Shown: positions 1-64,000 of the stretch, piece by piece
Layout of the letters: every line of letters begins with the position of its first letter
Position numbering within the stretch: position 1 is the stretch's first letter
Assembly (NCBI RefSeq): GCF_000719135.1
Contig: NZ_JOEK01000001.1
Span: forward strand, 496,001-560,000
Reading direction: 5' to 3'
DNA from: Streptomyces avicenniae
GTDB lineage: Bacteria > Actinomycetota > Actinomycetes > Streptomycetales > Streptomycetaceae
Length of the DNA stretch: 64,000 nt
Position numbers and translations under genes: made by a program
The notes under the pieces: generated by a model
Database searches by the model: none
What the model saw: only the letters and a program-made list of their open reading frames with translations
Told to the model about the DNA's origin: nothing

Positions 1-56
1 AAGCCTAACGGCGCACACGCCGTCCGGCCGCCTGTAGGGCCGACATCCCTCGGCCG

Positions 57-380
57 TCAGTCCAGCCAGCCGTTCCAGAAGCCGCCGTTCGCCAGCCCGA
101 TGTAGAGGCCCACCCCGGCCGCGCCGAGGCCGATCACCGTCACGAAGCGCTGCGCCGTCGTGGCGGAGTGCATCTGGGTCCAGCCGCCCGCCAGCAGACC
201 GGCGACGCCGACCCAGGCGCTGATGATGTGGAGACCGGAGAAGATCGCCGTGATGGCCGCCGCGGCGCCGAGCGCCAGGGTCAGGAAGGCCAGCCGGTTC
301 TCCCTCGGGTGGGGTCGGCCATCGGTGTTCATCCAGGATCCGGCACGGGCCAGCGGTCCGTGCTGCGCGGCCTGAGCCAT
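57..380 (-). CDS. small membrane protein, function unknown
   Basis: A 107-residue protein. The start was set at the ATG at 380 because a GGAGG lies about 8 bases upstream; a longer reading from 422 has no such site. The N-terminal third is polar (residues 1-29), followed by three hydrophobic stretches (roughly 30-48, 51-66 and 73-92), so it should sit in the cytoplasmic membrane with a short polar head. It is divergent from rpsF, about 220 bases away. I do not recognise a family; the position beside rpsF suggests a conserved Streptomyces membrane protein of unknown role. Confidence 0.75.
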
Positions 381-464
381 GCGGGGCACCTCCAGGACAG
401 GGGGGACGTGCGGGTACGACACCTTTGTCCGCTCTCTCCAGGGTGCTCCTCGCTCCGCCCCGAT

Positions 465-566
465 TTCAACCGGAAGGGCAACGCCAGGTACGGTGTACTG
501 TCCGCCCTTCCGTCACCGGACGGTGCGGGCACGCATCACGACCCTCCTGCCACGGAACGACCGTGG
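465..566 (+). promoter_or_regulatory. putative rpsF promoter and leader hairpin
   Basis: TTCAAC (465-470) and TACGGT (489-494) are separated by 18 bases and could form a vegetative promoter for the rpsF operon. Downstream, CCACGG (550-555) and CCGTGG (561-566) form a perfect 6-bp hairpin with a 5-base loop about 15 bases before the rpsF ribosome binding site. Many bacteria control rpsF-rpsR by binding of the S6:S18 complex to a leader hairpin; whether this hairpin is that element is inference. Confidence 0.3.
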
Positions 567-597
567 CCGCCTGAGTCCGAAGGAGGTGGGTTTACGC

Positions 598-888
598 ATG
601 CGTCACTACGAGCTGATGGTGATCCTCGACCCCGAGCTTGAGGAGCGCGCTGTCGCCCCCCTGATCGACAGCTTCATGACCGTCGTCCGCGAGGGCAACG
701 GCAAGGTCGAGAAGGTGGACACCTGGGGCCGTCGCCGGCTCGCCTACGAGATCAACAAGAAGCCCGAGGGCATCTACTCCGTCATCGACCTCCAGGCCGA
801 GCCGGCTGTCGTCAAGGAGCTCGACCGCCAGCTCAACCTGAACGAGTCGGTCATGCGGACGAAGGTCCTCCGCCCCGCCACGCACTGA
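598..888 (+). CDS. rpsF: 30S ribosomal protein S6
   Basis: S6 of the small ribosomal subunit platform, where it pairs with S18 (encoded 760 bases downstream). The 96-residue product has the usual length and opens with the conserved [17 protein letters not shown]. The motifs [12 protein letters not shown] and [10 protein letters not shown] are also typical. AGGAGG at 581-586 lies 11 bases before the ATG, which rules out longer upstream readings. It is the first gene of rpsF-ssb-rpsR-rplI; the 143-base gap to ssb is long enough for a second promoter there. Confidence 0.98.
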
Positions 889-1031
889 ACGGCTGCTGAG
901 TCCCCGGTCGGCGAGCATCGCTCGGCGGGCGACGGGACGGCCGGGAACGTCCGGCATAGCGAGTAGCACTGTCAGTGCCGTAGGCCATCATCGCAGCAAC
1001 AGCAGTTAACCCCCGCCGAGAGGTTCCCCCA

Positions 1032-1607
1032 ATGGCAGGCGAGACCGTCATCACGGTCGTCGGCAACCTGGTCGATGACCCCGAGCTGCGCTTCACCCCG
1101 TCCGGGGCGGCGGTCGCGAAGTTCCGTGTCGCGTCCACCCCGCGCGTGTTGGACCGGCAGACCAGCGAGTGGCGGGACGGCGAGAGCCTCTTCCTCACCT
1201 GCTCGGTCTGGCGCCAGGCGGCGGAGAACGTCGCCGAGTCCCTGACCAAGGGGACGCGCGTCATCGTGCAGGGCCGCCTCAAGCAGCGGACCTACGAGGA
1301 CCGCGACGGTGTCAAGCGCACGGTCTACGAGCTTGAGGTGGACGAGGTCGGCGCCAGCCTGCGCAACGCCACGGCCAAGGTCACCCGTGCCACCGGGCGC
1401 GGCGGCCAGGGCGGCGGCGGTGGCGGCTGGGGCGGTCCTGAGGGCGGTGGCGGCCAGGGCGGCCGTGGTGGTCAGGGAGCGCCCGCGGGCGACCCCTGGG
1501 CCACCGGTGCCCCGGCCGGCGGCCAGCAGGGCGGTGGCCAGGGCGGCGGCGGTGGCGGCTGGGGCGGTGGCTCCGGCGGTGGCTACTCGGACGAGCCGCC
1601 GTTCTGA
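1032..1607 (+). CDS. ssb: single-stranded DNA-binding protein
   Basis: Essential SSB that coats single-stranded DNA at replication forks and during repair. The 191-residue protein has an OB-fold in about residues 1-115 ([20 protein letters not shown]; later [17 protein letters not shown]). A glycine-rich linker of about 60 residues follows, and the C-terminus is the acidic tip SDEPPF that recruits partner proteins. GAGAGG precedes the ATG. Its place between rpsF and rpsR is the classical arrangement and marks this as the essential SSB rather than a sporulation or plasmid paralogue. The long Gly linker is usual for Streptomyces. Confidence 0.98.
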
Positions 1608-1651
1608 CGGCTCTCATCCACACTTCTGTTTGAACTCACCGGAGAAACACC

Positions 1652-1888
1652 ATGGCGAAGCCGCCTGCGCGCAAGCCCAAGAAGAAGGTCTGCGTCTTCT
1701 GCAAGGAGAAGATCTCCTACGTTGACTACAAGGACACGAACCTGCTGCGGAAGTTCATCTCCGACCGCGGCAAGATCCGTGCCCGCCGGGTGACCGGCAA
1801 CTGCACCCAGCACCAGCGCGATGTCGCCACGGCGGTCAAGAACAGCCGCGAGATGGCGCTGCTCCCCTACACCTCGACCGCGCGATAA
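1652..1888 (+). CDS. rpsR: 30S ribosomal protein S18 (zinc-containing type)
   Basis: S18, partner of S6 on the 30S platform; 78 residues. It keeps the cysteines of the zinc-binding (C+) form: CVFC near residue 15 and CTQH near residue 51. Streptomyces genomes usually also carry a cysteine-free paralogue repressed by the zinc regulator Zur. This copy, in the rpsF operon, is the housekeeping zinc-requiring one. It lies 44 bases after ssb, with a GGAG sequence about 9 bases before the ATG. Confidence 0.97.
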
Positions 1889-1909
1889 GGACAGGGTGGT
1901 TCACGCATC

Positions 1910-2359
1910 ATGAAGATCATCCTGACCCATGAGGTCTCCGGCCTCGGCGCGCCCGGCGACGTCGTCGAGGTGAAGGACGGGTACGCCCGTAACTACCTGC
2001 TGCCCCGCGGCGTGGCGATCCGCTGGACCCGTGGTGGCCAGAAGGACGTCGAGCAGATCAGGCGCGGTCGCAAGATCCGCGAGATCGCCTCGATCGAGCA
2101 GGCCAACGAGGTCAAGAGCCAGCTGGAGGGCGTCACGGTCCGGCTGAAGGTCCGCGCCGGTACCGGCGGTCGGCTCTTCGGCTCGGTGACCCCCTCGGAC
2201 ATCGCGTCGGCCGTGAAGACGGCCGGTGGTCCCGACGTGGACAAGCGCCGCATCGAGCTGACCACCCCGATCAAGGCCCTCGGCACGCACCGGATCTCCG
2301 TCCGGCTGCACCCCGAGGTCGTCGCGAACGTCGGCCTCCAGGTGGACGCCGCGAAGTGA
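1910..2359 (+). CDS. rplI: 50S ribosomal protein L9
   Basis: L9 of the large subunit, 149 residues as expected. The N-terminal RNA-binding lobe has the signature G-(x)[19 protein letters not shown] (residues 12-34). A long helix with [11 protein letters not shown] follows, then the C-terminal lobe with [14 protein letters not shown]. It starts 21 bases after rpsR, closes the ribosomal operon, and is followed by a strong hairpin terminator. Confidence 0.97.
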
Positions 2360-2366
2360 CACGTCC

Positions 2367-2402
2367 GATGGCCGCGTCCCGCTTCGGCGGGGCGCGGCCA
2401 TC
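2367..2402. terminator. bidirectional hairpin terminator after rplI
   Basis: A 36-base dyad directly after the rplI stop: a 10-bp stem (GATGGCCGCG with CGCGGCCATC), a T.G pair, then CCCGC/GCGGG closed by a TTCG tetraloop. There is no T tract, as is usual for Streptomyces terminators. It lies between rplI and the converging MATE gene and probably serves both. Confidence 0.8.
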
Positions 2403-2443
2403 GTCGTGCGACGGGGCGTGGGCGGGCCGGTCCCCGCGCCGTC

Positions 2444-3775
2444 TCAGGCGCGTGCGGCTCCGGTGACCACCCAGCGGCCCGTCCGCGCGCGCAGGGTCAG
2501 CGTGACGAGCCTGATGGCCATCATCAGGCCGCCGAAGACCCACCACAGCGCCGTGACCCCGCCGCCCAGCGGGCGTACCAGGAGCACGGCGGGGGTGAAC
2601 AGCGCGAGCGTCAGCAGCATGGCCCGCGCCAGGTACGGCCCGTCGCCCGCTCCCGTCAGGACGCCGTCCAGGACGAACACGATCCCCGCGACCGGCTGGC
2701 AGAGCGCCACCACCAGGAGGACCGGCAGCAGGTGGTCGCGTACGTCGGCGTCACCCGTGAACAGGAGCAGCAGCACGGGGCTCGCCGCGGCCGTCAGCGC
2801 GCCGAGCACGGTGCCGGAGACGATGCCCCAGCGCACCATGCGGGCGCAGGCGGAGCGCGCGCCCGTGGCGTCGCCCGCGCCGAGGTAGCGCCCGATGATG
2901 GCCTGGCCCGCTATCGCTATGGCGTCCAGGGCGAAGGCGAGGAGCGTCCAGACGGTCAGCGCGATCTGATGGGCGGCGATGTCGGCGTCGCCCAGGCGGG
3001 CGGCCACGGCGGTGGTCAGCAGGAGGACGGCGCGCAGCGAGAGCGTGCGCACCAGCAGCGGGATCCCGGCCCTGGCGCTGCCGAGGATGCCCACGGCGCT
3101 GGGCCGCAGGTCGGCACCGTGCGCGCGGGCTCCCCTGAGGACGACGCGGAGGTACGCGGCGGCCATGCCGAACTGCGCGAGGACGGTGCCCCAGGCCGAT
3201 CCGGCGATGCCGAGGTCCAGGCCGTAGACGAAGAGCGCGTTGAGCGCGATGTTTCCCGTGAAACCGGCGAGGGCGACGTACAGGGGCGTGCGGGTGTCCT
3301 GCAGTCCGCGCAGGATTCCGGTGGCGGCGAGGACCATCAGCATGGCGGGCACGCCGACGGCGCTCACGCGCAGGTAGGTCGTCGCGTAGGGGGCGGCGGT
3401 CGGGGAGGCGCCGAAGAGATCGACCAGGGCGGGCGCGGTCGGCAGGACGACGGCGAGCAGGACGGCCCCGAGGAGCAGGGCGAGCCAGATGCCGTCCATC
3501 CCACGGCGGATGGCGGTGGCCGGGTCGTCGGCGCCGATGCTGCGGGACACGGCCGCGGTGGTCGCGTAGGCGAGGAAGACGAAGACGTTCACGACGGTGC
3601 CGAGGAGCGCCGCGGCGACGCCGAGACCCGCGAGCTGCGGGGTCCCGAGGTGACCGATCATGGCGCTGTCGGCCATCAGGAAGAGCGGTTCGGCGACCAG
3701 GGCGCCGAAGGCGGGCAGGGCGAGTGCGAGGATCTCCCGGTCCTGACGGCGTCGGGTGGGGACAGGGGCGGGCAT
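2444..3775 (-). CDS. MATE family multidrug efflux transporter (DinF-like)
   Basis: Integral membrane exporter of the multidrug and toxic compound extrusion (MATE) superfamily, which swaps Na+ or H+ for cationic compounds. The 443-residue protein shows about 12 hydrophobic segments and the family patterns ALPAFGALVAEPLFLMAD near the N-terminus, the repeat-like PLLVRTLSLRA in the second half, and DAIAIAGQAIIGRYLGAGD near residue 280. The ATG at 3775 was preferred over a start 24 codons earlier because that extension is polar and unlike the family. It lies between rplI and dnaB; I recall a dinF-like MATE gene at the same place in S. coelicolor. Substrate unknown. Confidence 0.9.
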   Translation of the reverse strand: MPAPVPTRRRQDREILALALPAFGALVAEPLFLMADSAMIGHLGTPQLAGLGVAAALLGTVVNVFVFLAYATTAAVSRSIGADDPATAIRRGMDGIWLALLLGAVLLAVVLPTAPALVDLFGASPTAAPYATTYLRVSAVGVPAMLMVLAATGILRGLQDTRTPLYVALAGFTGNIALNALFVYGLDLGIAGSAWGTVLAQFGMAAAYLRVVLRGARAHGADLRPSAVGILGSARAGIPLLVRTLSLRAVLLLTTAVAARLGDADIAAHQIALTVWTLLAFALDAIAIAGQAIIGRYLGAGDATGARSACARMVRWGIVSGTVLGALTAAASPVLLLLFTGDADVRDHLLPVLLVVALCQPVAGIVFVLDGVLTGAGDGPYLARAMLLTLALFTPAVLLVRPLGGGVTALWWVFGGLMMAIRLVTLTLRARTGRWVVTGAARA

Positions 3776-3961
3776 GGGGTGATCCAAACATCCACAGGTA
3801 ATAGATGCAATGGGTACTGAGTCCTTACCTGGCGGACGTGGTGACATGTCCGCGCGCAGTGTTCGGTCCGTTCCGGTACTCGATCCCCAACTTTTTTCCG
3901 GCCGTGGGCGTGGATCGGTAAAAGTGCAGGTCAGAGGGCTTTTTAGATGATCTTGGTCAGG

Positions 3962-4059
3962 TTCTCCACAGGCGCGCCCCGGTTGTCCACCGCTTCGTCC
4001 ACAGGAATCGGGCCGTCATCCACAGGGTCTGATCTGAAATCCACATAGCCTGTGGATAA
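3962..4059. promoter_or_regulatory. cluster of six DnaA-box-like sequences
   Basis: Six 9-mers resemble the Streptomyces DnaA box TTGTCCACA. They are TTCTCCACA (3962-3970), TTGTCCACC (3983-3991), TCGTCCACA (3995-4003), TCATCCACA (4016-4024), AAATCCACA (4037-4045) and the inverted TGTGGATAA (4051-4059). The last is the reverse complement of TTATCCACA, a perfect E. coli-type box. Five point the same way and one is opposite. The last box ends 6 bases before the proposed dnaB -35 element, so bound DnaA could act directly on dnaB transcription or titrate DnaA. Confidence 0.65.
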
Positions 4060-4064
4060 CTTGG

Positions 4065-4093
4065 TTGGTCCTCCCCTCGTGTGCCCGTACCGT
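4065..4093 (+). promoter_or_regulatory. putative dnaB promoter
   Basis: TTGGTC (4065-4070) and TACCGT (4088-4093) are separated by 17 bases, a reasonable fit to a principal-sigma (HrdB) promoter, about 90 bases before the dnaB start. No transcript data support it; the assignment rests on pattern and position. Confidence 0.4.
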
Positions 4094-4184
4094 AGGTGCC
4101 CGCACCGGCCGCTGGATGTCAGAGCTGTGCCGTATCAAAGAAGGACAGCACGGCGGATTTCCGGGCCGGGAGGAGGCGGGATCG

Positions 4185-5624
4185 ATGGCTGATCTCGAAC
4201 ACGCGGGACCCTCGTGGGACGACCTCGGGTCGGAGGAGCACGCGGAGGTCGCACGGCCTCGGCAGAGCGCCGAGGAGGGCATGGACGAACGCTCCGCGTT
4301 CGAACGTCTGCCCCCACAGGACCTCGCCGCGGAACAGTCCGTCCTCGGCGGCATGCTGCTCTCGAAGGACGCGATCGCCGAGGTGGTCGAGGTCCTGCGC
4401 GGCCAGGACTTCTACAAGCCGGCGCACGAAATGATCTACAGCGCCATCCTGGATCTCTATGCCAAGGGCGAGCCGGCCGACCCGATCACCATCGCGGCCG
4501 AGCTGACGAAACGCGGCGAACTGGCCAAGGTCGGTGGCGCCGGGTACGTGCACTCGCTGGTCCACATGGTCCCCACGGCGGCGAACGCCGAGTACTACGC
4601 CGAGATCGTCCACGACCGCGCCGTCCTGCGTCGCCTGGTGCAGGCGGGGACGCGCATCACGCAGATGGGATACGCGGCGGACGGCGACGTCGATGACATC
4701 GTCAACTCGGCCCAGGCCGAGATCTACGCCGTCACCGAGCAGCGCACCGCCGAGGACTACCTGCCGCTCGGCGACATCATGGAGGGCGCGCTCGACGAGA
4801 TCGAGGCCATCAGCAACCGCAGCGGCGAGATGACCGGTGTGCCCACCGGCTTCACCGACCTCGACTCCCTGACGAACGGGCTGCATCCCGGCCAGATGAT
4901 CGTCATCGCCGCCCGCCCCGCGATGGGAAAGTCCACCCTGGCCCTCGACTTCGCGCGCGCCTGCTCGATCAAGCACAAACTGCCCAGCGTGATCTTCTCC
5001 CTGGAGATGGGGCGCAACGAGATCGCCATGCGCCTGCTCTCGGCCGAGGCCCGGGTGGCGCTGCACCACATGCGCTCGGGCAGCATGACGGACGAGGACT
5101 GGAACCGGCTGGCCCGCCAGATGGCCGAGGTGAACGAGGCGCCGCTCTTCATCGACGACTCGCCGAACCTCTCGATGATGGAGATCCGGGCGAAGTGCCG
5201 TCGGCTGAAGCAGCGCAGTGACCTCCAGCTTGTCGTCATCGACTACCTCCAGCTCATGCAGAGCGGCGGCAGCAGACGGCCGGAGAGCCGTCAGCAGGAG
5301 GTCTCGGAGATGTCCAGGAACCTCAAGCTCCTCGCGAAGGAGCTGGAGGTCCCGGTGGTGGCGCTGTCGCAGCTGAACCGTGGTCCCGAACAGCGCACCG
5401 ACAAGAAGCCGATGGTGTCCGACCTGCGGGAGTCGGGCTCCATCGAGCAGGACGCCGACATGGTCATCCTGCTGCACCGTGAGGACGCCTACGAGAAGGA
5501 GTCCCCGCGCGCGGGGGAGGCCGACCTGATCGTGGCCAAGCACCGTAACGGCCCGACGGCCACCATCACCGTCGCCTTCCAGGGCCACTACTCCCGCTTC
5601 GTGAACATGGAAGGCGGCTTCTGA
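4185..5624 (+). CDS. dnaB: replicative DNA helicase DnaB
   Basis: Hexameric 5'-3' helicase that opens the chromosomal replication fork. The 479-residue protein has the N-terminal primase-interacting domain (LPPQDLAAEQSVLGGMLLS near residue 40). The RecA-like domain has Walker A (ARPAMGKST near residue 245), Walker B (LQLVVIDYLQLM), and the arginine-finger region with LNRGPEQRTDKKP and SDLRESGSIEQDADMV. There is no intein. The ATG at 4185 follows GGAGG, and the acidic first 35 residues are typical of Streptomyces DnaB. Transcribed alone from the DnaA-box-rich region. Confidence 0.97.
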   Translation: MADLEHAGPSWDDLGSEEHAEVARPRQSAEEGMDERSAFERLPPQDLAAEQSVLGGMLLSKDAIAEVVEVLRGQDFYKPAHEMIYSAILDLYAKGEPADPITIAAELTKRGELAKVGGAGYVHSLVHMVPTAANAEYYAEIVHDRAVLRRLVQAGTRITQMGYAADGDVDDIVNSAQAEIYAVTEQRTAEDYLPLGDIMEGALDEIEAISNRSGEMTGVPTGFTDLDSLTNGLHPGQMIVIAARPAMGKSTLALDFARACSIKHKLPSVIFSLEMGRNEIAMRLLSAEARVALHHMRSGSMTDEDWNRLARQMAEVNEAPLFIDDSPNLSMMEIRAKCRRLKQRSDLQLVVIDYLQLMQSGGSRRPESRQQEVSEMSRNLKLLAKELEVPVVALSQLNRGPEQRTDKKPMVSDLRESGSIEQDADMVILLHREDAYEKESPRAGEADLIVAKHRNGPTATITVAFQGHYSRFVNMEGGF

Positions 5625-5792
5625 GCCGAGGTGTTCGGCCGTGCATCTCGGCACCCGGGGGCGCGTGGCCTGTGCAGGGCCGAAACAGCCTGGCCCGCGG
5701 GAGCGTCCGCCCCCTAGCGTAAGTGCTCGTGACCGGCGGCGCGTGGCGCGTCCGACCTCGGGATACCTGCGGTGACGGTCTGAACTGGACGG

Positions 5793-7271
5793 ATGACAAT
5801 GGTCGATGGTGCGCCCGCGCGGTCCGAGGCCGCCGAGGAGGGCATATTCTCTCGGCGCCACAGGACCGCCACAGCCAGCTTCGCCGCGGTGATGTTCCTC
5901 ACCGGCTTCGCGGCCCTCGCCGTCATCCCGATCCTCCCGACGGCGGCGCGGGACCTGGACGGCGTCTCCCTGTTCCCGCTGGTGGCGGGCTGCTTCGTGG
6001 CGGCGAGCCTGCTGGGCGGGGTCCTCAGCGGTCACTGGGCGGACCGCTCCGGGGCGCGCGGCCCGCTGGCGGCGGGCTTGGCGCTGACGGTGGTCACCCT
6101 GGTGGTCTCGGCGACCAGCACGTCCATCTGGCAGCTCGCGGGCGGGCGCTTCCTCGACGGGCTGGCCGCGGGCATGGTCGCGGTGGCGATCAACACGGCC
6201 ATCGGCCAGACGTACCCGGAACGGCTGCGGCCCCGTGTGCTGGCCTTGATGAGCGCGTGCTGGATCGTCCCGTCGCTGGCGGGGCCTCCGGTGGCCGGGC
6301 TGGTGTCCGAGTGGTGGTCCTGGCGGCTGGTGTTCTTCGGCCTGGCCGCTCTGACCCTGGTTCCGGCGCTCGTGCTGGTGGGTGTGCTGCGGGGTGATTC
6401 CTGGCACAGGAGGGCCGAGCCGCCGGACGGCGCCGCGTCCCGTCCGCCGTTGCTGCTCGCCTCGTTGGTGAGCCTGGGGGCCGCGCTGGGGCAGTACGGC
6501 GTGTCCGGCTGGGACGCGCGGCACCTGCTCTTCGCGGCCGGGGGCGCCTGTCTTCTCGTGCTGTTCGCGCCACGGCTGCTGCCCCGGGGCACATGGCGGG
6601 CGGTCCGCGGTCTCCCGGCCACGGTGTTGCTGCACGGCCTGGCCGCCGGAACGTACTTCACGATCGAGGCGTTCGTGCCGCTGATGCTGATCACGGAGCG
6701 GGGGGTGACCGGGGTGGGGATCGGCCTGGCGTTCACCGGGGCCGCCGTGACGTGGGCCGCCGCCTCCTGGGTGCAGGGGCGCCTGCTGGAGGACCAGCCC
6801 CGGCATCGGCTGGTCGCGGTGGGCGCGCTCGTGATGGTGGTGGCGGTCGCGCTGGCCGTGCTGGGGACCTTCCCCGCAGTACCGGCTCTCACCGCCGCCT
6901 CTGCGATGCCGGTGGCAGCGGTCGGCATGGGACTGCTGGCGCCCTCCCTGACGGTGCTGTCCCTCGCGCACAGTCCGCTCGGTCGGCAGGGCTACGCGAG
7001 CAGTGCGATGCAGACCAACCAAAATCTGGGGCAGGTCACGGTCATGGCCCTGTCCTCCGGCGTGCTCACCGCGGGCCTGGGGATCGGCGTGGCCGAACTG
7101 GTCGGCTACCGAGCAGCCTTCGGATTGCTGTTCGTGCCGACCCTCCTGATCGTTCTGCTGGCCGGGCGTGCCCGCAGGGTCGGCGCCACCACCAGCACCG
7201 CCGTCGCCGGTCAGCTCGGTGCACGGTCTCCGGCCGACGGCGAGGTCGGTGTGGGCACGGCGGAGGCATAG
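5793..7271 (+). CDS. MFS transporter
   Basis: Major facilitator superfamily exporter, 492 residues. After a short polar N-terminus it shows about 12-14 hydrophobic segments. The conserved loop after the second helix reads GHWADRSGARGPLAAG (MFS motif A, G-x3-DRxG-R). Helices four and five carry GRFLDGLAAGMVAVAINTAIGQ. It is likely a drug or metabolite exporter driven by the proton gradient; substrate unknown. The start has no strong ribosome binding site, and the ATG at 5799 is an alternative. The gene converges on the SDR gene, with a parS-type site between their 3' ends. Confidence 0.85.
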   Translation: MTMVDGAPARSEAAEEGIFSRRHRTATASFAAVMFLTGFAALAVIPILPTAARDLDGVSLFPLVAGCFVAASLLGGVLSGHWADRSGARGPLAAGLALTVVTLVVSATSTSIWQLAGGRFLDGLAAGMVAVAINTAIGQTYPERLRPRVLALMSACWIVPSLAGPPVAGLVSEWWSWRLVFFGLAALTLVPALVLVGVLRGDSWHRRAEPPDGAASRPPLLLASLVSLGAALGQYGVSGWDARHLLFAAGGACLLVLFAPRLLPRGTWRAVRGLPATVLLHGLAAGTYFTIEAFVPLMLITERGVTGVGIGLAFTGAAVTWAAASWVQGRLLEDQPRHRLVAVGALVMVVAVALAVLGTFPAVPALTAASAMPVAAVGMGLLAPSLTVLSLAHSPLGRQGYASSAMQTNQNLGQVTVMALSSGVLTAGLGIGVAELVGYRAAFGLLFVPTLLIVLLAGRARRVGATTSTAVAGQLGARSPADGEVGVGTAEA

Positions 7272-7297
7272 CGACGGGCGGGCGAGTCCGGACGAGC

Positions 7298-7321
7298 GCG
7301 GTGTTTCACGTGAAACACCGC
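7298..7321. promoter_or_regulatory. parS site (ParB/Spo0J binding palindrome)
   Basis: The core GTTTCACGTGAAAC (7303-7316) is the streptomycete parS consensus and sits in a perfect 24-bp palindrome. ParB binds such sites near oriC and spreads to build the segregation complex. The site lies between two converging 3' ends, where it would not disturb coding or promoters. Location near dnaB agrees with the clustering of parS around oriC. Confidence 0.85.
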
Positions 7322-7338
7322 ACTCGCGGGAAAAGCCG

Positions 7339-8055
7339 TCAACGTGTCGTATGGGCTCCACCGTTCACATGAAGCGTCTGTCCCGTGATGTGCCGGGCGC
7401 CCGGCGAGGCGAGGAAGAACGCCGTCTCCGCGATGTCCGCCGGTGTCCCCGGCCGCTTGTTGTGGGTCTCCTCGACCAGCGCCGTGCGCCGGGCATCGCT
7501 GAGCGCGCCCCCGAAGAAATTGGTCTCATCGACAAAGCCCGCCGCGATGACATTGCTGGTCACCCCGCGCGGGGCCAACTGGGCGGACAGAAAGGTGTGC
7601 CAGGCCGAGAGCGCGGCCTTGGCCGCGCCGTAGGAGCCGCCACGCCGTTCCGCGCCGATGGAGCCGATGCTGATCACGGCACTGCCCTCGGCCAGTTTCT
7701 CCTGGAACGCGGTGGTGGTGAGCACCGCGCTGAGGAGGTTCAGCTCCAGATCCGCGCGCCACCGCGCCGCGTGGGCCGCCATGGGTGACAGACCGTCCGT
7801 CGGGGGATCGGCGAGGCCGCCCGCCGCGTTGACCAGCACATCGACGTGTGTGAACTGCTCCGCGAGTGCGGCGATCTGCTCGGGGTCCGTGCCGTCGCAG
7901 GCGATCCCCCGCGCACCGATGGACTTCGCCGTGGCCTCGACGGTCCCGGGGCTGCGGCCGGTGATCGTGACCTCGGCCCCGGCGGCGGCGAACAGTTGGG
8001 CGGTGGCGCGACCGATTCCGCTGGTACCGCCGGTGATGAGGACGATTCGGGGCAT
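7339..8055 (-). CDS. SDR family oxidoreductase
   Basis: NAD(P)-dependent short-chain dehydrogenase/reductase, 238 residues, the classical size. The cofactor motif TGGTSGIG is at residues 8-15, NAAG near residue 77, the catalytic serine in ISIGSIG, and the YxxxK pair in SYGAAK near residue 143. A C-terminal TGQTLHVNGG closes the fold. The substrate cannot be read from the sequence. It is divergent from a MarR-type gene 59 bases away, with an inverted repeat between them, so it is probably controlled by that regulator. Confidence 0.88.
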   Translation of the reverse strand: MPRIVLITGGTSGIGRATAQLFAAAGAEVTITGRSPGTVEATAKSIGARGIACDGTDPEQIAALAEQFTHVDVLVNAAGGLADPPTDGLSPMAAHAARWRADLELNLLSAVLTTTAFQEKLAEGSAVISIGSIGAERRGGSYGAAKAALSAWHTFLSAQLAPRGVTSNVIAAGFVDETNFFGGALSDARRTALVEETHNKRPGTPADIAETAFFLASPGARHITGQTLHVNGGAHTTR

Positions 8056-8075
8056 CTCGCGCTCCTCTGCTAATG

Positions 8076-8087
8076 TTTAGACCTAAA
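8076..8087. promoter_or_regulatory. candidate MarR operator (SDR/MarR divergent region)
   Basis: TTTAGACCTAAA is an AT-rich near-palindrome (TTTAG/CTAAA) in the 59-base region between the divergent SDR and MarR starts, where a bound dimer could control both. Confidence 0.5.
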
Positions 8088-8114
8088 TGATTCTAGGACA
8101 GAGGAGACGGTGCC

Positions 8115-8630
8115 ATGGGCGAGTTGCGGGCGCCGTACCCCGTCACCGAGATCGCCGCCGCCTGGCAGCGGGAGCGGCCCGGGACACCGACCGGATCGAT
8201 CGAGATCGTGACGCCGATCCTGTGGCTCGCGAAGCTGTTCTCGGACGACCGGGCCCGCGTGCTGCGTGAGGCGGGCATCGACGCGGCGACGCTCGACCTG
8301 CTCTCGGTCCTGCGGCGGTCCGGCGCGCCGTACGTCCTGACGACCCGGGAGATCGCGCGGCGGACGCTTGTGACGGCCGGGGCGGTCTCGCAGCGCGTGG
8401 CGCGCGCCGAGCGGCAGGGGCTCGTCACCCGGGCGCCCGGCGCGGAGGGACACCGTTCGGTCGAGGTGACCCTGACGCGCGCCGGGCACGCACTCGTCGA
8501 GCGTTCCGTGGACGCGGTGCTGGAGCGGGAGGTGACGCTCATCGCCTCGCTGTCCACGCAGGAACGGGCGGCGCTCGCGCTGCTGCTCGACCACCTCTTC
8601 ACCGACGTACGGGCCCGTACCGCCGAGTGA
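8115..8630 (+). CDS. MarR family transcriptional regulator
   Basis: A 171-residue winged-helix regulator. The core runs from about residue 55 to 135: TLDLLSVLRRSG, then the recognition helix region TREIARRTLVTAGAVSQRVARAERQGLVTR, and the wing SVEVTLTRAGHALVERS. The N-terminal 45 residues (ending near PTGSIEIVTPILWLAK) are longer than usual and resemble the extension seen in several streptomycete MarR proteins. The ATG follows GAGGAG. It is most likely a ligand-responsive repressor of the divergent SDR gene and of itself. Confidence 0.88.
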   Translation: MGELRAPYPVTEIAAAWQRERPGTPTGSIEIVTPILWLAKLFSDDRARVLREAGIDAATLDLLSVLRRSGAPYVLTTREIARRTLVTAGAVSQRVARAERQGLVTRAPGAEGHRSVEVTLTRAGHALVERSVDAVLEREVTLIASLSTQERAALALLLDHLFTDVRARTAE

Positions 8631-8641
8631 GCGGCGGGCCG

Positions 8642-8977
8642 TCACAGCACGTCGGACAGCTCCTGGAGCAGGCGGAGCTTGGAGCGGGCGCCGACCAGCG
8701 ACTTCACCGGCTCGCCCGCGCGGAAGAGCATCAGCGTCGGCATGGACAGCACGCCGTAGGCCGCGGCCGTGCGCGGGTGATGGTCCACGTCCAGGCTGAC
8801 GATCTTCAGCTCGCCGACGCGTTCGCGCGCGATCTCGGCGAGCACCGGGGCGATCATCCGGCACGGCGGGCACCAGTCGGCGGTGAACTTCACCAGGACG
8901 GGCAGGTCTGCGGCGAGCACCTCGGCGGCGAAGCTCTCGTCGGTCACCTCGGTGACATGGGTCGCGGTGTGCTGCAC
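8642..8977 (-). CDS. trxA: thioredoxin with CPPC active site
   Basis: A 111-residue thioredoxin, starting at a GTG preceded by GAGGAG. The active site is WCPPC (Cys36, Cys39) rather than the usual WCGPC, a change expected to shift redox potential; CPPC also occurs in other thioredoxin-like proteins. The cis-proline loop SMPTLMLF and the final GARSK region are normal. Its 5' end overlaps the 3' end of the MerR gene by 34 bases on the same strand, so the two are co-transcribed and probably translationally coupled. Confidence 0.85.
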   Translation of the reverse strand: MQHTATHVTEVTDESFAAEVLAADLPVLVKFTADWCPPCRMIAPVLAEIARERVGELKIVSLDVDHHPRTAAAYGVLSMPTLMLFRAGEPVKSLVGARSKLRLLQELSDVL

Positions 8978-9390
8978 GGCTCGGTCTCCTCTCGATCGGT
9001 CTGCGGGGGGACCAACTCGCAGCGGGGTTCCGGCGCGGCGCTCGCCGAGGCGAGCAGCAGCCGCTCGCGCACGGTCTCGCGTACCGCGTTCAGCTCGGCG
9101 ATGCAGGCGTCCAGTTCGGCGAGCTTGCTCCGGTAGACGTCGAGGGAGGCCGGGCAGGTGTCGCCGGTCGGATGCCCGGCGCGCAGGCACTCCACGAACG
9201 GCCGCGTCTCCTCCAGGCCGAAGCCGAACGCCTGGAGGGCGTGGATCTGCCGGAGCAGCCGCAGGTCGTCCTCGCCGTAGGTGCGATGCCCCTGGGCGTC
9301 GCGCCGTGCGGGAAGCAGGCCGCGTGTCTCGTAGTAGCGCAGCGCGCGCGGCGTCGTGCCCGCGCGGGCCGCCAGTTCTCCGATACGCAT
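8944..9390 (-). CDS. MerR family transcriptional regulator
   Basis: A 148-residue MerR protein. The N-terminal winged helix reads MRIGELAARAGTTPRALRYYE followed by GHRTYGEDDLRLLRQI, and a dimerisation helix covers about residues 80-115. Cysteines occur at about positions 69, 78 and 95, so a metal or redox ligand is possible. It is the first gene of an operon with thioredoxin and has a strong inverted repeat 41 bases upstream of its start. Together they suggest a thiol- or redox-responsive pair, which is inference. Confidence 0.85.
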   Translation of the reverse strand: MRIGELAARAGTTPRALRYYETRGLLPARRDAQGHRTYGEDDLRLLRQIHALQAFGFGLEETRPFVECLRAGHPTGDTCPASLDVYRSKLAELDACIAELNAVRETVRERLLLASASAAPEPRCELVPPQTDREETEPCSTPRPMSPR

Positions 9391-9430
9391 CGAGCCCCCT
9401 TCCGTCGAGGTGGTCGCCCACGACGCTAAC

Positions 9431-9450
9431 CGTTGACGTCGGCGTCAACG
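9431..9450. promoter_or_regulatory. MerR-type operator dyad upstream of merR-trxA
   Basis: CGTTGACG and CGTCAACG form perfect 8-bp arms around TCGG, 41 bases upstream of the MerR start. On the minus strand the repeat includes a TTGACG -35-like hexamer, matching the MerR habit of binding between -35 and -10. Confidence 0.6.
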
Positions 9451-9597
9451 CCAGCGTCGGCGTGCCCCTTCCCGGGTGAGCGGCGCCACTCTCCCCGCTT
9501 GACTCTGCACGGCGTTCTATTAAAGTGCGCTATATGAAAACTGAACACCGTGCAGGAAATGTGCGGCGTTCTGTCCGACCGGGAGAGGGACGGGAAC

Positions 9598-10584
9598 ATG
9601 AGCAGAGTCGTGCTGTTCGACGAGTTGGGCGGCCCCGAGGTGCTGCGCTTCGCCGAGCTGCCCACGCCGGAGCCCGGCGCGGGCGAGGTGCGGATACGGG
9701 TGCAGGCCATCGGGCTCAACCGCGGCGAGGCCCGTTTCCGGGACGGCGGCTACTGGTACGACGCGACCCTCCCCGCCTCGCGCCTCGGCGGGGAGGCGTC
9801 CGGCGTCGTCGAGGCGGTCGGCCCCGGCGTGACGGAGGTGGCGCCGGGGGACGCGGTGAGCGTGCTGGTGATCGGACCCGTGATGTCCACCCAGGGCGTG
9901 TACGGCGAGACGGTCACCGTCCCCGTCGGCTCGGTGCTGCGCCGCCCGGCCGACGTGGACCCCGTCACCGGCGCCGCACTGTGGATCTCGCACCTGACCG
10001 CCTACGGCGCGCTGGTCGAGGTCGCCGGGGTGCGGCCGGGCGGCACGGTGGTCGTCACGGCCGCCTCAAGCTCCGCCGGGCTCGCCGCCGTCCAGACCGC
10101 CCGCCACCTCGGCGCCGTGCCGATCGCCGTCACGCGCAGCCCGGACGTGAAGGGCGACCAGCTGCGCGCGGCCGGTGCCGAGCACGTGCTCGCGGCGGGC
10201 GACGACCTGGCCGACCGGGTGCGCGACCTGACCGCCGGACGCGGCGCCGACGTCGTGCTCGACGCGGTCGGCGGCCCCGGGCTCACCGCACTCGCCCTCG
10301 CGGTCGCGCGCGGCGGCGTCCTCGTCGTCTACGGCTGGCTGGACGACCGGCCCATGCCGATGCCGCGCAACTGGCCGCTGCGGATGTACGGGTACGCCGT
10401 CCATCTGGTCGTCGAGGACCCCGAGGCGCTGCGACGCGGCCAGGACTTCGTCCTCGCCGGGCTCCGCTCCGGGGCGCTCACCCCGGTGATCGACCGGACG
10501 TTCGGCTTCGACGACATCGCCGCGGCGCACACGTACCTGGAGGGCAACGGCCAGGTCGGCAAGATCGTGGTGACGGTCCCGTGA
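9598..10584 (+). CDS. zinc-independent alcohol dehydrogenase / quinone oxidoreductase
   Basis: A 328-residue medium-chain dehydrogenase of the quinone oxidoreductase type, reducing quinones or enones with NADPH. The N-terminal GroES-like domain contains GLNRGEARFRDG (about residue 43). The nucleotide-binding domain has TAASSSAGLAAVQTARHLGA near residue 155 and the usual GADVVLDAVGG. Structural and catalytic zinc cysteines are absent. The ATG follows a GAGAGGG sequence. The next gene starts inside its stop codon (GTGA), so the two form an operon. Confidence 0.85.
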   Translation: MSRVVLFDELGGPEVLRFAELPTPEPGAGEVRIRVQAIGLNRGEARFRDGGYWYDATLPASRLGGEASGVVEAVGPGVTEVAPGDAVSVLVIGPVMSTQGVYGETVTVPVGSVLRRPADVDPVTGAALWISHLTAYGALVEVAGVRPGGTVVVTAASSSAGLAAVQTARHLGAVPIAVTRSPDVKGDQLRAAGAEHVLAAGDDLADRVRDLTAGRGADVVLDAVGGPGLTALALAVARGGVLVVYGWLDDRPMPMPRNWPLRMYGYAVHLVVEDPEALRRGQDFVLAGLRSGALTPVIDRTFGFDDIAAAHTYLEGNGQVGKIVVTVP

Positions 10585-10937
10585 GCGCACGGCACGCCGC
10601 GGTGATCGCGCGGCTGATCGACGCGATCAACGAACGGGACGGCGCGCGGCGCGGCGCGCTGGTGGCCGAGGTCTTCACCGAGGACTGCCGCTACACCGAC
10701 CCGGACGACGACGCGCGGGGCCGCGACGCCGTCGCGGCGCTCTTCGGGCGCCTGGCCGAGGGCAGGCCGACCGACCTCGCGTTCTCCTTGGCCGGGCCGG
10801 TGGACGCGCACCACGAACAGGCGCGCTTCACCTGGCACTTCGGCCCGCCGGGCGGCCGGGCGGTCGCGTCGGGGACCGATGTGGCCGTCTTCGCCGGAGG
10901 ACGCGTCCGGCGGCTCTACGCGTTCTTCGACCGGTAG
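10581..10937 (+). CDS. SnoaL/NTF2-like protein
   Basis: A 118-residue protein starting at a GTG that overlaps the previous stop. The pattern VIARLIDAINERDG, then FTEDCRYTDPDDDARGRDAVAALF, is the cone-shaped NTF2/SnoaL fold found in polyketide cyclases, isomerases and stress proteins. It probably binds a small hydrophobic molecule or works on the product of the coupled oxidoreductase; no catalytic assignment is possible. The 3' end overlaps the converging TetR gene by 22 bases. Confidence 0.75.
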   Translation: MSARHAAVIARLIDAINERDGARRGALVAEVFTEDCRYTDPDDDARGRDAVAALFGRLAEGRPTDLAFSLAGPVDAHHEQARFTWHFGPPGGRAVASGTDVAVFAGGRVRRLYAFFDR

Positions 10938-11548
10938 GCCCCCGCCCGCGCGGCCAGCGCCGCGTCCTCGGCCGCGCGGGCGGGCAGGTCGGGATCCGGC
11001 GGGTTCCGCAGCAGGACGAGCCCGTGGTAGAGCGGCGCGGTGGCGGCGACGAGCAACCGCCGCGCGTCGGTGTCGGGCGCGGCCTCGCCCCGGCCGACGG
11101 CGCGGGCCACGATGACCTCGCAGCGCGCGTACCGGTCGTCCCAGAGACGTTCCAGCGCCCGCGCGGCCTCGCCGGAGCGGAACGAGGCGGCGATCAGGGC
11201 ACGCGCCACCGGCGGCGCCTCGGTCAGCGCGGCGTACACCTCGTCGTTCAGCGCCAGCAGGTCACCGGCGAGGGAGCCGGTGTCAGGGGGCGGCCAGTCG
11301 TCGGCGCTCGTGGCGTCCAACGCCTCGGCCAGCAGGCCCCCGACGTCCCGCCACCTGCGGTAGACGGTGGCGCGATGCACGCCGGAGCGGGCGGCGACGG
11401 TGTCGATGGACATGCCGTCGAACCCGCGCTCCACCAGGTCGGCGAGCACGGCGGCGACGACCTGCTCCCTGACGCGGGAACTCCGCCCGCCGGGGCGCCG
11501 GGCGGGCGTGGCGGCGTCTTTCGTGGTTGCCGGGGAATCGGGCTCCAT
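10916..11548 (-). CDS. TetR family transcriptional regulator
   Basis: A 210-residue TetR-type repressor. The N-terminal helix-turn-helix occupies about residues 27-75 (VREQVVAAVLADLVERGF, then DTVAARSGVHRATVYRRW). A helical ligand domain follows, ending in the TetR_C-like pattern APLYHGLVLLRNP. It converges on the quinone reductase/SnoaL operon and is divergent from the ABC-F gene 128 bases upstream, so its target could be itself, the ABC-F unit or both. Confidence 0.88.
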   Translation of the reverse strand: MEPDSPATTKDAATPARRPGGRSSRVREQVVAAVLADLVERGFDGMSIDTVAARSGVHRATVYRRWRDVGGLLAEALDATSADDWPPPDTGSLAGDLLALNDEVYAALTEAPPVARALIAASFRSGEAARALERLWDDRYARCEVIVARAVGRGEAAPDTDARRLLVAATAPLYHGLVLLRNPPDPDLPARAAEDAALAARAGAYRSKNA

Positions 11549-11603
11549 GCCATCATGCTAACGCGACAATCGTCGCTCTAGTCGCCTCGAAGGAGTCATT
11601 CCG

Positions 11604-11738
11604 GTGCTCGTCCAGCGTGTTCACCCGGCCCCGCGGCCGTCGGCCACACCGATCCACCACGCACGGGAGCACCTGGATGCCCACACAGATCAGCGCACGC
11701 GACCTCACGAAGTCCTACGGCGGCCGACGCGTCCTTGA
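11604..11738 (+). CDS. possible leader peptide of the ABC-F gene
   Basis: A 44-codon frame starting with GTG eight bases after a strong AAGGAG (11590-11595). It ends at TGA 11736-11738, which is 62 bases inside the ABC-F coding region in another frame. The peptide begins VLVQRVHPAPRPSATPIHH. Resistance ABC-F genes are commonly controlled by short leader frames where antibiotic-stalled ribosomes change mRNA folding, and the position fits that. Alternatively it is a chance frame and the AAGGAG is unused, since no other clear ribosome binding site precedes the ABC-F ATG. Confidence 0.4.
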   Translation: MLVQRVHPAPRPSATPIHHAREHLDAHTDQRTRPHEVLRRPTRP

Positions 11739-13308
11739 CGCCGTCACCTGCGCGTTCCCCACCGGCGGACGCACGGGGATCATCGGCGAGAACGGGTCGG
11801 GCAAGACGACCCTGCTGCGCCTCCTCGCCGGTGACGAGCGACCGGACGCGGGCGGCGTCGTCCGCCAGGCGGAGGGCGGCATCGGCTACCTGCCGCAGGA
11901 CGGACAGCTCGCCCCTGCGCTCACCGTCGCCCAGGTCATCGACGGCGCACTCGGCGAACTCCGCGCCGTCGAACGCCGGATGCGCCGCCTCGAAGCGGCG
12001 CTCGGACGCGGCGACGAGACCGGCCTCGCCGAGTACGGCGAGCTGCTGACCGTCTTCGAACTGCGCGGCGGCTACGACGCGGACGCCCGCGTCGAGCGCG
12101 CCCTGCACGGCCTCGGCCTGCGCGGACTGTCCCACGACCGCCGCGTCGGCAGCCTCTCCGGCGGCCAGCGCGTCCGGCTCGGACTCGCCGCGCTGCTGTC
12201 CGCGGCGCCCGAGGTGCTGCTCCTCGACGAGCCGACCAACCACCTCGACGACAACGCCCTCACCTGGCTCCAGGACCATCTGGTCGCCAGGCGCGGCACC
12301 CTCGTGACCGTCTCCCACGACCGCGTCTTCCTCGAACGCGTCGCCGACGGCCTGCTGGAGGTGGACGCCGACCGTGGCACCGTCGTCCGGTACGGGAACG
12401 GCTACGCCGGCTACCTGGCCGAGCGCGCCGCGGCCAGGCGGCGCTGGGAGCAGGCGCGGGAGGACTGGGAGGAGGAGCTGGCCGGCCACCGCAGGACCGC
12501 CGCCACGACCGCACGCCGCGTCGCCCCCGGCCGCGCCATGAAGGACGGCAACAAGATGGCGTACGACCGGCACGGCGGCCGGGTCCAGCAGTCGGTGGCG
12601 AGCCGGGTGCGCAACGCGGAGGAACGTATCCGCAGGCTTCTCGCCGACCCGGTGCCCCCGCCGCCCGAACCGCTCAGGTTCGCCCCGGGCGCGTTCGCCG
12701 CGGCGGCCGGGGACGCGCGGCCCGGCACCGTGCTGGACGCGGAGGGCGTCGCAGTTGCCGGACGGCTGGCGCCGGTCGGGCTCGCCCTCGCGCCGGGCGG
12801 CAGGTTGCTGGTCACCGGGCCGAACGGGTCGGGCAAGAGCACCCTGCTCGACGTCCTCGCCGGGGTGACCGAGCCCGACGCGGGGTACGTCGCCCGGCGC
12901 GGCCGGGTCGCGTACCTGCCGCAGGACCCCCTGCCGGGGCGGCCGGGCGAGACGCTGCTGGCGGCGTTCGCCCACGGGCGGGCGGGCACGCCCGAGGAGC
13001 ACGCGGCGCGGCTCCTCTCCTACGGTCTGTTCGCGCCTGAGCAGCTCACCGTGCCGGTCGGCGGCCTGTCGGCGGGTCAGCGGCAGCGCCTCGCGCTCGC
13101 GCGGCTCCTCGCCGAACCGGCCGACGTGCTGCTGCTGGACGAGCCGACCAACCACCTGTCCCTCGGGCTGGTGGAGGAGCTGGAGACGGCGCTCGACGGC
13201 TACGGCGGCGCGCTCGTCGTGGTCAGCCACGACCGGCTGTTGCGGCGGCGCTGGCGCGGCGAGCGGCTGGAGCTGACGCGGCGGGACCAGTACGAGGAGG
13301 CACGGTGA
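11677..13308 (+). CDS. ABC-F ATPase, antibiotic-resistance type
   Basis: A 543-residue cytoplasmic protein with two ABC ATPase domains and no membrane segments. Domain 1 has GENGSGKTT (about residue 40), LSGGQRVRLG and LLLDEPTNHLDD. Domain 2 has GPNGSGKST, LSAGQRQRLALARLL and LLLDEPTNHLSL. The inter-domain linker (about residues 245-330) contains AMKDGNKMAYDRHGGRVQQS, like the macrolide/lincosamide/streptogramin self-resistance proteins of Streptomyces (TlrC, OleB, SrmB group). Such proteins enter the ribosomal E site and displace antibiotics. A streptogramin lyase gene follows 66 bases later. Confidence 0.9.
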   Translation: MPTQISARDLTKSYGGRRVLDAVTCAFPTGGRTGIIGENGSGKTTLLRLLAGDERPDAGGVVRQAEGGIGYLPQDGQLAPALTVAQVIDGALGELRAVERRMRRLEAALGRGDETGLAEYGELLTVFELRGGYDADARVERALHGLGLRGLSHDRRVGSLSGGQRVRLGLAALLSAAPEVLLLDEPTNHLDDNALTWLQDHLVARRGTLVTVSHDRVFLERVADGLLEVDADRGTVVRYGNGYAGYLAERAAARRRWEQAREDWEEELAGHRRTAATTARRVAPGRAMKDGNKMAYDRHGGRVQQSVASRVRNAEERIRRLLADPVPPPPEPLRFAPGAFAAAAGDARPGTVLDAEGVAVAGRLAPVGLALAPGGRLLVTGPNGSGKSTLLDVLAGVTEPDAGYVARRGRVAYLPQDPLPGRPGETLLAAFAHGRAGTPEEHAARLLSYGLFAPEQLTVPVGGLSAGQRQRLALARLLAEPADVLLLDEPTNHLSLGLVEELETALDGYGGALVVVSHDRLLRRRWRGERLELTRRDQYEEAR

Positions 13309-13374
13309 CGACCCGCGGGGGCCGGAACTCCGGAACGACGCGAACAATCCGAACGACCGCGACGAAAGGACGGC

Positions 13375-14262
13375 ATGTTCACACTCATCCCACTGGGCGA
13401 CCCGGGCAAGGGGCCCTACGGAATCACGCAGGGTTCCGACGGTGCACTGTGGCTGACCCTGGTGCACAGTGGTGAGATCGCGCGCCTGGGAATCGACGGC
13501 CGGGTGGACCGCTATGGGCTCGACGCCCCGGGCAGTCGCCCCACCATGATCGCGCCGGGGCCGGACGGTGCACTGTGGTTCAGCAGGTACGGGGACCACC
13601 GCATCGGGCGCATCACGGTCGAGGGGCACGCGTCGTCCTACACCGTTCAGACGCCGGAGAGCGGGCCGTACGGGCTCGTGGCGGGCATGGACGGTGCCGT
13701 GTGGTTCACCGAGCTGAACGCGGACCGCATCGGGCGCATCACCGTGGAGGGACAGGTCACGGAACACCCGCTGCCCGTCCAGGGCGCGTACCCCTCGGCC
13801 ATAGCGCCGGGGCGGGACGGCGCGCTGTGGTTCACCCTCAACCAGGCGGACGCCATCGGGCGTCATGTCCCGGGTGGTGGCACCACCGTGTTCCCCCTGC
13901 CCACGCAAGGGGCCGCACCGGTCGGGCTCACGCGTGGCGGGGACGGTGCCATGTGGTTCGTCGAGATCGGCGCAGGGCAGATCGGGCGCATCACTGCGGA
14001 CGGGGCGGTGACGGAGTACGCGCTGCCCGACCGCGCGGCGCGCCCGCACGCCGTGGTGACCGACCCCGGGGGCGACGGCTGCTGGTTCACGCAGTGGGCG
14101 GCGGGCAGCGTCGGCCACGTGGGAGCGGACGGCACGGTGCGGGAGTACGCGCTGCCGTCGGGCACGGCGGAGCCGCACGGCCTGGCGTTCGGCGCGGACG
14201 GAGCGCTGTACGTCGCCCTGGAGAGCGGCCAGGTGGCGCGGCTTGACCTTCAAGCGGCCTGA
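13375..14262 (+). CDS. vgb: virginiamycin B lyase (streptogramin B lyase)
   Basis: A 295-residue seven-bladed beta-propeller with repeated blades of the form DGALWFT...IGRIT. Vgb opens the lactone ring of type B streptogramins by elimination, without hydrolysis. The residues expected for catalysis are present: His226 (ARPHAVV) and Glu266/His268 (AEPHGLAFG), two positions from the known staphylococcal His228 and Glu268/His270. Tyr15 is in the substrate-binding position. A GAAAGGACGG lies before the ATG. Same direction as the ABC-F gene, so likely one streptogramin-resistance unit. Confidence 0.9.
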   Translation: MFTLIPLGDPGKGPYGITQGSDGALWLTLVHSGEIARLGIDGRVDRYGLDAPGSRPTMIAPGPDGALWFSRYGDHRIGRITVEGHASSYTVQTPESGPYGLVAGMDGAVWFTELNADRIGRITVEGQVTEHPLPVQGAYPSAIAPGRDGALWFTLNQADAIGRHVPGGGTTVFPLPTQGAAPVGLTRGGDGAMWFVEIGAGQIGRITADGAVTEYALPDRAARPHAVVTDPGGDGCWFTQWAAGSVGHVGADGTVREYALPSGTAEPHGLAFGADGALYVALESGQVARLDLQAA

Positions 14263-14279
14263 ACCCGCACTCTCGTGTC

Positions 14280-15371
14280 ATGGATGCGAGGGACGTGAGT
14301 GACGCGGGGGACACGGGCGGCGGGCTGCTGAGCATCGGCGTCTTCGCCCGGCGCGTCGGCCTGACGCCGAGCGCGCTGCGCTTCTACGACGACTGCGGCG
14401 TGCTGCGGCCCGCCCGTGTGGACGCGGCGACCGGCTACCGCTGGTACGCGCCGCAGCAGGTGGACCGCGCCGTCACGGTCCGGCGGCTGCGGGCCGCCGG
14501 GCTGCCGCTGGTCGATGCGCGGGCGGTGCTGGACGACGGGCCGGACGAGGCACGGCGGGTGCTGACGGAGCACGCGCGACGCACTCGGCGTACGGCCGTC
14601 GCGGCGGAGGCGGCGATCGAGGAGGTGCTGCGGGAGCTGCCTGTCGCCGCGCGGCGCGCCGACGCGTGGGTCGGTGCGGCCGAGCTGGCGAGCGCGGTCC
14701 GGCAGGTGGCGCCCGCCGCCGCGTCGGGTGAGGCGCGGGCGCGCTTCCCGGTCCTGGGGCACGTGCTGGTCGAGCTGACGGGCCAGGACGTGCGGCTGGT
14801 CGCGACCGACCGCTACCGGCTGGCCGTCCGGGTGCTGCACACGGAACGGGTGACGGGCGGGCCGACGCAGGTCCTCGTGCCGCCGGAGGAGCTGGTGTCC
14901 GCGGCGGCCTGGGCGCTGCGCCTGCCCGAGGTGAGGATCACGGTCGAGGACGCCTCGGCACGGCTGTCGGGCGAGGGCGTGGACTCCGGGCGCGAGCTGC
15001 CGGTGGCGGACGGCGCGTACCCGTCGTACCGGATGGTCCTCGACGGGATGCCACCGGTGACGACCCGGTTGATCCACGACCGCGCGGCGCTGGCCGAGGC
15101 GGTGCGGGAGGCGGCGGGACGGGAGGCCGCGTTCGTGCTCGACGACGGCACCGGCGGCCCGGAGCCCACGCGCGTCGTCCGTACCGGGCCGCCCGTGCGG
15201 CTCGCGTTCGACCCGTCCGTGCTGCTCGCAGCCCTGGAGGCGGGGGTGGGGCCGGACGTGCTGTTCGAGGTGTCGTCGTCCTACGGCCCCGTCGTGGTGC
15301 GCTCGGCCGACCAGGGCACCTTCACCACGCTCGTGATGCCCGTACGCAGCGCACCCGATCCGCCGAGCTGA
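14280..15371 (+). CDS. MerR regulator fused to DNA sliding-clamp domains 2-3
   Basis: A 363-residue fusion. Residues 16-86 are a MerR DNA-binding domain (IGVFARRVGLTPSALRFYDD; GYRWYAPQQVDRA), followed by a helical linker (87-130). Residues 133-356 match the second and third domains of the DNA polymerase III beta clamp: RLVATDRYRLAV (173-183), AYPSYRMVL (246-254), LAFDPSVLLAAL (308-319) and a terminal VMPVR (352-356). The first clamp domain is missing and the MerR domain takes its place. Residues lining the clamp's peptide-binding pocket are kept (Thr176, Arg180, Leu181, Pro248, Val253, Met353). It starts 17 bases after vgb. Role unknown; a ring-forming or clamp-motif-sensing regulator is possible. 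Confidence 0.85.
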   Translation: MDARDVSDAGDTGGGLLSIGVFARRVGLTPSALRFYDDCGVLRPARVDAATGYRWYAPQQVDRAVTVRRLRAAGLPLVDARAVLDDGPDEARRVLTEHARRTRRTAVAAEAAIEEVLRELPVAARRADAWVGAAELASAVRQVAPAAASGEARARFPVLGHVLVELTGQDVRLVATDRYRLAVRVLHTERVTGGPTQVLVPPEELVSAAAWALRLPEVRITVEDASARLSGEGVDSGRELPVADGAYPSYRMVLDGMPPVTTRLIHDRAALAEAVREAAGREAAFVLDDGTGGPEPTRVVRTGPPVRLAFDPSVLLAALEAGVGPDVLFEVSSSYGPVVVRSADQGTFTTLVMPVRSAPDPPS

Positions 15372-15409
15372 CCCCCGCCCACCCTTGACCCAGAACCCGG
15401 GAGAAACGC

Positions 15410-16093
15410 ATGGACCCTCAGAACCCCGTCGTTCGCCTATGCGGCGAAGGAATGCAGGCCGAGGCGCAGGGCCGCGCCGACGACGCCCGCGCCCTGTTCC
15501 TTCGCGCGTGGGAAAGCGCAACGGACGACTACGACGCATGCGTCGCCGCGCATTACCTGGCGCGCCATCAGCCGACGCCCGCGGAGACACTGCGCTGGAA
15601 CCAGGAGTGCCTGCGCCGCGCCGACGCCGTCGGCGACGAACGTGTCAGCGCCTTCTACCCGTCGCTGCACCTCAACCTCGGGCAGGCCCACCGTGACCTC
15701 GGGGACACGGCGGCGGCGCGCGAGCACTTCTCGCGCGCCGCCGAGCACATGGGCGACGTCCCTCCCGGGCCGTACGCCGACTGGACCCGCTACGCCATCG
15801 CCCAAGGGCTGCGCGACACCGCCCGCGCCCCGGCGGCCCGTGCGGGCGATGAGGCGCTGGCCGGCCTGCTGGCGTCCCTCTGCGCCCGTGCGGACCTGAA
15901 GGCCTTGGCCGTGCTCCTGCCCGCGTACGTCGGCGATCTGGGCACGGACGAGGACCGCGCGCGGCTGACCACGGCGCTCCACATGCTCCATGCCGGACGT
16001 TCGCTGCCCGGCGAGGAGCAGGCGACGGCCGCCCGCGCACTCGCCGACCTCGCCGATCCCGCCACCTCTGGACGAGTCGCGCGGGCCATGTAA
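15410..16093 (+). CDS. TPR-like helical protein
   Basis: A 227-residue soluble protein with tetratricopeptide-like helical pairs, for example GMQAEAQGRADDARALFLRAWESATDDYDACVA and LHLNLGQAHRDLGDTAAAREHFSRAAEHM in the first 140 residues. The remainder is alanine- and leucine-rich. Such proteins act as protein-binding scaffolds. The start follows GGGAGA. It lies 38 bases after the MerR-clamp gene and 11 bases before argJ on the same strand, but nothing in its sequence ties it to either. Confidence 0.7.
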   Translation: MDPQNPVVRLCGEGMQAEAQGRADDARALFLRAWESATDDYDACVAAHYLARHQPTPAETLRWNQECLRRADAVGDERVSAFYPSLHLNLGQAHRDLGDTAAAREHFSRAAEHMGDVPPGPYADWTRYAIAQGLRDTARAPAARAGDEALAGLLASLCARADLKALAVLLPAYVGDLGTDEDRARLTTALHMLHAGRSLPGEEQATAARALADLADPATSGRVARAM

Positions 16094-16104
16094 GAATATG
16101 CGGC

Positions 16105-17268
16105 ATGTCGAATAGTGATGCGGTGGAGTGGCCTGCCGGATTCCGCGCGTTCACCGCGCACGCGGGCCTGCGGGACCAGGGCGACGACCTCTCGGTGATC
16201 GTCTCGGACCTGCCCTCGGTCAGCGCGGCGATGTTCACGCGCAGCCGGTTCGCCGGGCCGTCCGTCGTCCTCAGCAGGCGGCACGCCGCGGGCAGGCGGC
16301 TGCGCGCCGTCGTCACCCTGGCGAAGAACGCGAACGTGGCCACGGGCGCCCAGGGCGCGGCGGACGCCGCCGAGGTCGTCGCCCACGTGGCCGACGCGCT
16401 CGGCCTCGCGCCGGACGAGGTCCTGATCAGCTCGACGGGCGTCATCGGCCGTCCGCTGCCCATGGACCCGGTCCGTGCCCGGCTGACGGCCGAGTGGGGC
16501 CCGTTCGACGCGACGCCGCTGACCGTCGCGCGCGCCATGATGACGACCGACACGCGGCCGAAGACGGCGGAGCGCGCGGTCGGCGGCGCGCGGATCGTCG
16601 GCGTCGCGAAGGGCGTCGGGATGATCGAGCCCGACATGGCCACGATGCTCGCCTACCTCGCCACGGACGCCCTGGTCACGCCCGAGCAGCTGGACGCGGC
16701 CCTGCGCGCGGCGGTGGACGAGACGTTCAACTCGCTCAGCATCGACACCGACACGTCCACCTCGGACACGGTCGCGATTCTCGCGAACGGCGCGGCGGGC
16801 CCGGTCGCGCCTGACGACTTCGCGGCGGCGCTGCGGGCCGTGTGCCTCGACCTGGCGGAGCAGCTGGCGCGCGACGGCGAGGGCGCGTCGAAGCTGCTGC
16901 GCGTGACCGTCGAGGGCGCGCGCGACCGGGAGCAGGCCAAGCGGATCGCCAAGAGCGTGGTGAACTCGCCGCTGGTCAAGACCGCGGTCCACGGGGCCGA
17001 CCCGAACTGGGGCCGCGTCGTGATGGCCATCGGCAAGAACGCGGACGACACCGACATCGACCAGGAGAAGGTCGCCGTGCGGTTCGGCGCGGTCGAGGTC
17101 TACCCCGCCGAACAGAGCGACGAGGTGCTGGCCGAGCTGACGCGCGTCATGAGCCAGGACGAGGTGGAGATCGGCGTCACCCTCGGCATCGCGGACGGGC
17201 GGGCCACGGTCCTCGGGTGCGACCTGACCGACGGTTACATCCGGATCAACGCCGACTACACGACCTGA
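16105..17268 (+). CDS. argJ: ornithine acetyltransferase (ArgJ family), stand-alone copy
   Basis: A 387-residue N-terminal-nucleophile enzyme that moves acetyl groups between N-acetylornithine and glutamate. It has the self-cleavage signature KGVGMIEPDMATML, with cleavage expected before Thr180. Other family patterns are SSTGVIGRPLPMD, TDTSTSDTV and NSPLVKTAVHGADPNWGRV. No other arginine gene is adjacent, unlike the usual argC-argJ-argB-argD cluster. The N-terminal pocket reads NANVATGAQG where housekeeping enzymes usually have a glycine-rich NACTG-type motif. It is therefore probably a paralogue, comparable to the OAT-like enzymes linked to clavulanic acid or other secondary metabolism. Confidence 0.85.
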   Translation: MSNSDAVEWPAGFRAFTAHAGLRDQGDDLSVIVSDLPSVSAAMFTRSRFAGPSVVLSRRHAAGRRLRAVVTLAKNANVATGAQGAADAAEVVAHVADALGLAPDEVLISSTGVIGRPLPMDPVRARLTAEWGPFDATPLTVARAMMTTDTRPKTAERAVGGARIVGVAKGVGMIEPDMATMLAYLATDALVTPEQLDAALRAAVDETFNSLSIDTDTSTSDTVAILANGAAGPVAPDDFAAALRAVCLDLAEQLARDGEGASKLLRVTVEGARDREQAKRIAKSVVNSPLVKTAVHGADPNWGRVVMAIGKNADDTDIDQEKVAVRFGAVEVYPAEQSDEVLAELTRVMSQDEVEIGVTLGIADGRATVLGCDLTDGYIRINADYTT

Positions 17269-17337
17269 CCGCCGTGTTCACCGCCTCTGCCCGAGGATTC
17301 CGGGGGCGGTGTCCGAGGAAGGCGTTAGGGTCGGGCC

Positions 17338-17811
17338 ATGGAGACGGCGGCCACGGATCGAGCCCCGGCCCGGCTTCGGGCCATGCCGAGCTGGCTTCTC
17401 ACGCATGTGGCGACGCATGCGGGGCGGCTGGTCGGCGAGGCGTTCGCGGGCATGGGGGCACGGCGGTACCACTACGCGCTGCTGGCGGCGCTGGCGGAGT
17501 TCGGCCCGTCGAGTCAGGCGCTGCTGGGGCGGCGGTGCGGCATCGACCGCAGCGACGTCGTCGCCGCCATCAACGAGCTGGCGGGTGACGGGTACGTCGT
17601 GCGCGATCCCGACCCGGCCGACCGGCGGCGCAACGTGATCACCATAACCACGGCGGGTGCCCGGCATCTGGCACGCGCGGACGAGGTGCTGGCCCGCGCG
17701 CAGGCCGACCTGCTCGCGCCGCTGACGGAACCGGAGCGGACCGAACTCGTCCGGCTGCTCGGTCTGCTCCACGAAGCGGGCGGCGGGGCGGGCGCCGGGG
17801 TCGCCCAGTGA
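17338..17811 (+). CDS. MarR family transcriptional regulator
   Basis: A 157-residue winged-helix protein: YHYALLAALAEFGPSSQALLGRRCGIDRSDVVAAINELAGDGYVVRDPDPADRRRNVITIT is the standard MarR core (about residues 43-105). Its stop codon overlaps the GTG start of the next gene (GTGA), so it is translationally coupled to a kinase-like gene and probably regulates the unit. Confidence 0.88.
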   Translation: METAATDRAPARLRAMPSWLLTHVATHAGRLVGEAFAGMGARRYHYALLAALAEFGPSSQALLGRRCGIDRSDVVAAINELAGDGYVVRDPDPADRRRNVITITTAGARHLARADEVLARAQADLLAPLTEPERTELVRLLGLLHEAGGGAGAGVAQ

Positions 17812-18737
17812 CGGGGGCCCGCGACGGTTCCGTGCCGTTACTCCGGGACATCGCCCTCGACGCCGCGCGGCGCCACGGCCTGTCCGCCGCGCGCGTGACC
17901 CGGTCCCCGGTGCAGGGCGCGGCGGCCACGGTATGGCTGCTCGGGGACGGGCTCGTGCTGAAGATCGCGCACCGCGACCCGGCGCTCGCCGCCGACCTGC
18001 GCAAGGAAGCCGTCGTCATCCCGTACGCGGCCGGGCTCGGCGTACGGACGCCCGAGATCGTCGAGTTCGGCGACGACTCGGAGCTGCCGTACCTGCTGCT
18101 GCGCCGCGCGCCGGGCGCCGTGCCCGACGGCGGCGAGCCGTCCCCCGCCGTGCACCGCGAACTGGGCGGTCAGCTCGCCCTGCTGCACGGCGCCCGCCCG
18201 CTGCCCTCGCTTCCCGGCGTGCCGGTGGACGACGCGGGGGGCGATCCGAGGCCGGGCGTCGAGCGGCTGGCTTCCGAGGGCTATCTGAGCGCGGGCCTGG
18301 CCGACTGGCTCGCGGGCTGGTTCGACGACCTCGCGGCGCGGATCCCGGCCGCGCCGCCCGAGCCCGTGCTGATCCACGGGGACGTGTCCGCCCTGAACCT
18401 GCTGGTCGGCGGCCCGGACGGCGGCGGCCTGACCGCGCTGATCGACTGGGGCGACGCGGTGGTGACCGATCCCGCCGTCGAGTTCGCCAAGGTGCCGCCG
18501 CGCGGTGTGGCCGACGTCCTGGCGGGCTACGGCGTGCGGGCGGACGAGGCGGACGTGTGGTGGGCACGCGTCCTGTGGCACCACCTGAGCTGGGCCGTTC
18601 CCCGGCTGGCCGACCCGCCCCGTCCGCAGACGGCGCACTGGAGCGCGCAGCCGGCGAACCGGCTGCTCGAACTCCTCCGGCACTACGCCGGGCTCTTCCC
18701 CGGCGCCGGTTCGATGAGGTCCCAGCGGTTGCCGTAG
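17808..18737 (+). CDS. aminoglycoside phosphotransferase-like kinase (TTA-containing)
   Basis: A 309-residue kinase of the APH/choline kinase fold. It has the catalytic loop HGDVSALNLLV (about residue 190) and the metal-binding IDWGDA (about residue 213). The nucleotide pocket region reads LLGDGLVLKIAH with the conserved lysine. Substrate unknown: antibiotic, sugar or other small molecule. Codon 11 is TTA (17838-17840), the rarest Streptomyces codon, read only by the bldA tRNA, so full translation is expected only in differentiated cultures. The last 55 bases overlap the converging VOC gene. Confidence 0.85.
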   Translation: MTGARDGSVPLLRDIALDAARRHGLSAARVTRSPVQGAAATVWLLGDGLVLKIAHRDPALAADLRKEAVVIPYAAGLGVRTPEIVEFGDDSELPYLLLRRAPGAVPDGGEPSPAVHRELGGQLALLHGARPLPSLPGVPVDDAGGDPRPGVERLASEGYLSAGLADWLAGWFDDLAARIPAAPPEPVLIHGDVSALNLLVGGPDGGGLTALIDWGDAVVTDPAVEFAKVPPRGVADVLAGYGVRADEADVWWARVLWHHLSWAVPRLADPPRPQTAHWSAQPANRLLELLRHYAGLFPGAGSMRSQRLP

Positions 18738-19099
18738 CGGTCGGTGAGGACGGCGACGCGGCCGTACGGCTCGTTGCGTGGCTGCTGTTCGAAGGTCACC
18801 CCGGCCTTCTTGAGGCGGCTGTGGTCGGCGTCGAAGTCGTCCGTGTAGAGGAAGAAGCCGACACGGCCGCCGCTCTGGTCGCCGACCCGCGCGGTCTGGC
18901 GCTCGCCGTCCGCGCGGGCGAGCAGCAGCCCGGTCTGGGCGTCGGGACCCGGGGCGATGACGACCCAGCGCTTGTTGGGCCTGCCGGGCTCGTGGACGGG
19001 CAGGTCCGACCGCAGCTCGAAGCCGAGGATCCCGGTGTAGTAGGCGATGGCCTCGTCGTAGTCGGGGACGAGGAGGGTGATCAGTCCTAGATGGCGCAC
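18683..19099 (-). CDS. VOC family protein (glyoxalase/bleomycin resistance fold)
   Basis: A 138-residue vicinal oxygen chelate protein with two babbb modules. The first contains MRHLGLITLLVPDYDEAIAYY (GTG start), the second GGRVGFFLYTDDFDADHSRLKKAG, and it ends VLTDRYGNRWDLIEP with the usual C-terminal glutamate. Candidate metal ligands are His3 and Glu near residue 130. Function could be small-molecule isomerisation or drug binding. It is divergent from the AraC-type gene, 14 bases away, so they share a very compact promoter region. Confidence 0.85.
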   Translation of the reverse strand: MRHLGLITLLVPDYDEAIAYYTGILGFELRSDLPVHEPGRPNKRWVVIAPGPDAQTGLLLARADGERQTARVGDQSGGRVGFFLYTDDFDADHSRLKKAGVTFEQQPRNEPYGRVAVLTDRYGNRWDLIEPAPGKSPA

Positions 19100-19113
19100 A
19101 GCAGCAGCGTGCC

Positions 19114-19839
19114 ATGCTGGACGGCGTGTACCGGGAACGTGCGGCGCGGCTTGCGGTGCTTGGTGGTGCGAAGGTGTGGGTCAGCGTGCTGCCCCGGGCC
19201 AAGCGCGTGCTGCCCGACGGCTGTATGGACCTGCTGTGGGACGGCGCGGGGCTGCGGGTGGCGGGCCCGGACACCCGGGCGTTCGTGACTGGGGGCTCGG
19301 GGGAGGGCGCCACCCGTGTGGCGGGCGTACGGCTGGCGCCGGGGGTGGGGCCCGTGGCGTTCGGCGTGCCTGCGGATGAGCTGACGGATCAAGGGGCGGA
19401 CCTGGACGTGCTGCTGCCGTCGCGCCGGGTGCGTGAACTGGCGGCGCGCGTGGGTGAGGCGGAGGCGGTCGGCGACGCGGACGTCGCGGCGGCGCTCGAA
19501 TCGGTGGCCGCCGGGCTGCTGGGCGGCTCCGCCGCCCCGCCGGGGGCGTGGCTGGGGACGGCGGTCGCCGCCTTGGACGGGCGGCACGGCGTCGCGGCCA
19601 CGGCGCGTCTGCTCGGGTGGAGCGAGCGGCAGTTCAGGCGGCGGAGCGTCGCGGCGTTCGGGTACGGGCCGAAGACGCTGGGGCGCGTGCTGCGCCTGCA
19701 ACGGGCCGTACGGCTGGCCGACGAGCCGGCGGCGGTCGTCGCCGTGCGGGCCGGGTACGCGGACCAGGCGCACATGGCGCGGGAGGTCAGGGACCTGACG
19801 GGCGTGCCCTGGACGGAGCTGCGCGCCGGGTTCGGCTGA
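19114..19839 (+). CDS. AraC family transcriptional regulator (DUF6597-type N-terminus)
   Basis: A 241-residue protein. The N-terminal half carries the VLPDGCMDLLWDGAGLRVAGPDT pattern of AraC proteins with a DUF6597-like sensor. The C-terminal half has two helix-turn-helix units: GVAATARLLGWSERQFRRRSVAAFGYGPKTL and AVVAVRAGYADQAHMAREVRDLTGVP. It is likely the regulator of the flanking VOC genes (divergent neighbour at 14 bases, converging neighbour at 23 bases). The exact start is uncertain because several GTG/ATG codons are available. Confidence 0.82.
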   Translation: MLDGVYRERAARLAVLGGAKVWVSVLPRAKRVLPDGCMDLLWDGAGLRVAGPDTRAFVTGGSGEGATRVAGVRLAPGVGPVAFGVPADELTDQGADLDVLLPSRRVRELAARVGEAEAVGDADVAAALESVAAGLLGGSAAPPGAWLGTAVAALDGRHGVAATARLLGWSERQFRRRSVAAFGYGPKTLGRVLRLQRAVRLADEPAAVVAVRAGYADQAHMAREVRDLTGVPWTELRAGFG

Positions 19840-19862
19840 TCCGCCCGTCGGTCGCGCACGGC

Positions 19863-20273
19863 TCAGCTGGGGCTCGCGACCTGGGGGAGCGGGGCGAAGA
19901 GGTCCACGGGGTTGCCGTCCGGGTCCTTGACGATGGCGTAGCGCTGGCCCCAGAAGGCGTCCCAGGGGGCCTTCTCGCCGTCGTACCCGGCGAGGGTGAG
20001 TTCGTTCCAGAGCGCGTCCACCTCGCCCGGGCCGTCGCAGAGGAAGGCGAGGCCGATGCGGTGGCCGCCCCGGGGCGGGGTCCAGTCGGGGAGGAACGTG
20101 CGGACCGTGTCCGCCGTGTCCCAGGCCAGGCGGTGCCCGCCGGGGAGGGTGATCTCGATGTGCGGGTCCTTCTCGGCGCCTTCGGGGATGTCGAGCCCGA
20201 GGCGGCGGTAGAAGGCGAGGGAGGCGGCGAGGTCGTCGGTGATGATGCCGAACAGGTCGAGTCGAGGAGTCAT
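19863..20273 (-). CDS. VOC family protein
   Basis: A 136-residue glyoxalase-fold protein: LDLFGIITDDLAASLAFYRRLGLDIPEG at the N-terminus and a terminal AIVKDPDGNPVDLFAPLP. The motif HRIGLAFLCDGPGEVDALWNEL marks the second module. It is the second VOC gene of the locus and converges on the AraC-type gene. It may bind or detoxify a small molecule; no substrate can be named. Confidence 0.85.
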   Translation of the reverse strand: MTPRLDLFGIITDDLAASLAFYRRLGLDIPEGAEKDPHIEITLPGGHRLAWDTADTVRTFLPDWTPPRGGHRIGLAFLCDGPGEVDALWNELTLAGYDGEKAPWDAFWGQRYAIVKDPDGNPVDLFAPLPQVASPS

Positions 20274-20420
20274 GCCCGCAGGCTACGCAGCCGTCTGACC
20301 TGGGGTCTTGAAGGATTCGGCCGTGTCGCCCGGCGTCCTTGTCCGACCGCCGGGCGCCGTTGTCGGACCCCTCGACTACTCTCGGTGAGCATGTGGATCG
20401 AGAAGGTGACGCGGGAGGGA

Positions 20421-20870
20421 TCAGCCCGTCGGCTGGAGGACGCGGACGGCCGCGACGAGGGGGGCGAGGTCGGCCTGTTGCTCGGCCTCCTCCAGGGCCT
20501 CGCGCAGGGCGGTGTCGTGGGTGGGGCGGGCCGCTTCCAGGAGGCGCAGGCCCTCCGGGGTGATGTCGGTGTAGATGCCGCGCCGGTCGTCGGGGCACAG
20601 ATAGCGGGTCAGCAGGCCGCGGTCCTCCAGACGGTTCACGAGGCGGGTGGTGGCGCTCTGGCTCAGCACGACCGCGTTGGCCAGTTCGTTCATCCGGAAG
20701 TGGCCGCCGTCGCCGTCGTGTTGCTGGCTGAGGACGTTGATCACCGAGTACTCGCGGGTACTCAGCGCGTGCGCGGGCTGGAGGGCGCGTTCGATGTGCG
20801 CCTCGATCCGGTTGTGGAGGGTGGACAGGGCGCACCAGCCCTGGGCGAGGGTCGGCTCCGGACGCGTCAT
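20421..20870 (-). CDS. MarR family transcriptional regulator
   Basis: A 149-residue MarR regulator starting at ATG 20870. The core is STREYSVINVLSQQHDGDGGHFRMNELANAVVLSQSATTRLVNRLEDRGLLTR, followed by the wing CPDDRRGIYTDITPEGLRLLE (to about residue 120). It is divergent from an MFS exporter with a TTGCA/TGCAA inverted repeat between them, the common arrangement for a repressor that is released by the exporter's substrate. Confidence 0.88.
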   Translation of the reverse strand: MTRPEPTLAQGWCALSTLHNRIEAHIERALQPAHALSTREYSVINVLSQQHDGDGGHFRMNELANAVVLSQSATTRLVNRLEDRGLLTRYLCPDDRRGIYTDITPEGLRLLEAARPTHDTALREALEEAEQQADLAPLVAAVRVLQPTG

Positions 20871-20936
20871 GGCCCCTCCAGGTCGTGTGTCCCGCGGCGT
20901 GTCCCCAGGATAGCCCACAAGCGAAATAGACGGCGC

Positions 20937-20959
20937 TTGCATGTAGTGGGCGTGTGCAA
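20937..20959. promoter_or_regulatory. candidate MarR operator (MarR/MFS divergent region)
   Basis: TTGCA (20937-20941) and TGCAA (20955-20959) form an inverted repeat with a 13-base spacer, in an AT-richer patch between the MarR start (20870) and the MFS start (21049). Confidence 0.4.
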
Positions 20960-21048
20960 TTACTGTTCGAGCGGTCGGAAACTGCTCGTGAGGGCGGGCT
21001 CGCGTCCGGAGCCGGCTCGTCGTGATCGCACAGAAAGGTGTTCCCGCC

Positions 21049-22323
21049 ATGCCCATCGCACTCCTGGCACTCGCCGTAGGAGCGTTCGGCATCGGCACCA
21101 CGGAATTCGTGGTGACGGGTCTGCTGCCGGAATTCGAGGCCGAGTTCGACGTCTCCACACCCTTGGCCGGCTTCACGGCCACCGGATACGCGCTCGGTGT
21201 CATGGTCGGCGCGCCGGTCATGGCAATAGCGGGGGCCAAGGTGGCGCCTCGGCGGATGCTCATGCTGATGATGGTTCTCTTCACCGTCGGCAACGCGGTG
21301 TCGGCCGTCGCCCCCTCCTTCGGGGTGCTGCTCGCGGGGCGCGTGATCGCCTCGCTGGCACACGGCGCGTTCTTCGGCATCGGCTCCGTGGTCGCCGCCC
21401 GGCTCGTCGCGCCGGAGAAGCGGGCCGGGGCGATAGCCCTGATGTTCACCGGGCTGACGGTCGCCAACGTCGTGGGCGTCCCGCTCGGTACGCTCCTCGG
21501 CCAGCAGGTGAGCTGGCGGCTGACCTTCGCCGCCGTCGCGGTCATCGGGCTCGTCGCCCTGCTCGGCGTCACGACGCTCGTCCCCCGTGACGCGGGCCGT
21601 ACCGACGCCGCCGCGAGCGGCCGGGCCGGTGGCGCTGCTGGGCTGCGCGGGGAACTCGCCGCCCTGCGCCATCCGCAGGTGCTCCTCGCGATGGCCATGA
21701 CGGTCCTCGGCTTCGGCGGCGTGTTCGCGGCGATCACCTACATCGCGGAGATGATGACCGAGGGCGCCGGGTACGCCGAGTCCAGCGTCACCTGGCTGCT
21801 GATCCTTTTCGGGGTGGGGCTCGTGGTGGGCAACCTCGTCGGAGGCCGCCTCGCGGACCGGGCGCTGATGCCCCTGCTGTACGTGACGCTCGCCGGTCTG
21901 GCCGCGCTGCTGGCCCTGTTCACCGTCACGGCGGAGAACAAGGTCGCCGCCGCCGTCACCCTCATGCTCATCGGCGCCTTCGGGTTCGCGACGGTGCCTC
22001 CCCTGCAGAAGCGCATCCTGGACAACGCGGCGCACGCGCCCACGCTCGCCTCGGCCCTCAACATCGGCGCGTTCAACCTGGGCAACGCCCTGGCCGCCTG
22101 GCTCGGCGGGCTCGTCCTGGCGGCGGGCGCGGGCGTGACGATGCCCAACCTGGTCGGCGCGGGGATGGCTCTCGCCGCACTGGCCCTGGCCTTCGTCGCG
22201 GCCGGGCTGGAGCGGCGGACGCCCGTCGCCGGAAGCCGGATCGTCAACGCGTCGGGTCAGGAGCGGATACCCGACGCCGCCGCCCGGCGGCCGGAGAGCG
22301 CCCCGCTCCCTGGGAGCGCGTAG
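21049..22323 (+). CDS. MFS efflux transporter, DHA1 family
   Basis: A 424-residue 12-helix exporter. The N-terminus MPIALLALAVGAFGIGTTEF is characteristic of the DHA1 group that includes AraJ/YdhP-like and chloramphenicol exporters. Helix five carries the antiporter-type motif ANVVGVPLGTLLGQQVSWR. The ATG at 21049 was chosen over a GTG at 21022 because AAAGG precedes it and the first helix then starts at residue 2. It is probably a drug/proton antiporter repressed by the divergent MarR protein. Confidence 0.88.
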   Translation: MPIALLALAVGAFGIGTTEFVVTGLLPEFEAEFDVSTPLAGFTATGYALGVMVGAPVMAIAGAKVAPRRMLMLMMVLFTVGNAVSAVAPSFGVLLAGRVIASLAHGAFFGIGSVVAARLVAPEKRAGAIALMFTGLTVANVVGVPLGTLLGQQVSWRLTFAAVAVIGLVALLGVTTLVPRDAGRTDAAASGRAGGAAGLRGELAALRHPQVLLAMAMTVLGFGGVFAAITYIAEMMTEGAGYAESSVTWLLILFGVGLVVGNLVGGRLADRALMPLLYVTLAGLAALLALFTVTAENKVAAAVTLMLIGAFGFATVPPLQKRILDNAAHAPTLASALNIGAFNLGNALAAWLGGLVLAAGAGVTMPNLVGAGMALAALALAFVAAGLERRTPVAGSRIVNASGQERIPDAAARRPESAPLPGSA

Positions 22324-22457
22324 GCGCCCTGGCGACGTCCGGCGGCGGGGGCGCCTGAGCGAGCCGATCGCGGGCACCGGACCAACAAGGCGTGTGGGCA
22401 AAGGAATCGGGGGTAACGGAGCTTTCGTCACAAACCACGCGAATGACGGAGGCGGAC

Positions 22458-22718
22458 ATGGCAGGGCACTACGCGGGCTCCCCGGCCCGTCAGAACAGCA
22501 GCGCCATGGCGGTGGCCAGCCTGGTGTGCGGCATCGTCGGCCTTTTCCTCGCCGGTATCCCCCTGGGTGTCCTCGCGATCGTCCTCGGTGCGATGTCGCA
22601 GCGGAGAACGCCGACAGGCATGGCGAGGGCGGGCATCATCCTCGGTGTCGTGGACATCGTCCTTGCGGTGATCGCCATCGCCGCGCTGAACTCCGGCGGC
22701 TGGTACATCGGCGGCTGA
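22458..22718 (+). CDS. small two-helix membrane protein (DUF4190)
   Basis: An 86-residue protein starting at the ATG preceded by GGAGG (22448-22452). After a polar N-terminus it has two hydrophobic helices: AMAVASLVCGIVGLFLAGIPLGVLAIVLG and AGIILGVVDIVLAVIAIAALN. These are joined by a short basic loop SQRRTPTGMARA. This is the DUF4190 pattern common in Streptomyces membranes; function unknown. Confidence 0.8.
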   Translation: MAGHYAGSPARQNSSAMAVASLVCGIVGLFLAGIPLGVLAIVLGAMSQRRTPTGMARAGIILGVVDIVLAVIAIAALNSGGWYIGG

Positions 22719-22857
22719 CGCCGCTCACGCCGCCGACGTCCGGGGCCCGCACCGTTGTGACGGCGGTGTGGGTCTCGGGTGTGCCGGGGCTTGCGCTGGT
22801 CGCGGTGGTTCCGCACCGGCGGGTCGCCGTTCCTGAGCCCTGTTGCAGACTGGCCGG

Positions 22858-24219
22858 GTGACTCCGATATCTCTGGCCAAGGGTGCCAATGTGCCGGTCG
22901 AGGTGGCCTCCGTGCGAGCTGTCCTCAGCTGGGCCGTCGCGCCGGACGCCCCGGACGCGGACGCGTCGGCGCTGCTCCTGACGGCGGACGGCACGGTGCG
23001 CGGCGACGACGACTTCGTCTTCTACAACCAGCCCGCGCACCCCTCAGGCGCCGTCAGGCACCTGGGCAAGCACGGCGGCGCGGACACCGTCGAGGTGGAT
23101 CTCGCACGGTTGGAGCCCGTGGTCGAGCGGGTGGTGCTCGCGGCCTCGGCGGACGGCGGTACGTTCGGCGGGTTCCGTGACCTGCGGCTGCGGCTGCTCG
23201 ACGCGCGCGGCGGGGAGGAGCTTGCCGTCTTCGAGATGGCGGCGACGACGGAGACCGCGTTCGTCAGCGGCGAGCTGTACCGGCGCGACGGGCGGTGGAA
23301 GTTCCGGGCCGTCGGCCAGGGATACGAGAGCGGACTCGCCGGTCTCGCCACCGATTTCGGGATCAGCGTGGACGACGGGCCTGCAGCCGGGGACGGTGTG
23401 CCGCCCGCGCCCGGGCCCGGCGCGGTGGACACCGCCGCCCGTCCCGGCACGGCCGAGGCCGTGGAACACCTGCCGGTGGACATGCGGAAGCGGCTCGACC
23501 TGCGCCAGGAGCAGATCACCGTCAGCCTCGCCAAGCGCGGCGCCGCCGGGGTCAGGGCGCGCGTGGTCCTCGTCCTGGACGCGTCCGGGTCGATGGCCCG
23601 CCTCTACACCGACCGGGTCGTCCACGACGTCGTGGAACGGATGGCCGCCGTCGCCGCGACGCTCGACGACGACGGGGGCATGCAGGCGTGGACCTTCGCC
23701 AGCAAGCCGGCCAGGCTCCCCGACCTGCGCCTCGCCGACCTGCCCGAATGGCTCGAACTCCACGTTCGCGGGACGAACTTCACCGCACCTGGGCGCAAGA
23801 AGGCCAAGGCGGCCGAGCTGCGCTCCGGCCAGGTGGACATGGGCCGCATCGGCTTCGGCAACGAGGAGCAGCTCGTCATCCGGGAGGTCAGGAACTACGT
23901 CAAGGGGGCGCCCCGTCCGGAGCCCACCCTCGTCCTCTTCTTCTCCGACGGCGGCGTCTACCGCGACAACCTGATCGAGAAGGAACTGCGGGCCGCCGCG
24001 TCACAGCCGGTCTTCTGGCAGTTCGTCGGCCTCGGATCGGCGGGCTTCGGCATGCTGGAACGCTTCGACACGCTCCCCGACCGGGCCATCGACAACGTCG
24101 GCTTCTTCTCCGTGGCCGACATCGCGAAGGTGCCGGACGAGGAACTGTACGAACGGCTGTTGTCCGAGTTCCCCGCGTGGCTGGCCGAGGCCCGCCGCAT
24201 CGGCGTCCTCACCAGCTGA
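22858..24219 (+). CDS. TerD-domain protein fused to a von Willebrand A domain
   Basis: A 453-residue fusion from a GTG start. Residues 1-180 are a TerD domain ([30 protein letters not shown]; a calcium-binding-type loop; [22 protein letters not shown]). After a proline-rich linker comes a vWA domain with the metal-ion site VLVLDASGS (Asp241, Ser243, Ser245) and FFSDGG near residue 365. Such proteins belong to the tellurite/chemical-stress (Ter) network and are thought to organise complexes at the membrane. No other ter gene is next to it. Its 3' end overlaps the converging Nudix gene by 11 bases. Confidence 0.87.
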
Positions 24220-25342
24220 GCCCCGCGGCCGGGACCTCCGAGACGGCCGACGCCGGTGCGGCGGGGATGCCCCACCGTTCGGCCGCGACGGCGGACGCCG
24301 CCTCGGCCTGCGCCGTGGCCGAGGGGCCCCAGCCGAGCAGCGCGGCGGCCTGGGCCGGTGTCGCCAGCAGCCGGGGGCGGGTGTGCCCGGTCGCCTGATC
24401 GGGCGCCGCCGCCCCGATGCCGAGGACGCGCGCGGCCATGCGGACGCGGGCGCAGGGCCCGAGCCCGTGATGCGCGCCCGTGACGTCGCGCACGTGGCCG
24501 AGCACCCGGGGATCGGCGATCGTGGCCGCCGCTCCCTCGGCCGCCGTGCGGACGAGCGCGGCACCGGGGTCCCCGCCGTCGCACCGGTCGAGGGGGCCAC
24601 CGGGCAGGACGACGAGGCGTTCGGCGGGATCGACCGTGAGGAGGACGCGTCCGTCCGGTGCGAACAGCCAGCCGGACGACGCGACATGCGGCAGCGCGGT
24701 CGGCAGCTCGGCCCCCGGACGCCAGGGCCACGCGGCGCACGCGCGCGGGCGGCTGAGGACGGCGTGCCGTTCCAGCGCGGGGAGCGGGCCGATGTGCCGT
24801 CCGTCCTGGAGATAGACGGGGCCCGGCTGCCCCCAGCGGGCCCGCAGCGCGGCGAGGAGCCTGCGCCCCTCGGCCCGCGCCATGCGCGTGGCCGCCTCCC
24901 CGGCGGGCAGGAAGCGCGCGCCGGCCAGTTCGTCGGCGGGCAGCCGCAGCCGTCCCGCCGTCTCCTCGGGAACGGTGCCGCCGTCGAACACGATGTGGAT
25001 GTCGCCGGGGAACGGGAGGTCGTCCGGGATGCCCTCGATCGCCGGGCTGACATGGTCCACCGCGAGGACACGCCCCGGCTCCAGACCGAGCCCCGTCTCC
25101 TCGGCGATCTCGCGGCGGCAGCCCTCGGCCGGTGTCTCACCTGCCTCGATGCCGCCGCCCGGCAGCAGCAGGGTGTCGCGGTAGGTCGGCTCGACGACGA
25201 GGACGCGGCCGAACGGGTCGGTGATCACGGCGGTCGCGCTGAGCCACACGGTGTGCCGGGACGCCGCGTACTCGGCGTTCGACATGGTGGGCTGCCGTGG
25301 CAGCTGCACGGGTCGGGCGGCGGTGTGTGTGGCTCGATGCAT
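24209..25342 (-). CDS. tandem Nudix hydrolase, second domain degenerate
   Basis: A 377-residue protein with two Nudix folds. The first (about residues 30-170) has a complete Nudix box, [24 protein letters not shown], so it can hydrolyse nucleoside-diphosphate-linked substrates. The second (about residues 195-370) keeps the framework ([34 protein letters not shown]) but lacks the REUXEE glutamates. It is therefore probably non-catalytic, perhaps regulatory. The start at 25342 follows GAAGGTG; an internal ATG at 25285 has none. Substrate unknown. Confidence 0.82.
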
Positions 25343-25454
25343 GTGTCACCTTCAACGGGAGCGGAAACAGGCCCGGTTCAGGGCTAACGCTCCGTTTCGC
25401 CGGGAGGACACGGCCGGGCGGCCGGACGCGGGGGCGGCCCGGCGTGCGGGCGGG

Positions 25455-26513
25455 TCAGGCGCCGTCCGTGTGGCGTGCCCCGCGCCGTGGCGTGTCCTTC
25501 CCGGCGTCCTTGCCGCCGCCGACCGGCGTGCCGGTCAGCGCGGTGCGGAAGAGCCGGGCTGCCTCGGGGTTGTCGCCGCAGAGCCAGACGCCGTGCGGGC
25601 AGTAGTCGCTGATCGTGTGGTAGAGCGGCCGGTGCTCGGCGATCCAGGCGAGCATGCCCCGCATGTAGGCGGTGTTGTCGCCGTTCCTGAAGAGCCCCCA
25701 CTCGGGGAACGAGATCGGCTTCCCGTGCTCGGCGGCGAACGCGGCGTGGAAGCGCAGCCCGTACGGCTGCTCGACGTGATCCTCGAAACTGTCGCCCGGC
25801 GGCTGGTCGTACGCGTCGAGGCCGATGACGTCCACCACGTCGTCGCCCGGGTAGCAGCGGTCCCACGGGATCGCGTCGCGTCCCCGGCTCGGGGCGAAGT
25901 CGAACCGGAACCGCTGACCTGCCACGTCCCGCATCGTGGTGACGATCCGCCGCCAGTACGCGCGCCAGGCGGCCGGGTCGGGAGCGCAGCGGTGCGTGTA
26001 CGTCGTGCCGTTCATCTCCCAGCCGAGGACGAGCACGGTGTCGGCGAGGCCGAGGGCGACGAGGCGTTCGGCCAGGGTGCGGAAGTGCCGGTCGAAGCGG
26101 CCGTCGGCCCCGGCGGTGAGGAGGCGGGCCACCTCGGCGTCCTGGAGGTGGGACTCGCTCCGGTCGAGCATCGGGACATTGAGAACGAACATTCGTTCTT
26201 TTTGCGCGCCGCGCCACTCGGCACACGGTGCGAGGAACTCCTCGCGCCCCTCGATGTTCGACCACAGGTCGCCCGGGAGATAGGTGTGACCCACCGTCGC
26301 CCCGGTCCCGCCGAGCCACTTCTCCCAGGCGGCGAGGTGCCGGACGCCCTCGGGCCCCGAGCCGAGGAACGCGCCGAACGGAGCGGTCCTTCCCACGGTT
26401 CCGCCGTCCCCGCCCCGGCTCTCCCCGCCTCCCCCGGCGGCGGCGGTCGCGGGCGCCGCCTGGGCGAGGAGCAGACCTGCCGCCACGGCGCCGAGCGCAA
26501 TCCGGTGACGCAT
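25455..26513 (-). CDS. secreted glycoside hydrolase, family 26-like
   Basis: A 352-residue exported enzyme. The start is set at ATG 26513, which follows GAGGAG. Residues 1-28 are a Sec signal peptide (RHRIALGAVAAGLLLAQAAP, cleavage near ATAAA). The (beta/alpha)8 fold has the acid/base Glu166 in LGWEMNG and the nucleophile Glu271 in ISFPEWGLF, the GH26 (beta-mannanase-type) pattern. DVIGLDAYDQ is also typical. It likely cuts mannan or a related beta-glycan outside the cell. It is divergent from the ATP-grasp gene by 154 bases. Confidence 0.8.
   Translation of the reverse strand: MRHRIALGAVAAGLLLAQAAPATAAAGGGGESRGGDGGTVGRTAPFGAFLGSGPEGVRHLAAWEKWLGGTGATVGHTYLPGDLWSNIEGREEFLAPCAEWRGAQKERMFVLNVPMLDRSESHLQDAEVARLLTAGADGRFDRHFRTLAERLVALGLADTVLVLGWEMNGTTYTHRCAPDPAAWRAYWRRIVTTMRDVAGQRFRFDFAPSRGRDAIPWDRCYPGDDVVDVIGLDAYDQPPGDSFEDHVEQPYGLRFHAAFAAEHGKPISFPEWGLFRNGDNTAYMRGMLAWIAEHRPLYHTISDYCPHGVWLCGDNPEAARLFRTALTGTPVGGGKDAGKDTPRRGARHTDGA
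26182..26199. repeat. copy 1 of the dispersed palindrome (divergent)
   Basis: AGAACGAACATTCGTTCT: 8-bp inverted arms around CA, resembling AAAACGAACGTTCGTTTT with four differences. It lies inside the GH26-like coding sequence, where it encodes the KERMFVLN region. It is the least certain member because the encoded residues look native. Confidence 0.45.
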
Positions 26514-26667
26514 GGCCGCACTCCTCCTCGTGGCCGACCGCCAGGCTTTTGATCCGATGGACACACCATCCCTTCACTAGGCCGCCGGAAGGCTTTCCGC
26601 CGCACCGATCGCGGACTCGTCCGCCCACACGGCCTACCGGCGCGCACGGCGTTGAAAGATTCGGCCC

Positions 26668-28008
26668 ATGCGACCCCTCGACTCCCGGGTTCCGGCGCTC
26701 CTCCTGCGCCTCGACCGCAACCCGTTCCACCACGGGGCGCTCGGCGTGGTCAGGTCCCTCGGCCGCGCGGGGGTCGAGGTGCACGCGTTCGTCGAACCGG
26801 GGGGCGCGCCCCTCGCCCGCTCCCGCTACCTCGCCGCCTCCCACCACTTCGCCGGTGACCCCACGGCCCCCGAGGACGTCGCCGCCGCCCTCCGCGCCGC
26901 CGCGCGCCGCATCGGACGCCCCGCCGTCCTCGTCCCGCTGGACGACGTCGGCGCCCTCGCCGTCGCCCGCCTCGCCCCCGAGCTGCGCGAATCGTTCCTG
27001 CTGCCGGACGTGCCGCCCGCCGTGGTCGAGCAGGCCGCGGACAAGGTGCGGCTCGCCGCGCTCTGCGGGCGCCTCGGCATCCCGCATCCGCGCACCGTCG
27101 TGCCCGAGAGCCCGGCCGCCGCCGTCGCCGCCGTCACCGCCCTGGGGCTTCCCGTCGTGGCCAAGTGGAGCCGCCCCTGGCTCCTGCCGCCCGGTTCAGG
27201 ACTGCGGAGCACCACCGTCGTCAGCACGGCCGCGGAGGCGCGGCGTCTGTACGAGCAGTCGCCGTACGCGGGCAGCAGGCTGATCCTGCAACGGATGCTG
27301 CGCGGCGGGCCCCGCGCGGACTGGTTCTTCCACGGCTGCTTCGCGGCGGACGGCACCTGCCTGCTCGGCGGCACGGGCCGCAAGGAGCTCTCCTGGCCGC
27401 GCGCCGCCGGACTGACGGCGGTCGGGAGCTGGGTGCCCAACCGCGCGGTGACCGACGTCGCCCTGCGGCTGGCCGCCCGCGTCGGGTTCCGCGGGGTGCT
27501 CGACCTGGACTTCCGCCGTGACCCTGACACCGGGTCGTACCACCTGCTGGACTTCAACCCACGGCCAGGCGCGCAGTTCCGGCTGTTCGAGGACCGCTCG
27601 GGACTCGATGTCGTGCGGGCGCTGCACCTGGAGCTGACGGGACGGCGGCCCGTGCCGCCCGCGCCCGCCAGGCCCGCCGGGGGGCGGCGGACGTTCGTCG
27701 TGGAGAGCTACGGGCTGCTGGCGTCCCTGTCCGGCCTGCCCGGGCGGCGCGCGGCCGGGCGCGGCGGGGGGCGGGGCGAGGTGGAGTGGGCGTGGTTCGC
27801 GGCGGACGACCCGGCGCCCTTCCTCGCCGCCACCGGGGCCTGGGCACGCCGCCTGGTCCGGTGGCCTGAGCGGGCGCCCGCCGTCCGGGAGCGCGGCTCG
27901 TCCGAGGCGCGGAACCCCTCGGCGGGCCGTTCGCGAGCCCTTCCACATGTCGGTGACCAGCCCGGAACCAGTCGGGACGAACAAAGAGAGATGACCCCTG
28001 ATGCATGA
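26668..28008 (+). CDS. ATP-grasp domain protein
   Basis: A 446-residue ATP-grasp ligase-like protein. An N-terminal domain (LRLDRNPFHHGALGVVRSLGRAG) precedes the ATP-binding lobes, with LPVVAKWSRPW (nucleotide-binding lysine, about residue 170) and LDFNPRPGAQFRLFEDRSGLD (metal-binding Asp/Asn, about residues 292-310). ATP-grasp enzymes join a carboxylate to an amine or thiol through an acyl-phosphate. Its last 8 bases contain the start of the following flavoprotein gene, so the two are translationally coupled. The C-terminal 50 residues are low complexity. Confidence 0.82.
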   Translation: MRPLDSRVPALLLRLDRNPFHHGALGVVRSLGRAGVEVHAFVEPGGAPLARSRYLAASHHFAGDPTAPEDVAAALRAAARRIGRPAVLVPLDDVGALAVARLAPELRESFLLPDVPPAVVEQAADKVRLAALCGRLGIPHPRTVVPESPAAAVAAVTALGLPVVAKWSRPWLLPPGSGLRSTTVVSTAAEARRLYEQSPYAGSRLILQRMLRGGPRADWFFHGCFAADGTCLLGGTGRKELSWPRAAGLTAVGSWVPNRAVTDVALRLAARVGFRGVLDLDFRRDPDTGSYHLLDFNPRPGAQFRLFEDRSGLDVVRALHLELTGRRPVPPAPARPAGGRRTFVVESYGLLASLSGLPGRRAAGRGGGRGEVEWAWFAADDPAPFLAATGAWARRLVRWPERAPAVRERGSSEARNPSAGRSRALPHVGDQPGTSRDEQREMTPDA

Positions 28009-29320
28009 CCTCGTTGTGGTGGGTGCCGGGCCCTACGGGCTGTCCATCGCCGCCCATGCCGCCGCCGCCGGACTCGACCTGCGGGTCATCGGGCGTCCGA
28101 TGGCGTCCTGGCGCGACCACATGCCGGACGGCATGTATCTGAAGTCGGAGCCGTGGGCGTCGAACCTGTCCTCGCCCGGCACCGCGGACACCCTGGCCGC
28201 CTACGCGGCGGCGCACGGCCTGCGGGCGGAGCACGGGAGGCCGCTGCCGATCGGGGCGTTCACCCGGTACGGGCTGTGGTTCGCCGAGCGGCTGCCGGTG
28301 CCCGTGGAGGAACGTGTCGTCACGGCGGTGCTGCCCCACGGCGCGGGGTTCCGGGTCGAGACGGCGGACGGCGAGACGATGCTGACGCGCAACGTCGCCC
28401 TGGCCATCGGCGTCATGCCGTTCGTCAACCTGCCGGGGGCGCTGCGGGAGCTGCCCGTCGGGCTGGCGTCGCACAGCAGCGACCACCAGGACCTCGGGCG
28501 CTTCCGGGGGCGTGACGTCGTCGTGCTGGGGGCGGGGCAGGCGGCGCTGGAGACGGCGGCGCTCTTGGCGGAGGGGGGCGCGCGGCCGGTGGTCGTGGCG
28601 CGTGCGGGCGCCGTGCGGTGGAACACGCTGCCGGTCCCGCTGCGGAGGAGCGCGTTGGCGAAGCTGCGTGCGCCGCACAGCGGTCTCGGGATCGGCTGGT
28701 CCAGCTGGGCGTGGTCGTGTCTGCCGGGTGGGGTGCGGCTGTTGCCCGCGGGGGTGCGGACGCACATCGCGGACACGGCGTTGGGCCCGGCGGGGGCGTG
28801 GTGGTTGCGGGAGCGGGTCGAGGAGGTCGTCCCGGTGCGGCTCGGGCTGCGCGTGGTGCGGGCGGTCGGGTCGGACGTGGGGGTGCGGCTCGATCTGGCG
28901 GCGGCGTCCGGGCCGGGGGTGCGGGAGTCGGCCGAGGCGGACCACGTCGTGGCGGCCACCGGCTTCGAGCCGGACCTGCGGCGCCTGCGGTTGCTCGACG
29001 CCGGGCTGCGGGAGGAACTGCGGACGGTGCGCGGGACGTGGGCGCCCGACCTCGACGCCGGGTTCGAGTCGTCGCGGCCAGGTCTCTTCTTCGCCGGGCT
29101 GCTGACGGCGCCCGTGTTCGGCCCGTCCATGCGGTTCGTCCACGGGGCGACGTACACGGCGGCCCGGCTGGTCGCCGGGGTGCGGCGGCGGATGGACGCC
29201 GGGACGCGTACGCGGACGCCGCGGGTACCGCAGCCGTCGTGGCAGCCGGGGAAAACGGACGCTCGTTTTGCGGCTGCGCGTGAGGAGGACGTGGTCGGCG
29301 GCGCCGAGCACCGCGCGTAG
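28001..29320 (+). CDS. FAD/NAD(P)-binding oxidoreductase
   Basis: A 439-residue flavoprotein monooxygenase-like enzyme. It has FAD-binding GAGPYGLSIAAHA (residues 8-20), NAD(P)-binding LGAGQAALETAALL (about residue 172), and the late ATGFEPD motif of the lysine/ornithine N-hydroxylase and related group. The start lies inside the ATP-grasp gene. The C-terminal tail after residue 400 is basic and low complexity and contains a degenerate copy of the dispersed palindrome, so the natural C-terminus may have been altered. The ATP-grasp and flavoprotein pair suggests a small-molecule or dipeptide tailoring pathway. Confidence 0.83.
   Translation: MHDLVVVGAGPYGLSIAAHAAAAGLDLRVIGRPMASWRDHMPDGMYLKSEPWASNLSSPGTADTLAAYAAAHGLRAEHGRPLPIGAFTRYGLWFAERLPVPVEERVVTAVLPHGAGFRVETADGETMLTRNVALAIGVMPFVNLPGALRELPVGLASHSSDHQDLGRFRGRDVVVLGAGQAALETAALLAEGGARPVVVARAGAVRWNTLPVPLRRSALAKLRAPHSGLGIGWSSWAWSCLPGGVRLLPAGVRTHIADTALGPAGAWWLRERVEEVVPVRLGLRVVRAVGSDVGVRLDLAAASGPGVRESAEADHVVAATGFEPDLRRLRLLDAGLREELRTVRGTWAPDLDAGFESSRPGLFFAGLLTAPVFGPSMRFVHGATYTAARLVAGVRRRMDAGTRTRTPRVPQPSWQPGKTDARFAAAREEDVVGGAEHRA
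29252..29269. repeat. copy 2 of the dispersed palindrome (degenerate)
   Basis: AAAACGGACGCTCGTTTT: two differences from the consensus AAAACGAACGTTCGTTTT, with AAAACG/CGTTTT outer arms intact. It lies in the last 70 bases of the flavoprotein gene, 130 bases before copy 3. Confidence 0.6.
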
Positions 29321-29381
29321 GGAGCCGACGGCGGCGCCGGTCGCGCGTGCCGCGCGGGCGGGCGGCCCCGTGCGCGAGAGG

Positions 29382-29399
29382 AAAGCGAATGTTCGTTTT
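29382..29399. repeat. copy 3 of the dispersed palindrome
   Basis: AAAGCGAATGTTCGTTTT: two differences from the consensus. It lies in the 158-base gap between the converging flavoprotein and azoreductase genes, followed by further T residues. Confidence 0.6.
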
Positions 29400-29478
29400 T
29401 CTTCGCCGGGGCAGGGAACGGAGCGGTGCCCGGTCGTCGGCTCAGGTCCGGCGGCCGGGCCGCGTGAGGGAGCGGCGC

Positions 29479-30126
29479 TCAGGCCGCCAGCCGTGCCGCC
29501 AGTTCCTTGGCCGTGGCGCGCGCGGAGTCGTGGGCGCGGTCCGCGGACGCCTTCGCCTTGTCCCGCAGGGGAGCCATCGCCGGGACGAGGTGGGCCAGCG
29601 TCAGCTCGGGGACGATGAAGGTCGCGTCGAGCTGGAGCGCGCCCTCCAGCAGCCATGCCAGGTACGGCTGCGCGTAGTCGTTCCCCGCCATCGGCGTGCC
29701 CTCGGCGTACGAGCCGCCGCGGCTGGTCACGACGGTCACCGGCTTGCCCGCGATGGTCGAGGTCTCGCCCGCCGTACGGCCGATGACGATCACGTGGTCC
29801 AGCCACGCCTTCAGCACGGACGGTATCGAGTAGTTGTACAGCGGGGCGCCGAGCAGCACGGCGTCCGCCGACTCCAGCTCGGCCGTCAGCTCCTCGCGCA
29901 GGGCGAACGCGGCGGTCTGCTCGGCGCTCCGCTCGCCGACCGGCACGTTCTGGGTGTGGTAGGCGATGCCGGTCAGGTGGGGCAGAGGGGCGGCGGCGAG
30001 GTCGCGGTAGACGACCTCGCCCTCGGGGTGCTGCTCCTCCCACGCCTCGCGGAAGGTGCGGGTGACCGCCCGGGAGACGGACGCGTCGCCGTTCAGCGAG
30101 GAGTCGATGTGCAGGAGCGTGGCCAT
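29479..30126 (-). CDS. azoR: FMN-dependent NADH:quinone/azo reductase
   Basis: A 215-residue flavodoxin-fold reductase of the AzoR family, which transfers two electrons from NAD(P)H to azo dyes or quinones. Features: ATLLHIDSSLNGDASVSRAVTRTF at the N-terminus (FMN phosphate loop), LGAPLYNYSIPSVLKAWLDHV around residue 95, and TVVTSRGGSY near 135. It is divergent from an HxlR regulator with overlapping inverted repeats between them, the typical azoreductase/HxlR quinone- or aldehyde-stress arrangement. Confidence 0.9.
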   Translation of the reverse strand: MATLLHIDSSLNGDASVSRAVTRTFREAWEEQHPEGEVVYRDLAAAPLPHLTGIAYHTQNVPVGERSAEQTAAFALREELTAELESADAVLLGAPLYNYSIPSVLKAWLDHVIVIGRTAGETSTIAGKPVTVVTSRGGSYAEGTPMAGNDYAQPYLAWLLEGALQLDATFIVPELTLAHLVPAMAPLRDKAKASADRAHDSARATAKELAARLAA

Positions 30127-30157
30127 GGGTCTTCCTCCGGGAAAGTGAAGTTCTCAG

Positions 30158-30184
30158 GTACTGTTATGAAGTACTCAACTAGTA
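30158..30184. promoter_or_regulatory. candidate HxlR operator
   Basis: GTACT (30158-30162) and AGTAC (30170-30174) form an inverted repeat. It is overlapped by a second, TACT (30172-30175) with AGTA (30181-30184). Both lie in an AT-rich stretch between the divergent azoreductase and HxlR starts. Confidence 0.5.
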
Positions 30185-30248
30185 ATAGCACACCCACTTA
30201 CTTTTTTGCAGTAGAGGTGATCGGGGCCGCCCCGGATAGGCTGATCAG

Positions 30249-30626
30249 ATGCCGGACGCACAGGACAATCAGGGCCCACCTGGCTGTAGCGAGCCCGACT
30301 CCGCCATCAACCGCGTCTTCGAGCTGCTCGGCAAGCGCTGGACGGGGCTCGTCGTCGCGGCCCTCATGTCCGGCCCAGGACACTTCGGCGAACTGCGCCG
30401 CGCGGTTCCCGGCATCAGCGAACGGATGCTCTCCGACCGCCTCTCGGAACTGGCCGCCCTCGGGCTGCTGACCAGGCACGTCGTGGACGGTCCGCCCGTG
30501 CGCGTCAAGTACGAGCTGACCCGCTCCGGGTACGAACTGCGGCCCGCCCTCGTCGAACTGAGCCGCTGGGCGGAGGAGAACCTCGACCTCGGCGGCGCCC
30601 GCTGCCCCGAGCAGCTGCGCCCCTGA
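30249..30626 (+). CDS. HxlR family transcriptional regulator
   Basis: A 125-residue HxlR protein. Cys16 in the N-terminal GCSEPDSAI is the conserved redox-sensing cysteine position. The winged helix is GKRWTGLVVAALMSGPGHFGELRRAVPGISERMLSDRLSELAALGLL. HxlR proteins such as HypR, QorR and YodB act on quinones, aldehydes or disulfide stress, usually controlling an adjacent reductase, here the divergent azoreductase. Confidence 0.88.
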   Translation: MPDAQDNQGPPGCSEPDSAINRVFELLGKRWTGLVVAALMSGPGHFGELRRAVPGISERMLSDRLSELAALGLLTRHVVDGPPVRVKYELTRSGYELRPALVELSRWAEENLDLGGARCPEQLRP

Positions 30627-30642
30627 CCCTTAGGCTGTCCCA

Positions 30643-31593
30643 ATGGCAGCGAGCGACGCCCCCTTCGACGCGCAGAACCAGACGTCCTCCCCCCAGGCCG
30701 TCCCCGACCCGCCCGACCCCGCTGAGCGGGCCGCCTACGAGGAGGCCGCCGAGCGCCTCGCGCGCGCCGTCCGGGCCGCGGAGGCGGCGCTGATCGAGTT
30801 CGAGATCGCCGTCGAGACGTTCCGCATCGAGGTCGAGAACTTCTCCCGCCTCCACGAGGAACGCCTCGGTCCGCTCTACGGGCGCATCGAGGAACTGGAC
30901 GCGGCCATCGCCGAGGCCGTCGCCGCCCGTACCGGCGACCCCGAGGACGAACGCCGCGCCCGCGAGGCCCGCGCCGCCCTGACGCCGATGCCGCAGGTCT
31001 CCGAGCTGTTCCACGGCTGGCTCGACAGCGACGGCTACAGCACCGAGGGCTACGCCATGCTCACCGAGCAGCCCGTCCAGCGCCCGCCGCGCGTGCGCCC
31101 CGGCGAGAAGGTCCGCCGCCTCTACCGCGACCTCGTGCGCCGCTGCCACCCCGACCTCGCCACCGACGAGACCGAGCGCCACCGCCGCGACGTCTTCATC
31201 TCGCGCGTCAACCTCGCCTACGCGCGCGGTGACGAACCGGCCCTGCGTGAACTGGCCGACGAGTGGGACCGCGGCCCCGAGCCCGAGCCCGCCGGTCTCC
31301 CGCACGAGGAGCTGTACGCCCGGCTGGAGTGGCTGGCCAGGCGCAAGGACCTCCTGGCCGACGCCGTGGCCGCGCTGGAGGACAGCGCCGTGGGGTCGAT
31401 GCTGCGCATGGCGGGTGACGATCCGGACGGCATGCTCGCCGAGGTCGCCGAGGGACTGCGGCGGCAGATCACCGAACGGGAGGCCGAGCTGGCCCGTCAG
31501 CGCGACGGGGGCGCCGCGCGGGCGCCCGCGGCGCCGCCTGACGAGGCGGGCGAGGCCGGCGACGGGGCGGGCGCGGCCGGGACGAACGGTTAG
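30643..31593 (+). CDS. coiled-coil protein with internal J domain
   Basis: A 316-residue protein beginning 16 bases after the HxlR gene. Residues 25-105 are a predicted coiled coil (ERLARAVRAAEAALIEFEIAVETFRIEVENF). Residues 150-205 form a J domain, EKVRRLYRDLVRRCHPDLATDE, with the HPD motif that stimulates Hsp70 ATPase. The C-terminus again has helical regions and a low-complexity tail. It lacks the G/F and zinc-finger regions of DnaJ, so it is a specialised DnaK co-chaperone or a J-domain scaffold. Confidence 0.78.
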   Translation: MAASDAPFDAQNQTSSPQAVPDPPDPAERAAYEEAAERLARAVRAAEAALIEFEIAVETFRIEVENFSRLHEERLGPLYGRIEELDAAIAEAVAARTGDPEDERRAREARAALTPMPQVSELFHGWLDSDGYSTEGYAMLTEQPVQRPPRVRPGEKVRRLYRDLVRRCHPDLATDETERHRRDVFISRVNLAYARGDEPALRELADEWDRGPEPEPAGLPHEELYARLEWLARRKDLLADAVAALEDSAVGSMLRMAGDDPDGMLAEVAEGLRRQITEREAELARQRDGGAARAPAAPPDEAGEAGDGAGAAGTNG

Positions 31594-31603
31594 GGTCGGC
31601 GGT

Positions 31604-31942
31604 ATGAGCTTCGCTTCCCTCCCCTCCGTGCCCGCCGCCGCCGTCCCCGAGGGCGCGCCCCTGCTGGACGTCCGCGAGCACGACGAGTGGACCGCAGGGC
31701 ACGCGGACGGCGCCGTGCACGTCCCGATGGGCCAGGTCATGGAACGGTTCGAGGAGATCGCCGGGAACGCGGGCGACGGCGAGGTCTACGTCGTCTGCAA
31801 GGTGGGCGGGCGGTCCGCCCAGGTCGCCCAGTACCTCATCCAGCGCGGTGTGAACGCCGTGAACGTCGATGGGGGCATGCACGCCTGGCAGGCCGCGGGC
31901 CGTCCGCTGAGCGCCGAGGGCGGGGAACCGTACGTCCTGTGA
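31604..31942 (+). CDS. rhodanese-like sulfurtransferase
   Basis: A 112-residue single-domain rhodanese: LLDVREHDEWTAGHADGAVHVPMGQ in the first half and the active-site loop VVCKVGGRSAQVAQYL, where the cysteine (about residue 67) carries the persulfide. It ends VNVDGGMHAWQAAG. It follows the J-domain gene by 10 bases, so it is probably co-transcribed. It likely handles persulfide transfer or cyanide/sulfide detoxification. Confidence 0.88.
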   Translation: MSFASLPSVPAAAVPEGAPLLDVREHDEWTAGHADGAVHVPMGQVMERFEEIAGNAGDGEVYVVCKVGGRSAQVAQYLIQRGVNAVNVDGGMHAWQAAGRPLSAEGGEPYVL

Positions 31943-32012
31943 GGCCGGTCCCGGCCCGTGGCGGCGGCCGTGCGTCCTGACGTACGGCCGCCCTCACTGG
32001 TAGAACGGCGGC

Positions 32013-32612
32013 GTGACCAGTGAGAACGCCTCTGCCGGGGCAGGCGGTGCGCGCAGCCAGAAGGACCGCATGCTCGCCGGTGAGCCGTACATCGCCGACG
32101 ACCCGGAGCTGAGCGCCGACGCGGCGCGCGCCGAGCGTCTCACCGAGCGCTTCAACGCGTCGCGGGCGGGGGAGCCGGGCCGTGTCGGGATCCTCGCGGA
32201 GCTGATCGGTGATCTGGGGGAGGACGCCTACGTGCGTCCGCCGTTCCGGGTGGACTACGGGCGGTACATCACGATCGGGGCCCGGACGTTCGTCAACACC
32301 GGAGGGGTGTTCCTGGACGTCGCGCCCATCACCATCGGCGCGGACTGCCAGATCGGCCCGAACGTCCAGCTGCTGACGCCCACCCATCCGGTCGAGCCAG
32401 GGGCGCGGCGCGCCAAGTGGGAGGCCGCGGCGCCCATCACGATCGGCGACAACGTCTGGCTCGGGGGTGGGGTGATCGTCTGCCCCGGCGTCACGATCGG
32501 GGAGGACACGGTCGTCGGCGCGGGGGCGGTGGTGACCAGGGACCTGCCGTCCGGTGTGGTCGCGGCGGGCAATCCGGCGCGTGTGCTGCGGGAGGTCCCG
32601 CCGGACGCCTGA
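32013..32612 (+). CDS. sugar O-acetyltransferase (maltose acetyltransferase type)
   Basis: A 199-residue left-handed beta-helix acetyltransferase of the Maa/NodL group. The N-terminal DRMLAGEPYIADDPEL and the hexapeptide repeats ITIGADCQIGPNVQLLTPTHP and ITIGDNVWLGGGVIVCPGVTIGEDTVVGAGAVV are diagnostic. The catalytic histidine lies in LLTPTHP (about residue 127). It transfers acetyl from acetyl-CoA to a sugar or sugar-like acceptor. It lies 70 bases after the rhodanese gene. Confidence 0.9.
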   Translation: MTSENASAGAGGARSQKDRMLAGEPYIADDPELSADAARAERLTERFNASRAGEPGRVGILAELIGDLGEDAYVRPPFRVDYGRYITIGARTFVNTGGVFLDVAPITIGADCQIGPNVQLLTPTHPVEPGARRAKWEAAAPITIGDNVWLGGGVIVCPGVTIGEDTVVGAGAVVTRDLPSGVVAAGNPARVLREVPPDA

Positions 32613-32642
32613 GCCGGGTCGGGCGGATGGTCGGGCGGCCGG

Positions 32643-33266
32643 TCAGGTGTGGGCGATCTCGACGGTGAGGGTGTCGCCCTCGGCCGTCACCTGGAAGCCG
32701 GGCCGCTCGGCGCCCTCCTGCCCGACGCCGATGCCGAGGGCCGACTCGCCCTCGAACGAGCCCAGGTGTCCCAGCGCGCGGACCGTGTCCGTCGTGCCGT
32801 CGAGGGGGACGTCGGCGTCGGCCGTCGTGAAGACGAGGACGAGCTTCAGGCCGTGCGCGCCGGGCAGGTCGGCCTCCTCCCCCTCACCGGTGTGCAGGAC
32901 GAGCGGCTCTTCGTAGACGGCGAGGTACGGCGGGGTGCCCTGGTCGAAGGTGAGGGTGACGCTGTCGTGGCCTTCGTGCTCCTGGGTGGAGACGCTTTCG
33001 AGCCGGGCGGGTGCGGTCTCGGCGCCGGACCTCCGGCCCTCGCCGGACTTCTCGCGGGTGTCCCAGCCAGTCGCCGCGGTCTCGTGGTGGTCGTCCGTCG
33101 CCGTTCCTTCGCTCGGGTCGGCCACCGGTGTGGTGGCGGTGCTCCCGTCGGTCGGTGCTGTACGGGTCTCGGGCGAGGACTCCGTCCCGCAGGCGGTGAC
33201 TCCGAGGACGAGGACCAGCCCGAGGGCGAGGGCGGTCGAGCGAGCATGTCCGGACCGGCGTATCAC
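32643..33266 (-). CDS. lipoprotein with AMIN-like domain
   Basis: A 207-residue lipoprotein. The signal peptide ends in the lipobox LGVTAC (Cys26). A Thr/Ser/Asp-rich linker of about 60 residues follows, then a beta-sandwich-like domain (RLESVSTQEHEGHDSVTLTFDQG ... GHLGSFEGESALGIGV ... LTVEIAHT). This resembles the AMIN-like domain of actinobacterial envelope proteins. It is anchored on the outside of the membrane; the binding partner is unknown. Confidence 0.8.
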   Translation of the reverse strand: MIRRSGHARSTALALGLVLVLGVTACGTESSPETRTAPTDGSTATTPVADPSEGTATDDHHETAATGWDTREKSGEGRRSGAETAPARLESVSTQEHEGHDSVTLTFDQGTPPYLAVYEEPLVLHTGEGEEADLPGAHGLKLVLVFTTADADVPLDGTTDTVRALGHLGSFEGESALGIGVGQEGAERPGFQVTAEGDTLTVEIAHT

Positions 33267-33819
33267 GCGGACCCCCCCCGGGCGAGCGAAGAAACGATTG
33301 CCCTGATGATCTCACGCCAACTCGGGCGATCGCCAGGCGAGTTGGCGGCACATGCGGGAGGGTGGCCGCTGGTGTGCGAAAACGAACGTTCGTTTTTTCG
33401 AGCTTCCCGCCGACCACCCGCGGTCGCCCCCTGGGACGTGTGGCCGCCGGGAGGTGCCGGGGCGCGGGGTCGGGCGGACGGTGGCACGGTCGCGCGGTCC
33501 GTCCGCCCCTTGCGCCCGGCTGTCGCGAGGCACGCGGATGCGCGGCCTCGGCCTGCCGCTTCACACGGGAGCACGTACGCGCGGGGCGGCCTCACGGGCG
33601 TGACGGGCCGCCCACGCTGTGGTTATTCGTGCAGCGGTTCGCATCGACGCGCCGGGCCGTGCGCCTCGTGCGGCGCGGGTGCGTCCACCACCGTGGACGT
33701 GGGGCCGGTGCGCAGGGTGCCCGGACGGCCGCCGGGCGCGCCGGGTCCCGCCGGAGAGGACGGACCGACGAGAAGTGTGCCAGGGCGGTGACGGCCGGAC
33801 CGCCCGGGGTGGAGGAACC
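33267..33819. other. 553-base region without a recognisable gene
   Basis: This region lies between the lipoprotein start and a small gene. It holds a perfect copy of the dispersed palindrome (33379-33396). All frames here are short or have compositions unlike coding sequence, and no homologous protein was recognised. It may include the remains of a lost gene. Confidence 0.5.
33379..33396. repeat. copy 4 of the dispersed palindrome (perfect)
   Basis: AAAACGAACGTTCGTTTT, a perfect 18-bp palindrome, flanked by CG and TTCG so that the symmetry nearly extends further. It is intergenic, about 110 bases upstream of the lipoprotein start. Confidence 0.85.
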
Positions 33820-33981
33820 ATGACGCGGACCGCTACGACGAGCCAGGACGGCGCCCCCGCCGCGCCCGCGCCACCACGCGGGGACGACCAGGAGAGCGCG
33901 ACCATGCGGCAGTTACGCGAGAAGGTGCGGGAGGCGAACGCCCGGAGCGCCGGGAACGCCCAGCTCAGGTACGACGGCTGA
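33820..33981 (+). CDS. small protein with a TTA codon
   Basis: A 53-codon frame with GGAGG (33811-33815) four bases before the ATG. The first half is Ala/Pro/Thr-rich (SQDGAPAAPAPPRGDDQ). The second is charged and helical (MRQLREKVREANARSAGNAQLRYDG). Codon 32 is TTA (33913-33915), implying bldA dependence if the gene is real. No family is recognised. The good ribosome binding site is the main support. Confidence 0.5.
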   Translation: MTRTATTSQDGAPAAPAPPRGDDQESATMRQLREKVREANARSAGNAQLRYDG

Positions 33982-34072
33982 CGGCGTCCGCCCCTCGCCG
34001 CATGCCGCCGCCACGCGACCTGTGACCGGACGCCGTCTGACATGCAGATGAACTGCCGTTTCCAGTGGCGCA

Positions 34073-34094
34073 GTTGAGTCAAGAGTTGCTCAAC
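34073..34094. promoter_or_regulatory. inverted repeat upstream of the carbonic anhydrase gene
   Basis: GTTGAG (34073-34078) and CTCAAC (34089-34094) form an inverted repeat 52 bases before the GTG start, in a locally AT-richer region. Candidate operator; the factor is unknown. Confidence 0.35.
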
Positions 34095-34145
34095 GGATCG
34101 TCAAGACAGAACCGTTGGCCATAGGTACACGGTTAGTCTCCGGCC

Positions 34146-34883
34146 GTGATATCGACCGTACGTGCGAACAGACCCGGCGGCGCCCCGCGCCGCACCGTGC
34201 TCCGTACCGCGCTCGCAGGGGGTGCCGCGACCGCCGGTGCCTTCCTCGCCACCGCCCCGACCGCCGCCGCCGAAGGCCGCGCGGACCGGAGGCCCCGTCC
34301 GACCACACCCGCCGAGGCCCTGACCGAACTGGCGGCGGGCAACCGCCGCTGGCGCACCTTCCGCGAGCGCCACCCGCACGAGGGCCGCGTGCTGCGGCAG
34401 GAACTCGTCGGGGGCCAGGACCCGTTCGCCCTCGTCCTCGGCTGCATCGACTCCCGGGTGCCGCCAGAACTGGTCTTCGACCAGGGTCTCGGCGACCTGA
34501 TGACCGTCCGCTCGGCGGGCGAGGTGCTCGACGAGGCGGTGCTCGGCAGCATCGCGTACGGCGTGCTGGAGCTGGGGATCCCCCTGGTCCTCGTCCTGGG
34601 CCACCAGTCGTGCGGCGCGGTCGCGGCGGCCGTCGAGGCCGAGGAGCACGGGACGCATCTGCCCGCCCACATCCAGTACCTCGCCGACCAGATCACCCCG
34701 GCGATCGACCACTCGGTGACGGGTGACGCGCGGGTGGACGCGACGGTCACCGCGAACGTCGCCCTCGTCCGCTCCCGGTTGGCCGCCGAGCCCGATCTGG
34801 CCGCCAAGGTCGCGACCGGCGACCTGGCGATCGTCGGGGCGCGCTACGAGCTGGTGAACCAGCGCGTGCACGTCGTGGACTGA
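34146..34883 (+). CDS. exported beta-carbonic anhydrase
   Basis: A 245-residue beta-class carbonic anhydrase interconverting CO2 and bicarbonate. The zinc ligands are Cys100 (GCIDSRVPPE, with the Asp102-Arg104 dyad), His153 and Cys156 (GHQSCGAV). Unlike cytoplasmic forms it has an N-terminal export signal with a twin-arginine-type motif (PRRTVLRTAL, residues 14-23) and a hydrophobic core to about residue 42. It is therefore probably folded and moved by Tat. There is no clear ribosome binding site before the GTG, so translation may be leaderless. Confidence 0.88.
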   Translation: MISTVRANRPGGAPRRTVLRTALAGGAATAGAFLATAPTAAAEGRADRRPRPTTPAEALTELAAGNRRWRTFRERHPHEGRVLRQELVGGQDPFALVLGCIDSRVPPELVFDQGLGDLMTVRSAGEVLDEAVLGSIAYGVLELGIPLVLVLGHQSCGAVAAAVEAEEHGTHLPAHIQYLADQITPAIDHSVTGDARVDATVTANVALVRSRLAAEPDLAAKVATGDLAIVGARYELVNQRVHVVD

Positions 34884-34941
34884 CCGCCAGGGGCGGAGGG
34901 TGAGGCGTGGTTGACGCCGCCGCACCGGCGGCGTCCCCGCT

Positions 34942-35385
34942 TCAGCGGCGTTCGAGGACGACCAGCGGGATGTCCCGGTCCGTCTGCCCCCGGTACGTGT
35001 CGTAGAGGGGGAACAGCGCGGTCATGCGTGGCCACAGCGCCGCCTTCTCCGTGGGGTCGGCGGTGCGGGCGCGGGCCGTGAAGCGCTCGGCGCCGACCTG
35101 GAGGGTGACGTCCGGTTCCGCGTCCAGGTTGAGGTACCAGGCGGGGTGCCGGTCGGCGCCGCCGTTCGACGCGACGAGCAGGTAACGGCCCGCGTCCTGG
35201 CCGTAGATGAGCGCGGTCCGGCGCAGCGCGCCGGACCTGCGTCCCCGGGTGGTCAGGAGCAGGGTCGGCAGGCCCTGGTAGTCGTGGCCCTCCGCGCCGT
35301 CCGTCGCGACGTACCGGCGGATGTGCTCCGCGACCCAGCCCGTCGCGTTGTCGATGACCTTCTCGGTCTCGTCACCGTCGCTCAC
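34942..35385 (-). CDS. F420-dependent nitroreductase-like protein
   Basis: A 147-residue protein of the deazaflavin (F420)-dependent nitroreductase (DDN/FDOR-A) family. It has the phrase LLTTRGRRSGALRRTALIY at the cofactor pocket and HPAWYLNLDAEPDVTLQVG, both conserved in this group. It starts at a GTG overlapping the stop of the preceding gene (GTGA), so it is the second gene of an operon. Substrate not predictable; members reduce nitro compounds, quinones or lipids. Confidence 0.87.
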   Translation of the reverse strand: MSDGDETEKVIDNATGWVAEHIRRYVATDGAEGHDYQGLPTLLLTTRGRRSGALRRTALIYGQDAGRYLLVASNGGADRHPAWYLNLDAEPDVTLQVGAERFTARARTADPTEKAALWPRMTALFPLYDTYRGQTDRDIPLVVLERR

Positions 35386-35843
35386 GCGGCGGGCCCCGCC
35401 GTGACGGGCGCGGCAGGCGCGGCGACTCGCGGCGACGCACGGCGCAGGAGCGGTATGAGGACGGCGGCGACCGCGAAGTGCGTCAGCGCCAGCACGGCCT
35501 TCGTCCCGCCCGTCGCCTCCACGTCGAGGAGCGGCACGCACGAGAGCGCCAGGACGACGACGGCCACGGCCGTCCACACCGTGCGGGCCCTGGCAGAGGC
35601 GAATCGTTCCAGCACCGCCAGCAGCGCCCAGCCCAGCAGGGCGGCGGCGGCCGAGAAGAGCACGATGGCGGCGGCGCCGACGTCCTGGGGGTCCTGGTCG
35701 CCCTGGGTGAAGACCATCTCGGCGCCGAGGACCGGGTCGCCGACGAGCCAGACGAGCAGGGCCGCGGCGACCGAGCCGAGGACGGCGAGGCCGCGCAGGG
35801 CGCGTGTGCCGGGGCGGTCGGGTGTCGGGGCAGGGGTGGACAT
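35382..35843 (-). CDS. four-helix membrane protein (DUF6069 family)
   Basis: A 153-residue membrane protein with four hydrophobic segments: RGLAVLGSVAAALLVWLVG, AAAIVLFSAAAALLGWALLAVLERF, TVWTAVAVVVLALSCVPL and AVLALTHFAVAAVLIPLL. The pattern WALLAVLERF...ARTVWT is that of DUF6069. The ATG follows AAGGAG. It is the first gene of an operon with the F420-type reductase and is divergent from a MarR regulator. Confidence 0.82.
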   Translation of the reverse strand: MSTPAPTPDRPGTRALRGLAVLGSVAAALLVWLVGDPVLGAEMVFTQGDQDPQDVGAAAIVLFSAAAALLGWALLAVLERFASARARTVWTAVAVVVLALSCVPLLDVEATGGTKAVLALTHFAVAAVLIPLLRRASPRVAAPAAPVTAGPAA

Positions 35844-35869
35844 GGTGAACTCCTTGTGATCGACCATTG

Positions 35870-35921
35870 TTGATGACCTCAACTGTTTGGGCAGTCTAGG
35901 GTATGTGCTTGAGGTGCTCAA
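35870..35921. promoter_or_regulatory. two MarR-type operator sites
   Basis: TTGATGACCTCAA (35870-35882) and TTGAGGTGCTCAA (35909-35921) share the form TTGA-N5-TCAA and lie 39 bases apart, centre to centre. They occupy the region between the divergent DUF6069 operon and the MarR gene, as expected for a MarR repressor acting on both. Confidence 0.65.
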
Positions 35922-35960
35922 CAGTTCTCCGGCCGAAGGGCGCGGCGTACGATCGGGAGC

Positions 35961-36392
35961 ATGAGCGCCCAGCACAGCGACCCGGTCGTGGACGAGGTGG
36001 CCTCGCTCGTGACGCAGATCTCGGAGCGTCTCCGTCTCGACTTCAACGACACCGCCGCGGGCCTCGACCTGCCGCCCGCGCAGGCGATCGTCGTGGCCCG
36101 GCTGGACGAGCCCGCCCCGATGCGGCGGCTCGCCGAGTGGCTGTCCTGCGACGCGTCCAACGTCACCGGCATCGTGGACGGGCTCGAACGCCGGGGGCTG
36201 GTCGAGCGGCGCACCGACCCGGCGGACCGGCGGGTCAAGATGGTCGCGCTCACCGACGAGGGGCGGCGGCGCCGCGTGTCGCTCGGGCGCCGCTACCACG
36301 CGTTCACCGGCGGGCTCTTCGACCTGCCGCCGGAGGAACTGGGCACGCTGCGGGACCTGTTGGCCCGCGTCATGGCGGGCGCCGACGGCTGA
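35961..36392 (+). CDS. MarR family transcriptional regulator
   Basis: A 143-residue MarR protein with AQAIVVARLDEPAPMRRLAEWLSCDASNVTGIVDGLERRGLVERRTDPADRRVKMVALTDEG as its core (about residues 33-95). It is divergent from the DUF6069/F420-reductase operon, with two related inverted repeats in between, and is likely its repressor. Confidence 0.9.
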   Translation: MSAQHSDPVVDEVASLVTQISERLRLDFNDTAAGLDLPPAQAIVVARLDEPAPMRRLAEWLSCDASNVTGIVDGLERRGLVERRTDPADRRVKMVALTDEGRRRRVSLGRRYHAFTGGLFDLPPEELGTLRDLLARVMAGADG

Positions 36393-36425
36393 GACGGGCC
36401 CGCTGCGCGGACGGGCCCGGCGCCG

Positions 36426-37190
36426 TCAGCCGAGGGTGTGCCCGCCGTTGACCTTGACGCGTTCGCCGGTGACGAATCCGGCGGCTGGTGAGGCGAGGAA
36501 GGCGACGGTGGCGGCGACGTCCTCGGGCCGCCCGAGGTGGCCGAGCGGCACCCCCGCGGCGTAGTCGGCGAGGGACTCCGGCGTCGCGTCGGCGTGCCGC
36601 TCCACCGGGATCCAGCCGGGGGCGACGGTGTTGACGGTGACGCCGTACGGGCCGAGGGCGCGCGCCCAGATCTCGGTCAGCGCGTGCTGGGCGGCCTTGG
36701 CCGCGATGTAAGGGGACATGTCGGGGAGGACCCGTTCGAGCACGTCGGAGCCGATCTGGATGATCCGGCCGCCACCCAGGTCGCGCATGGCGGGGAGGGT
36801 GGCCTCCATGAGGAGCGTGGGGCTCTTGACGAAGAACGTGAGCTGGTCGAGGTGGTCCTGCCAGGTGACGGTCTCGGGGGCGGTCAGGGGCTGGGGGCCG
36901 GTGGCGTTGAGGACCAGGACGCCGATCGGGCCGAGGTGGTCGGTGATGTCGCCGACGAGCGTGGTGACGGCGGCCTCGTCGGTGACGTCGGTGGGGAACG
37001 CCTCGGCGGTGCCGCCCGCGGCGCGGATGTCCGTGACGACGCGGTGGGCGGCCTCCGTGCCGGAACGGTAGGCGACCGCGACCGGGTGCCCTTCGGCGGC
37101 GAGCCGGCGGGCGATGGCGGCGCCGAGACCACGGGAGGCGCCGGTGACGAGCGCGGTACCGGGGACGCGGGGGGTGCCGGAAGTTGTCAT
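36426..37190 (-). CDS. SDR family oxidoreductase
   Basis: A 254-residue short-chain dehydrogenase. It has TGASRGLGAAIARRLAAEGH (residues 17-36), LNATGP in place of the usual NNAG (about residue 93), the serine in IIQIGSD, and YIAAK (about residue 161). The C-terminus FVTGERVKVNGGHTLG is typical of 3-oxoacyl-ACP reductase-like members. Substrate unknown. It is divergent from the carboxylesterase gene with only 41 bases between the starts. Confidence 0.88.
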   Translation of the reverse strand: MTTSGTPRVPGTALVTGASRGLGAAIARRLAAEGHPVAVAYRSGTEAAHRVVTDIRAAGGTAEAFPTDVTDEAAVTTLVGDITDHLGPIGVLVLNATGPQPLTAPETVTWQDHLDQLTFFVKSPTLLMEATLPAMRDLGGGRIIQIGSDVLERVLPDMSPYIAAKAAQHALTEIWARALGPYGVTVNTVAPGWIPVERHADATPESLADYAAGVPLGHLGRPEDVAATVAFLASPAAGFVTGERVKVNGGHTLG

Positions 37191-37231
37191 GAGGTCAACC
37201 TAGGCTGCCACGAGCGGACCGTGGGAGGGGA

Positions 37232-38686
37232 GTGGTGGGCGTGGGAGCGCGGGACATCCGGTTGAGGCAGGGGACGGTGCGGGCGTGGCCCGCCGCTCCC
37301 GGCTCCGCCGTCCTCGTGGCGCGGGGCATCCCGTACGCGCGTCTCAGGGGGGCGGGCGCGGGGTGGGGTGGTGGAAAACGAACGTTCCTTTCCGCAGAGC
37401 CGAACCGCAAAAAACGAACGTTCGTTTTTCGAGAAGCCGCCCGCGACCGGTTCCCCCCGCCGCAGGCCCCGGCCGCCTGGCAGGGCGTCCGGGACGGCGG
37501 CGCGTTCGGCCCCGTCGCGCCGCAGTCGGCCCGTCTCCCCGGCGCGCCGGTGTGGGACCCGGACGACCCGGCGGGCGCGGACTTCCTCACCGTCAACGTG
37601 TGGGCACCGGCCGCGCGCGGCACGTCCGGCCTGCCCGTGCTGGTCTGGCTGCACGGCGGCGCGTACACCTTCGGCTCCGCGGCCCAGCCCGAGTTCGACG
37701 GCGCAGTCCTCGCCGCCAGCGGGAACGGCATGGTCGTCGTCACCCTCAACCACCGCCTCGGCTTCGAGGGGTACGGCCTCGTCCCCGGCGCCCCGCCCAA
37801 CAGGGGGCTCCTCGACCAGGTGGCCGCGCTGCGCTGGGTCCGCGACAACGCGGCGGCGTTCGGCGGCGCACCGGACAACGTCACCCTCGCCGGTCAGTCC
37901 TCTGGCGCCACCTCCGTCCTGTGCCTCATGGCCCCGGCCCGCGGCCTCTTCCGCCGGGCGATCACCCACAGCGCCGTGGGCCCCGTCTTCTCCCACCGCC
38001 TCGCCACCCGCATCGCCCGCCGCGTGGCGGAGCGGACGGGCCCGCTGGCGGAGGCGTCCCCCGCCGCGCTCGTCGCGGCGACCGACACCGTGGCCGCGGC
38101 CGGTTCGCGCCCCTACAACCCCGTCGTCCACGGCCCGGTCCTGCCCGACGATCCCGCCACCTCCCCCGACCCCGCCGTCGATCTCCTGGTCTGCACGACG
38201 TCGCACGAGTTCTGGCTGATGGACGCGTTCGGCCAAGGCCGCCCGGTCCGCACCGACACCGACCTCGCCGCGTTCGCCCGCTGGTCCCGGCTGCCCGCCG
38301 GGCTGACCGACGGCTACCGGACGCTGATGCCCGGCGCGTCCGCCGCCGACGTCTACCTGGCGGTGCACGGCGACCTGCTCTTCGGGGAGTACACCCGCCG
38401 CCTCGCGGACCTCCACACGGCGGCCGGTGGACGCACGTACCGTGCGCGCTACGACGGTGCCTGGCACGGCGCGGAGATCCCCCACGCCTTCGGCAACTCC
38501 CCGGAAGGCCCCGGGGAGATCACGGCCGCCTGGGCGGCGTTCGCCGCGTCGGGCGACCCCGGCTGGGCCACCGGCACCGTACGCCGCTGGCAGGCGCCGG
38601 GCCGGCCACCCGGCCCGCCCGTCCCCGAGCCCGAGGACACCCGTGCCCTGTGGGCGCCGTTCGCCTACTCCCCCGCGTCCCGCTGA
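37232..38686 (+). CDS. type B carboxylesterase with an N-terminal insertion
   Basis: A 484-residue alpha/beta hydrolase from a GTG start after GGAGGGG. The oxyanion motif is LHGGAYTFGS (about residue 138) and the nucleophile elbow GQSSGATS (about residue 228). The family N-terminus GIPYA (33-37) is normally followed after about 9 residues by a RF-PPQ segment. Here that segment (RFPPPQ, 73-78) comes 36 residues later. The extra 27 or so residues (GWGGGKRTFLSAEPNRKKRTFVF region) are encoded by two copies of the AT-rich dispersed palindrome and flanking DNA. The reading frame survives; activity is uncertain. Confidence 0.83.
   Translation: MVGVGARDIRLRQGTVRAWPAAPGSAVLVARGIPYARLRGAGAGWGGGKRTFLSAEPNRKKRTFVFREAARDRFPPPQAPAAWQGVRDGGAFGPVAPQSARLPGAPVWDPDDPAGADFLTVNVWAPAARGTSGLPVLVWLHGGAYTFGSAAQPEFDGAVLAASGNGMVVVTLNHRLGFEGYGLVPGAPPNRGLLDQVAALRWVRDNAAAFGGAPDNVTLAGQSSGATSVLCLMAPARGLFRRAITHSAVGPVFSHRLATRIARRVAERTGPLAEASPAALVAATDTVAAAGSRPYNPVVHGPVLPDDPATSPDPAVDLLVCTTSHEFWLMDAFGQGRPVRTDTDLAAFARWSRLPAGLTDGYRTLMPGASAADVYLAVHGDLLFGEYTRRLADLHTAAGGRTYRARYDGAWHGAEIPHAFGNSPEGPGEITAAWAAFAASGDPGWATGTVRRWQAPGRPPGPPVPEPEDTRALWAPFAYSPASR
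37375..37392. repeat. copy 5 of the dispersed palindrome (imperfect)
   Basis: AAAACGAACGTTCCTTTC: two differences from the consensus on its right arm, within the carboxylesterase gene, 36 bases before copy 6 in the same orientation. Confidence 0.7.
37410..37429. repeat. copy 6 of the dispersed palindrome (perfect, 20 bp)
   Basis: AAAAACGAACGTTCGTTTTT, a perfect 20-bp palindrome within the carboxylesterase coding region. With copy 5 it forms an AT-rich patch of about 60 bases in otherwise very GC-rich DNA. Confidence 0.85.
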
Positions 38687-39183
38687 ACCTCCCCGATCCG
38701 CTCGCGCAGCGGGCGGCGTTCCAGCGCGGCGAGCGTCTCGGTGACGAGGCGGCTGAGCGGGTAGGGGAGTTCGGTCTCCAGGGCGGCGGCGGCCCGCTCC
38801 GTCGCCGCCCACTCGGCGTCGATCCTCGGCAGCAGCGCCTCGGCCTCGGGGGTCAGGCGCACGAGGCGCTGGCGCGCGTCCTCGTCCCCGGGGGTGAGGC
38901 TGACCAGCCCCTCCTTGGCCATCTGCGCGACGGTCTGGCTGGCCGCCGAGTGCGTGACACCGATCGCGAGGGCCACCTCCCGGATGGGCAGCGCGCCCCG
39001 GGCCGCCACGGCGCGGACGACGGGCGCGAAGCGCGGGCGGAAGTCGGGCAGGCCCAGGTCGGTGTAGACGGCCTGGACGTCGCGGTCCAGCGTGTCGAGG
39101 AGGAGCCGGAGGCGCGTGCCGAGGAAGGCCGGGCCGGGAGGAGCGGCGTCGGGGAGAGCGGCGTCGGGGGGCGGGGCGGTCAT
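38665..39183 (-). CDS. MarR family transcriptional regulator
   Basis: A 172-residue MarR-like regulator with a proline/alanine-rich N-terminal 20 residues. The DNA-binding core is LPIREVALAIGVTHSAASQTVAQMAKEGLVSLTPGDEDARQRLVRLTPEAEALL. The segment VYTDLGLPDFRPRFAPVVRAVAARG before it is a form common in MarR proteins paired with hydrolases or acetyltransferases. It is divergent from a proline iminopeptidase gene with a large operator between them; its 3' end overlaps the esterase gene by 22 bases. Confidence 0.87.
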   Translation of the reverse strand: MTAPPPDAALPDAAPPGPAFLGTRLRLLLDTLDRDVQAVYTDLGLPDFRPRFAPVVRAVAARGALPIREVALAIGVTHSAASQTVAQMAKEGLVSLTPGDEDARQRLVRLTPEAEALLPRIDAEWAATERAAAALETELPYPLSRLVTETLAALERRPLRERIGEVQRDAGE

Positions 39184-39190
39184 GGCGCCG

Positions 39191-39226
39191 AATATAACAG
39201 CGCTTCTATATAAGCACTGTTATATT
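39191..39226. promoter_or_regulatory. 36-bp near-perfect palindromic operator
   Basis: AATATAACAG (39191-39200) and CTGTTATATT (39217-39226) are perfect 10-bp inverted arms. The 16-base centre (CGCTTCTATATAAGCA) continues the symmetry, with 32 of 36 positions symmetric. It lies 8 bases upstream of the MarR start and 43 bases from the iminopeptidase start. Confidence 0.75.
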
Positions 39227-39268
39227 CACGCCCCGGAACACCGACGACACACCGTGAGGGCGAGTGAC

Positions 39269-40207
39269 ATGAGCGGAACCAGCGGCATGCTCGACGTGGG
39301 CGACGGCAACCACGTCCACTGGGAGGCGCACGGCGACCCGGCGGGCAAGCCCGCGCTGATCGTCCACGGCGGCCCGGGGACCGGGAGCAACCCGGTCAGG
39401 CCCGGCCTCTTCGACCTGGAGCGCTACCGCGTCGTCCTCCTCGACCAGCGCGGCTCAGGCCGCAGCACCCCGCACGCGAGCGACCCGGCCACCGACATGC
39501 GCCACAACACGACGCACCACCTCGTCGCCGACATGGAACGCCTCCGCACCCACCTGGGCATCGACCGCTGGCTGCTCTACGGCGGCTCCTGGGGCTCGAC
39601 GCTGATCCTCGCCTACGCCGAGCAACACCCGGAGCGCGTCTCGGAGATCGTCATCGCGAGCGTGACGACGACCCGCCGCTCGGAGATCGACTGGCTGTAC
39701 AGGGGGGTCGGACGCTTTTTCCCCGAGGAGTGGGAACGTTTCCTCGCCGGGGCGCCCGGCACCCCGCGCGACGGCGACGTCGTCGGCGCGTACGCCCGCC
39801 TGATGGAGGACCAGGACGCGGCGGTCCGCGCCAAGGCGGTGGCCGACTGGTGCGCCTGGGAGGACGCGGTCCTCTCGGGCGAGACGAAGGGCGGCCCGCG
39901 CCCGTTCGGCGACCGGCCGCCCGCCGCACGGGTCGCGCTCGTCCGCATCTGCACGCACTACTTCGCGCACGGGGCCTGGCTGGAGGAGGGCGCGCTGCTG
40001 CGGGACGCGCACCGGCTCGCGGGCATCCCCGGCGTCCTCGTGCACGGGCGGCTCGACATGGGCGGTCCGCCGCACACGGCCTGGGCCCTCGCGCAGGTGT
40101 GGCCCGACGCGCGTCTCCATGTGACGGAGGAGGCGGGGCACCTCGGGAACGAGGCGAGCCGCGCCCATGTCCGCGCCGCCCTCGCGGAGTTCGCGGCAAG
40201 GGGCTGA
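39269..40207 (+). CDS. pip: proline iminopeptidase-like alpha/beta hydrolase
   Basis: A 312-residue S33-family hydrolase that would release N-terminal proline from peptides. It has the HGGPGTGSNP oxyanion motif (about residue 32), VVLLDQRGSGRSTPHAS (typical of proline iminopeptidases), and the nucleophile elbow GGSWGSTLILAYAEQHPE (Ser about residue 111). The terminal histidine lies in EEAGHLGNE, and the Asp is expected in HGRLDMG. The ATG at 39269 follows GAGGG. It is divergent from, and probably repressed by, the MarR protein through the 36-bp palindrome. Confidence 0.9.
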   Translation: MSGTSGMLDVGDGNHVHWEAHGDPAGKPALIVHGGPGTGSNPVRPGLFDLERYRVVLLDQRGSGRSTPHASDPATDMRHNTTHHLVADMERLRTHLGIDRWLLYGGSWGSTLILAYAEQHPERVSEIVIASVTTTRRSEIDWLYRGVGRFFPEEWERFLAGAPGTPRDGDVVGAYARLMEDQDAAVRAKAVADWCAWEDAVLSGETKGGPRPFGDRPPAARVALVRICTHYFAHGAWLEEGALLRDAHRLAGIPGVLVHGRLDMGGPPHTAWALAQVWPDARLHVTEEAGHLGNEASRAHVRAALAEFAARG

Positions 40208-40300
40208 CCTGTGCCGGTGGCGGTTTCCGGACACCACGTCCGCAGCGCGACGTCCGGCCGCCGCCGGTGCCCGGCCGCGCGCCGGGCCACGATCGGTGGC

Positions 40301-41047
40301 ATGAAGGAAAACGATTTCGCAGGCAGGACGGCGCTGGTGACGGGTGGCGGCCGGGGCATCGGCGCCGCGGTGGCGCTCCGACTCGCGGACGGCGGCGCGG
40401 ACGTCGTGCTCACCTACCGGCGTGACAAGGACAGCGCGCGGGCGGTCGTCGGGGAGATCGAGCGGCTCGGGCGGCGGGCGTTCGCGGTCCTGGCCGACGG
40501 CGAGGACCCGGAGGCGGTCGAGGCGGCCGTGGACACGGCGGTCGCGCGGACCGGCCGCCTGGACGTCCTGGTGAACAACGCCGCCGCCTTCCCGGTCGGC
40601 CCGCTGGAGGAACTGGACCGCGCCACGTTCGACGCGACGGTCGCCGTGAACGTCCGCGCCCCCTACCTGGCGTCCCGGGCCGCCGCCCGCCACATGACGG
40701 AGGGCGGCCGGATCATCAGCGTGGGCAGCAACGTCGCCGAGCGAACCGTGTTCCCCGGCTTCACGCTGTACGCGCTGAGCAAGGCGGCGCTGACCGGTAT
40801 GACGAAGGGGCTCGCCCGCGACCTCGGGCCGCGCGGCATCACGGTCAACCTCGTCCACCCGGGCCCGACCGACACGGACCTGAACCCGGCGGACGGCCCG
40901 AACGCGGCCACCGTCAACGGGTACACCGCCCTCGGCCGCTACGGGACGCCCGACGAGATCGCGAGCGCGGTGGCGTTCCTGGCCTCCCCGGCGGCCGGGT
41001 ACGTCACGGGCGCCTCGCTCCACGCGGACGGCGGCTTCACCGTCTGA
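40301..41047 (+). CDS. SDR family oxidoreductase (3-oxoacyl reductase-like)
   Basis: A 248-residue short-chain dehydrogenase with TGGGRGIGAAVALRLADGGA (about residues 14-33), NNAAAFP (about 91), ISVGSNVAER, YALSKAAL (catalytic Tyr/Lys about 158-162) and PGPTDTDLNP. The last part, YVTGASLHADGGFTV, is typical. It is similar in type to FabG-like enzymes with unknown substrates. It stands alone, 93 bases after the iminopeptidase gene. Confidence 0.9.
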   Translation: MKENDFAGRTALVTGGGRGIGAAVALRLADGGADVVLTYRRDKDSARAVVGEIERLGRRAFAVLADGEDPEAVEAAVDTAVARTGRLDVLVNNAAAFPVGPLEELDRATFDATVAVNVRAPYLASRAAARHMTEGGRIISVGSNVAERTVFPGFTLYALSKAALTGMTKGLARDLGPRGITVNLVHPGPTDTDLNPADGPNAATVNGYTALGRYGTPDEIASAVAFLASPAAGYVTGASLHADGGFTV

Positions 41048-41063
41048 GCCGCCTGCCTCCGGG

Positions 41064-41086
41064 CCGCCCTCCTCAACGGGGGGCGG
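41064..41086. terminator. putative terminator between converging genes
   Basis: CCGCCC (41064-41069) and GGGCGG (41081-41086) form a 6-bp GC-rich stem with an 11-base loop, just after the SDR stop and before the converging peptidase stop. Confidence 0.4.
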
Positions 41087-41891
41087 TCTCGGGGACGGTG
41101 AAGTACTCGCCAGCCGCCGGGACGCCGACGCCGCGCCAGCGGAACGGGACGCCGTGCGCGATGCGCAGGTCGTCGGAGTCCATCAGCTGGAAGTGCAGGT
41201 GCGGCTCGGTGGTGTTGCCCGAGTTGCCGCACCGCCCCAGCACCTGCCCGGCGCGCACGCGCTCGCCCGCCCTGACGGTGACGGAGCCGCGCTTGAGGTG
41301 GGCGTACAGGGCGTAGGTGCCGTCGCCCAGGTCGAGCAGGACGTGGTTCCCCACCACCCAGTACGGGCCGCCGATGCTGCGCAGAGCGCCTTCGAACAGC
41401 AGGTACACCATGGCGGGCCACGAGTTGCGGCTGAGGTGGTCGCGCCGCTTGGCCCCGGTGCGTACCACCGTCGCGTCGGCCACAGCGAACAACGGTTCGC
41501 CGAACGCGGGGAAGTGCGCGTTCCTGCGCATCAGCGGCCACCAGCCGAACGCCGGGCGTGCCCCGGCCCGGTCCTCGGGCTCGGCGAGGATGTCGATCGC
41601 GTACGCCTGCCCGAGCCCCCTGGTGCCGTGGCTCGGGACCTTGTCCGCCGGGCTGTTGTGCCCGAGCCAGCGGCCGGTGACGGGCGGGTCCACCTCGACG
41701 GCCACTGGCTCGGCGTGCGGCCGGGACAGCCGCCGCGCCACGTACGGCAGCACGACGGCCGGGACGGCCGCGAGCCAGGTGATCAGGTACGTGTACCGGA
41801 TGTCGAAGAGGAGGTTGGTCACGGCGAGGCCGGCGAACACCCACCACATCACCTGCCCCACGGCGCCGAGTGTCCGTACGGGTATGCGCAT
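41073..41891 (-). CDS. membrane-anchored M23 family metallopeptidase
   Basis: A 272-residue protein. Residues 12-55 contain two membrane helices (LGAVGQVMWWVFAGLAVTNLLF, then YLITWLAAVPAVVLPYVA). The C-terminal half is an M23/LytM peptidase fold with YAIDILAEPED (first zinc ligands expected nearby), YALYAHLKRGS and PHLHFQLMD, the classical HxH pair. It would hydrolyse peptidoglycan cross-links or other Gly-rich peptides outside the membrane. It follows the ArsR-type gene by 48 bases, so the two form an operon. Confidence 0.85.
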   Translation of the reverse strand: MRIPVRTLGAVGQVMWWVFAGLAVTNLLFDIRYTYLITWLAAVPAVVLPYVARRLSRPHAEPVAVEVDPPVTGRWLGHNSPADKVPSHGTRGLGQAYAIDILAEPEDRAGARPAFGWWPLMRRNAHFPAFGEPLFAVADATVVRTGAKRRDHLSRNSWPAMVYLLFEGALRSIGGPYWVVGNHVLLDLGDGTYALYAHLKRGSVTVRAGERVRAGQVLGRCGNSGNTTEPHLHFQLMDSDDLRIAHGVPFRWRGVGVPAAGEYFTVPETAPR

Positions 41892-41907
41892 CGTGCTGCT
41901 CTCCTCG

Positions 41908-41934
41908 GGTGGGTGCGGTGGGTGCGGTGGGTGC
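41908..41934. repeat. three tandem copies of GGTGGGTGC
   Basis: A perfect 9-bp unit repeated three times, preceded and followed by G runs, in the 48-base gap between the ArsR-type stop and the M23 peptidase start. The + strand carries four to five GGG runs and could fold as a G-quadruplex; the mRNA would be the C-rich strand. Confidence 0.8.
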
Positions 41935-41939
41935 GGGGG

Positions 41940-42491
41940 TCAGGGCAGCGCGGCGGCGAGGGCGACCAGCAGCGGGACGACCCGCTGCGGCGGCACCTCG
42001 TGCCGCCCCCTGGCGGCGGGGCGCAGCCATCCGGCGGCGGTCAGTTGCCGCAGGTGGTGGTAGATCTGGCCGGTGGTGCCGAGGCCGTCCAGGGCAGCCA
42101 GCTCGGCGACGGTCCGGCGTCCGGCGAGGATCTCCTTGAGCAGCCGCATCCGCACGGGGTGCCCGAGCGCGGCGAACACCTCGGCCGCGTCCGTCCAGTC
42201 GCTCTCCAGGAGCACGTCGGTCGTCCGGCTCCACTGCCACTCGACGGCTTCGCCGGTGGGCAGCCGGACCGCGCCGGTGAACAGGACGCCGCCGTCGGCC
42301 GCCTCCTCGTCCGCCAGCGCGGACTTGAGGCCCTCCAGCGCCCAGAAGGGGTCGGCGGACGGCCGACCCCCTTCCCCGCCGCCGGGCGCCGCGCCGTCAC
42401 GGCCTCCGCCGTCGCCGGGCTCGCCCGTGCCACGGCGCTCCAGCTCCGCCACGCGTCGCTCCAGTGCGGCGACGCGTTCGTCCAGTTCCAT
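41940..42491 (-). CDS. ArsR-type winged-helix regulator
   Basis: A 183-residue protein. The N-terminus is a short coiled coil (MELDERVAALERRVAELER), followed by a Gly-rich linker. The ArsR-like winged helix is in the C-terminal half: FAALGHPVRMRLLKEILAGRRTVAELAALDGLGTTGQIYHHLRQLTAAGWLRP. Its palindromic operator TTACGTA/TACGTAA lies 10 bases upstream, so it is autoregulated. It controls the co-transcribed M23 peptidase. No metal-binding cysteines are visible, so the signal is not a classical arsenic/zinc one. Confidence 0.85.
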   Translation of the reverse strand: MELDERVAALERRVAELERRGTGEPGDGGGRDGAAPGGGEGGRPSADPFWALEGLKSALADEEAADGGVLFTGAVRLPTGEAVEWQWSRTTDVLLESDWTDAAEVFAALGHPVRMRLLKEILAGRRTVAELAALDGLGTTGQIYHHLRQLTAAGWLRPAARGRHEVPPQRVVPLLVALAAALP

Positions 42492-42500
42492 GGGGGGATA

Positions 42501-42516
42501 TTACGTACCTACGTAA
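42501..42516. promoter_or_regulatory. ArsR-family operator palindrome
   Basis: TTACGTACCTACGTAA: perfect 7-bp arms around CC, 10 bases upstream of the ArsR-type start and 48 bases before the divergent gene's start. Confidence 0.65.
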
Positions 42517-42563
42517 AACTTGTAAACCCGGGATTGTCAGTGGCGTCTCGTACGGTCCTGGTC

Positions 42564-42908
42564 ATGGGAAAGGTCACGTTCGTCGAGGAGACGACATCGG
42601 GGGGCCGGAGCACCGGCCGGGGGATCGACGTCGCCGAGGGGCGGCTCCCGTTGCGCGAGCTGATACGGCGCCGTGTCGAGCACGAGGTGGCGGAGTCCGA
42701 CGACCGTGCGCCGGGCGGCCTCGCGCCGCGGACACCCCGTCAAGCGGACGTCGCCGCGCGGACGGAGCGGGCGCTGAAGGAGTTCGCGGGCAACGGGTTC
42801 GTGGTCCTGGTGGGGGAGCGTCAGATCACCGACCTCGACGAGGAGATGGACCTGACGTCCGGCGCCGAGGTCACGTTCCTCCGGCTCGTCCCCCTGGCCG
42901 GGGGCTGA
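42564..42908 (+). CDS. hypothetical protein upstream of DUF4132 gene
   Basis: A 114-residue soluble protein: MGKVTFVEETTSGGRSTGRGIDVAEGRLPLRELIRRRVEHEVAE at the start and FVVLVGERQITDLDEEMDLTSGAEVTFLRLVPLAGG at the end. The end looks like a small ubiquitin-like or beta-grasp fold: the terminal segment resembles the ThiS/MoaD last strands and ends in Gly-Gly, but this is only pattern-level. The next gene starts 4 bases after the stop, so the two are co-translated. It may be a partner of the DUF4132 protein. Confidence 0.7.
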   Translation: MGKVTFVEETTSGGRSTGRGIDVAEGRLPLRELIRRRVEHEVAESDDRAPGGLAPRTPRQADVAARTERALKEFAGNGFVVLVGERQITDLDEEMDLTSGAEVTFLRLVPLAGG

Positions 42909-42912
42909 CGCG

Positions 42913-45393
42913 ATGGAGTTCATCGACCGCGTCCGCCGCTTCCGCACCGCCGTCGCCGCCGACGCCCTGGACACGGCGGCCGATCTCCTCCTGGAGGCCG
43001 CGCAGGTCCCAAACGCCCCTGTCGTCTGGGACTGGGAGCTCTCGACCCTGAGCGCGCTCCCCGCCGACGTACGCGGCCGGTTCACCGACGAGGTGGCCGA
43101 CCGGCTCACCGCCGTCACCGGGACGGAGACCAGACGGCGCGTCCTCGTCCTCTTCTCCCGCCTGCCGCCCGCGGCCGGGCCCGACCGCCTCGCCGCGGAG
43201 CGCGTGCGCGAACTGGCCGACGCCGCCGAGGACTTCCTCATCTGGGAGTGGGACGGCCTCGGCCATCTCGCCCACGCGGAACTGGACGCAGGCCGCGCCG
43301 TGGACCCGGCCGTCGTCGCCGCCGTCCGCCGCAGCCTTCTCGACCCCTACCACCCCATCCTGCCGTCCGACCGCATGCAGACCCTCGGCAAGCGCCTCAC
43401 CGAGCCCGTGCTCAACGTCGGCGAGCCGTGGGCGGAACACGCGATGTCCCTGGCGGACGGGCCGGACGACCCCTGGCTCGCCCTGCTGCGCCATCTCACG
43501 ACCGCGACGGCCGCCAAGCCCACCGTCGCCTGGCGCAAGGTGGCCGCCGCCCGGATCGAGGCGGTCGGCCAGGACAGGGTGCTGGCCGCCGTCAAGCCGC
43601 TCGCCGCGCTGGTCGGACGGCCCCGCACCGTGCCGCTGCGCGTCCGGTACGACCGGGGCGTCAACGAACTCTTCGACTCCTACAACGCCGTCGCGTTGCG
43701 CGGTCTCGCCTGGCTCACGACCTGCCTGCCCCCGCATCCCGACGTCGCGAGCGCCCTCGGCGTCCTCGTGGAGGCCGCGCTCCGGAAGATCCCCGGCACC
43801 GGCCCCCGCAACCCGAAGGTCGCCAACGCCGCCGTCCTCGCCCTCTCCCGCATCGAGGGCGACGCCGCGCTCGCCGAGATGGCGCGGCTCACCACCCGCG
43901 TCACCGCCAGGGCGACGGCGCGGATGCTCGACGGCGCGCTGGAGTCCCGCGCCGCCGAACTCGGCATCACCCGCGACGACATCGAGGAACTGGCCGTCCC
44001 CACCCACGGACTGGCCGAGGGCGGGCGGCGTGTCCTGACCTTCGGCGAGGCGACCGCCCACCTGGAGGTCCAGCGCACGAAGGCGGTCCTCACCTGGCGT
44101 ACCGCTGCGGGACGCGTCACCAGGAGCGTCCCGGTGGCCGTCCGCCGGGACCACGCGGAGGAACTGAAGGCGCTCAAGTCCTCGGTCAAGGACATCGACC
44201 GGACCCTGCGGGCGCAGGGCGAACGGCTCGACCGGCTGTTCCTCGCGCGCAGGACGTGGTCCTACGCGGCCTGGCGCGAGCGGTATCTCGACCACCCGCT
44301 CGTCGGCACGCTCGCCCGCCGCCTCCTGTGGACCGTCGATGGCGAGACCGTGTGCTGGGCGGACGGCGGCCCGCGCACGCTCGCCGGAGACCTGGTGAGC
44401 CCCGCCGCGGCGGCCGGTCCCGGGGCCGACGGTCCCGAGGTGGCGCTGTGGCACCCGGCGGGCCGGGAGCCCGCCGAGACGGCGGCCTGGCGTGCCTGGC
44501 TTGAGGAACGCATGATCACCCAGCCGTTCAAGCAGGCCCACCGCGAGGTGTATCCGCTGACCGACGCCGAACGCGCCACCGGCACGTACTCCAACCGCTT
44601 CGCCGCCCACGTCCTGCGTCAGCACCAGTTCCACTCGCTCGCCGCCGTCCGCGGCTGGCGCAACAAACTGCGGCTCGCGGTGGACGACGAGGCCCCGCCC
44701 GCCACCCGCGACCTGCCGCGCTGGGGGCTGCGCGCCGAGTTCTGGATCGAGGCGGACTCGGGCGACCACCGCGACCTCGACCTCACCGACTCGGGCGCCT
44801 ACGCCCGGCTGGTCACCGACCAGGTGCGCTTCTACCCGATCGACGCGCCGCGGAACTCGGCCCACTGCGGGGGCGGCGCCTACGTGATGCGCCCGCACAC
44901 CGAACCGCTCGCCCTGGAGTCGATACCGCCGCTCGTGCTCAGCGAAGTGCTGCGTGACGTCGATCTGTTCGTCGGCGTGGCGAGCGTCGGCAACGACCCG
45001 ACGTGGCAGGACGGCGGCCCCGGCGGGCGGCACCGCGCGTACTGGGCGTCCTACGGGTTCGGCACGTTGAGCGAGTCGGCGCGGACGCGCCGGGCGCTCC
45101 TCGAACGGCTCGTGCCCCGGCTCGCGATAGCCGATCGCTGCACCCTCGACGGCCATTTCCTCCAGGTGAAGGGGAGCCTGCACACGTACCGCATACACCT
45201 CGGTTCGGCCAACATCATGATCATTCCCGACGACCGCTACCTCTGTGTCGTCCCCAAGGCGGACGGCGGGCGTCACCCGGCGGCGTACCTGCCGTTCGAG
45301 GGGGACGGCATGCTGTCCGTCATCCTCAGCAAGGCGTTCCTCCTCGCCGACGACGCCGCGATCACCGACCCGACCATCCTGAGCCAGCTCTGA
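42913..45393 (+). CDS. DUF4132 (MolR-like) protein
   Basis: An 826-residue cytoplasmic protein. The first 450 residues are Arm/HEAT-like helices. The C-terminal half has the DUF4132 (MolR) pattern: TWSYAAWRERYLDHPLVGTLARRLLW, TDAERATGTYSNRFAAHVLRQHQFHSLAAVRGWRNKLRL, and a final YRIHLGSANIMIIPDDRYLCVVP. Biological function in bacteria is not established. It is coupled to a small upstream gene and is not linked to a WGR-domain gene here, unlike in enterobacteria. Confidence 0.85.
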   Translation: MEFIDRVRRFRTAVAADALDTAADLLLEAAQVPNAPVVWDWELSTLSALPADVRGRFTDEVADRLTAVTGTETRRRVLVLFSRLPPAAGPDRLAAERVRELADAAEDFLIWEWDGLGHLAHAELDAGRAVDPAVVAAVRRSLLDPYHPILPSDRMQTLGKRLTEPVLNVGEPWAEHAMSLADGPDDPWLALLRHLTTATAAKPTVAWRKVAAARIEAVGQDRVLAAVKPLAALVGRPRTVPLRVRYDRGVNELFDSYNAVALRGLAWLTTCLPPHPDVASALGVLVEAALRKIPGTGPRNPKVANAAVLALSRIEGDAALAEMARLTTRVTARATARMLDGALESRAAELGITRDDIEELAVPTHGLAEGGRRVLTFGEATAHLEVQRTKAVLTWRTAAGRVTRSVPVAVRRDHAEELKALKSSVKDIDRTLRAQGERLDRLFLARRTWSYAAWRERYLDHPLVGTLARRLLWTVDGETVCWADGGPRTLAGDLVSPAAAAGPGADGPEVALWHPAGREPAETAAWRAWLEERMITQPFKQAHREVYPLTDAERATGTYSNRFAAHVLRQHQFHSLAAVRGWRNKLRLAVDDEAPPATRDLPRWGLRAEFWIEADSGDHRDLDLTDSGAYARLVTDQVRFYPIDAPRNSAHCGGGAYVMRPHTEPLALESIPPLVLSEVLRDVDLFVGVASVGNDPTWQDGGPGGRHRAYWASYGFGTLSESARTRRALLERLVPRLAIADRCTLDGHFLQVKGSLHTYRIHLGSANIMIIPDDRYLCVVPKADGGRHPAAYLPFEGDGMLSVILSKAFLLADDAAITDPTILSQL

Positions 45394-45649
45394 CCAGGCC
45401 CCCGCACGGCCGTCCCCTCGCGGGGAGGCGGCCGTACGGCGGTGTCGCCCGACCGCGCGGTACGCCGCTCCGGCCCGCGGATCACGTCCTCGGCGGGCGG
45501 GGCGTCGGTGGGCCTCGCGCCGGATCTCGGGCCGCCCGGCCAGGAGACCTTCCTCCACGGCCGGTACGCCCACGACCGCCGGGTCACCGGCGGGGACGGG
45601 GGCGGGGCGGCCCACCGTACCGGCGCCGTGAGGAACGAAGGGGGCAGCC

Positions 45650-46048
45650 ATGGAGACGACCACCACCGTCTACCGTCATCTGGCAGGGCCGTGGGGCCTG
45701 TACGTCCGACTGACCGCGGGCGCGCTGACCGGCCCGCCGCCGCCGGACGGCGTGCCCGTCACGGACCGCCTGTCGCTGCGCGTCCGGGAACCGCACGCGG
45801 TGGAGGACGACCTGGCCTTCTTGCACGAGGGGCTGCGACATGTCGCGCCCGCCGTGACGGCCGCCGCCGGAGCGGGACATGTGACGGTGACCGTCGAACG
45901 GTTCCTCTACCCCCTCACCGACCACCAGCCCGAGGCGATGGCCCTGGCCGTCCTCCAGTGGGCGGCCGAGCACTTCGGCTTCCCGGTCCCCCCGAGCACG
46001 GTCACCTTCGACCGGACGGCCAACCGTTACACCGTCACCCTGAGCTGA
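45650..46048 (+). CDS. hypothetical protein
   Basis: A 132-residue soluble protein with a good ribosome binding site (GAAGGGGGC). Sequence highlights are YRHLAGPWGLYVRLTAG, HEGLRHVAPAVTAAAGAGHVTVTVERFLYPLTDHQPEAMALAVLQWAAEHFGFP and a terminal TVTFDRTANRYTVTLS. No known family recognised. The alternating strands and helices suggest a compact alpha/beta fold. It overlaps the 3' end of the interrupted DUF4241 gene by 14 bases. Confidence 0.65.
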   Translation: METTTTVYRHLAGPWGLYVRLTAGALTGPPPPDGVPVTDRLSLRVREPHAVEDDLAFLHEGLRHVAPAVTAAAGAGHVTVTVERFLYPLTDHQPEAMALAVLQWAAEHFGFPVPPSTVTFDRTANRYTVTLS

Positions 46049-47324
46049 CGTCGGCCGCCCCGAGCAGCCGCAGCCCGGGAAGCCAGTCGGTCACCACCAC
46101 GACGGAGACCGGATCACCGGTGCGGGAACGCCCGAGCCAGACGGGCAAGGTCCCGTCGCCTTCGGTGAGGAAGGAGACGAGATCGCCGCTCGTCACCTCG
46201 TCCGTGGTCCGGAGGTACCCCTCGTCCAGCGTCTCCCCGGCGTCGTCGTCCTCCTCGTCGAGGTAGCGCCGGTACCTGTCCGCGAGAACGTCCCAGCCGG
46301 AGGCGTCGGCGAACGCCCCGGCGGCGCCGTCCGTGCCGAAGCCGACGATCTCATCGTCGCGCGGCAGCCGGACGTCGTCGCCCGCGGCGGTGGCCAGTTC
46401 CCACGAGACCGGCGCCTCCGGCGTGAGGAGGAGGCGGATAGCCACCTCGCTCATGCGGCGGGACCGCCTGCCCTCGTACTCCGTCTCGAAGGTGAGGACA
46501 GCGGACTGCAACGGGTGGGCGCCTGGCGGGAATTCCTGCGTCAGTTCGCGGCAGGGCTCCTCGCCTTAGGGGTCCGCGACCGCCAACCTGCCGCTCGGCA
46601 GGCGGAGCCGGGCTATCTCCCGTGGTTCCCCGACCGTCATCTCCGGCCGTATGTCCGTCGCGAGACGCGTGCCCGGTTCGAACAGCTCGCGCAGGAAGGC
46701 CGCTTCGGCGGGGCGGGGTGGCAGCCAGCGGGTGGCGGGCTCCCCGGCCGTGCAGTCCCCGCCGTCCCCGCCGTCCCCGCCGTCCTCGTGCGTCCCCGGG
46801 GCAGGCTCAGGACCTGGGGATGCGAGGGCGTGCACGCCGAACGCCGCTCTCCCGCGCCACCGGTCCTCCTCGGGCACACCGGTGGGGGCGTGCAGCTGTA
46901 TACCGCGCCGACCGTCCGGCTCGACCGTCCGGAATCCGTTGTCACCGGGGAAGACATCGACCGTGGTGTGCCACACGTCGGGCGCGAACTCGGCCGCGTC
47001 CTCGTCGTCGTAGCGCCACTCCTCGGCATGGCGCAGGAACAGGCGGTCCGGCTCGATGAGACGCCAGTCCGTCTCACGAACACGACGCCCCCGCGCGTCG
47101 TATGCCCAGACGCCCACGTACAGGGCTTCCCATGCGATGAGATGCACCTCCACGGGGACGGACCGCCCGGCCGCCCGGTGGACGACCACGTACGGCTCAC
47201 CCGCCGCGTCCCGCCCCTCGGCCTCTGCCCTCGACAGCGGTGTCAACGGGCGGCACGCGGACAGGTCCCAGCCTTCCGCGTACGTCACCGCTGTCACCGC
47301 CGTCACCTCGGCCGCGCTCGTCAT
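46035..47324 (-). pseudogene. DUF4241 family gene interrupted by an in-frame stop
   Basis: Two frames on the minus strand (47324-46566 and the downstream part to 46035) lie in the same reading frame, split by TAA at 46566-46568. Read through, the joined protein is about 429 residues. Its upstream part ends LRLPSGRLAVADP and the downstream part continues PPGAHPLQSAVLTF, together the continuous DUF4241 signature. The gap between them (GEEPCRELTQE) needs no frame change. TAA could come from a leucine TTA codon by one base. The gene also has a GDGGDGGDGG-type low-complexity run. It is either a true nonsense mutation or a base-call error. Confidence 0.75.
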
Positions 47325-47566
47325 GACGCCCCCACCCCCTGCCTGACCGGTGTGTTCCCCGATTCCTGTACTGACAGTAACCGGGACCTCTGACAATCGG
47401 CCGTCCCGGCGGGTGGCCAGGGGGGCGGAGGTTGCGAACACCCTCGCCGATCCTGACCGATCCTCATCGAGCAGCCCCACCCGGGATACCGCCACCCACC
47501 GCACGCCGCCGAGACCCGGGGGTGGAAGATGTTCATCGGCCGGTGCGAGCTCTGTGGGGGTGGCGC

Positions 47567-49940
<2,374 letters not shown>

Positions 49941-50024
49941 GATGTGCTTGATCAGCGGCCCCACGCTAGCCCGCGTCGGGGTGTGCTGAACAGGGCGCCG
50001 TGATTCTTACGCGATGATCTGAGC

Positions 50025-51362
50025 GTGAGCCGACTCGACGACGCGCCTCCCGGGCACCCGCACTCCCACGCGCACGGGCACCAGCACGGTCCCGCCGCGC
50101 CCGTCTCGGCCCGGCTGCGCAAGGTGATAGCGGCCGTGCTGATCCCCTTCGCCGCCGTGATGGCGGCGGGCCTCGTGCTGCTGTGGCCGGGGGGTACGCC
50201 GGAGCAGGACGAGCACACGGGCGTGGGCTTCGACCAGCAGACCGAGCAGGCGCGCGTGACCGAGGTCGAGGAGTCGCCGTGCGAGGACCTGGGCGTGCAG
50301 GTGCCCCGGGGCAGCGAGGGGCCGTGCGAGCGGGCGACCGTCGAGGTGACCACGGGCGAGAACGCCGGGCGTACGTTCACCGAGGTCGTGCCGCCCGACG
50401 CGACACAGCGGTACGACGTCGGCCAGGAGGTCATCGTCGCCTATGCGCCGGACGCGCCGGAGGAACTCCAGTACAGCGTGCGTGACGTGGACCGGCAGCT
50501 GCCGATCCTGCTGCTCGCGGGCATCTTCGCGCTGGCGGTCGTGGTGGTGGGGCGGCTGCGCGGGCTGCTCGCGCTGATCGGCCTCGGCGTCAGCTTCACC
50601 GTGCTGACGACGTTCATCCTGCCCGCGATCCTCCACGGCTCGAACCCGCTGGTCGTCGCGGTGATCGGCGGCAGCGTGATCATGCTCACCACGCTGTACC
50701 TGACCCACGGCATGACCGCGCGCACCTCCGTCGCCGTGCTCGGCACGCTGGTGTCGCTGCTGCTCATCGGCGCCCTGGGGTCGCTGTTCATCGGCTGGGC
50801 GCACCTGACAGGGAACACCGACGAGCAGACCGGGCTCGTGCACAGCCTCTACCCCGGCATCGAGGTCCAAGGTCTGCTGCTGGCGGGCATCCTCATCGGC
50901 TCGCTCGGCGTGCTGGACGACGTGACCGTCACGCAGACGTCGGTCGTGTGGGAGCTGAAGCAGGCCGATCCTTCGGCCGGCTGGCTCACGCTCTACCGGT
51001 CGGGGATGCGGATCGGCCGCGACCACATCGCGTCGGTGGTGAACACGCTGGTGCTGGCCTACGCGGGAGCGGCGCTGCCGCTGCTGCTGCTGTTCATGAT
51101 CGCGCGCAGCAGCGTCAGCAGCGTCGCGTTCAGCGAGCTGGTGTCCGAGGAGATCGTGCGGACCCTGGTCGGGTCGATCGGCCTGGTGGCGTCGGTGCCG
51201 GTGACGACGCTGCTCGCGGCGCTCGTCGTGACCGCGGACCGGCCGCCGCGCGCACCGGCGGCGTTGCCCGCCCAGGCGGCCGGTACGGAACCCGGCGCGC
51301 CCTCCGTGCCGCTCGCGGGGACGGCTACCAGCCGCCACCGGAGGAGGAGGAAGAAGAGGTGA
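50025..51362 (+). CDS. YibE/F family membrane protein
   Basis: A 445-residue membrane protein from a GTG start. The N-terminus is His-rich (GHPHSHAHGHQHG, residues 9-21). A first helix, an extracytoplasmic domain of about 110 residues (ESPCEDLGVQV, RTFTEVVPPDATQRYDVGQEVIVAY), and 7 or so helices follow. It carries the YibE/F landmarks GRLRGLLALIGLGVSF, TLYLTHGMTARTSVAVLGT and GILIGSLGVLDDVTVTQTS. Function is unknown; the histidines could bind metal. The end is strongly basic (RHRRRRKKR). Confidence 0.9.
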   Translation: MSRLDDAPPGHPHSHAHGHQHGPAAPVSARLRKVIAAVLIPFAAVMAAGLVLLWPGGTPEQDEHTGVGFDQQTEQARVTEVEESPCEDLGVQVPRGSEGPCERATVEVTTGENAGRTFTEVVPPDATQRYDVGQEVIVAYAPDAPEELQYSVRDVDRQLPILLLAGIFALAVVVVGRLRGLLALIGLGVSFTVLTTFILPAILHGSNPLVVAVIGGSVIMLTTLYLTHGMTARTSVAVLGTLVSLLLIGALGSLFIGWAHLTGNTDEQTGLVHSLYPGIEVQGLLLAGILIGSLGVLDDVTVTQTSVVWELKQADPSAGWLTLYRSGMRIGRDHIASVVNTLVLAYAGAALPLLLLFMIARSSVSSVAFSELVSEEIVRTLVGSIGLVASVPVTTLLAALVVTADRPPRAPAALPAQAAGTEPGAPSVPLAGTATSRHRRRRKKR

Positions 51363-51540
51363 TCTTCCGGACGACGAAGATCAGGATCGCCACCAGCGCG
51401 GCGAACAGCAGGACGCGGAACAGCACGCTGACGACCCAGGTGATCACCGTGAGCAGGATGCTGCCGAACACCACCAGGGCGAGGGCGGGGATGGCTATCC
51501 ACCGCACCCACCAGGGCAGGGTCTTGAACGCTTCCTTCAT
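51325..51540 (-). CDS. small membrane protein (DUF5326)
   Basis: A 71-residue protein with two adjacent hydrophobic helices after MKEAFKTLPWWVRWIAIPALALVVFGSILLTVITW. A second reads VSVLFRVLLFAALVAILIFVVR, and the tail is serine-rich (SSSSSSGGGW). This is the DUF5326 family of Streptomyces. Its 3' end overlaps the converging YibE/F gene by 38 bases. Role unknown. Confidence 0.85.
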   Translation of the reverse strand: MKEAFKTLPWWVRWIAIPALALVVFGSILLTVITWVVSVLFRVLLFAALVAILIFVVRKITSSSSSSGGGW

Positions 51541-51679
51541 GGTCCGGGGCTCCTGTTCGACAGCGTCGGTATCGGTTCGTGCGCGCTCCGACGTCTCCGA
51601 GCTTAGATCCGCCCGGCGGCAGGTGGGAGGCCGGGAAGCCCCCGTCTGCCCCTGACCGTCCCCTGACGCGACCCTGAGA

Positions 51680-51698
51680 GCCGCGGCGCCGCCGCGGC
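51680..51698 (-). terminator. putative terminator after the cupin gene
   Basis: GCCGCGGC (51680-51687) and GCCGCGGC (51691-51698) can pair as an 8-bp stem with a 3-base loop, 22 bases beyond the cupin stop. Confidence 0.4.
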
Positions 51699-51719
51699 CC
51701 GGGGAGGTACGGCCCCGCC

Positions 51720-52040
51720 TCAGCTGCCCTCGGGCGGCGAGAAGATCACCATGACGCGGAGGTCCTCGGTGATGTGGTGGAAGCGGGCCTGCACCCCGGC
51801 CGGGACGAACACGACGCTGCCGCGCGCGACGGTCGTCGTCTCCTCCCCGACCGTGAGGGAGCCCCGGCCGCTGACGACGAAGTTCATGACGTCCTGGCGC
51901 TGCGGGCGCTGGCCGTCCTGCTGGCCGACGTCGAGGGCGTAGAGTCCGGCCGACATGGTGCGTTCGGTGAGGAACCGGAGATAGGCCCCGTCGTGCGCCG
52001 TCCGCTCCGCCTCCAGCTGATCCAGCCGGAATTCCTTCAT
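51720..52040 (-). CDS. cupin domain protein
   Basis: A 106-residue single-cupin protein. It starts at ATG 52040, after GGCGGAG; a longer upstream reading is not credible. The cupin pattern is VMNFVVSGRGSLTVGEETTTVARGSVVFVPAGVQARFHHITEDLRVMVIFSPPEG. The first motif lacks the usual histidine pair (NFVVSGRGSL), so metal binding may rest on the second motif's His residues or be lost. Function unknown, perhaps sugar- or metal-linked. It is divergent from the holin-like gene. Confidence 0.83.
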   Translation of the reverse strand: MKEFRLDQLEAERTAHDGAYLRFLTERTMSAGLYALDVGQQDGQRPQRQDVMNFVVSGRGSLTVGEETTTVARGSVVFVPAGVQARFHHITEDLRVMVIFSPPEGS

Positions 52041-52089
52041 CGCTCCGCCAACCCCTTGCGCCGACCGTGCCATCTGTAACGATCTCTGT

Positions 52090-52470
52090 ATGACAAGCAT
52101 TCTGTTCCGATTCATAGCCAACGCGGTAGCCCTGGCCGTGGCGGTCTGGCTGGTGGACGGCATCACCCTCGGTGAGAGCGACGCCGACACCGGCAGTCAG
52201 ACCGTCACCCTGCTCGTCGTCGCGCTGATCTTCGGCGTGGTCAACGTGATCGTCAAGCCCATCGTCAAGTTCTTCTCACTTCCGCTGCTCATCGTGACGC
52301 TGGGGCTGTTCACCTTGGTGATCAACGCCCTGATGCTGCTGCTGACGAGCTGGATCGCCGGTGACGACCGCTTCGAGGTGGGCGGCTTCGGCGCCGCGTT
52401 CCTCGGCGGCCTGATCATCTCGATCGTGTCGTGGGCCGTGAACATGGTTCTCGACCGGGACAAGGACTGA
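52090..52470 (+). CDS. phage holin-family membrane protein (YvlD-like)
   Basis: A 126-residue four-helix membrane protein: ILFRFIANAVALAVAVWLVDGITL, LLVVALIFGVVNVIVKPIVKFFSLPLLIVTLGLFTLVINALMLLLTSW, and GGLIISIVSWAVNMVL. This is the Phage_holin_4_2/YvlD family, which in streptomycetes is a housekeeping membrane protein and not evidence of a prophage. It starts 3 bases before the tyrosine phosphatase gene's neighbourhood ends its operon: the stop is 3 bases ahead of that gene, so the two are co-transcribed. Confidence 0.87.
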   Translation: MTSILFRFIANAVALAVAVWLVDGITLGESDADTGSQTVTLLVVALIFGVVNVIVKPIVKFFSLPLLIVTLGLFTLVINALMLLLTSWIAGDDRFEVGGFGAAFLGGLIISIVSWAVNMVLDRDKD

Positions 52471-52473
52471 TCC

Positions 52474-53010
52474 ATGAACGGGACGGCTCCCCGCCGCGTC
52501 TGCATGGTCTGCTCGGGCAACATCTGCCGCTCGCCGATGGCCGAGGTCGTGCTGCGCGCACGGCTCGCCGAGGCGGGCGAGGGGGACCGGTTCGTGGTGG
52601 ACAGCGCGGGGACCGGCGACTGGCACGCGGGCGACCACGCCGACCCGCGCACCACGGACGCGCTGCTCGCGGCGGGGTACGACACCGCGCCGGACGCGCA
52701 TGTCGCGCGGGCCTTCGCGCGGGACTGGTTCGCGCGCTACGACGTGGTCGTCGCCATGGACCGTGGCCATGAACGCGCCCTGCGCGCCCTCGCCGCGACA
52801 CCGGAGGAGCGGGCGAAGGTGAAGCTGCTGCGCACCTTCACCACCGGGCCCGGCGCGGCGGCCCCCGGCGCCGCGCGTACCGGTGACCTCGACGTGCCCG
52901 ATCCGTACTACGGCGACGACTCCGACTTCGCCGACTCGCTCCGGATCATCGAGGAGGCGATGCCGGGCCTGGCCGCCTGGCTCGTCGAGACCGACGCCGG
53001 GCACCGGTGA
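52474..53010 (+). CDS. ptpA: low-molecular-weight protein-tyrosine phosphatase
   Basis: A 178-residue LMW-PTP. The P-loop is CSGNICRS (nucleophile Cys13, Arg19), with SAGTGDWHAGDHADPRT downstream and the acid/base Asp in VPDPYYGDD (about residue 146). It would dephosphorylate tyrosine-phosphate proteins and, by analogy with PtpA of Streptomyces, influence secondary metabolism. The stop overlaps the next gene's GTG start (GTGA), so they are coupled. Confidence 0.9.
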   Translation: MNGTAPRRVCMVCSGNICRSPMAEVVLRARLAEAGEGDRFVVDSAGTGDWHAGDHADPRTTDALLAAGYDTAPDAHVARAFARDWFARYDVVVAMDRGHERALRALAATPEERAKVKLLRTFTTGPGAAAPGAARTGDLDVPDPYYGDDSDFADSLRIIEEAMPGLAAWLVETDAGHR

Positions 53011-53897
53011 ACACCGCCGCCCTCGCCTCCCGTGCGGGGCGGCTGCTGGACGGCACGGTCACCGCCGTCCGGCCCCTGACCGGCGGCGACATCTCCGACG
53101 CCCACCGGATCGACCTGGCCGACGGCCGCACCGTCTTCGCCAAGACGCTCGCCGACGCGCCTCCGCGCTTCTTCGCCGCGGAGGCGGCCGGGCTCGCCCT
53201 CCTGCGCGGCACGGGGACGGTCGCCGTCCCGGACGTGCTGGCCACCGGCGGTCCGGACGACCCCGGGATCATCCTGCTGGAATGGCTGGAACCCGCCGCC
53301 CCCGACCGTGCGCAGGCCGAGCGGCTGGGCCGGGACCTGGCCGCCCTGCACCACACCCCCGCCGCGCGGTACGGCACGGACGGCCCGCTCTTCCTGGGGC
53401 GCGTTCCGCAGACGGGTTCCGCCGCCCCCGGGGACACACCGGGCGATTGGGCGATGTTTCACGTGGAACATCGCCTTCTGCCCCTTCTGCGGCAGGCGGC
53501 CGACCTCGGCCGGGTCGCCCCGGCCGACGCCCGCGCCGTCGAACGGCTCTGCAACCGCATCGGCGAGATCGCCGGGCCGCCGCAGCCGCCCGCCGTCATC
53601 CACGGCGACCTCTGGTCGGGCAATGTCCAGTGGTCGCCGGACGGCCGTCCGCGGCTCATCGACCCCGCCGCACAGGGCGGCCACCCCGAGACGGATCTCG
53701 CGCTGCTCGATCTCTTCGGCTGCCCGCACCTCGACGCGCTGCTCGCCGCCTACGCGGAGACCCGGCCGGTGCCCGGCCGCGCCGCCCGGGTGCCGTTGCA
53801 CCAGCTCCAGCATCTCCTCGTCCACGCCGTGCTGTTCGGCGGACCGTACGGGCGGGAGTCGGGGGCGGCGGCACGCGCGGCGCTCGCCGCCGCGTGA
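53007..53897 (+). CDS. fructosamine kinase family protein
   Basis: A 296-residue kinase of the fructosamine/ketosamine-3-kinase family, which phosphorylates glycated amines. It has the N-terminal VTAVRPLTGGDISDAHRIDLADGRTVFAKT, the catalytic loop VIHGDLWSGNVQWSPDGRPRLIDPAAQGGHPETDLALLDLFGC, and HQLQHLLVHAVLFGGPY near the end. A parS-grade palindrome lies inside the gene at 53455-53470, encoding MFHVEHR, so its presence is compatible with protein function. It is coupled to the tyrosine phosphatase gene. Confidence 0.9.
   Translation: MNTAALASRAGRLLDGTVTAVRPLTGGDISDAHRIDLADGRTVFAKTLADAPPRFFAAEAAGLALLRGTGTVAVPDVLATGGPDDPGIILLEWLEPAAPDRAQAERLGRDLAALHHTPAARYGTDGPLFLGRVPQTGSAAPGDTPGDWAMFHVEHRLLPLLRQAADLGRVAPADARAVERLCNRIGEIAGPPQPPAVIHGDLWSGNVQWSPDGRPRLIDPAAQGGHPETDLALLDLFGCPHLDALLAAYAETRPVPGRAARVPLHQLQHLLVHAVLFGGPYGRESGAAARAALAAA
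53451..53474. promoter_or_regulatory. second parS site, inside the fructosamine kinase gene
   Basis: TGTTTCACGTGGAACA (53455-53470) is the reverse complement of TGTTCCACGTGAAACA, the classical B. subtilis parS. It is embedded in a longer palindrome with GCGA and TCGC flanks. One base differs from the streptomycete consensus core. Confidence 0.8.
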
Positions 53898-54038
53898 CGC
53901 CCCTCCCCCTGACCCCGGACCCCCTGCCGCCGGGTCGGTACCGGCTCCTCGGCCGCGCGTGAAGGCGACCTCTTACGCTGGTCGGGCACAGGGCGGGCCG
54001 AGCGGGCGCGCCAGGGACGGACAGCACCAGGAGCGCCC

Positions 54039-55163
54039 ATGACCGGAGAAGGAACCCGCGCCGTACAGGCGGGCGTGCCCACGCCGGAGCCGTACGAGCC
54101 GCCCGTCCCCGGTCCGGTCTTCGCCGCCCACTTCCACCTCCCCGGCGACCCGGCCGCGGCCCCCTACGCCTACGGCCGTCAGGGCAACCCCACCTGGACC
54201 GCGCTCGAAGCGGCCGTCGCCGAGCTGGAATCGCCCGGCCAGGAGGCACACGCCGTCGTCTTCTCCTCCGGCATGGCGGCCATCTCCGCCGTGCTGCTCG
54301 GCCTCTCCGGGCCGGGCGACACCGTCGTCCTGCCCGACGACGGCTACCAGCTGCTGCCCCGCGTGCGGGCACGCCTGGAGGGCTTCGGCGTCACCGTCCG
54401 CACCGCGCCGACCGGCGGCGACGCCCAGCTCGGTGCCCTCGACGACGCCACGCGCCTGCTGTGGCTGGAGACGCCCGCCAACCCGGGGCTCGACGTCTGC
54501 GACATCCGCCGCCTCGCCGACGCCGCCCACGCGCGTGGCGCGCTCGTCGCCGTGGACAACACCCTCGCCACCCCGCTCGGTCAGCGACCGCTCGACCTCG
54601 GGGCCGATCTGAGCGTCGCCAGCGGCACCAAGGCGCTCAACGGCCACGGCGACGTCCTCCTCGGGTACGTCGTGACCCGCGATCCCGAGCTGGCCGCCCG
54701 CGTCCGCGCCTGGCGGACCGAGGTCGGCGCGATCATCGGCCCGATGGAAGCCTGGCTGGCGCACCGCGGCATCGCCACGCTGCACCTGCGCGTCGCACGG
54801 CAGGACGCCAACGCCCTCGCCGTCGCCCGCGCGCTGCGCGACCGTCCCGAGGTCACCGGGCTGCGCTACCCGGGTCTGCCCGAGGACCCCTCGCACGCCC
54901 TGGCGGCGCGGCAGATGCGGCACTTCGGCTGCGTCGTGTCGTTCACCCTGCCCGACCGGGAGTTCGCCGACCGGTTCCTCGGGGCGCTGCGGCTCGTCGG
55001 GGACGCGACGAGCTTCGGCGGTGTCCGTTCGATCGCGGAGCGCCGGGGTCGCTGGGGCGGCGACCAGGTGCCGGAGGGCTTCATCCGCCTCTCGGTGGGC
55101 GTCGAGGACGCCGACGACCTGATCGCCGACCTTCTCGCCGCGCTCGACACGGCGTCCCGCTGA
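54039..55163 (+). CDS. cystathionine gamma-lyase/synthase family PLP enzyme
   Basis: A 374-residue Cys/Met-metabolism PLP enzyme. It has YAYGRQGNPTWTALEAAVAELE (phosphate-site residues), AVVFSSGMAAISAVL, LWLETPANPGLDVCDI, VDNTLATPLGQRPLDLGAD, and the PLP lysine in VASGTKALNGHGDVLLG (about residue 200). The family splits or forms cystathionine or homocysteine; lyase versus synthase cannot be decided here. It starts after AGGAG. Known streptomycete orthologues sit in this thiC-side block. Confidence 0.9.
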   Translation: MTGEGTRAVQAGVPTPEPYEPPVPGPVFAAHFHLPGDPAAAPYAYGRQGNPTWTALEAAVAELESPGQEAHAVVFSSGMAAISAVLLGLSGPGDTVVLPDDGYQLLPRVRARLEGFGVTVRTAPTGGDAQLGALDDATRLLWLETPANPGLDVCDIRRLADAAHARGALVAVDNTLATPLGQRPLDLGADLSVASGTKALNGHGDVLLGYVVTRDPELAARVRAWRTEVGAIIGPMEAWLAHRGIATLHLRVARQDANALAVARALRDRPEVTGLRYPGLPEDPSHALAARQMRHFGCVVSFTLPDREFADRFLGALRLVGDATSFGGVRSIAERRGRWGGDQVPEGFIRLSVGVEDADDLIADLLAALDTASR

Positions 55164-55226
55164 CCTGTCCCCCGTGGCCGGTCGCCGCGGGCGGCACCGC
55201 CCCGGTGGACGGGAGGTTTCGCCGGG

Positions 55227-55763
55227 GTGCGCGCGGGCGACAAGTCTTCCATGGCTTCTGCACGTCCCGTTGTCAAGCGCACCGCGCGGGCCATCCTGCT
55301 CGACGACACCGACCCGACCGGCCCGCTGCAACTGGTGCTCATCAAGCGCACCAAGCCCGGGCGCGCCCCGTACTGGATCACGCCGGGCGGTGGCGTCGAG
55401 CCGTGCGACGCCACGGTCGTCGAGGCGCTGCACCGCGAGGTGGACGAGGAACTGGGCGCGAAGGTCACCGACGTGGTGCCCGCCTTCGTGGACACCGTGC
55501 CGCACCTGCCGGAGCCGGGCGAGGACGTGCCGCCCGGCGGTCTCAAGGTGCAGCACTTCTTCGTCTGCCGTCTCGCCTCGATGGACCCGGAGCTGCGGCA
55601 CGGCCCCGAGGTGGACGAGCCGCGCGGGACGTACGAGATCGTGCGGCTGCCGTTCACCCCGCGCGGCCTCGTGTCGGCCGACATCGTGCCCGCCTCGCTC
55701 GCCGCCTACCTGATCCGCAACATCGCGGGCATCCGGGCGCTGCTGGCCCCCGATCTCGGCTGA
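55227..55763 (+). CDS. Nudix hydrolase
   Basis: A 178-residue Nudix protein starting at a GTG 10 bases after GGGAGG; an ATG at 55251 is an alternative. The Nudix box is GGGVEPCDATVVEALHREVDEELGA, a slightly altered form of Gx5Ex7REUxEExGU in which the first glutamate and the REUxEE part are present. After it comes VQHFFVCRLASMDPELRHGPEVDEPRGTYEIVRLPF. It hydrolyses a nucleoside-diphosphate-type substrate, unknown. It lies 63 bases after the PLP enzyme gene. Confidence 0.85.
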   Translation: MRAGDKSSMASARPVVKRTARAILLDDTDPTGPLQLVLIKRTKPGRAPYWITPGGGVEPCDATVVEALHREVDEELGAKVTDVVPAFVDTVPHLPEPGEDVPPGGLKVQHFFVCRLASMDPELRHGPEVDEPRGTYEIVRLPFTPRGLVSADIVPASLAAYLIRNIAGIRALLAPDLG

Positions 55764-55771
55764 GCGCCGCC

Positions 55772-56815
55772 TCAGCCGCCGCCCGAGCCGAACCAGTCAC
55801 CGCCGTCCGCACCCGTGGCGGCCCGCTGCGCCCGCTCCAGCGCGCGCCTGGCCTCCTCGCGCCAGGCCGCCGCGGACGGGACCGGCTGTGACGGCGGGGT
55901 CGGCTGCGGCGGTCGTGGCTGCTGCGGCGGCCTCGCGGCGGGCAGCAGCGCGTGCTGCGCGGGACGGCCGCCCAACTCACGCGCACGCCGCACCTGGGCG
56001 TCCCGCGCGGCGCCGAAGAAGTCCCCGCCCTTGCGCTTGACGTCGTCCGTGCCCCACTCGCGGGCCGTGCGCCGGTCCACCTTCACCAGATGCGGGATGT
56101 GCTTGGCGCAGTGGACGTACGCCTCCTCGACGTCCACCCGCACCCACACCTCGGCGCGGCGGCCAGGCAGCGGGTCGGCGGGCAGGTCGGGGTGCTGGGC
56201 GCGCAGCTCGGCGTCCGTGACGATGCGGGCGCGGCCGTTGATGTGCAGGCCGATGCGGGAGTGCTGGAAGTCCATCAGCAGCAGGCCCGCGTGCGGGTTC
56301 TCCGAGATGTTGCCGAGCGAGGCGTGCACCCCGTTCCCCCGGTACTCGGGGAACGCGAGGGCGTCCGGCGCCAGGACGTGCAGGAATCCTGGCGGCCCCG
56401 CGCGGAAAGTGTTGTCGCACTCGCCGTGCCGGTCAGCAGTCGCGAGGAAGAACATCTCCTGGCGCGCGACGAACTCCCGCATCCGGTCGTTCAGATGGTC
56501 CAGGACCCGGTCGTCGTAGAACCGCTGCGCGCGGTCCTCGCTGCCCATCGCCCGCTGCACGGCGTGCTCCCCGTCGCTGCCCGGACGGCCCTGGGGAGCG
56601 ATCCGGCGGGGCAGCGGCGGCGCGGGAGGCAGCGCGGGCGGTACCGGGAAGGACGACGCCGTCAGCGCGGGCGGCCCGGACGGCGGCGCCGGAGGAACCG
56701 GCGGCGTGGACGGTACGGAGGGTGCGGGCGGGGCGCCGCGCCGCACGGGCAGCAGCCGTCCCCCTCGGTGACGCCCCCTGGTCCCGCCGGACCCGGCCCC
56801 TGAAATGCCTGCCAT
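55772..56815 (-). CDS. pyridoxamine 5'-phosphate oxidase-like protein
   Basis: A 347-residue protein. Residues 1-80 are Pro/Ala/Ser-rich, with no domain. The middle (about 95-260) is a PNPOx-like split-barrel: EMFFLATADRHGECDNTFRAGPPGFLHVL, GNGVHASLGNISENPHAGLLLMDFQHSRIGLHINGRARIV and HCAKHIPHLVKV. A charged tail with PPQQPRPPQPTPPSQP follows. It probably binds flavin and may act on small molecules or F420. It is the downstream gene of an operon with the flavohaemoglobin gene (30 bases apart). ATG 56815 chosen; a GTG 12 bases earlier is possible. Confidence 0.8.
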   Translation of the reverse strand: MAGISGAGSGGTRGRHRGGRLLPVRRGAPPAPSVPSTPPVPPAPPSGPPALTASSFPVPPALPPAPPLPRRIAPQGRPGSDGEHAVQRAMGSEDRAQRFYDDRVLDHLNDRMREFVARQEMFFLATADRHGECDNTFRAGPPGFLHVLAPDALAFPEYRGNGVHASLGNISENPHAGLLLMDFQHSRIGLHINGRARIVTDAELRAQHPDLPADPLPGRRAEVWVRVDVEEAYVHCAKHIPHLVKVDRRTAREWGTDDVKRKGGDFFGAARDAQVRRARELGGRPAQHALLPAARPPQQPRPPQPTPPSQPVPSAAAWREEARRALERAQRAATGADGGDWFGSGGG

Positions 56816-56845
56816 GCCCCCACACACCTCTTCCGCTGCGGTCGC

Positions 56846-58048
56846 CTACTGCGACGATCCCACCAGGGTGCCCATGAAGTCGTGCCGTATCCGATCGGCG
56901 GGAATGCCCGCCGAGACCATCGCCGCGACGCTCTTGCGGATCATCTGCGGCGGACCGGAGAGATACCCGTCGCTCTCCCGCCACGGCCCGAACTGCGCGA
57001 CGGCCTCCGGCAGCAGGCCGGGCATGCCGCGCGTCGCGAACTCGGCGACCACGGGGCGCACCGACAGCCAGGGCAGGCGCCGCTCCAGGTCGAGGAAGGA
57101 GTCGAGGTCGTACAGCTCCGTGTCGCGGTTGGCCCCGAAGAAGACGTCCACCGGGCGCCGCCCGCCGTGCGCGGCGACGTCCTCGACCAGCGCCTTGATG
57201 GGGGCTATGCCGGTGCTGCCGCCGACGCAGACCAGGCCGCGCGACGAGGCGTGGTCGATCGTCATCGAGCCGGCCGGTGGGCCGATCCTGATGATGTCGC
57301 CGCGCCGCGCGCGGTGGACGACCGCGCGGGAGACCCAGCCCGCGGGGACCGACTTGACGTGCAGCGAGAGCAGGCCGTCGGGCCGCGGTGACGACGCGAA
57401 GGAGTAGTACCGCCAGACGCGCGGCCACCACGGTGTCTCGATGGCCGCGTACTGCCCGGCGCGGTACGGGTACGGCTGGTCGGGGCGCAGCGTCACGACG
57501 GCGACGTCGTGCGTCCTGCGCTCGTGGGAGACGATCTCGGCGTACCAGAACGGCGGGGCGCGCAGTTCGTCATCGGCCGCCGCGTCGATCATGACCTGGG
57601 AGATGGTGGTGTAGGCGCGGACCCAGGCGGCCTCGGCGTCGGGGCCCCAGGCGCTGCCCGCGTACCGTTCCAGCGCGGCCATCAGGCATTCGCCGACGAG
57701 CGGGTAGTGCTCCGCGCGGGTGCCGTACTTGCGGTGGCCGCGGCCCAGGTTGACCAGGTACTCCGTCAGGACGGCCGAGTCGTCGATGTGTTCCGCCGCG
57801 ACGAGCAGCGCGCCGAAGAGGCGGTCGCGCTGGGCGTCCATGGCGGCGGGGAACAACTCGCGCAGCGCGGGGGCCTGGACGAAGAGGAGCGCGTAGAAGT
57901 ACGACGTGGCCTTGTCCGCCACGGGCTCTATCTCCGCGAGTGTCCGGCGGATGACCAGCGCGTCGTGCGACGGCGGCCTGCTGTCCGGCCCGTGCCCATT
58001 TCCGGTGGTGGTGCTGGTGGCGCCGTCACCGGCCGATATCGCGGTCAT
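56846..58048 (-). CDS. hmp: flavohaemoglobin-type globin/reductase
   Basis: A 400-residue protein with an N-terminal globin domain (about 28-165) and a ferredoxin-NADP reductase-like domain. The globin has VIRRTLAEIEPVADKATSYFYALLF and the proximal-histidine segment KYGTRAEHYPLVGECLM. The flavin site is RVWRYYSFASSP and the NAD site VGGSTGIAPIKALV. It converts nitric oxide to nitrate with NADH and O2. It is the first gene of an operon with the PNPOx-like protein. The first 25 residues are a flexible Ser/Thr/Gly tail. Confidence 0.9.
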   Translation of the reverse strand: MTAISAGDGATSTTTGNGHGPDSRPPSHDALVIRRTLAEIEPVADKATSYFYALLFVQAPALRELFPAAMDAQRDRLFGALLVAAEHIDDSAVLTEYLVNLGRGHRKYGTRAEHYPLVGECLMAALERYAGSAWGPDAEAAWVRAYTTISQVMIDAAADDELRAPPFWYAEIVSHERRTHDVAVVTLRPDQPYPYRAGQYAAIETPWWPRVWRYYSFASSPRPDGLLSLHVKSVPAGWVSRAVVHRARRGDIIRIGPPAGSMTIDHASSRGLVCVGGSTGIAPIKALVEDVAAHGGRRPVDVFFGANRDTELYDLDSFLDLERRLPWLSVRPVVAEFATRGMPGLLPEAVAQFGPWRESDGYLSGPPQMIRKSVAAMVSAGIPADRIRHDFMGTLVGSSQ

Positions 58049-58300
58049 GACCCTGCCTCGCCTCGATCAACTCCTGGTGGCACAGCGTGGCAGCGTGCTC
58101 ACCGGGAGCGGGTGGTGAACCGGAAACCCCGGCCCTCACGCCCCCCGCATCTCATAAACTGAACGGCTTCCCACCGCCTGGATGCGGTCCGACCCTACCG
58201 TTATACGGCTGAGACTCAACCCCCTGGCGGTAACGTGCCTTTCGTTCCTTTTCAGCCTTTCCGCTGAATTTCTGCCGTGTCGCATTCCTAGACTGCCGCC

Positions 58301-58750
58301 ATGGATATCACCCTGCGGCCGGCCACTGCCACGGACGTCCCCGACATCGTCGCCATGCTCGCCGACGACATCCTCGGTTCCGGCCGCGAGAATCCGGCGG
58401 AACTCGCCCCTTACGAGGCGGCGTTCGCACGTATCGACGCGGACCCGTCGCAGCACCTCCTCGTCGCCGAGCGGGACGGCCGCACGGTCGGCACGCTGCA
58501 ACTGGCCATCCTGTACGGCCTGTCACGGCAGGGCTCCCCACGTGCGCTGATCGAGGCCGTACGGGTGCGCGCCGACGCGCGGGGCGCCGGGATCGGGAGC
58601 GAGCTGATCCGGCTCGCCGTCGAGGAGGCGCGGCGTCAGGGATGCGCTCTCGTGCAGCTGACGTCCGACCGGACGCGTACCGGCGCCCACCGTTTCTACG
58701 AACGGCTCGGCTTTCGCCCGACACATGTCGGTTACAAACTGACGCTGTGA
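58301..58750 (+). CDS. GNAT family N-acetyltransferase
   Basis: A 149-residue acetyltransferase: MDITLRPATATDVPDIVAMLADDILG at the start, then IEAVRVRADARGAGIGSELIRLAVEEARRQGCALVQLTSDRTRTGAHRFYERLGFRPTHVGYKL. The acetyl-CoA motif A (RxxGxG/A: RGAGIGS) is intact. The acceptor is unknown. It is preceded by a 252-base gap with no gene but an AT-rich promoter-like stretch. Confidence 0.9.
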   Translation: MDITLRPATATDVPDIVAMLADDILGSGRENPAELAPYEAAFARIDADPSQHLLVAERDGRTVGTLQLAILYGLSRQGSPRALIEAVRVRADARGAGIGSELIRLAVEEARRQGCALVQLTSDRTRTGAHRFYERLGFRPTHVGYKLTL

Positions 58751-58787
58751 TACTTCTCGCAATCTCCCGATCTGACGGGTCGTGTGA

Positions 58788-60188
58788 TCAACGCCACCCG
58801 GCGGGATCCGCTCCACCGGGCAGCGGCGCGGCCGGATCGTACGGTTCCCTGGTGAAGACGAACGTGCCCAGATCGAGGTGGCTGACCCGGCCGTCGGGGT
58901 GGTGGACGGCGCGCAGCGTCTCGCCCGCGTAATAACCGTCGAGGCCCGTCCAGGTGCGCCCGTCGGCGCCGTCAGGGCGGAACGCCGAGCGGCGGCCCGC
59001 CCCGCCCGCCGGTCCGAGCGTGACCTTGCGGCCCGCCGCGAGACGCAGCGCGTACGGCGTGGTGCCCCAGTACCAGGTGCCGGTGAGCGCGAGAAGCGCC
59101 GGATCGGCGTCGGCGGCGCTCAGGGGCCGCCAAGGCTCGGGGAACGCGGGCTCCAGGTCGGCGGCGAGCGCCAGCAGGTCGGTGGCGAGGGCCGTGACGG
59201 GCGGCCCCGAGGTGGCGTTGGCCAGCGTGACGGCCGCGATCCGTTCGTCGGGGCACGTCACGACGCTCGCCAGGAAGCCGGGCATCGAGCCGCCGTGCCC
59301 CGCCAGCAGCCGCCCGCCGCGCCGGAACAGCTGGAGGCCGAGGCCGTACGACGTGTCCCAGTCCGCCACTTCGGGCGGCGCGGCCGGGGCGCGCATCTCC
59401 GCCAGGGTCTCCGGCGCGAGGACCGCCGTGTCCGCCCGCTGCCCCGTCAGGAAGGCGGCGAACGACGCCAGGTCCCCGACCGTGGACCACAACTGCCCGG
59501 CGGGCGCCATGCGGCCGGTGTCCACGGCGGGCTCCGGCTGCCGGACGTCGGCGTACGGGTGGACGGCCCAGCCCTGCGCGTGCGGGGCCTGCGGCTGCGG
59601 GGACGTACGGCTCATGCCGAGCGGCTCCAGCACCTCCTCCCGCAGCACCTCGGCCCAGGGCGCGCCGCGCAGTTCCTCCACCAGGGCGCCGAGGACGGCG
59701 TAGCCGGGATTGGAGTAGTGGAAGCGGCGCCCCTCCGGATGTTTGTGCGGGTCGGCGCCGAAGACGTCGGCCAGCCGCGGGCGCAGCTCGCCCGGCGTCC
59801 GCTCCCACCACGGCCCGCGCGCCTCGGCGGCCAGGCCGGACGTGTGGGACAGCAGCTGCGCCACGGTGGCCCCGGGGGCGTGGGGCGCGGGCAGGTGGGC
59901 GTCGATCCGGTCACCGAGGTCGAGCAGCCCCTCGTCGCGCAGCCGCAGGACGGCGACGGCGGTCAGCGTTTTCGTGAGGGACCCGATCCGGTACTGCACG
60001 GTCGTGGGGTCCGCGTCCTCCGGCAGCTCGCCGCGCGCGCCGGACCAGACGAGGCGTCCGTCCCGCACCAGCCCGGCGAGCAGGGAGGGCGTACGGCCGC
60101 CGGACTGGGCGGTGGCGAGCCGGTGGTCGAGGGCCCGGCGGGTGGCGGGAAGGGGGACGTCGGCGCCGGGCGTGGAGGATTCCGTCAT
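58788..60188 (-). CDS. serine hydrolase (beta-lactamase/PBP-like)
   Basis: A 466-residue class C-type serine hydrolase. The catalytic SxxK is Ser70-Leu-Thr-Lys73 in YRIGSLTKTL, YSNPGYAVLG supplies the tyrosine motif, and HGGSMPGF stands for the KTG-like element. No signal peptide is present, so it is probably cytoplasmic. The C-terminal 120 residues (ALTGTWYWGTTPYALRL, FRPDGADGRTWTGLDGYYAGE) form an extra domain seen in D-aminopeptidase/esterase homologues. It may be an esterase or peptidase. The start was set at ATG 60188 because upstream codons look non-homologous. Confidence 0.87.
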   Translation of the reverse strand: MTESSTPGADVPLPATRRALDHRLATAQSGGRTPSLLAGLVRDGRLVWSGARGELPEDADPTTVQYRIGSLTKTLTAVAVLRLRDEGLLDLGDRIDAHLPAPHAPGATVAQLLSHTSGLAAEARGPWWERTPGELRPRLADVFGADPHKHPEGRRFHYSNPGYAVLGALVEELRGAPWAEVLREEVLEPLGMSRTSPQPQAPHAQGWAVHPYADVRQPEPAVDTGRMAPAGQLWSTVGDLASFAAFLTGQRADTAVLAPETLAEMRAPAAPPEVADWDTSYGLGLQLFRRGGRLLAGHGGSMPGFLASVVTCPDERIAAVTLANATSGPPVTALATDLLALAADLEPAFPEPWRPLSAADADPALLALTGTWYWGTTPYALRLAAGRKVTLGPAGGAGRRSAFRPDGADGRTWTGLDGYYAGETLRAVHHPDGRVSHLDLGTFVFTREPYDPAAPLPGGADPAGWR

Positions 60189-60330
60189 GGGCCCCATGCC
60201 TACCGGTCCCGCGCGCCGGACGCCACACCCGCCGCCGCGCGCCGTGCGGCCGGTCCGCGCGCCCCACGTGTGACGGAGCACTCGCACAAACGGCTCGCCA
60301 CCGCGCCCGTGGATCGGGGAGGCTGGTCGG

Positions 60331-61236
60331 GTGACGACGACCGCACCGCCCGACTCGACCCCTCTCGATCCGGACGCGCTGCCGATCCGGCGCCTCGGAT
60401 TCGCCGACCTCGACGCCTGTCTCGACCTGGCCGAGAGCCGTGGGTGGTCCCGCGAGGCGCACCGCTGGCGGCTGTTGCTCGTCGCAGGGCAGGGCTACGG
60501 GATCGACGCCCCGCCGGACGACCCGGCGGGCGGGCTGATCGCGGCGGTCGTCTCGACGCCGTACACGGACGCCTACCGCTGCCTGGGCATGGTCGTCACG
60601 GCGGAGCGGTACGGGCGGCGCGGACTGGCGCGGCGGGTGGTGCGGCACGCCGTCGCCGAGGCCGGTGGGCTGCCCGTCTTCCTGACCGCGACGCCGCAGG
60701 GCAGGCCGGTGTACGCGCGGCTCGGCTTCCGCACCGTCGGGACGACCACCACGCTCCTCGGCCACTTCACCGGCGCGCGGCCCGCCCCCGCGCCCGAGGC
60801 GGCGGGCGTACGCTCGGCCGCCGCGGCGGACCTGCCGGGCATCCTCGCCTTCGACCTGCCCGCCTTCGGCACCGACAGGACGGAGTTGCTGACGCGGCTG
60901 CCGTCCTTCGCCGACCAGTTCCTCGTCGCCGAGGCGGACGGGCGGCTCACCGGCTTCGCGGCGGCGTGGCCCCAGCCGGGCGCGACGGTCGTCGGCCCGG
61001 TCGTCGCGCGCGACGTGGCGACGGCGCAGGCGCTGGTCGCCCGGCTCGCCGAGGGCGCGCCCGCCGGGCCGCCGCTGCGCTACGACCTGGACGCGCGCCA
61101 CCCGGAGATGGGCGACTGGCTCGCGGCCAACGGGCTCACCGGGGACACCGTCTGCGATCTCATGATCCTCGGCGCCCCCGACATCCCCGGCGACATCACC
61201 CGGCGCTTCGCGCCCTACTCGGTCGCGCTGGGCTGA
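60331..61236 (+). CDS. double-domain GNAT N-acetyltransferase
   Basis: A 301-residue protein starting with a GTG after GGGGAGG. Two GNAT folds are visible: the first contains LGMVVTAERYGRRGLARRVVRHAV (acetyl-CoA loop, about residue 85). The second, degenerate, is LGHFTGARPAPAPEAAGVRSAAAADLPGILAFDLPAFG with a terminal LTGDTVCDLMILGAPDI. The C-terminal half resembles YitH/HPA3-like DUF1062/SCP2-type extensions. The acceptor is unknown. Confidence 0.85.
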   Translation: MTTTAPPDSTPLDPDALPIRRLGFADLDACLDLAESRGWSREAHRWRLLLVAGQGYGIDAPPDDPAGGLIAAVVSTPYTDAYRCLGMVVTAERYGRRGLARRVVRHAVAEAGGLPVFLTATPQGRPVYARLGFRTVGTTTTLLGHFTGARPAPAPEAAGVRSAAAADLPGILAFDLPAFGTDRTELLTRLPSFADQFLVAEADGRLTGFAAAWPQPGATVVGPVVARDVATAQALVARLAEGAPAGPPLRYDLDARHPEMGDWLAANGLTGDTVCDLMILGAPDIPGDITRRFAPYSVALG

Positions 61237-61289
61237 CGGCGCGGAGGATCTGGGGGAACGTCAGGCGCGGTGTCACGTATCACCGTTGG

Positions 61290-61793
61290 CTACCAGACGG
61301 GGCGCAGCGGGGGCGGCGTCTCCCCGGCCAGTTCCCGTACGAGCGCGGCGAGCCCGTCCCGCAGGCGCTGCATCGCGGCCGGGCCGCCGAGGTGGGCCGC
61401 CAGTTCGTCCTCGAGACCGTGCAGCACGTCCCCTGCGACGGCGAGGTGCCGGTGCGCGGCGTCGGTCAGGACGACGAGCTTGCGCCGCCCGCCCGCGGGG
61501 TGCGGTTCTCGCCGGACGTAGCCGCGGCGTTCGAGGTCGTCCACGAGCTGGCCAGCGGCCTGCTTGGTGATGCCGAGCCGCTGCGCCAGCTCGCTGCCGG
61601 TGGCGCCGTGCGGGCCGAGTGCCTGGAACGTGAGGCCGTGCGCGGGGCGCAGGCCGCCCTCGCCCTCGGCGGTGAGGCGCGCGGTGAACTCGGTGACGAG
61701 CGACTGGAAGCCGAGGCCGAGGAGCAGCAGCAGCTCCAGGTCGCGCAGCGGGTCGTGGTCGTGGTCGTGCGGCACGGGTCCATGGTGACACAT
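61290..61793 (-). CDS. MarR family transcriptional regulator
   Basis: A 167-residue MarR protein. The N-terminus is His/Asp-rich (MCHHGPVPHDHDHDPL) and may bind a metal. The core is LTFQALGPHGATGSELAQRLGITKQAAGQLVDDLERRGYVRREPHPAGGRRKLVVLTDAAHRHLAV (about residues 55-120). An operator overlaps its start codon, so it is autoregulated. It is divergent from a cupin gene. The best start may be a few codons downstream of the ATG used here. Confidence 0.88.
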   Translation of the reverse strand: MCHHGPVPHDHDHDPLRDLELLLLLGLGFQSLVTEFTARLTAEGEGGLRPAHGLTFQALGPHGATGSELAQRLGITKQAAGQLVDDLERRGYVRREPHPAGGRRKLVVLTDAAHRHLAVAGDVLHGLEDELAAHLGGPAAMQRLRDGLAALVRELAGETPPPLRPVW

Positions 61794-61795
61794 GT

Positions 61796-61840
61796 GAGTA
61801 AAGCTGCTTTACTCGTGCGATGAGTAAGGCGACTTTACTC
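61796..61840. promoter_or_regulatory. two MarR operators between the regulator and cupin genes
   Basis: GAGTAAAGCTGCTTTACTC (61796-61814) is a perfect palindrome with 9-bp arms. GAGTAAGGCGACTTTACTC (61822-61840) is a close copy, 26 bases away, centre to centre. The first begins 2 bases from the MarR start; both lie 33-77 bases before the cupin start. Confidence 0.75.
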
Positions 61841-61872
61841 GCCTGTCGTGTCCCGGTCCCGGAGGTCCTCCC

Positions 61873-62247
61873 ATGCATGTCGTCACTCCCGCCCCCGTCG
61901 ATGTCATCACCACGCCCAACGCCGTCATGACCCGCCGCGCCACCCCCGCGCACGGCGCGGGCGAGACGGCCGTCTGGACCGCCCGGATGGCGGCCGGGGC
62001 CCAGGGGCCCGTGCACCAGGTCGATCGTGAGCAGATCTGGTGTGTCCTGACCGGATCGATCACCGTCACGACCGATGCGGGAGAGGAACGGGCCGTTCTG
62101 GGCCAGACCGTCGTCCTGCCGCCCGGCGAGGACCGGCGGATCACCGCCGGGGAGCAGGGGGCCGAGCTGCTCGTCTGCATGCCGGTGGCGGGCCGCGTCT
62201 CGACGCCCGACGACCCGCGGCTGCGCCCCCTGCCCTGGGCCGCGTGA
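61873..62247 (+). CDS. cupin domain protein
   Basis: A 124-residue cupin. The core is QGPVHQVDREQIWCVLTGSITVTTDAGEERAVLGQTVVLPPGEDRRITAGEQGAELLVCMPV. The first motif has HQVD...E; metal-binding residues are partly conserved. It starts 7 bases after GGAGG. It is divergent from the MarR regulator and the likely target of both operators, so it may belong to quinone or drug metabolism. Function unknown. Confidence 0.85.
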   Translation: MHVVTPAPVDVITTPNAVMTRRATPAHGAGETAVWTARMAAGAQGPVHQVDREQIWCVLTGSITVTTDAGEERAVLGQTVVLPPGEDRRITAGEQGAELLVCMPVAGRVSTPDDPRLRPLPWAA

Positions 62248-62268
62248 GGCGACGGCCCTCGGCGGAGG

Positions 62269-64000
62269 TCAGCCCAGCCCCGGTACCCCGTCCGCCCCGG
62301 CGCCCTCCCACGAGCCGTCGGGCGTGAGCCACACGACGTCGATGCCGTGGCTGTCCCGCGCGGCCTCCACGGACCAGGGCTCGGCGGGAGGACCGCTGAG
62401 GACGAGGCAGTGGCGATCGGCCGTCAGCGACCGCGCGCTGTCGATCTCCCGCAGGCGCGACGCCCCGGCACGCAGATCGGCGTACGTCGTCCGGCCCTCG
62501 CCGAGGACCTCGAACAGCACGCACAGCCCGGAGTCGGCGGTCACCCGGACATCGACGATCGGGTCGGACACGGGAGAGAGGCCCGCGTCGTGGAGCCGGG
62601 AGAGGAGCCGGTGCCGCACCGACTCGTGCCGGTGGCACGTCCGGTCGGCCGCCGCCTCGGAACCGAGGAGTTCCCGGAGCGACGCGCTCGCGTCCACGGG
62701 GTCCGTGGCGTCCGGCTCCGCCGCCGGTGCGGTGACGTCGGCTGAGATGACAGGCATGGGCTGGTCCTTCGGCTCGGGCTCGGCGACGACCGTGGTGGCG
62801 GTGTCCTGGGGCGTGCTGACGGCGGGGGGCGCGGGCGTGGCGCCTGACTCGCCCGACCCGCCTGACGCGTCGGCCGCTCGGCGCTCCAGGTCACGGCGGG
62901 CGGCCAGCAGCGCGTCCGGCCAGCCGCTGGCCTCCCACACCGACCGGAAGGCCGCCGTGTCGAACGCCCCCGAGGAAACGGCCCGGCCCGCCTCGCCCGC
63001 CAGGTCGCGCAGCGCGGCCAGCCGCTCCCTGTCGGGCGATCCGAGGAGACGCCACACGTCGAGCCAGTCCTGCTGGTCGAGGCGGAGGCAGCGGTTCGCC
63101 ATGCCCTTCAGCTCGGAGAGCCGCGTCCGCGCGTCGTCCGGGACGGTACCGGCGGCGAGCAGCGCCGGCACGTCGAGCGCCGCGAGGTAACGGACGCTCA
63201 TCCGTGGGGAGATGGGCTGCCTTCCCCGGCCGTCCACCGTCACGAAGCTGACCGCGGAGGTGTGCCGCAGGACCCATGTGTCGAGGAGGGAACCGACCGG
63301 CGGGGGAGCCGATCCGTGGCGCACGGCGAGCAACAGCGGCCGTTCGAGGCGTGGTTGCACCGCCTCCACCTTGTAGTGCCCGCCACCGGTGTGGCCGAGC
63401 ACGCGGACGCGGACGTCCGTGCCGATCTCCGGGCGCGCCGTAGCGGCGGCGGGGCCGAGGTCGGCCTCGTGCGCGTCGCCCCCGCCGTCGCCCGGGAGCA
63501 GGGCCTCGGGAAGGGGGGCCGTGTGCAGCACGGTCAGGCTCTGCGTGCTCCGTGTCAGCGCGACGTACAGGCGGCGCAGCCCCACCGGCCCGCCGTCCGC
63601 GATCGCGGACGGCTCGACGACGAGGACGTGGTCGTACTCCATGCCCTTGACCTGCGCGGCGGTCAGGACGGAGACGGCGCCGCGTTCGTCGTCGCCCACG
63701 TCCGGCAGGGCGGCGAGGCGTGCGGTGATCCCGTCGAACAGCGCGGAGTCCGTGTCCGGGACGACCACGGCGACCGAGCGGAGCGTGCGGCCGTCGTCCG
63801 AGCCGAGCAGGCGGCGCACCTGCGCCTCGGCGTCGGCCAGGAGCCGCGCCGCGTCCGTGGCGACCGTCGTGACCGCGCCCTCGCCCGCCGCACGCACCGC
63901 CGCGGGCACGGGGACGTCGGGGCCCGCCACCCGGGCGAGCGGCGCGACGAACCCCATCACCTCGGACGGCACGCGGTAACTCGTGCCGAGGGTCTCGACC
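62269..64000 (-). CDS. HelD/UvrD-type superfamily 1 helicase, C-terminal part
   Basis: Partial gene: the 5' end lies past the right edge, since the frame continues upstream as TLGTSYRVPSEVMG. At least 577 residues are visible. They include helicase motifs IV-VI (LGTSYRVPSEV, SVLTAAQVKGMEYDHVLVVEP, RRLYVALTRSTQSLTVLH), typical of HelD/UvrD proteins that dislodge RNA polymerase or DNA-bound proteins. After the helicase the protein has an unusually long tail. Its end (CHRHESVRHRLLSRLHDAGL, PIVDVRVTADSGLCVLFEVLGEGRTTYADLRAGASRLREI) resembles a PD-(D/E)xK nuclease-like fold with the lysine missing. Rifamycin-resistance HelR-type proteins are known in actinobacteria. Confidence 0.83.
   Translation of the reverse strand, partial: VETLGTSYRVPSEVMGFVAPLARVAGPDVPVPAAVRAAGEGAVTTVATDAARLLADAEAQVRRLLGSDDGRTLRSVAVVVPDTDSALFDGITARLAALPDVGDDERGAVSVLTAAQVKGMEYDHVLVVEPSAIADGGPVGLRRLYVALTRSTQSLTVLHTAPLPEALLPGDGGGDAHEADLGPAAATARPEIGTDVRVRVLGHTGGGHYKVEAVQPRLERPLLLAVRHGSAPPPVGSLLDTWVLRHTSAVSFVTVDGRGRQPISPRMSVRYLAALDVPALLAAGTVPDDARTRLSELKGMANRCLRLDQQDWLDVWRLLGSPDRERLAALRDLAGEAGRAVSSGAFDTAAFRSVWEASGWPDALLAARRDLERRAADASGGSGESGATPAPPAVSTPQDTATTVVAEPEPKDQPMPVISADVTAPAAEPDATDPVDASASLRELLGSEAAADRTCHRHESVRHRLLSRLHDAGLSPVSDPIVDVRVTADSGLCVLFEVLGEGRTTYADLRAGASRLREIDSARSLTADRHCLVLSGPPAEPWSVEAARDSHGIDVVWLTPDGSWEGAGADGVPGLG

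Follow-up and report, generated by a model that had tools for sequence, protein, structure and literature searches.

A predicted autoregulated MerR-type switch carrying two sliding-clamp domains in Streptomyces avicenniae and in related loci of other actinomycetes

Background

Regulators of the MerR family typically act at promoters with a spacer of 19-20 bp (PMC9909328, available in part), and in TipA a short form of the protein, made from an internal start, traps the drug (PMC7762955, in its accessible portion). The partner-binding pocket of the DNA sliding clamp, DnaN, is the docking site of the natural clamp partners (PMC11139829, as far as the available text goes), and the antibiotics griselimycin and mycoplanecin are described as binding this pocket, subsite II included (PMC10817943, available sections). 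The window analysed here, a stretch of 64,000 nucleotides from Streptomyces avicenniae, encodes a protein that joins these two themes by combining a MerR head with two sliding-clamp domains (hereafter referred to as MerR-clamp). Such proteins currently bear the vague database label of DNA polymerase III subunit beta family protein, and a literature search, conducted at the level of titles and abstracts with thin coverage of the subscription journals and hence no proof of absence, found no published account of any of them.

Methods

Relatives were sought by protein searches in which about 8000 candidates were scored each, and the best 120 of 1246 and the best 120 of 491 matches were considered; the MerR-clamp genes of L067, L098 and several Kribbella were located by tblastn. 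Upstream DNA was obtained from 79 loci (the window, 25 loci of named genomes, 40 of sampled Streptomycetales genomes and 13 of other genera), from which one (L022) was left out since its contig begins inside the gene, leaving 78 for the promoter analysis. Searches for the promoter box allowed one or two mismatches, and weaker sites fall below detection. The 18 residues of the clamp pocket were taken from a 2024 review of the clamp (PMC11139829, the part available). Locus groups are labelled A, B, C, K, K2 and O in the present analysis.

Results

The features of the locus are collected in Table 1. The description of the gene in an earlier note as a fusion of MerR with clamp domains 2 and 3 was confirmed by Pfam (MerR_1 and PF02767) and by a clamp fold match. 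The N-terminal winged helix-turn-helix is of the MerR type (MerR_1, 49.3 bits against a cut-off of 21.6; the second MerR profile, 36.9 bits against 28.2), and the solved structures nearest to it by sequence include BmrR and BrlR entries. In the fold match, domains 2 and 3 alone of the clamp aligned to the window protein, domain 1 being absent, which supports the proposal that the MerR head occupies the place of domain 1. Structure prediction agrees with the proposed fusion, the C-terminal half of the monomer model matching the clamp fold, while the comparison with profiles of the DnaN families was favourable in part: PF02767 matched, but PF02768 reached only E 0.012 and the NCBIfam dnaN profile stayed below threshold (48 bits against a cut-off of 138). 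Dimerisation presumably proceeds through the long helix that follows the MerR head in the monomer model. PADLOC returned just one short match on the gene, covering the MerR part.

Table 1. Features of the MerR-clamp locus (positions in the window)
Feature	Position	Strand	Basis or remarks
MerR-type promoter/operator	14243..14273	+	core in 78/78 loci; once in own genome within 2 mismatches
-35 element	14243-14248		TTGACC; followed by 19-nt spacer
Dyad	around 14248-14264
-10-like element	14268-14273		CACTCT
MerR-clamp gene, 363 aa	14280..15371	+	ATG 6 nt behind -10-like hexamer
MerR winged-helix domain, residues 16-86	14325..14537	+	Pfam MerR_1 at 18-85, E 5.3e-13
Long helix, residues 88-119 (presumed to mediate MerR dimerisation)	14541..14636	+	secondary structure of monomer model
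Clamp domain 2, about residues 125-260	14652..15059	+	Pfam PF02767, fold match, pocket mapping; border approximate
Pocket residues, clamp domain 2			L159, T176, R178, Y179, R180, L181, P248, M252, V253
Clamp domain 3, about residues 261-357	15060..15350	+	fold match, pocket mapping; Pfam PF02768 only E 0.012
Pocket residues, clamp domain 3			L351, M353, P354, V355, R356; subsite II altered (D311, V314)
TPR partner gene, 227 aa	15410..16093	+	38 nt behind MerR-clamp stop; Shine-Dalgarno-like GGGAGAA before ATG

Without domain 1 the protein cannot assemble into a ring of the known type; its ring function looks lost, and a working sliding clamp was rejected on the same ground. The channel-lining helix 202-212 carries a net charge of -2 in the window protein, against +1 in the host's own DnaN and +2 in that of E. 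coli, and the other three channel helices hardly differ in charge between MerR-clamp and DnaN. Sensing of the load state of the clamp, which had been suggested, is thus unlikely. A full-length dnaN is located about 46 kb from the MerR-clamp gene, between genes that we take from their translations to be dnaA and recF.

The partner pocket, earlier said to be kept, is indeed retained in the window's branch at subsite I and changed at subsite II (D for N320 and V for Y323, E. coli numbering). The window protein is identical to its own DnaN at 11 of the 18 pocket residues versus 53 of 208 positions elsewhere in domains 2-3 (p 0.0025). For comparison, the DnaN of E. coli, a functional clamp that is similarly diverged, agrees with the same DnaN at 8/18 pocket residues and at 21% of positions outside, and the DnaN proteins of five other actinobacterial loci at 11-16/18 and 48-67%, respectively. 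All 72 aligned members are closer to their own DnaN in the pocket than in the rest of the domains. Subsite II is altered also in clade A, group B and the Kribbella group. In clade C, position 320 is N in 11/13 members, and position 323 is F or Y, position 246 is R and positions 362-363 are MP in 13/13 each; seven clade C rows compared show 12-16/18 pocket identity to their own DnaN and 24-27% elsewhere. L097 has 16/18 in the pocket versus 53/210 elsewhere (p 1e-7). Three clade-C-like rows from other genera have 11-12/18 and the 21 remaining rows 8-12/18.

A MerR-type promoter precedes the MerR-clamp genes, a new finding that is absent from the earlier note. The core TTGAC[CT][TC]TC is present upstream of the gene in 78/78 loci and in 4/7800 shuffled sequences, and in 77 of the 78 a -10-like hexamer of the form nAnnnT follows with a spacer length of exactly 19 nt; the same hexamer occurs at spacers of 15-18, 20 and 21 nt in none and at 22 nt in 6. 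An ATG or GTG is found 5-7 nt after the hexamer in 71/78 loci, so that the mRNA is probably leaderless. Within the dyad, positions 7/19 form a Watson-Crick pair in all 78 loci, 8/18 in 63 and 5/21 in 61, some pairs being asymmetric. Pair 6/20 is T-A in 19/20 clade A and 8/9 group B loci and C-G in 13/13 clade C loci, an exchange between clades that would fit a dyad bound by protein. In the window the promoter overlaps the end of the preceding vgb gene, the stop codon of which lies inside the box.

In its own genome the box occurs once within 2 mismatches, at the MerR-clamp promoter. Exact copies in 26 other genomes all precede the MerR-clamp gene (22/22): 10/10 in ten clade C genomes and 12/12 in 16 clade A/B genomes. 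Two further clade A/B genomes have a one-mismatch copy at this gene, and in G220 and G052 the box at the gene has diverged beyond what the search pattern detects. The clade C genomes gave three 2-mismatch matches elsewhere, which mean nothing, as the reversed control pattern gave seven; the clade A/B genomes gave eight one-mismatch matches away from the gene and none for the control. Four of these eight are an identical one-mismatch box, TTGACCGTCGAGGAGTTCGAAG, which lies away from the MerR-clamp gene in G178, G142, G052 and G220, perhaps in coding sequence. With a looser pattern, a single additional weak site appeared in the window (1900-1920, minus strand), which is at chance level as at least 2 matches were seen in 7/100 shuffles. 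On these counts the MerR-clamp protein most likely regulates its own operon, and it may have weaker further sites.

The earlier proposal that the protein switches adjacent resistance genes found no such support. A resistance-like group comprising an ABC-F gene, a Vgb-lyase family gene and an APH-family kinase is located nearby (about 11680-14262 and 17808-18737); the ABC-F gene is TlrC/CarA-like (633 bits against a cut-off of 800) and the Vgb-lyase family gene scores under the VgbA and VgbB cut-offs. Among 59 neighbourhoods compared, vgb stands beside the MerR-clamp gene solely in the source genome, and an ABC-F cluster is near it in 5, at scattered places. Control of vgb or of the ABC-F gene was rejected in view of the gene's own promoter, the single box within 2 mismatches and the rarity of the two genes among the neighbourhoods compared; MerR-clamp probably controls its own operon only. 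Another MerR-family ORF was noticed by eye in the ORF list at 8944-9390, overlapped on the same strand by a thioredoxin-like frame (8642-9448).

MerR-clamp matches at 1e-25 were obtained in 99 of 293 Streptomycetales genomes, which all belong to a single genus, and in 26 of 394 Actinomycetia genomes from 12 of 137 genera. In the whole-protein tree clade C is a clade set apart with support of 100/99, A is a clade with a single O row inside and B falls within a clade holding most of O; the Kribbella rows form a clade separate from the Flexivirga rows. The tree of the clamp domains is compatible with the fusion having arisen once or twice (clade C versus the rest). One genome, G459, has a second full-length DnaN (L264:10266-11420) about 14 kb from its MerR-clamp gene; it was considered as a resistance clamp and dropped, its neighbours looking by eye like housekeeping genes.

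The TPR gene is a conserved partner of MerR-clamp, again a new finding. It directly follows the MerR-clamp gene in 16/20 clade A loci (L072 being a weak match), 9/9 group B loci and 8/13 loci outside the genus (L191 measured from a partial match), and in none of 13 clade C and 24 Kribbella/Flexivirga-type loci. Among the 36 strong TPR matches (at least 182 bits) listed for the 293 Streptomycetales genomes, 34 follow a MerR-clamp gene, the two exceptions being G261, without a MerR-clamp match at 1e-25, and G284, where that match stands at the contig start. The two proteins are joined in a single 540-aa ORF in G024 (L268:2334-3956), and a 457-aa ORF of G177 combines MerR and the TPR protein with a portion of the clamp. 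The TPR protein is modelled as all-helical (pLDDT 93.8); a fold search gave weak generic TPR matches, none at E 0.001 or better, and no clamp-binding motif is evident by eye in the TPR alignment.

Weaker TPR paralogues (up to 152 bits) are present in most sampled Streptomyces genomes, some TPR match being found in 268/293 genomes. At 18 of 19 Streptomyces loci (L138-L156) the paralogue lies directly behind a gene that, from its translation, is presumably ung, and at the 19th it is 1.5 kb away; ung is not beside TPR at 7 loci of other genera without MerR-clamp. The position behind ung hints at a role in DNA repair rather than a drug role. In two genomes of another family (L213, L214) a TPR paralogue faces, by eye, a gene resembling ligA, for NAD-dependent DNA ligase. 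In the source genome argJ (16105-17268) comes next after the TPR gene, at a distance of 11 nt, and the two may share a transcript; the argJ cluster is beside the TPR gene in this genome alone among the loci compared.

In 18 of 24 Kribbella/Flexivirga-type loci, and also in L188 of another genus, the gene behind MerR-clamp has the same orientation and encodes an MFS transporter; the other 6 of the 24 lack it. The gap from the end of the match is at most 60 nt in 16 Kribbella/Flexivirga-type loci, and the transporter start overlaps the MerR-clamp stop in 9 of 19 compared. Pfam MFS_1 was confirmed for two of the transporters. Most of these loci come from one genus and are therefore not independent.

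A site of the AGGGAG/AAGGAG type with an ATG is present at the MerR/clamp junction in 13/13 clade C genes, the linker being otherwise poorly conserved, and 13 of the 14 in-frame ATGs that have such a site in the clade C genes are the junction one. The arginine column of the site is AGG in 8/13, compared with 21 AGG among 498 arginine codons overall. The junction site also occurs in the clade-C-like L023, L189 (GTG) and L190. No internal start in the linker was found in the window, in any of 20 clade A loci or in any of 20 of the Kribbella group; group B has a site in 2/9 and other genera in 5/13, mostly with GTG and at varied positions. Genes behind the clade C members have nothing evident in common. 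Clade C is best described as a solo clade with a predicted clamp-only short form, in a layout analogous to that of TipA.

Discussion

The earlier suggestion of a MerR switch with the clamp partner pocket as its likely sensor is supported by the retention of the pocket and by the MerR-type promoter. At about even chances, we propose an autoregulated, TipA-like MerR switch of a single operon, whose ligand domain is a two-domain clamp, whose likely ligands are antibiotics that occupy the clamp pocket and which serves as both alarm and decoy. A MerR-clamp dimer would sit on the 19-nt spacer of its own promoter; a molecule docking in the clamp pocket would lead to distortion of the DNA and turn the operon on, and the output would be more MerR-clamp together with a partner, the TPR protein in the window's branch and the MFS transporter in most Kribbella/Flexivirga relatives. 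In clade C, which has no shared partner, the internal start would yield a free mini-clamp. The likeliest ligands would be antibiotics aimed at the pocket, of the griselimycin or mycoplanecin type or others, for which the protein would be alarm and decoy at once, as TipA is for thiopeptides.

Several observations suggest a clamp-directed antibiotic as the ligand: the gene is patchily distributed, one branch is coupled to a transporter, clade C has a predicted short form like that of TipA, and natural products that bind the pocket are known. A gene found in roughly one in three Streptomycetales genomes fits an accessory defence. Against it count the alteration of subsite II outside clade C, the lack of an internal start in clade A and the Kribbella group, a TPR protein without an evident drug role and the absence of the transporter from a quarter of the Kribbella/Flexivirga-type loci. 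In the window's branch there is good support for the switch and less for a decoy, as subsite II is changed and the internal start absent; the changed subsite together with the TPR partner suggests a different ligand or a helper.

The signal might instead be internal: the pocket would bind segments of the QLxLF type in polymerases or repair proteins, and the operon of MerR-clamp and TPR would respond to replication or repair stress. This seems unlikely, if by no means negligible. In its favour, the pocket is the one used by the natural clamp partners (PMC11139829, available portion), and the partner in the window's branch is a protein, not a transporter. The TPR paralogues behind ung in 18/19 Streptomyces loci point the same way, although the link was not seen at the 7 TPR loci of other genera; a box before its own gene only, weak matches aside, the patchy presence (99/293 Streptomycetales genomes) and the existence of transporter-coupled relatives argue against it.

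The tight linkage of the TPR gene (34 of the 36 strong matches listed) and the one-ORF fusion of G024 would also suit a pocket whose main task is to bind a co-regulator, be it the TPR partner or another protein, with the real signal entering through the TPR protein. This is improbable, as 13/13 clade C and 24/24 Kribbella/Flexivirga-type loci have no TPR gene and yet keep the pocket, clade C best of all, and the eye finds no clamp-binding motif in the TPR alignment. There is, finally, a slim chance that the pocket residues persist for folding or by inertia, in a domain that senses something unrelated or is a mere scaffold. Some of them are near-invariant in clamps and may aid folding, the E. 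coli clamp of like divergence is also enriched in the pocket (8/18 versus 21% outside) and subsite II has drifted outside clade C; however, clade C, with 12-16/18 identity to the host pocket, lies above the E. coli clamp at like overall divergence, and the pocket is the closer part in 72/72 aligned members.

If the antibiotic-sensing switch is the correct reading, actinomycetes would be alerted to an antibiotic, and protected from it, by a copy of the pocket that it targets, and in clade C also by a free mini-clamp serving as a decoy, a generalisation that we regard as possible rather than probable. It would represent an antibiotic sensor that mimics the target, here the replication clamp, which currently attracts interest as a drug target, and its presence in 99/293 Streptomycetales genomes would imply that clamp-directed antibiotics are far commoner in soil than the few known. 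It would also offer a ready biosensor for new clamp inhibitors, a pointer to their likely producers and an indication of pre-existing protection in soil bacteria. A vague database label is also resolved into testable parts, namely a ligand pocket, a promoter, partner genes and a short form.

Comparison with known systems

The MerR head is close in sequence to the BmrR-type multidrug regulators, and an efflux gene is coupled to it in the Kribbella branch; BmrR, however, has a GyrI-like domain (PMC7762955, in the part available), and none is among the Pfam hits of the window protein. Domains 2 and 3 and subsite I of the pocket are shared with the DnaN sliding clamp, whereas MerR-clamp lacks domain 1 and the ring and is encoded outside the dnaA-dnaN-recF locus. 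The self-resistance clamps GriR and MypR, from the producers of griselimycin and mycoplanecin, resemble it as clamp-derived proteins, in that MerR-clamp may likewise guard against clamp antibiotics, but they are second DnaN genes within an antibiotic gene cluster (PMC10817943, available sections), whereas MerR-clamp is a regulator that contains just part of a clamp; the ORF list, together with a small number of Pfam scans, gave this partial clamp only and no second complete DnaN in an antibiotic cluster.

AlbA, the albicidin-binding MerR protein, likewise joins a MerR head to a two-part C-terminal half, which in AlbA traps the drug; the trap of AlbA is built of alpha-helical repeats, unlike the clamp fold copied from a drug target in MerR-clamp (PMC6078987, for both points in its accessible text). 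Differences from the TipA class (TipAL/TipAS, SkgA) lie in the ligand domain, which here is a clamp, with no TipAS domain (PF07739) matched by Pfam at E up to 1, and in the window's branch, which is without an internal start for the ligand domain alone. The likeness to this class consists of a MerR head with a ligand domain, a putative autoregulated unit and, in clade C, the internal start (PMC7762955, available portion). As in TipA autoregulation, the MerR-clamp gene's own promoter bears the predicted operator box, found once in the source genome within 2 mismatches.
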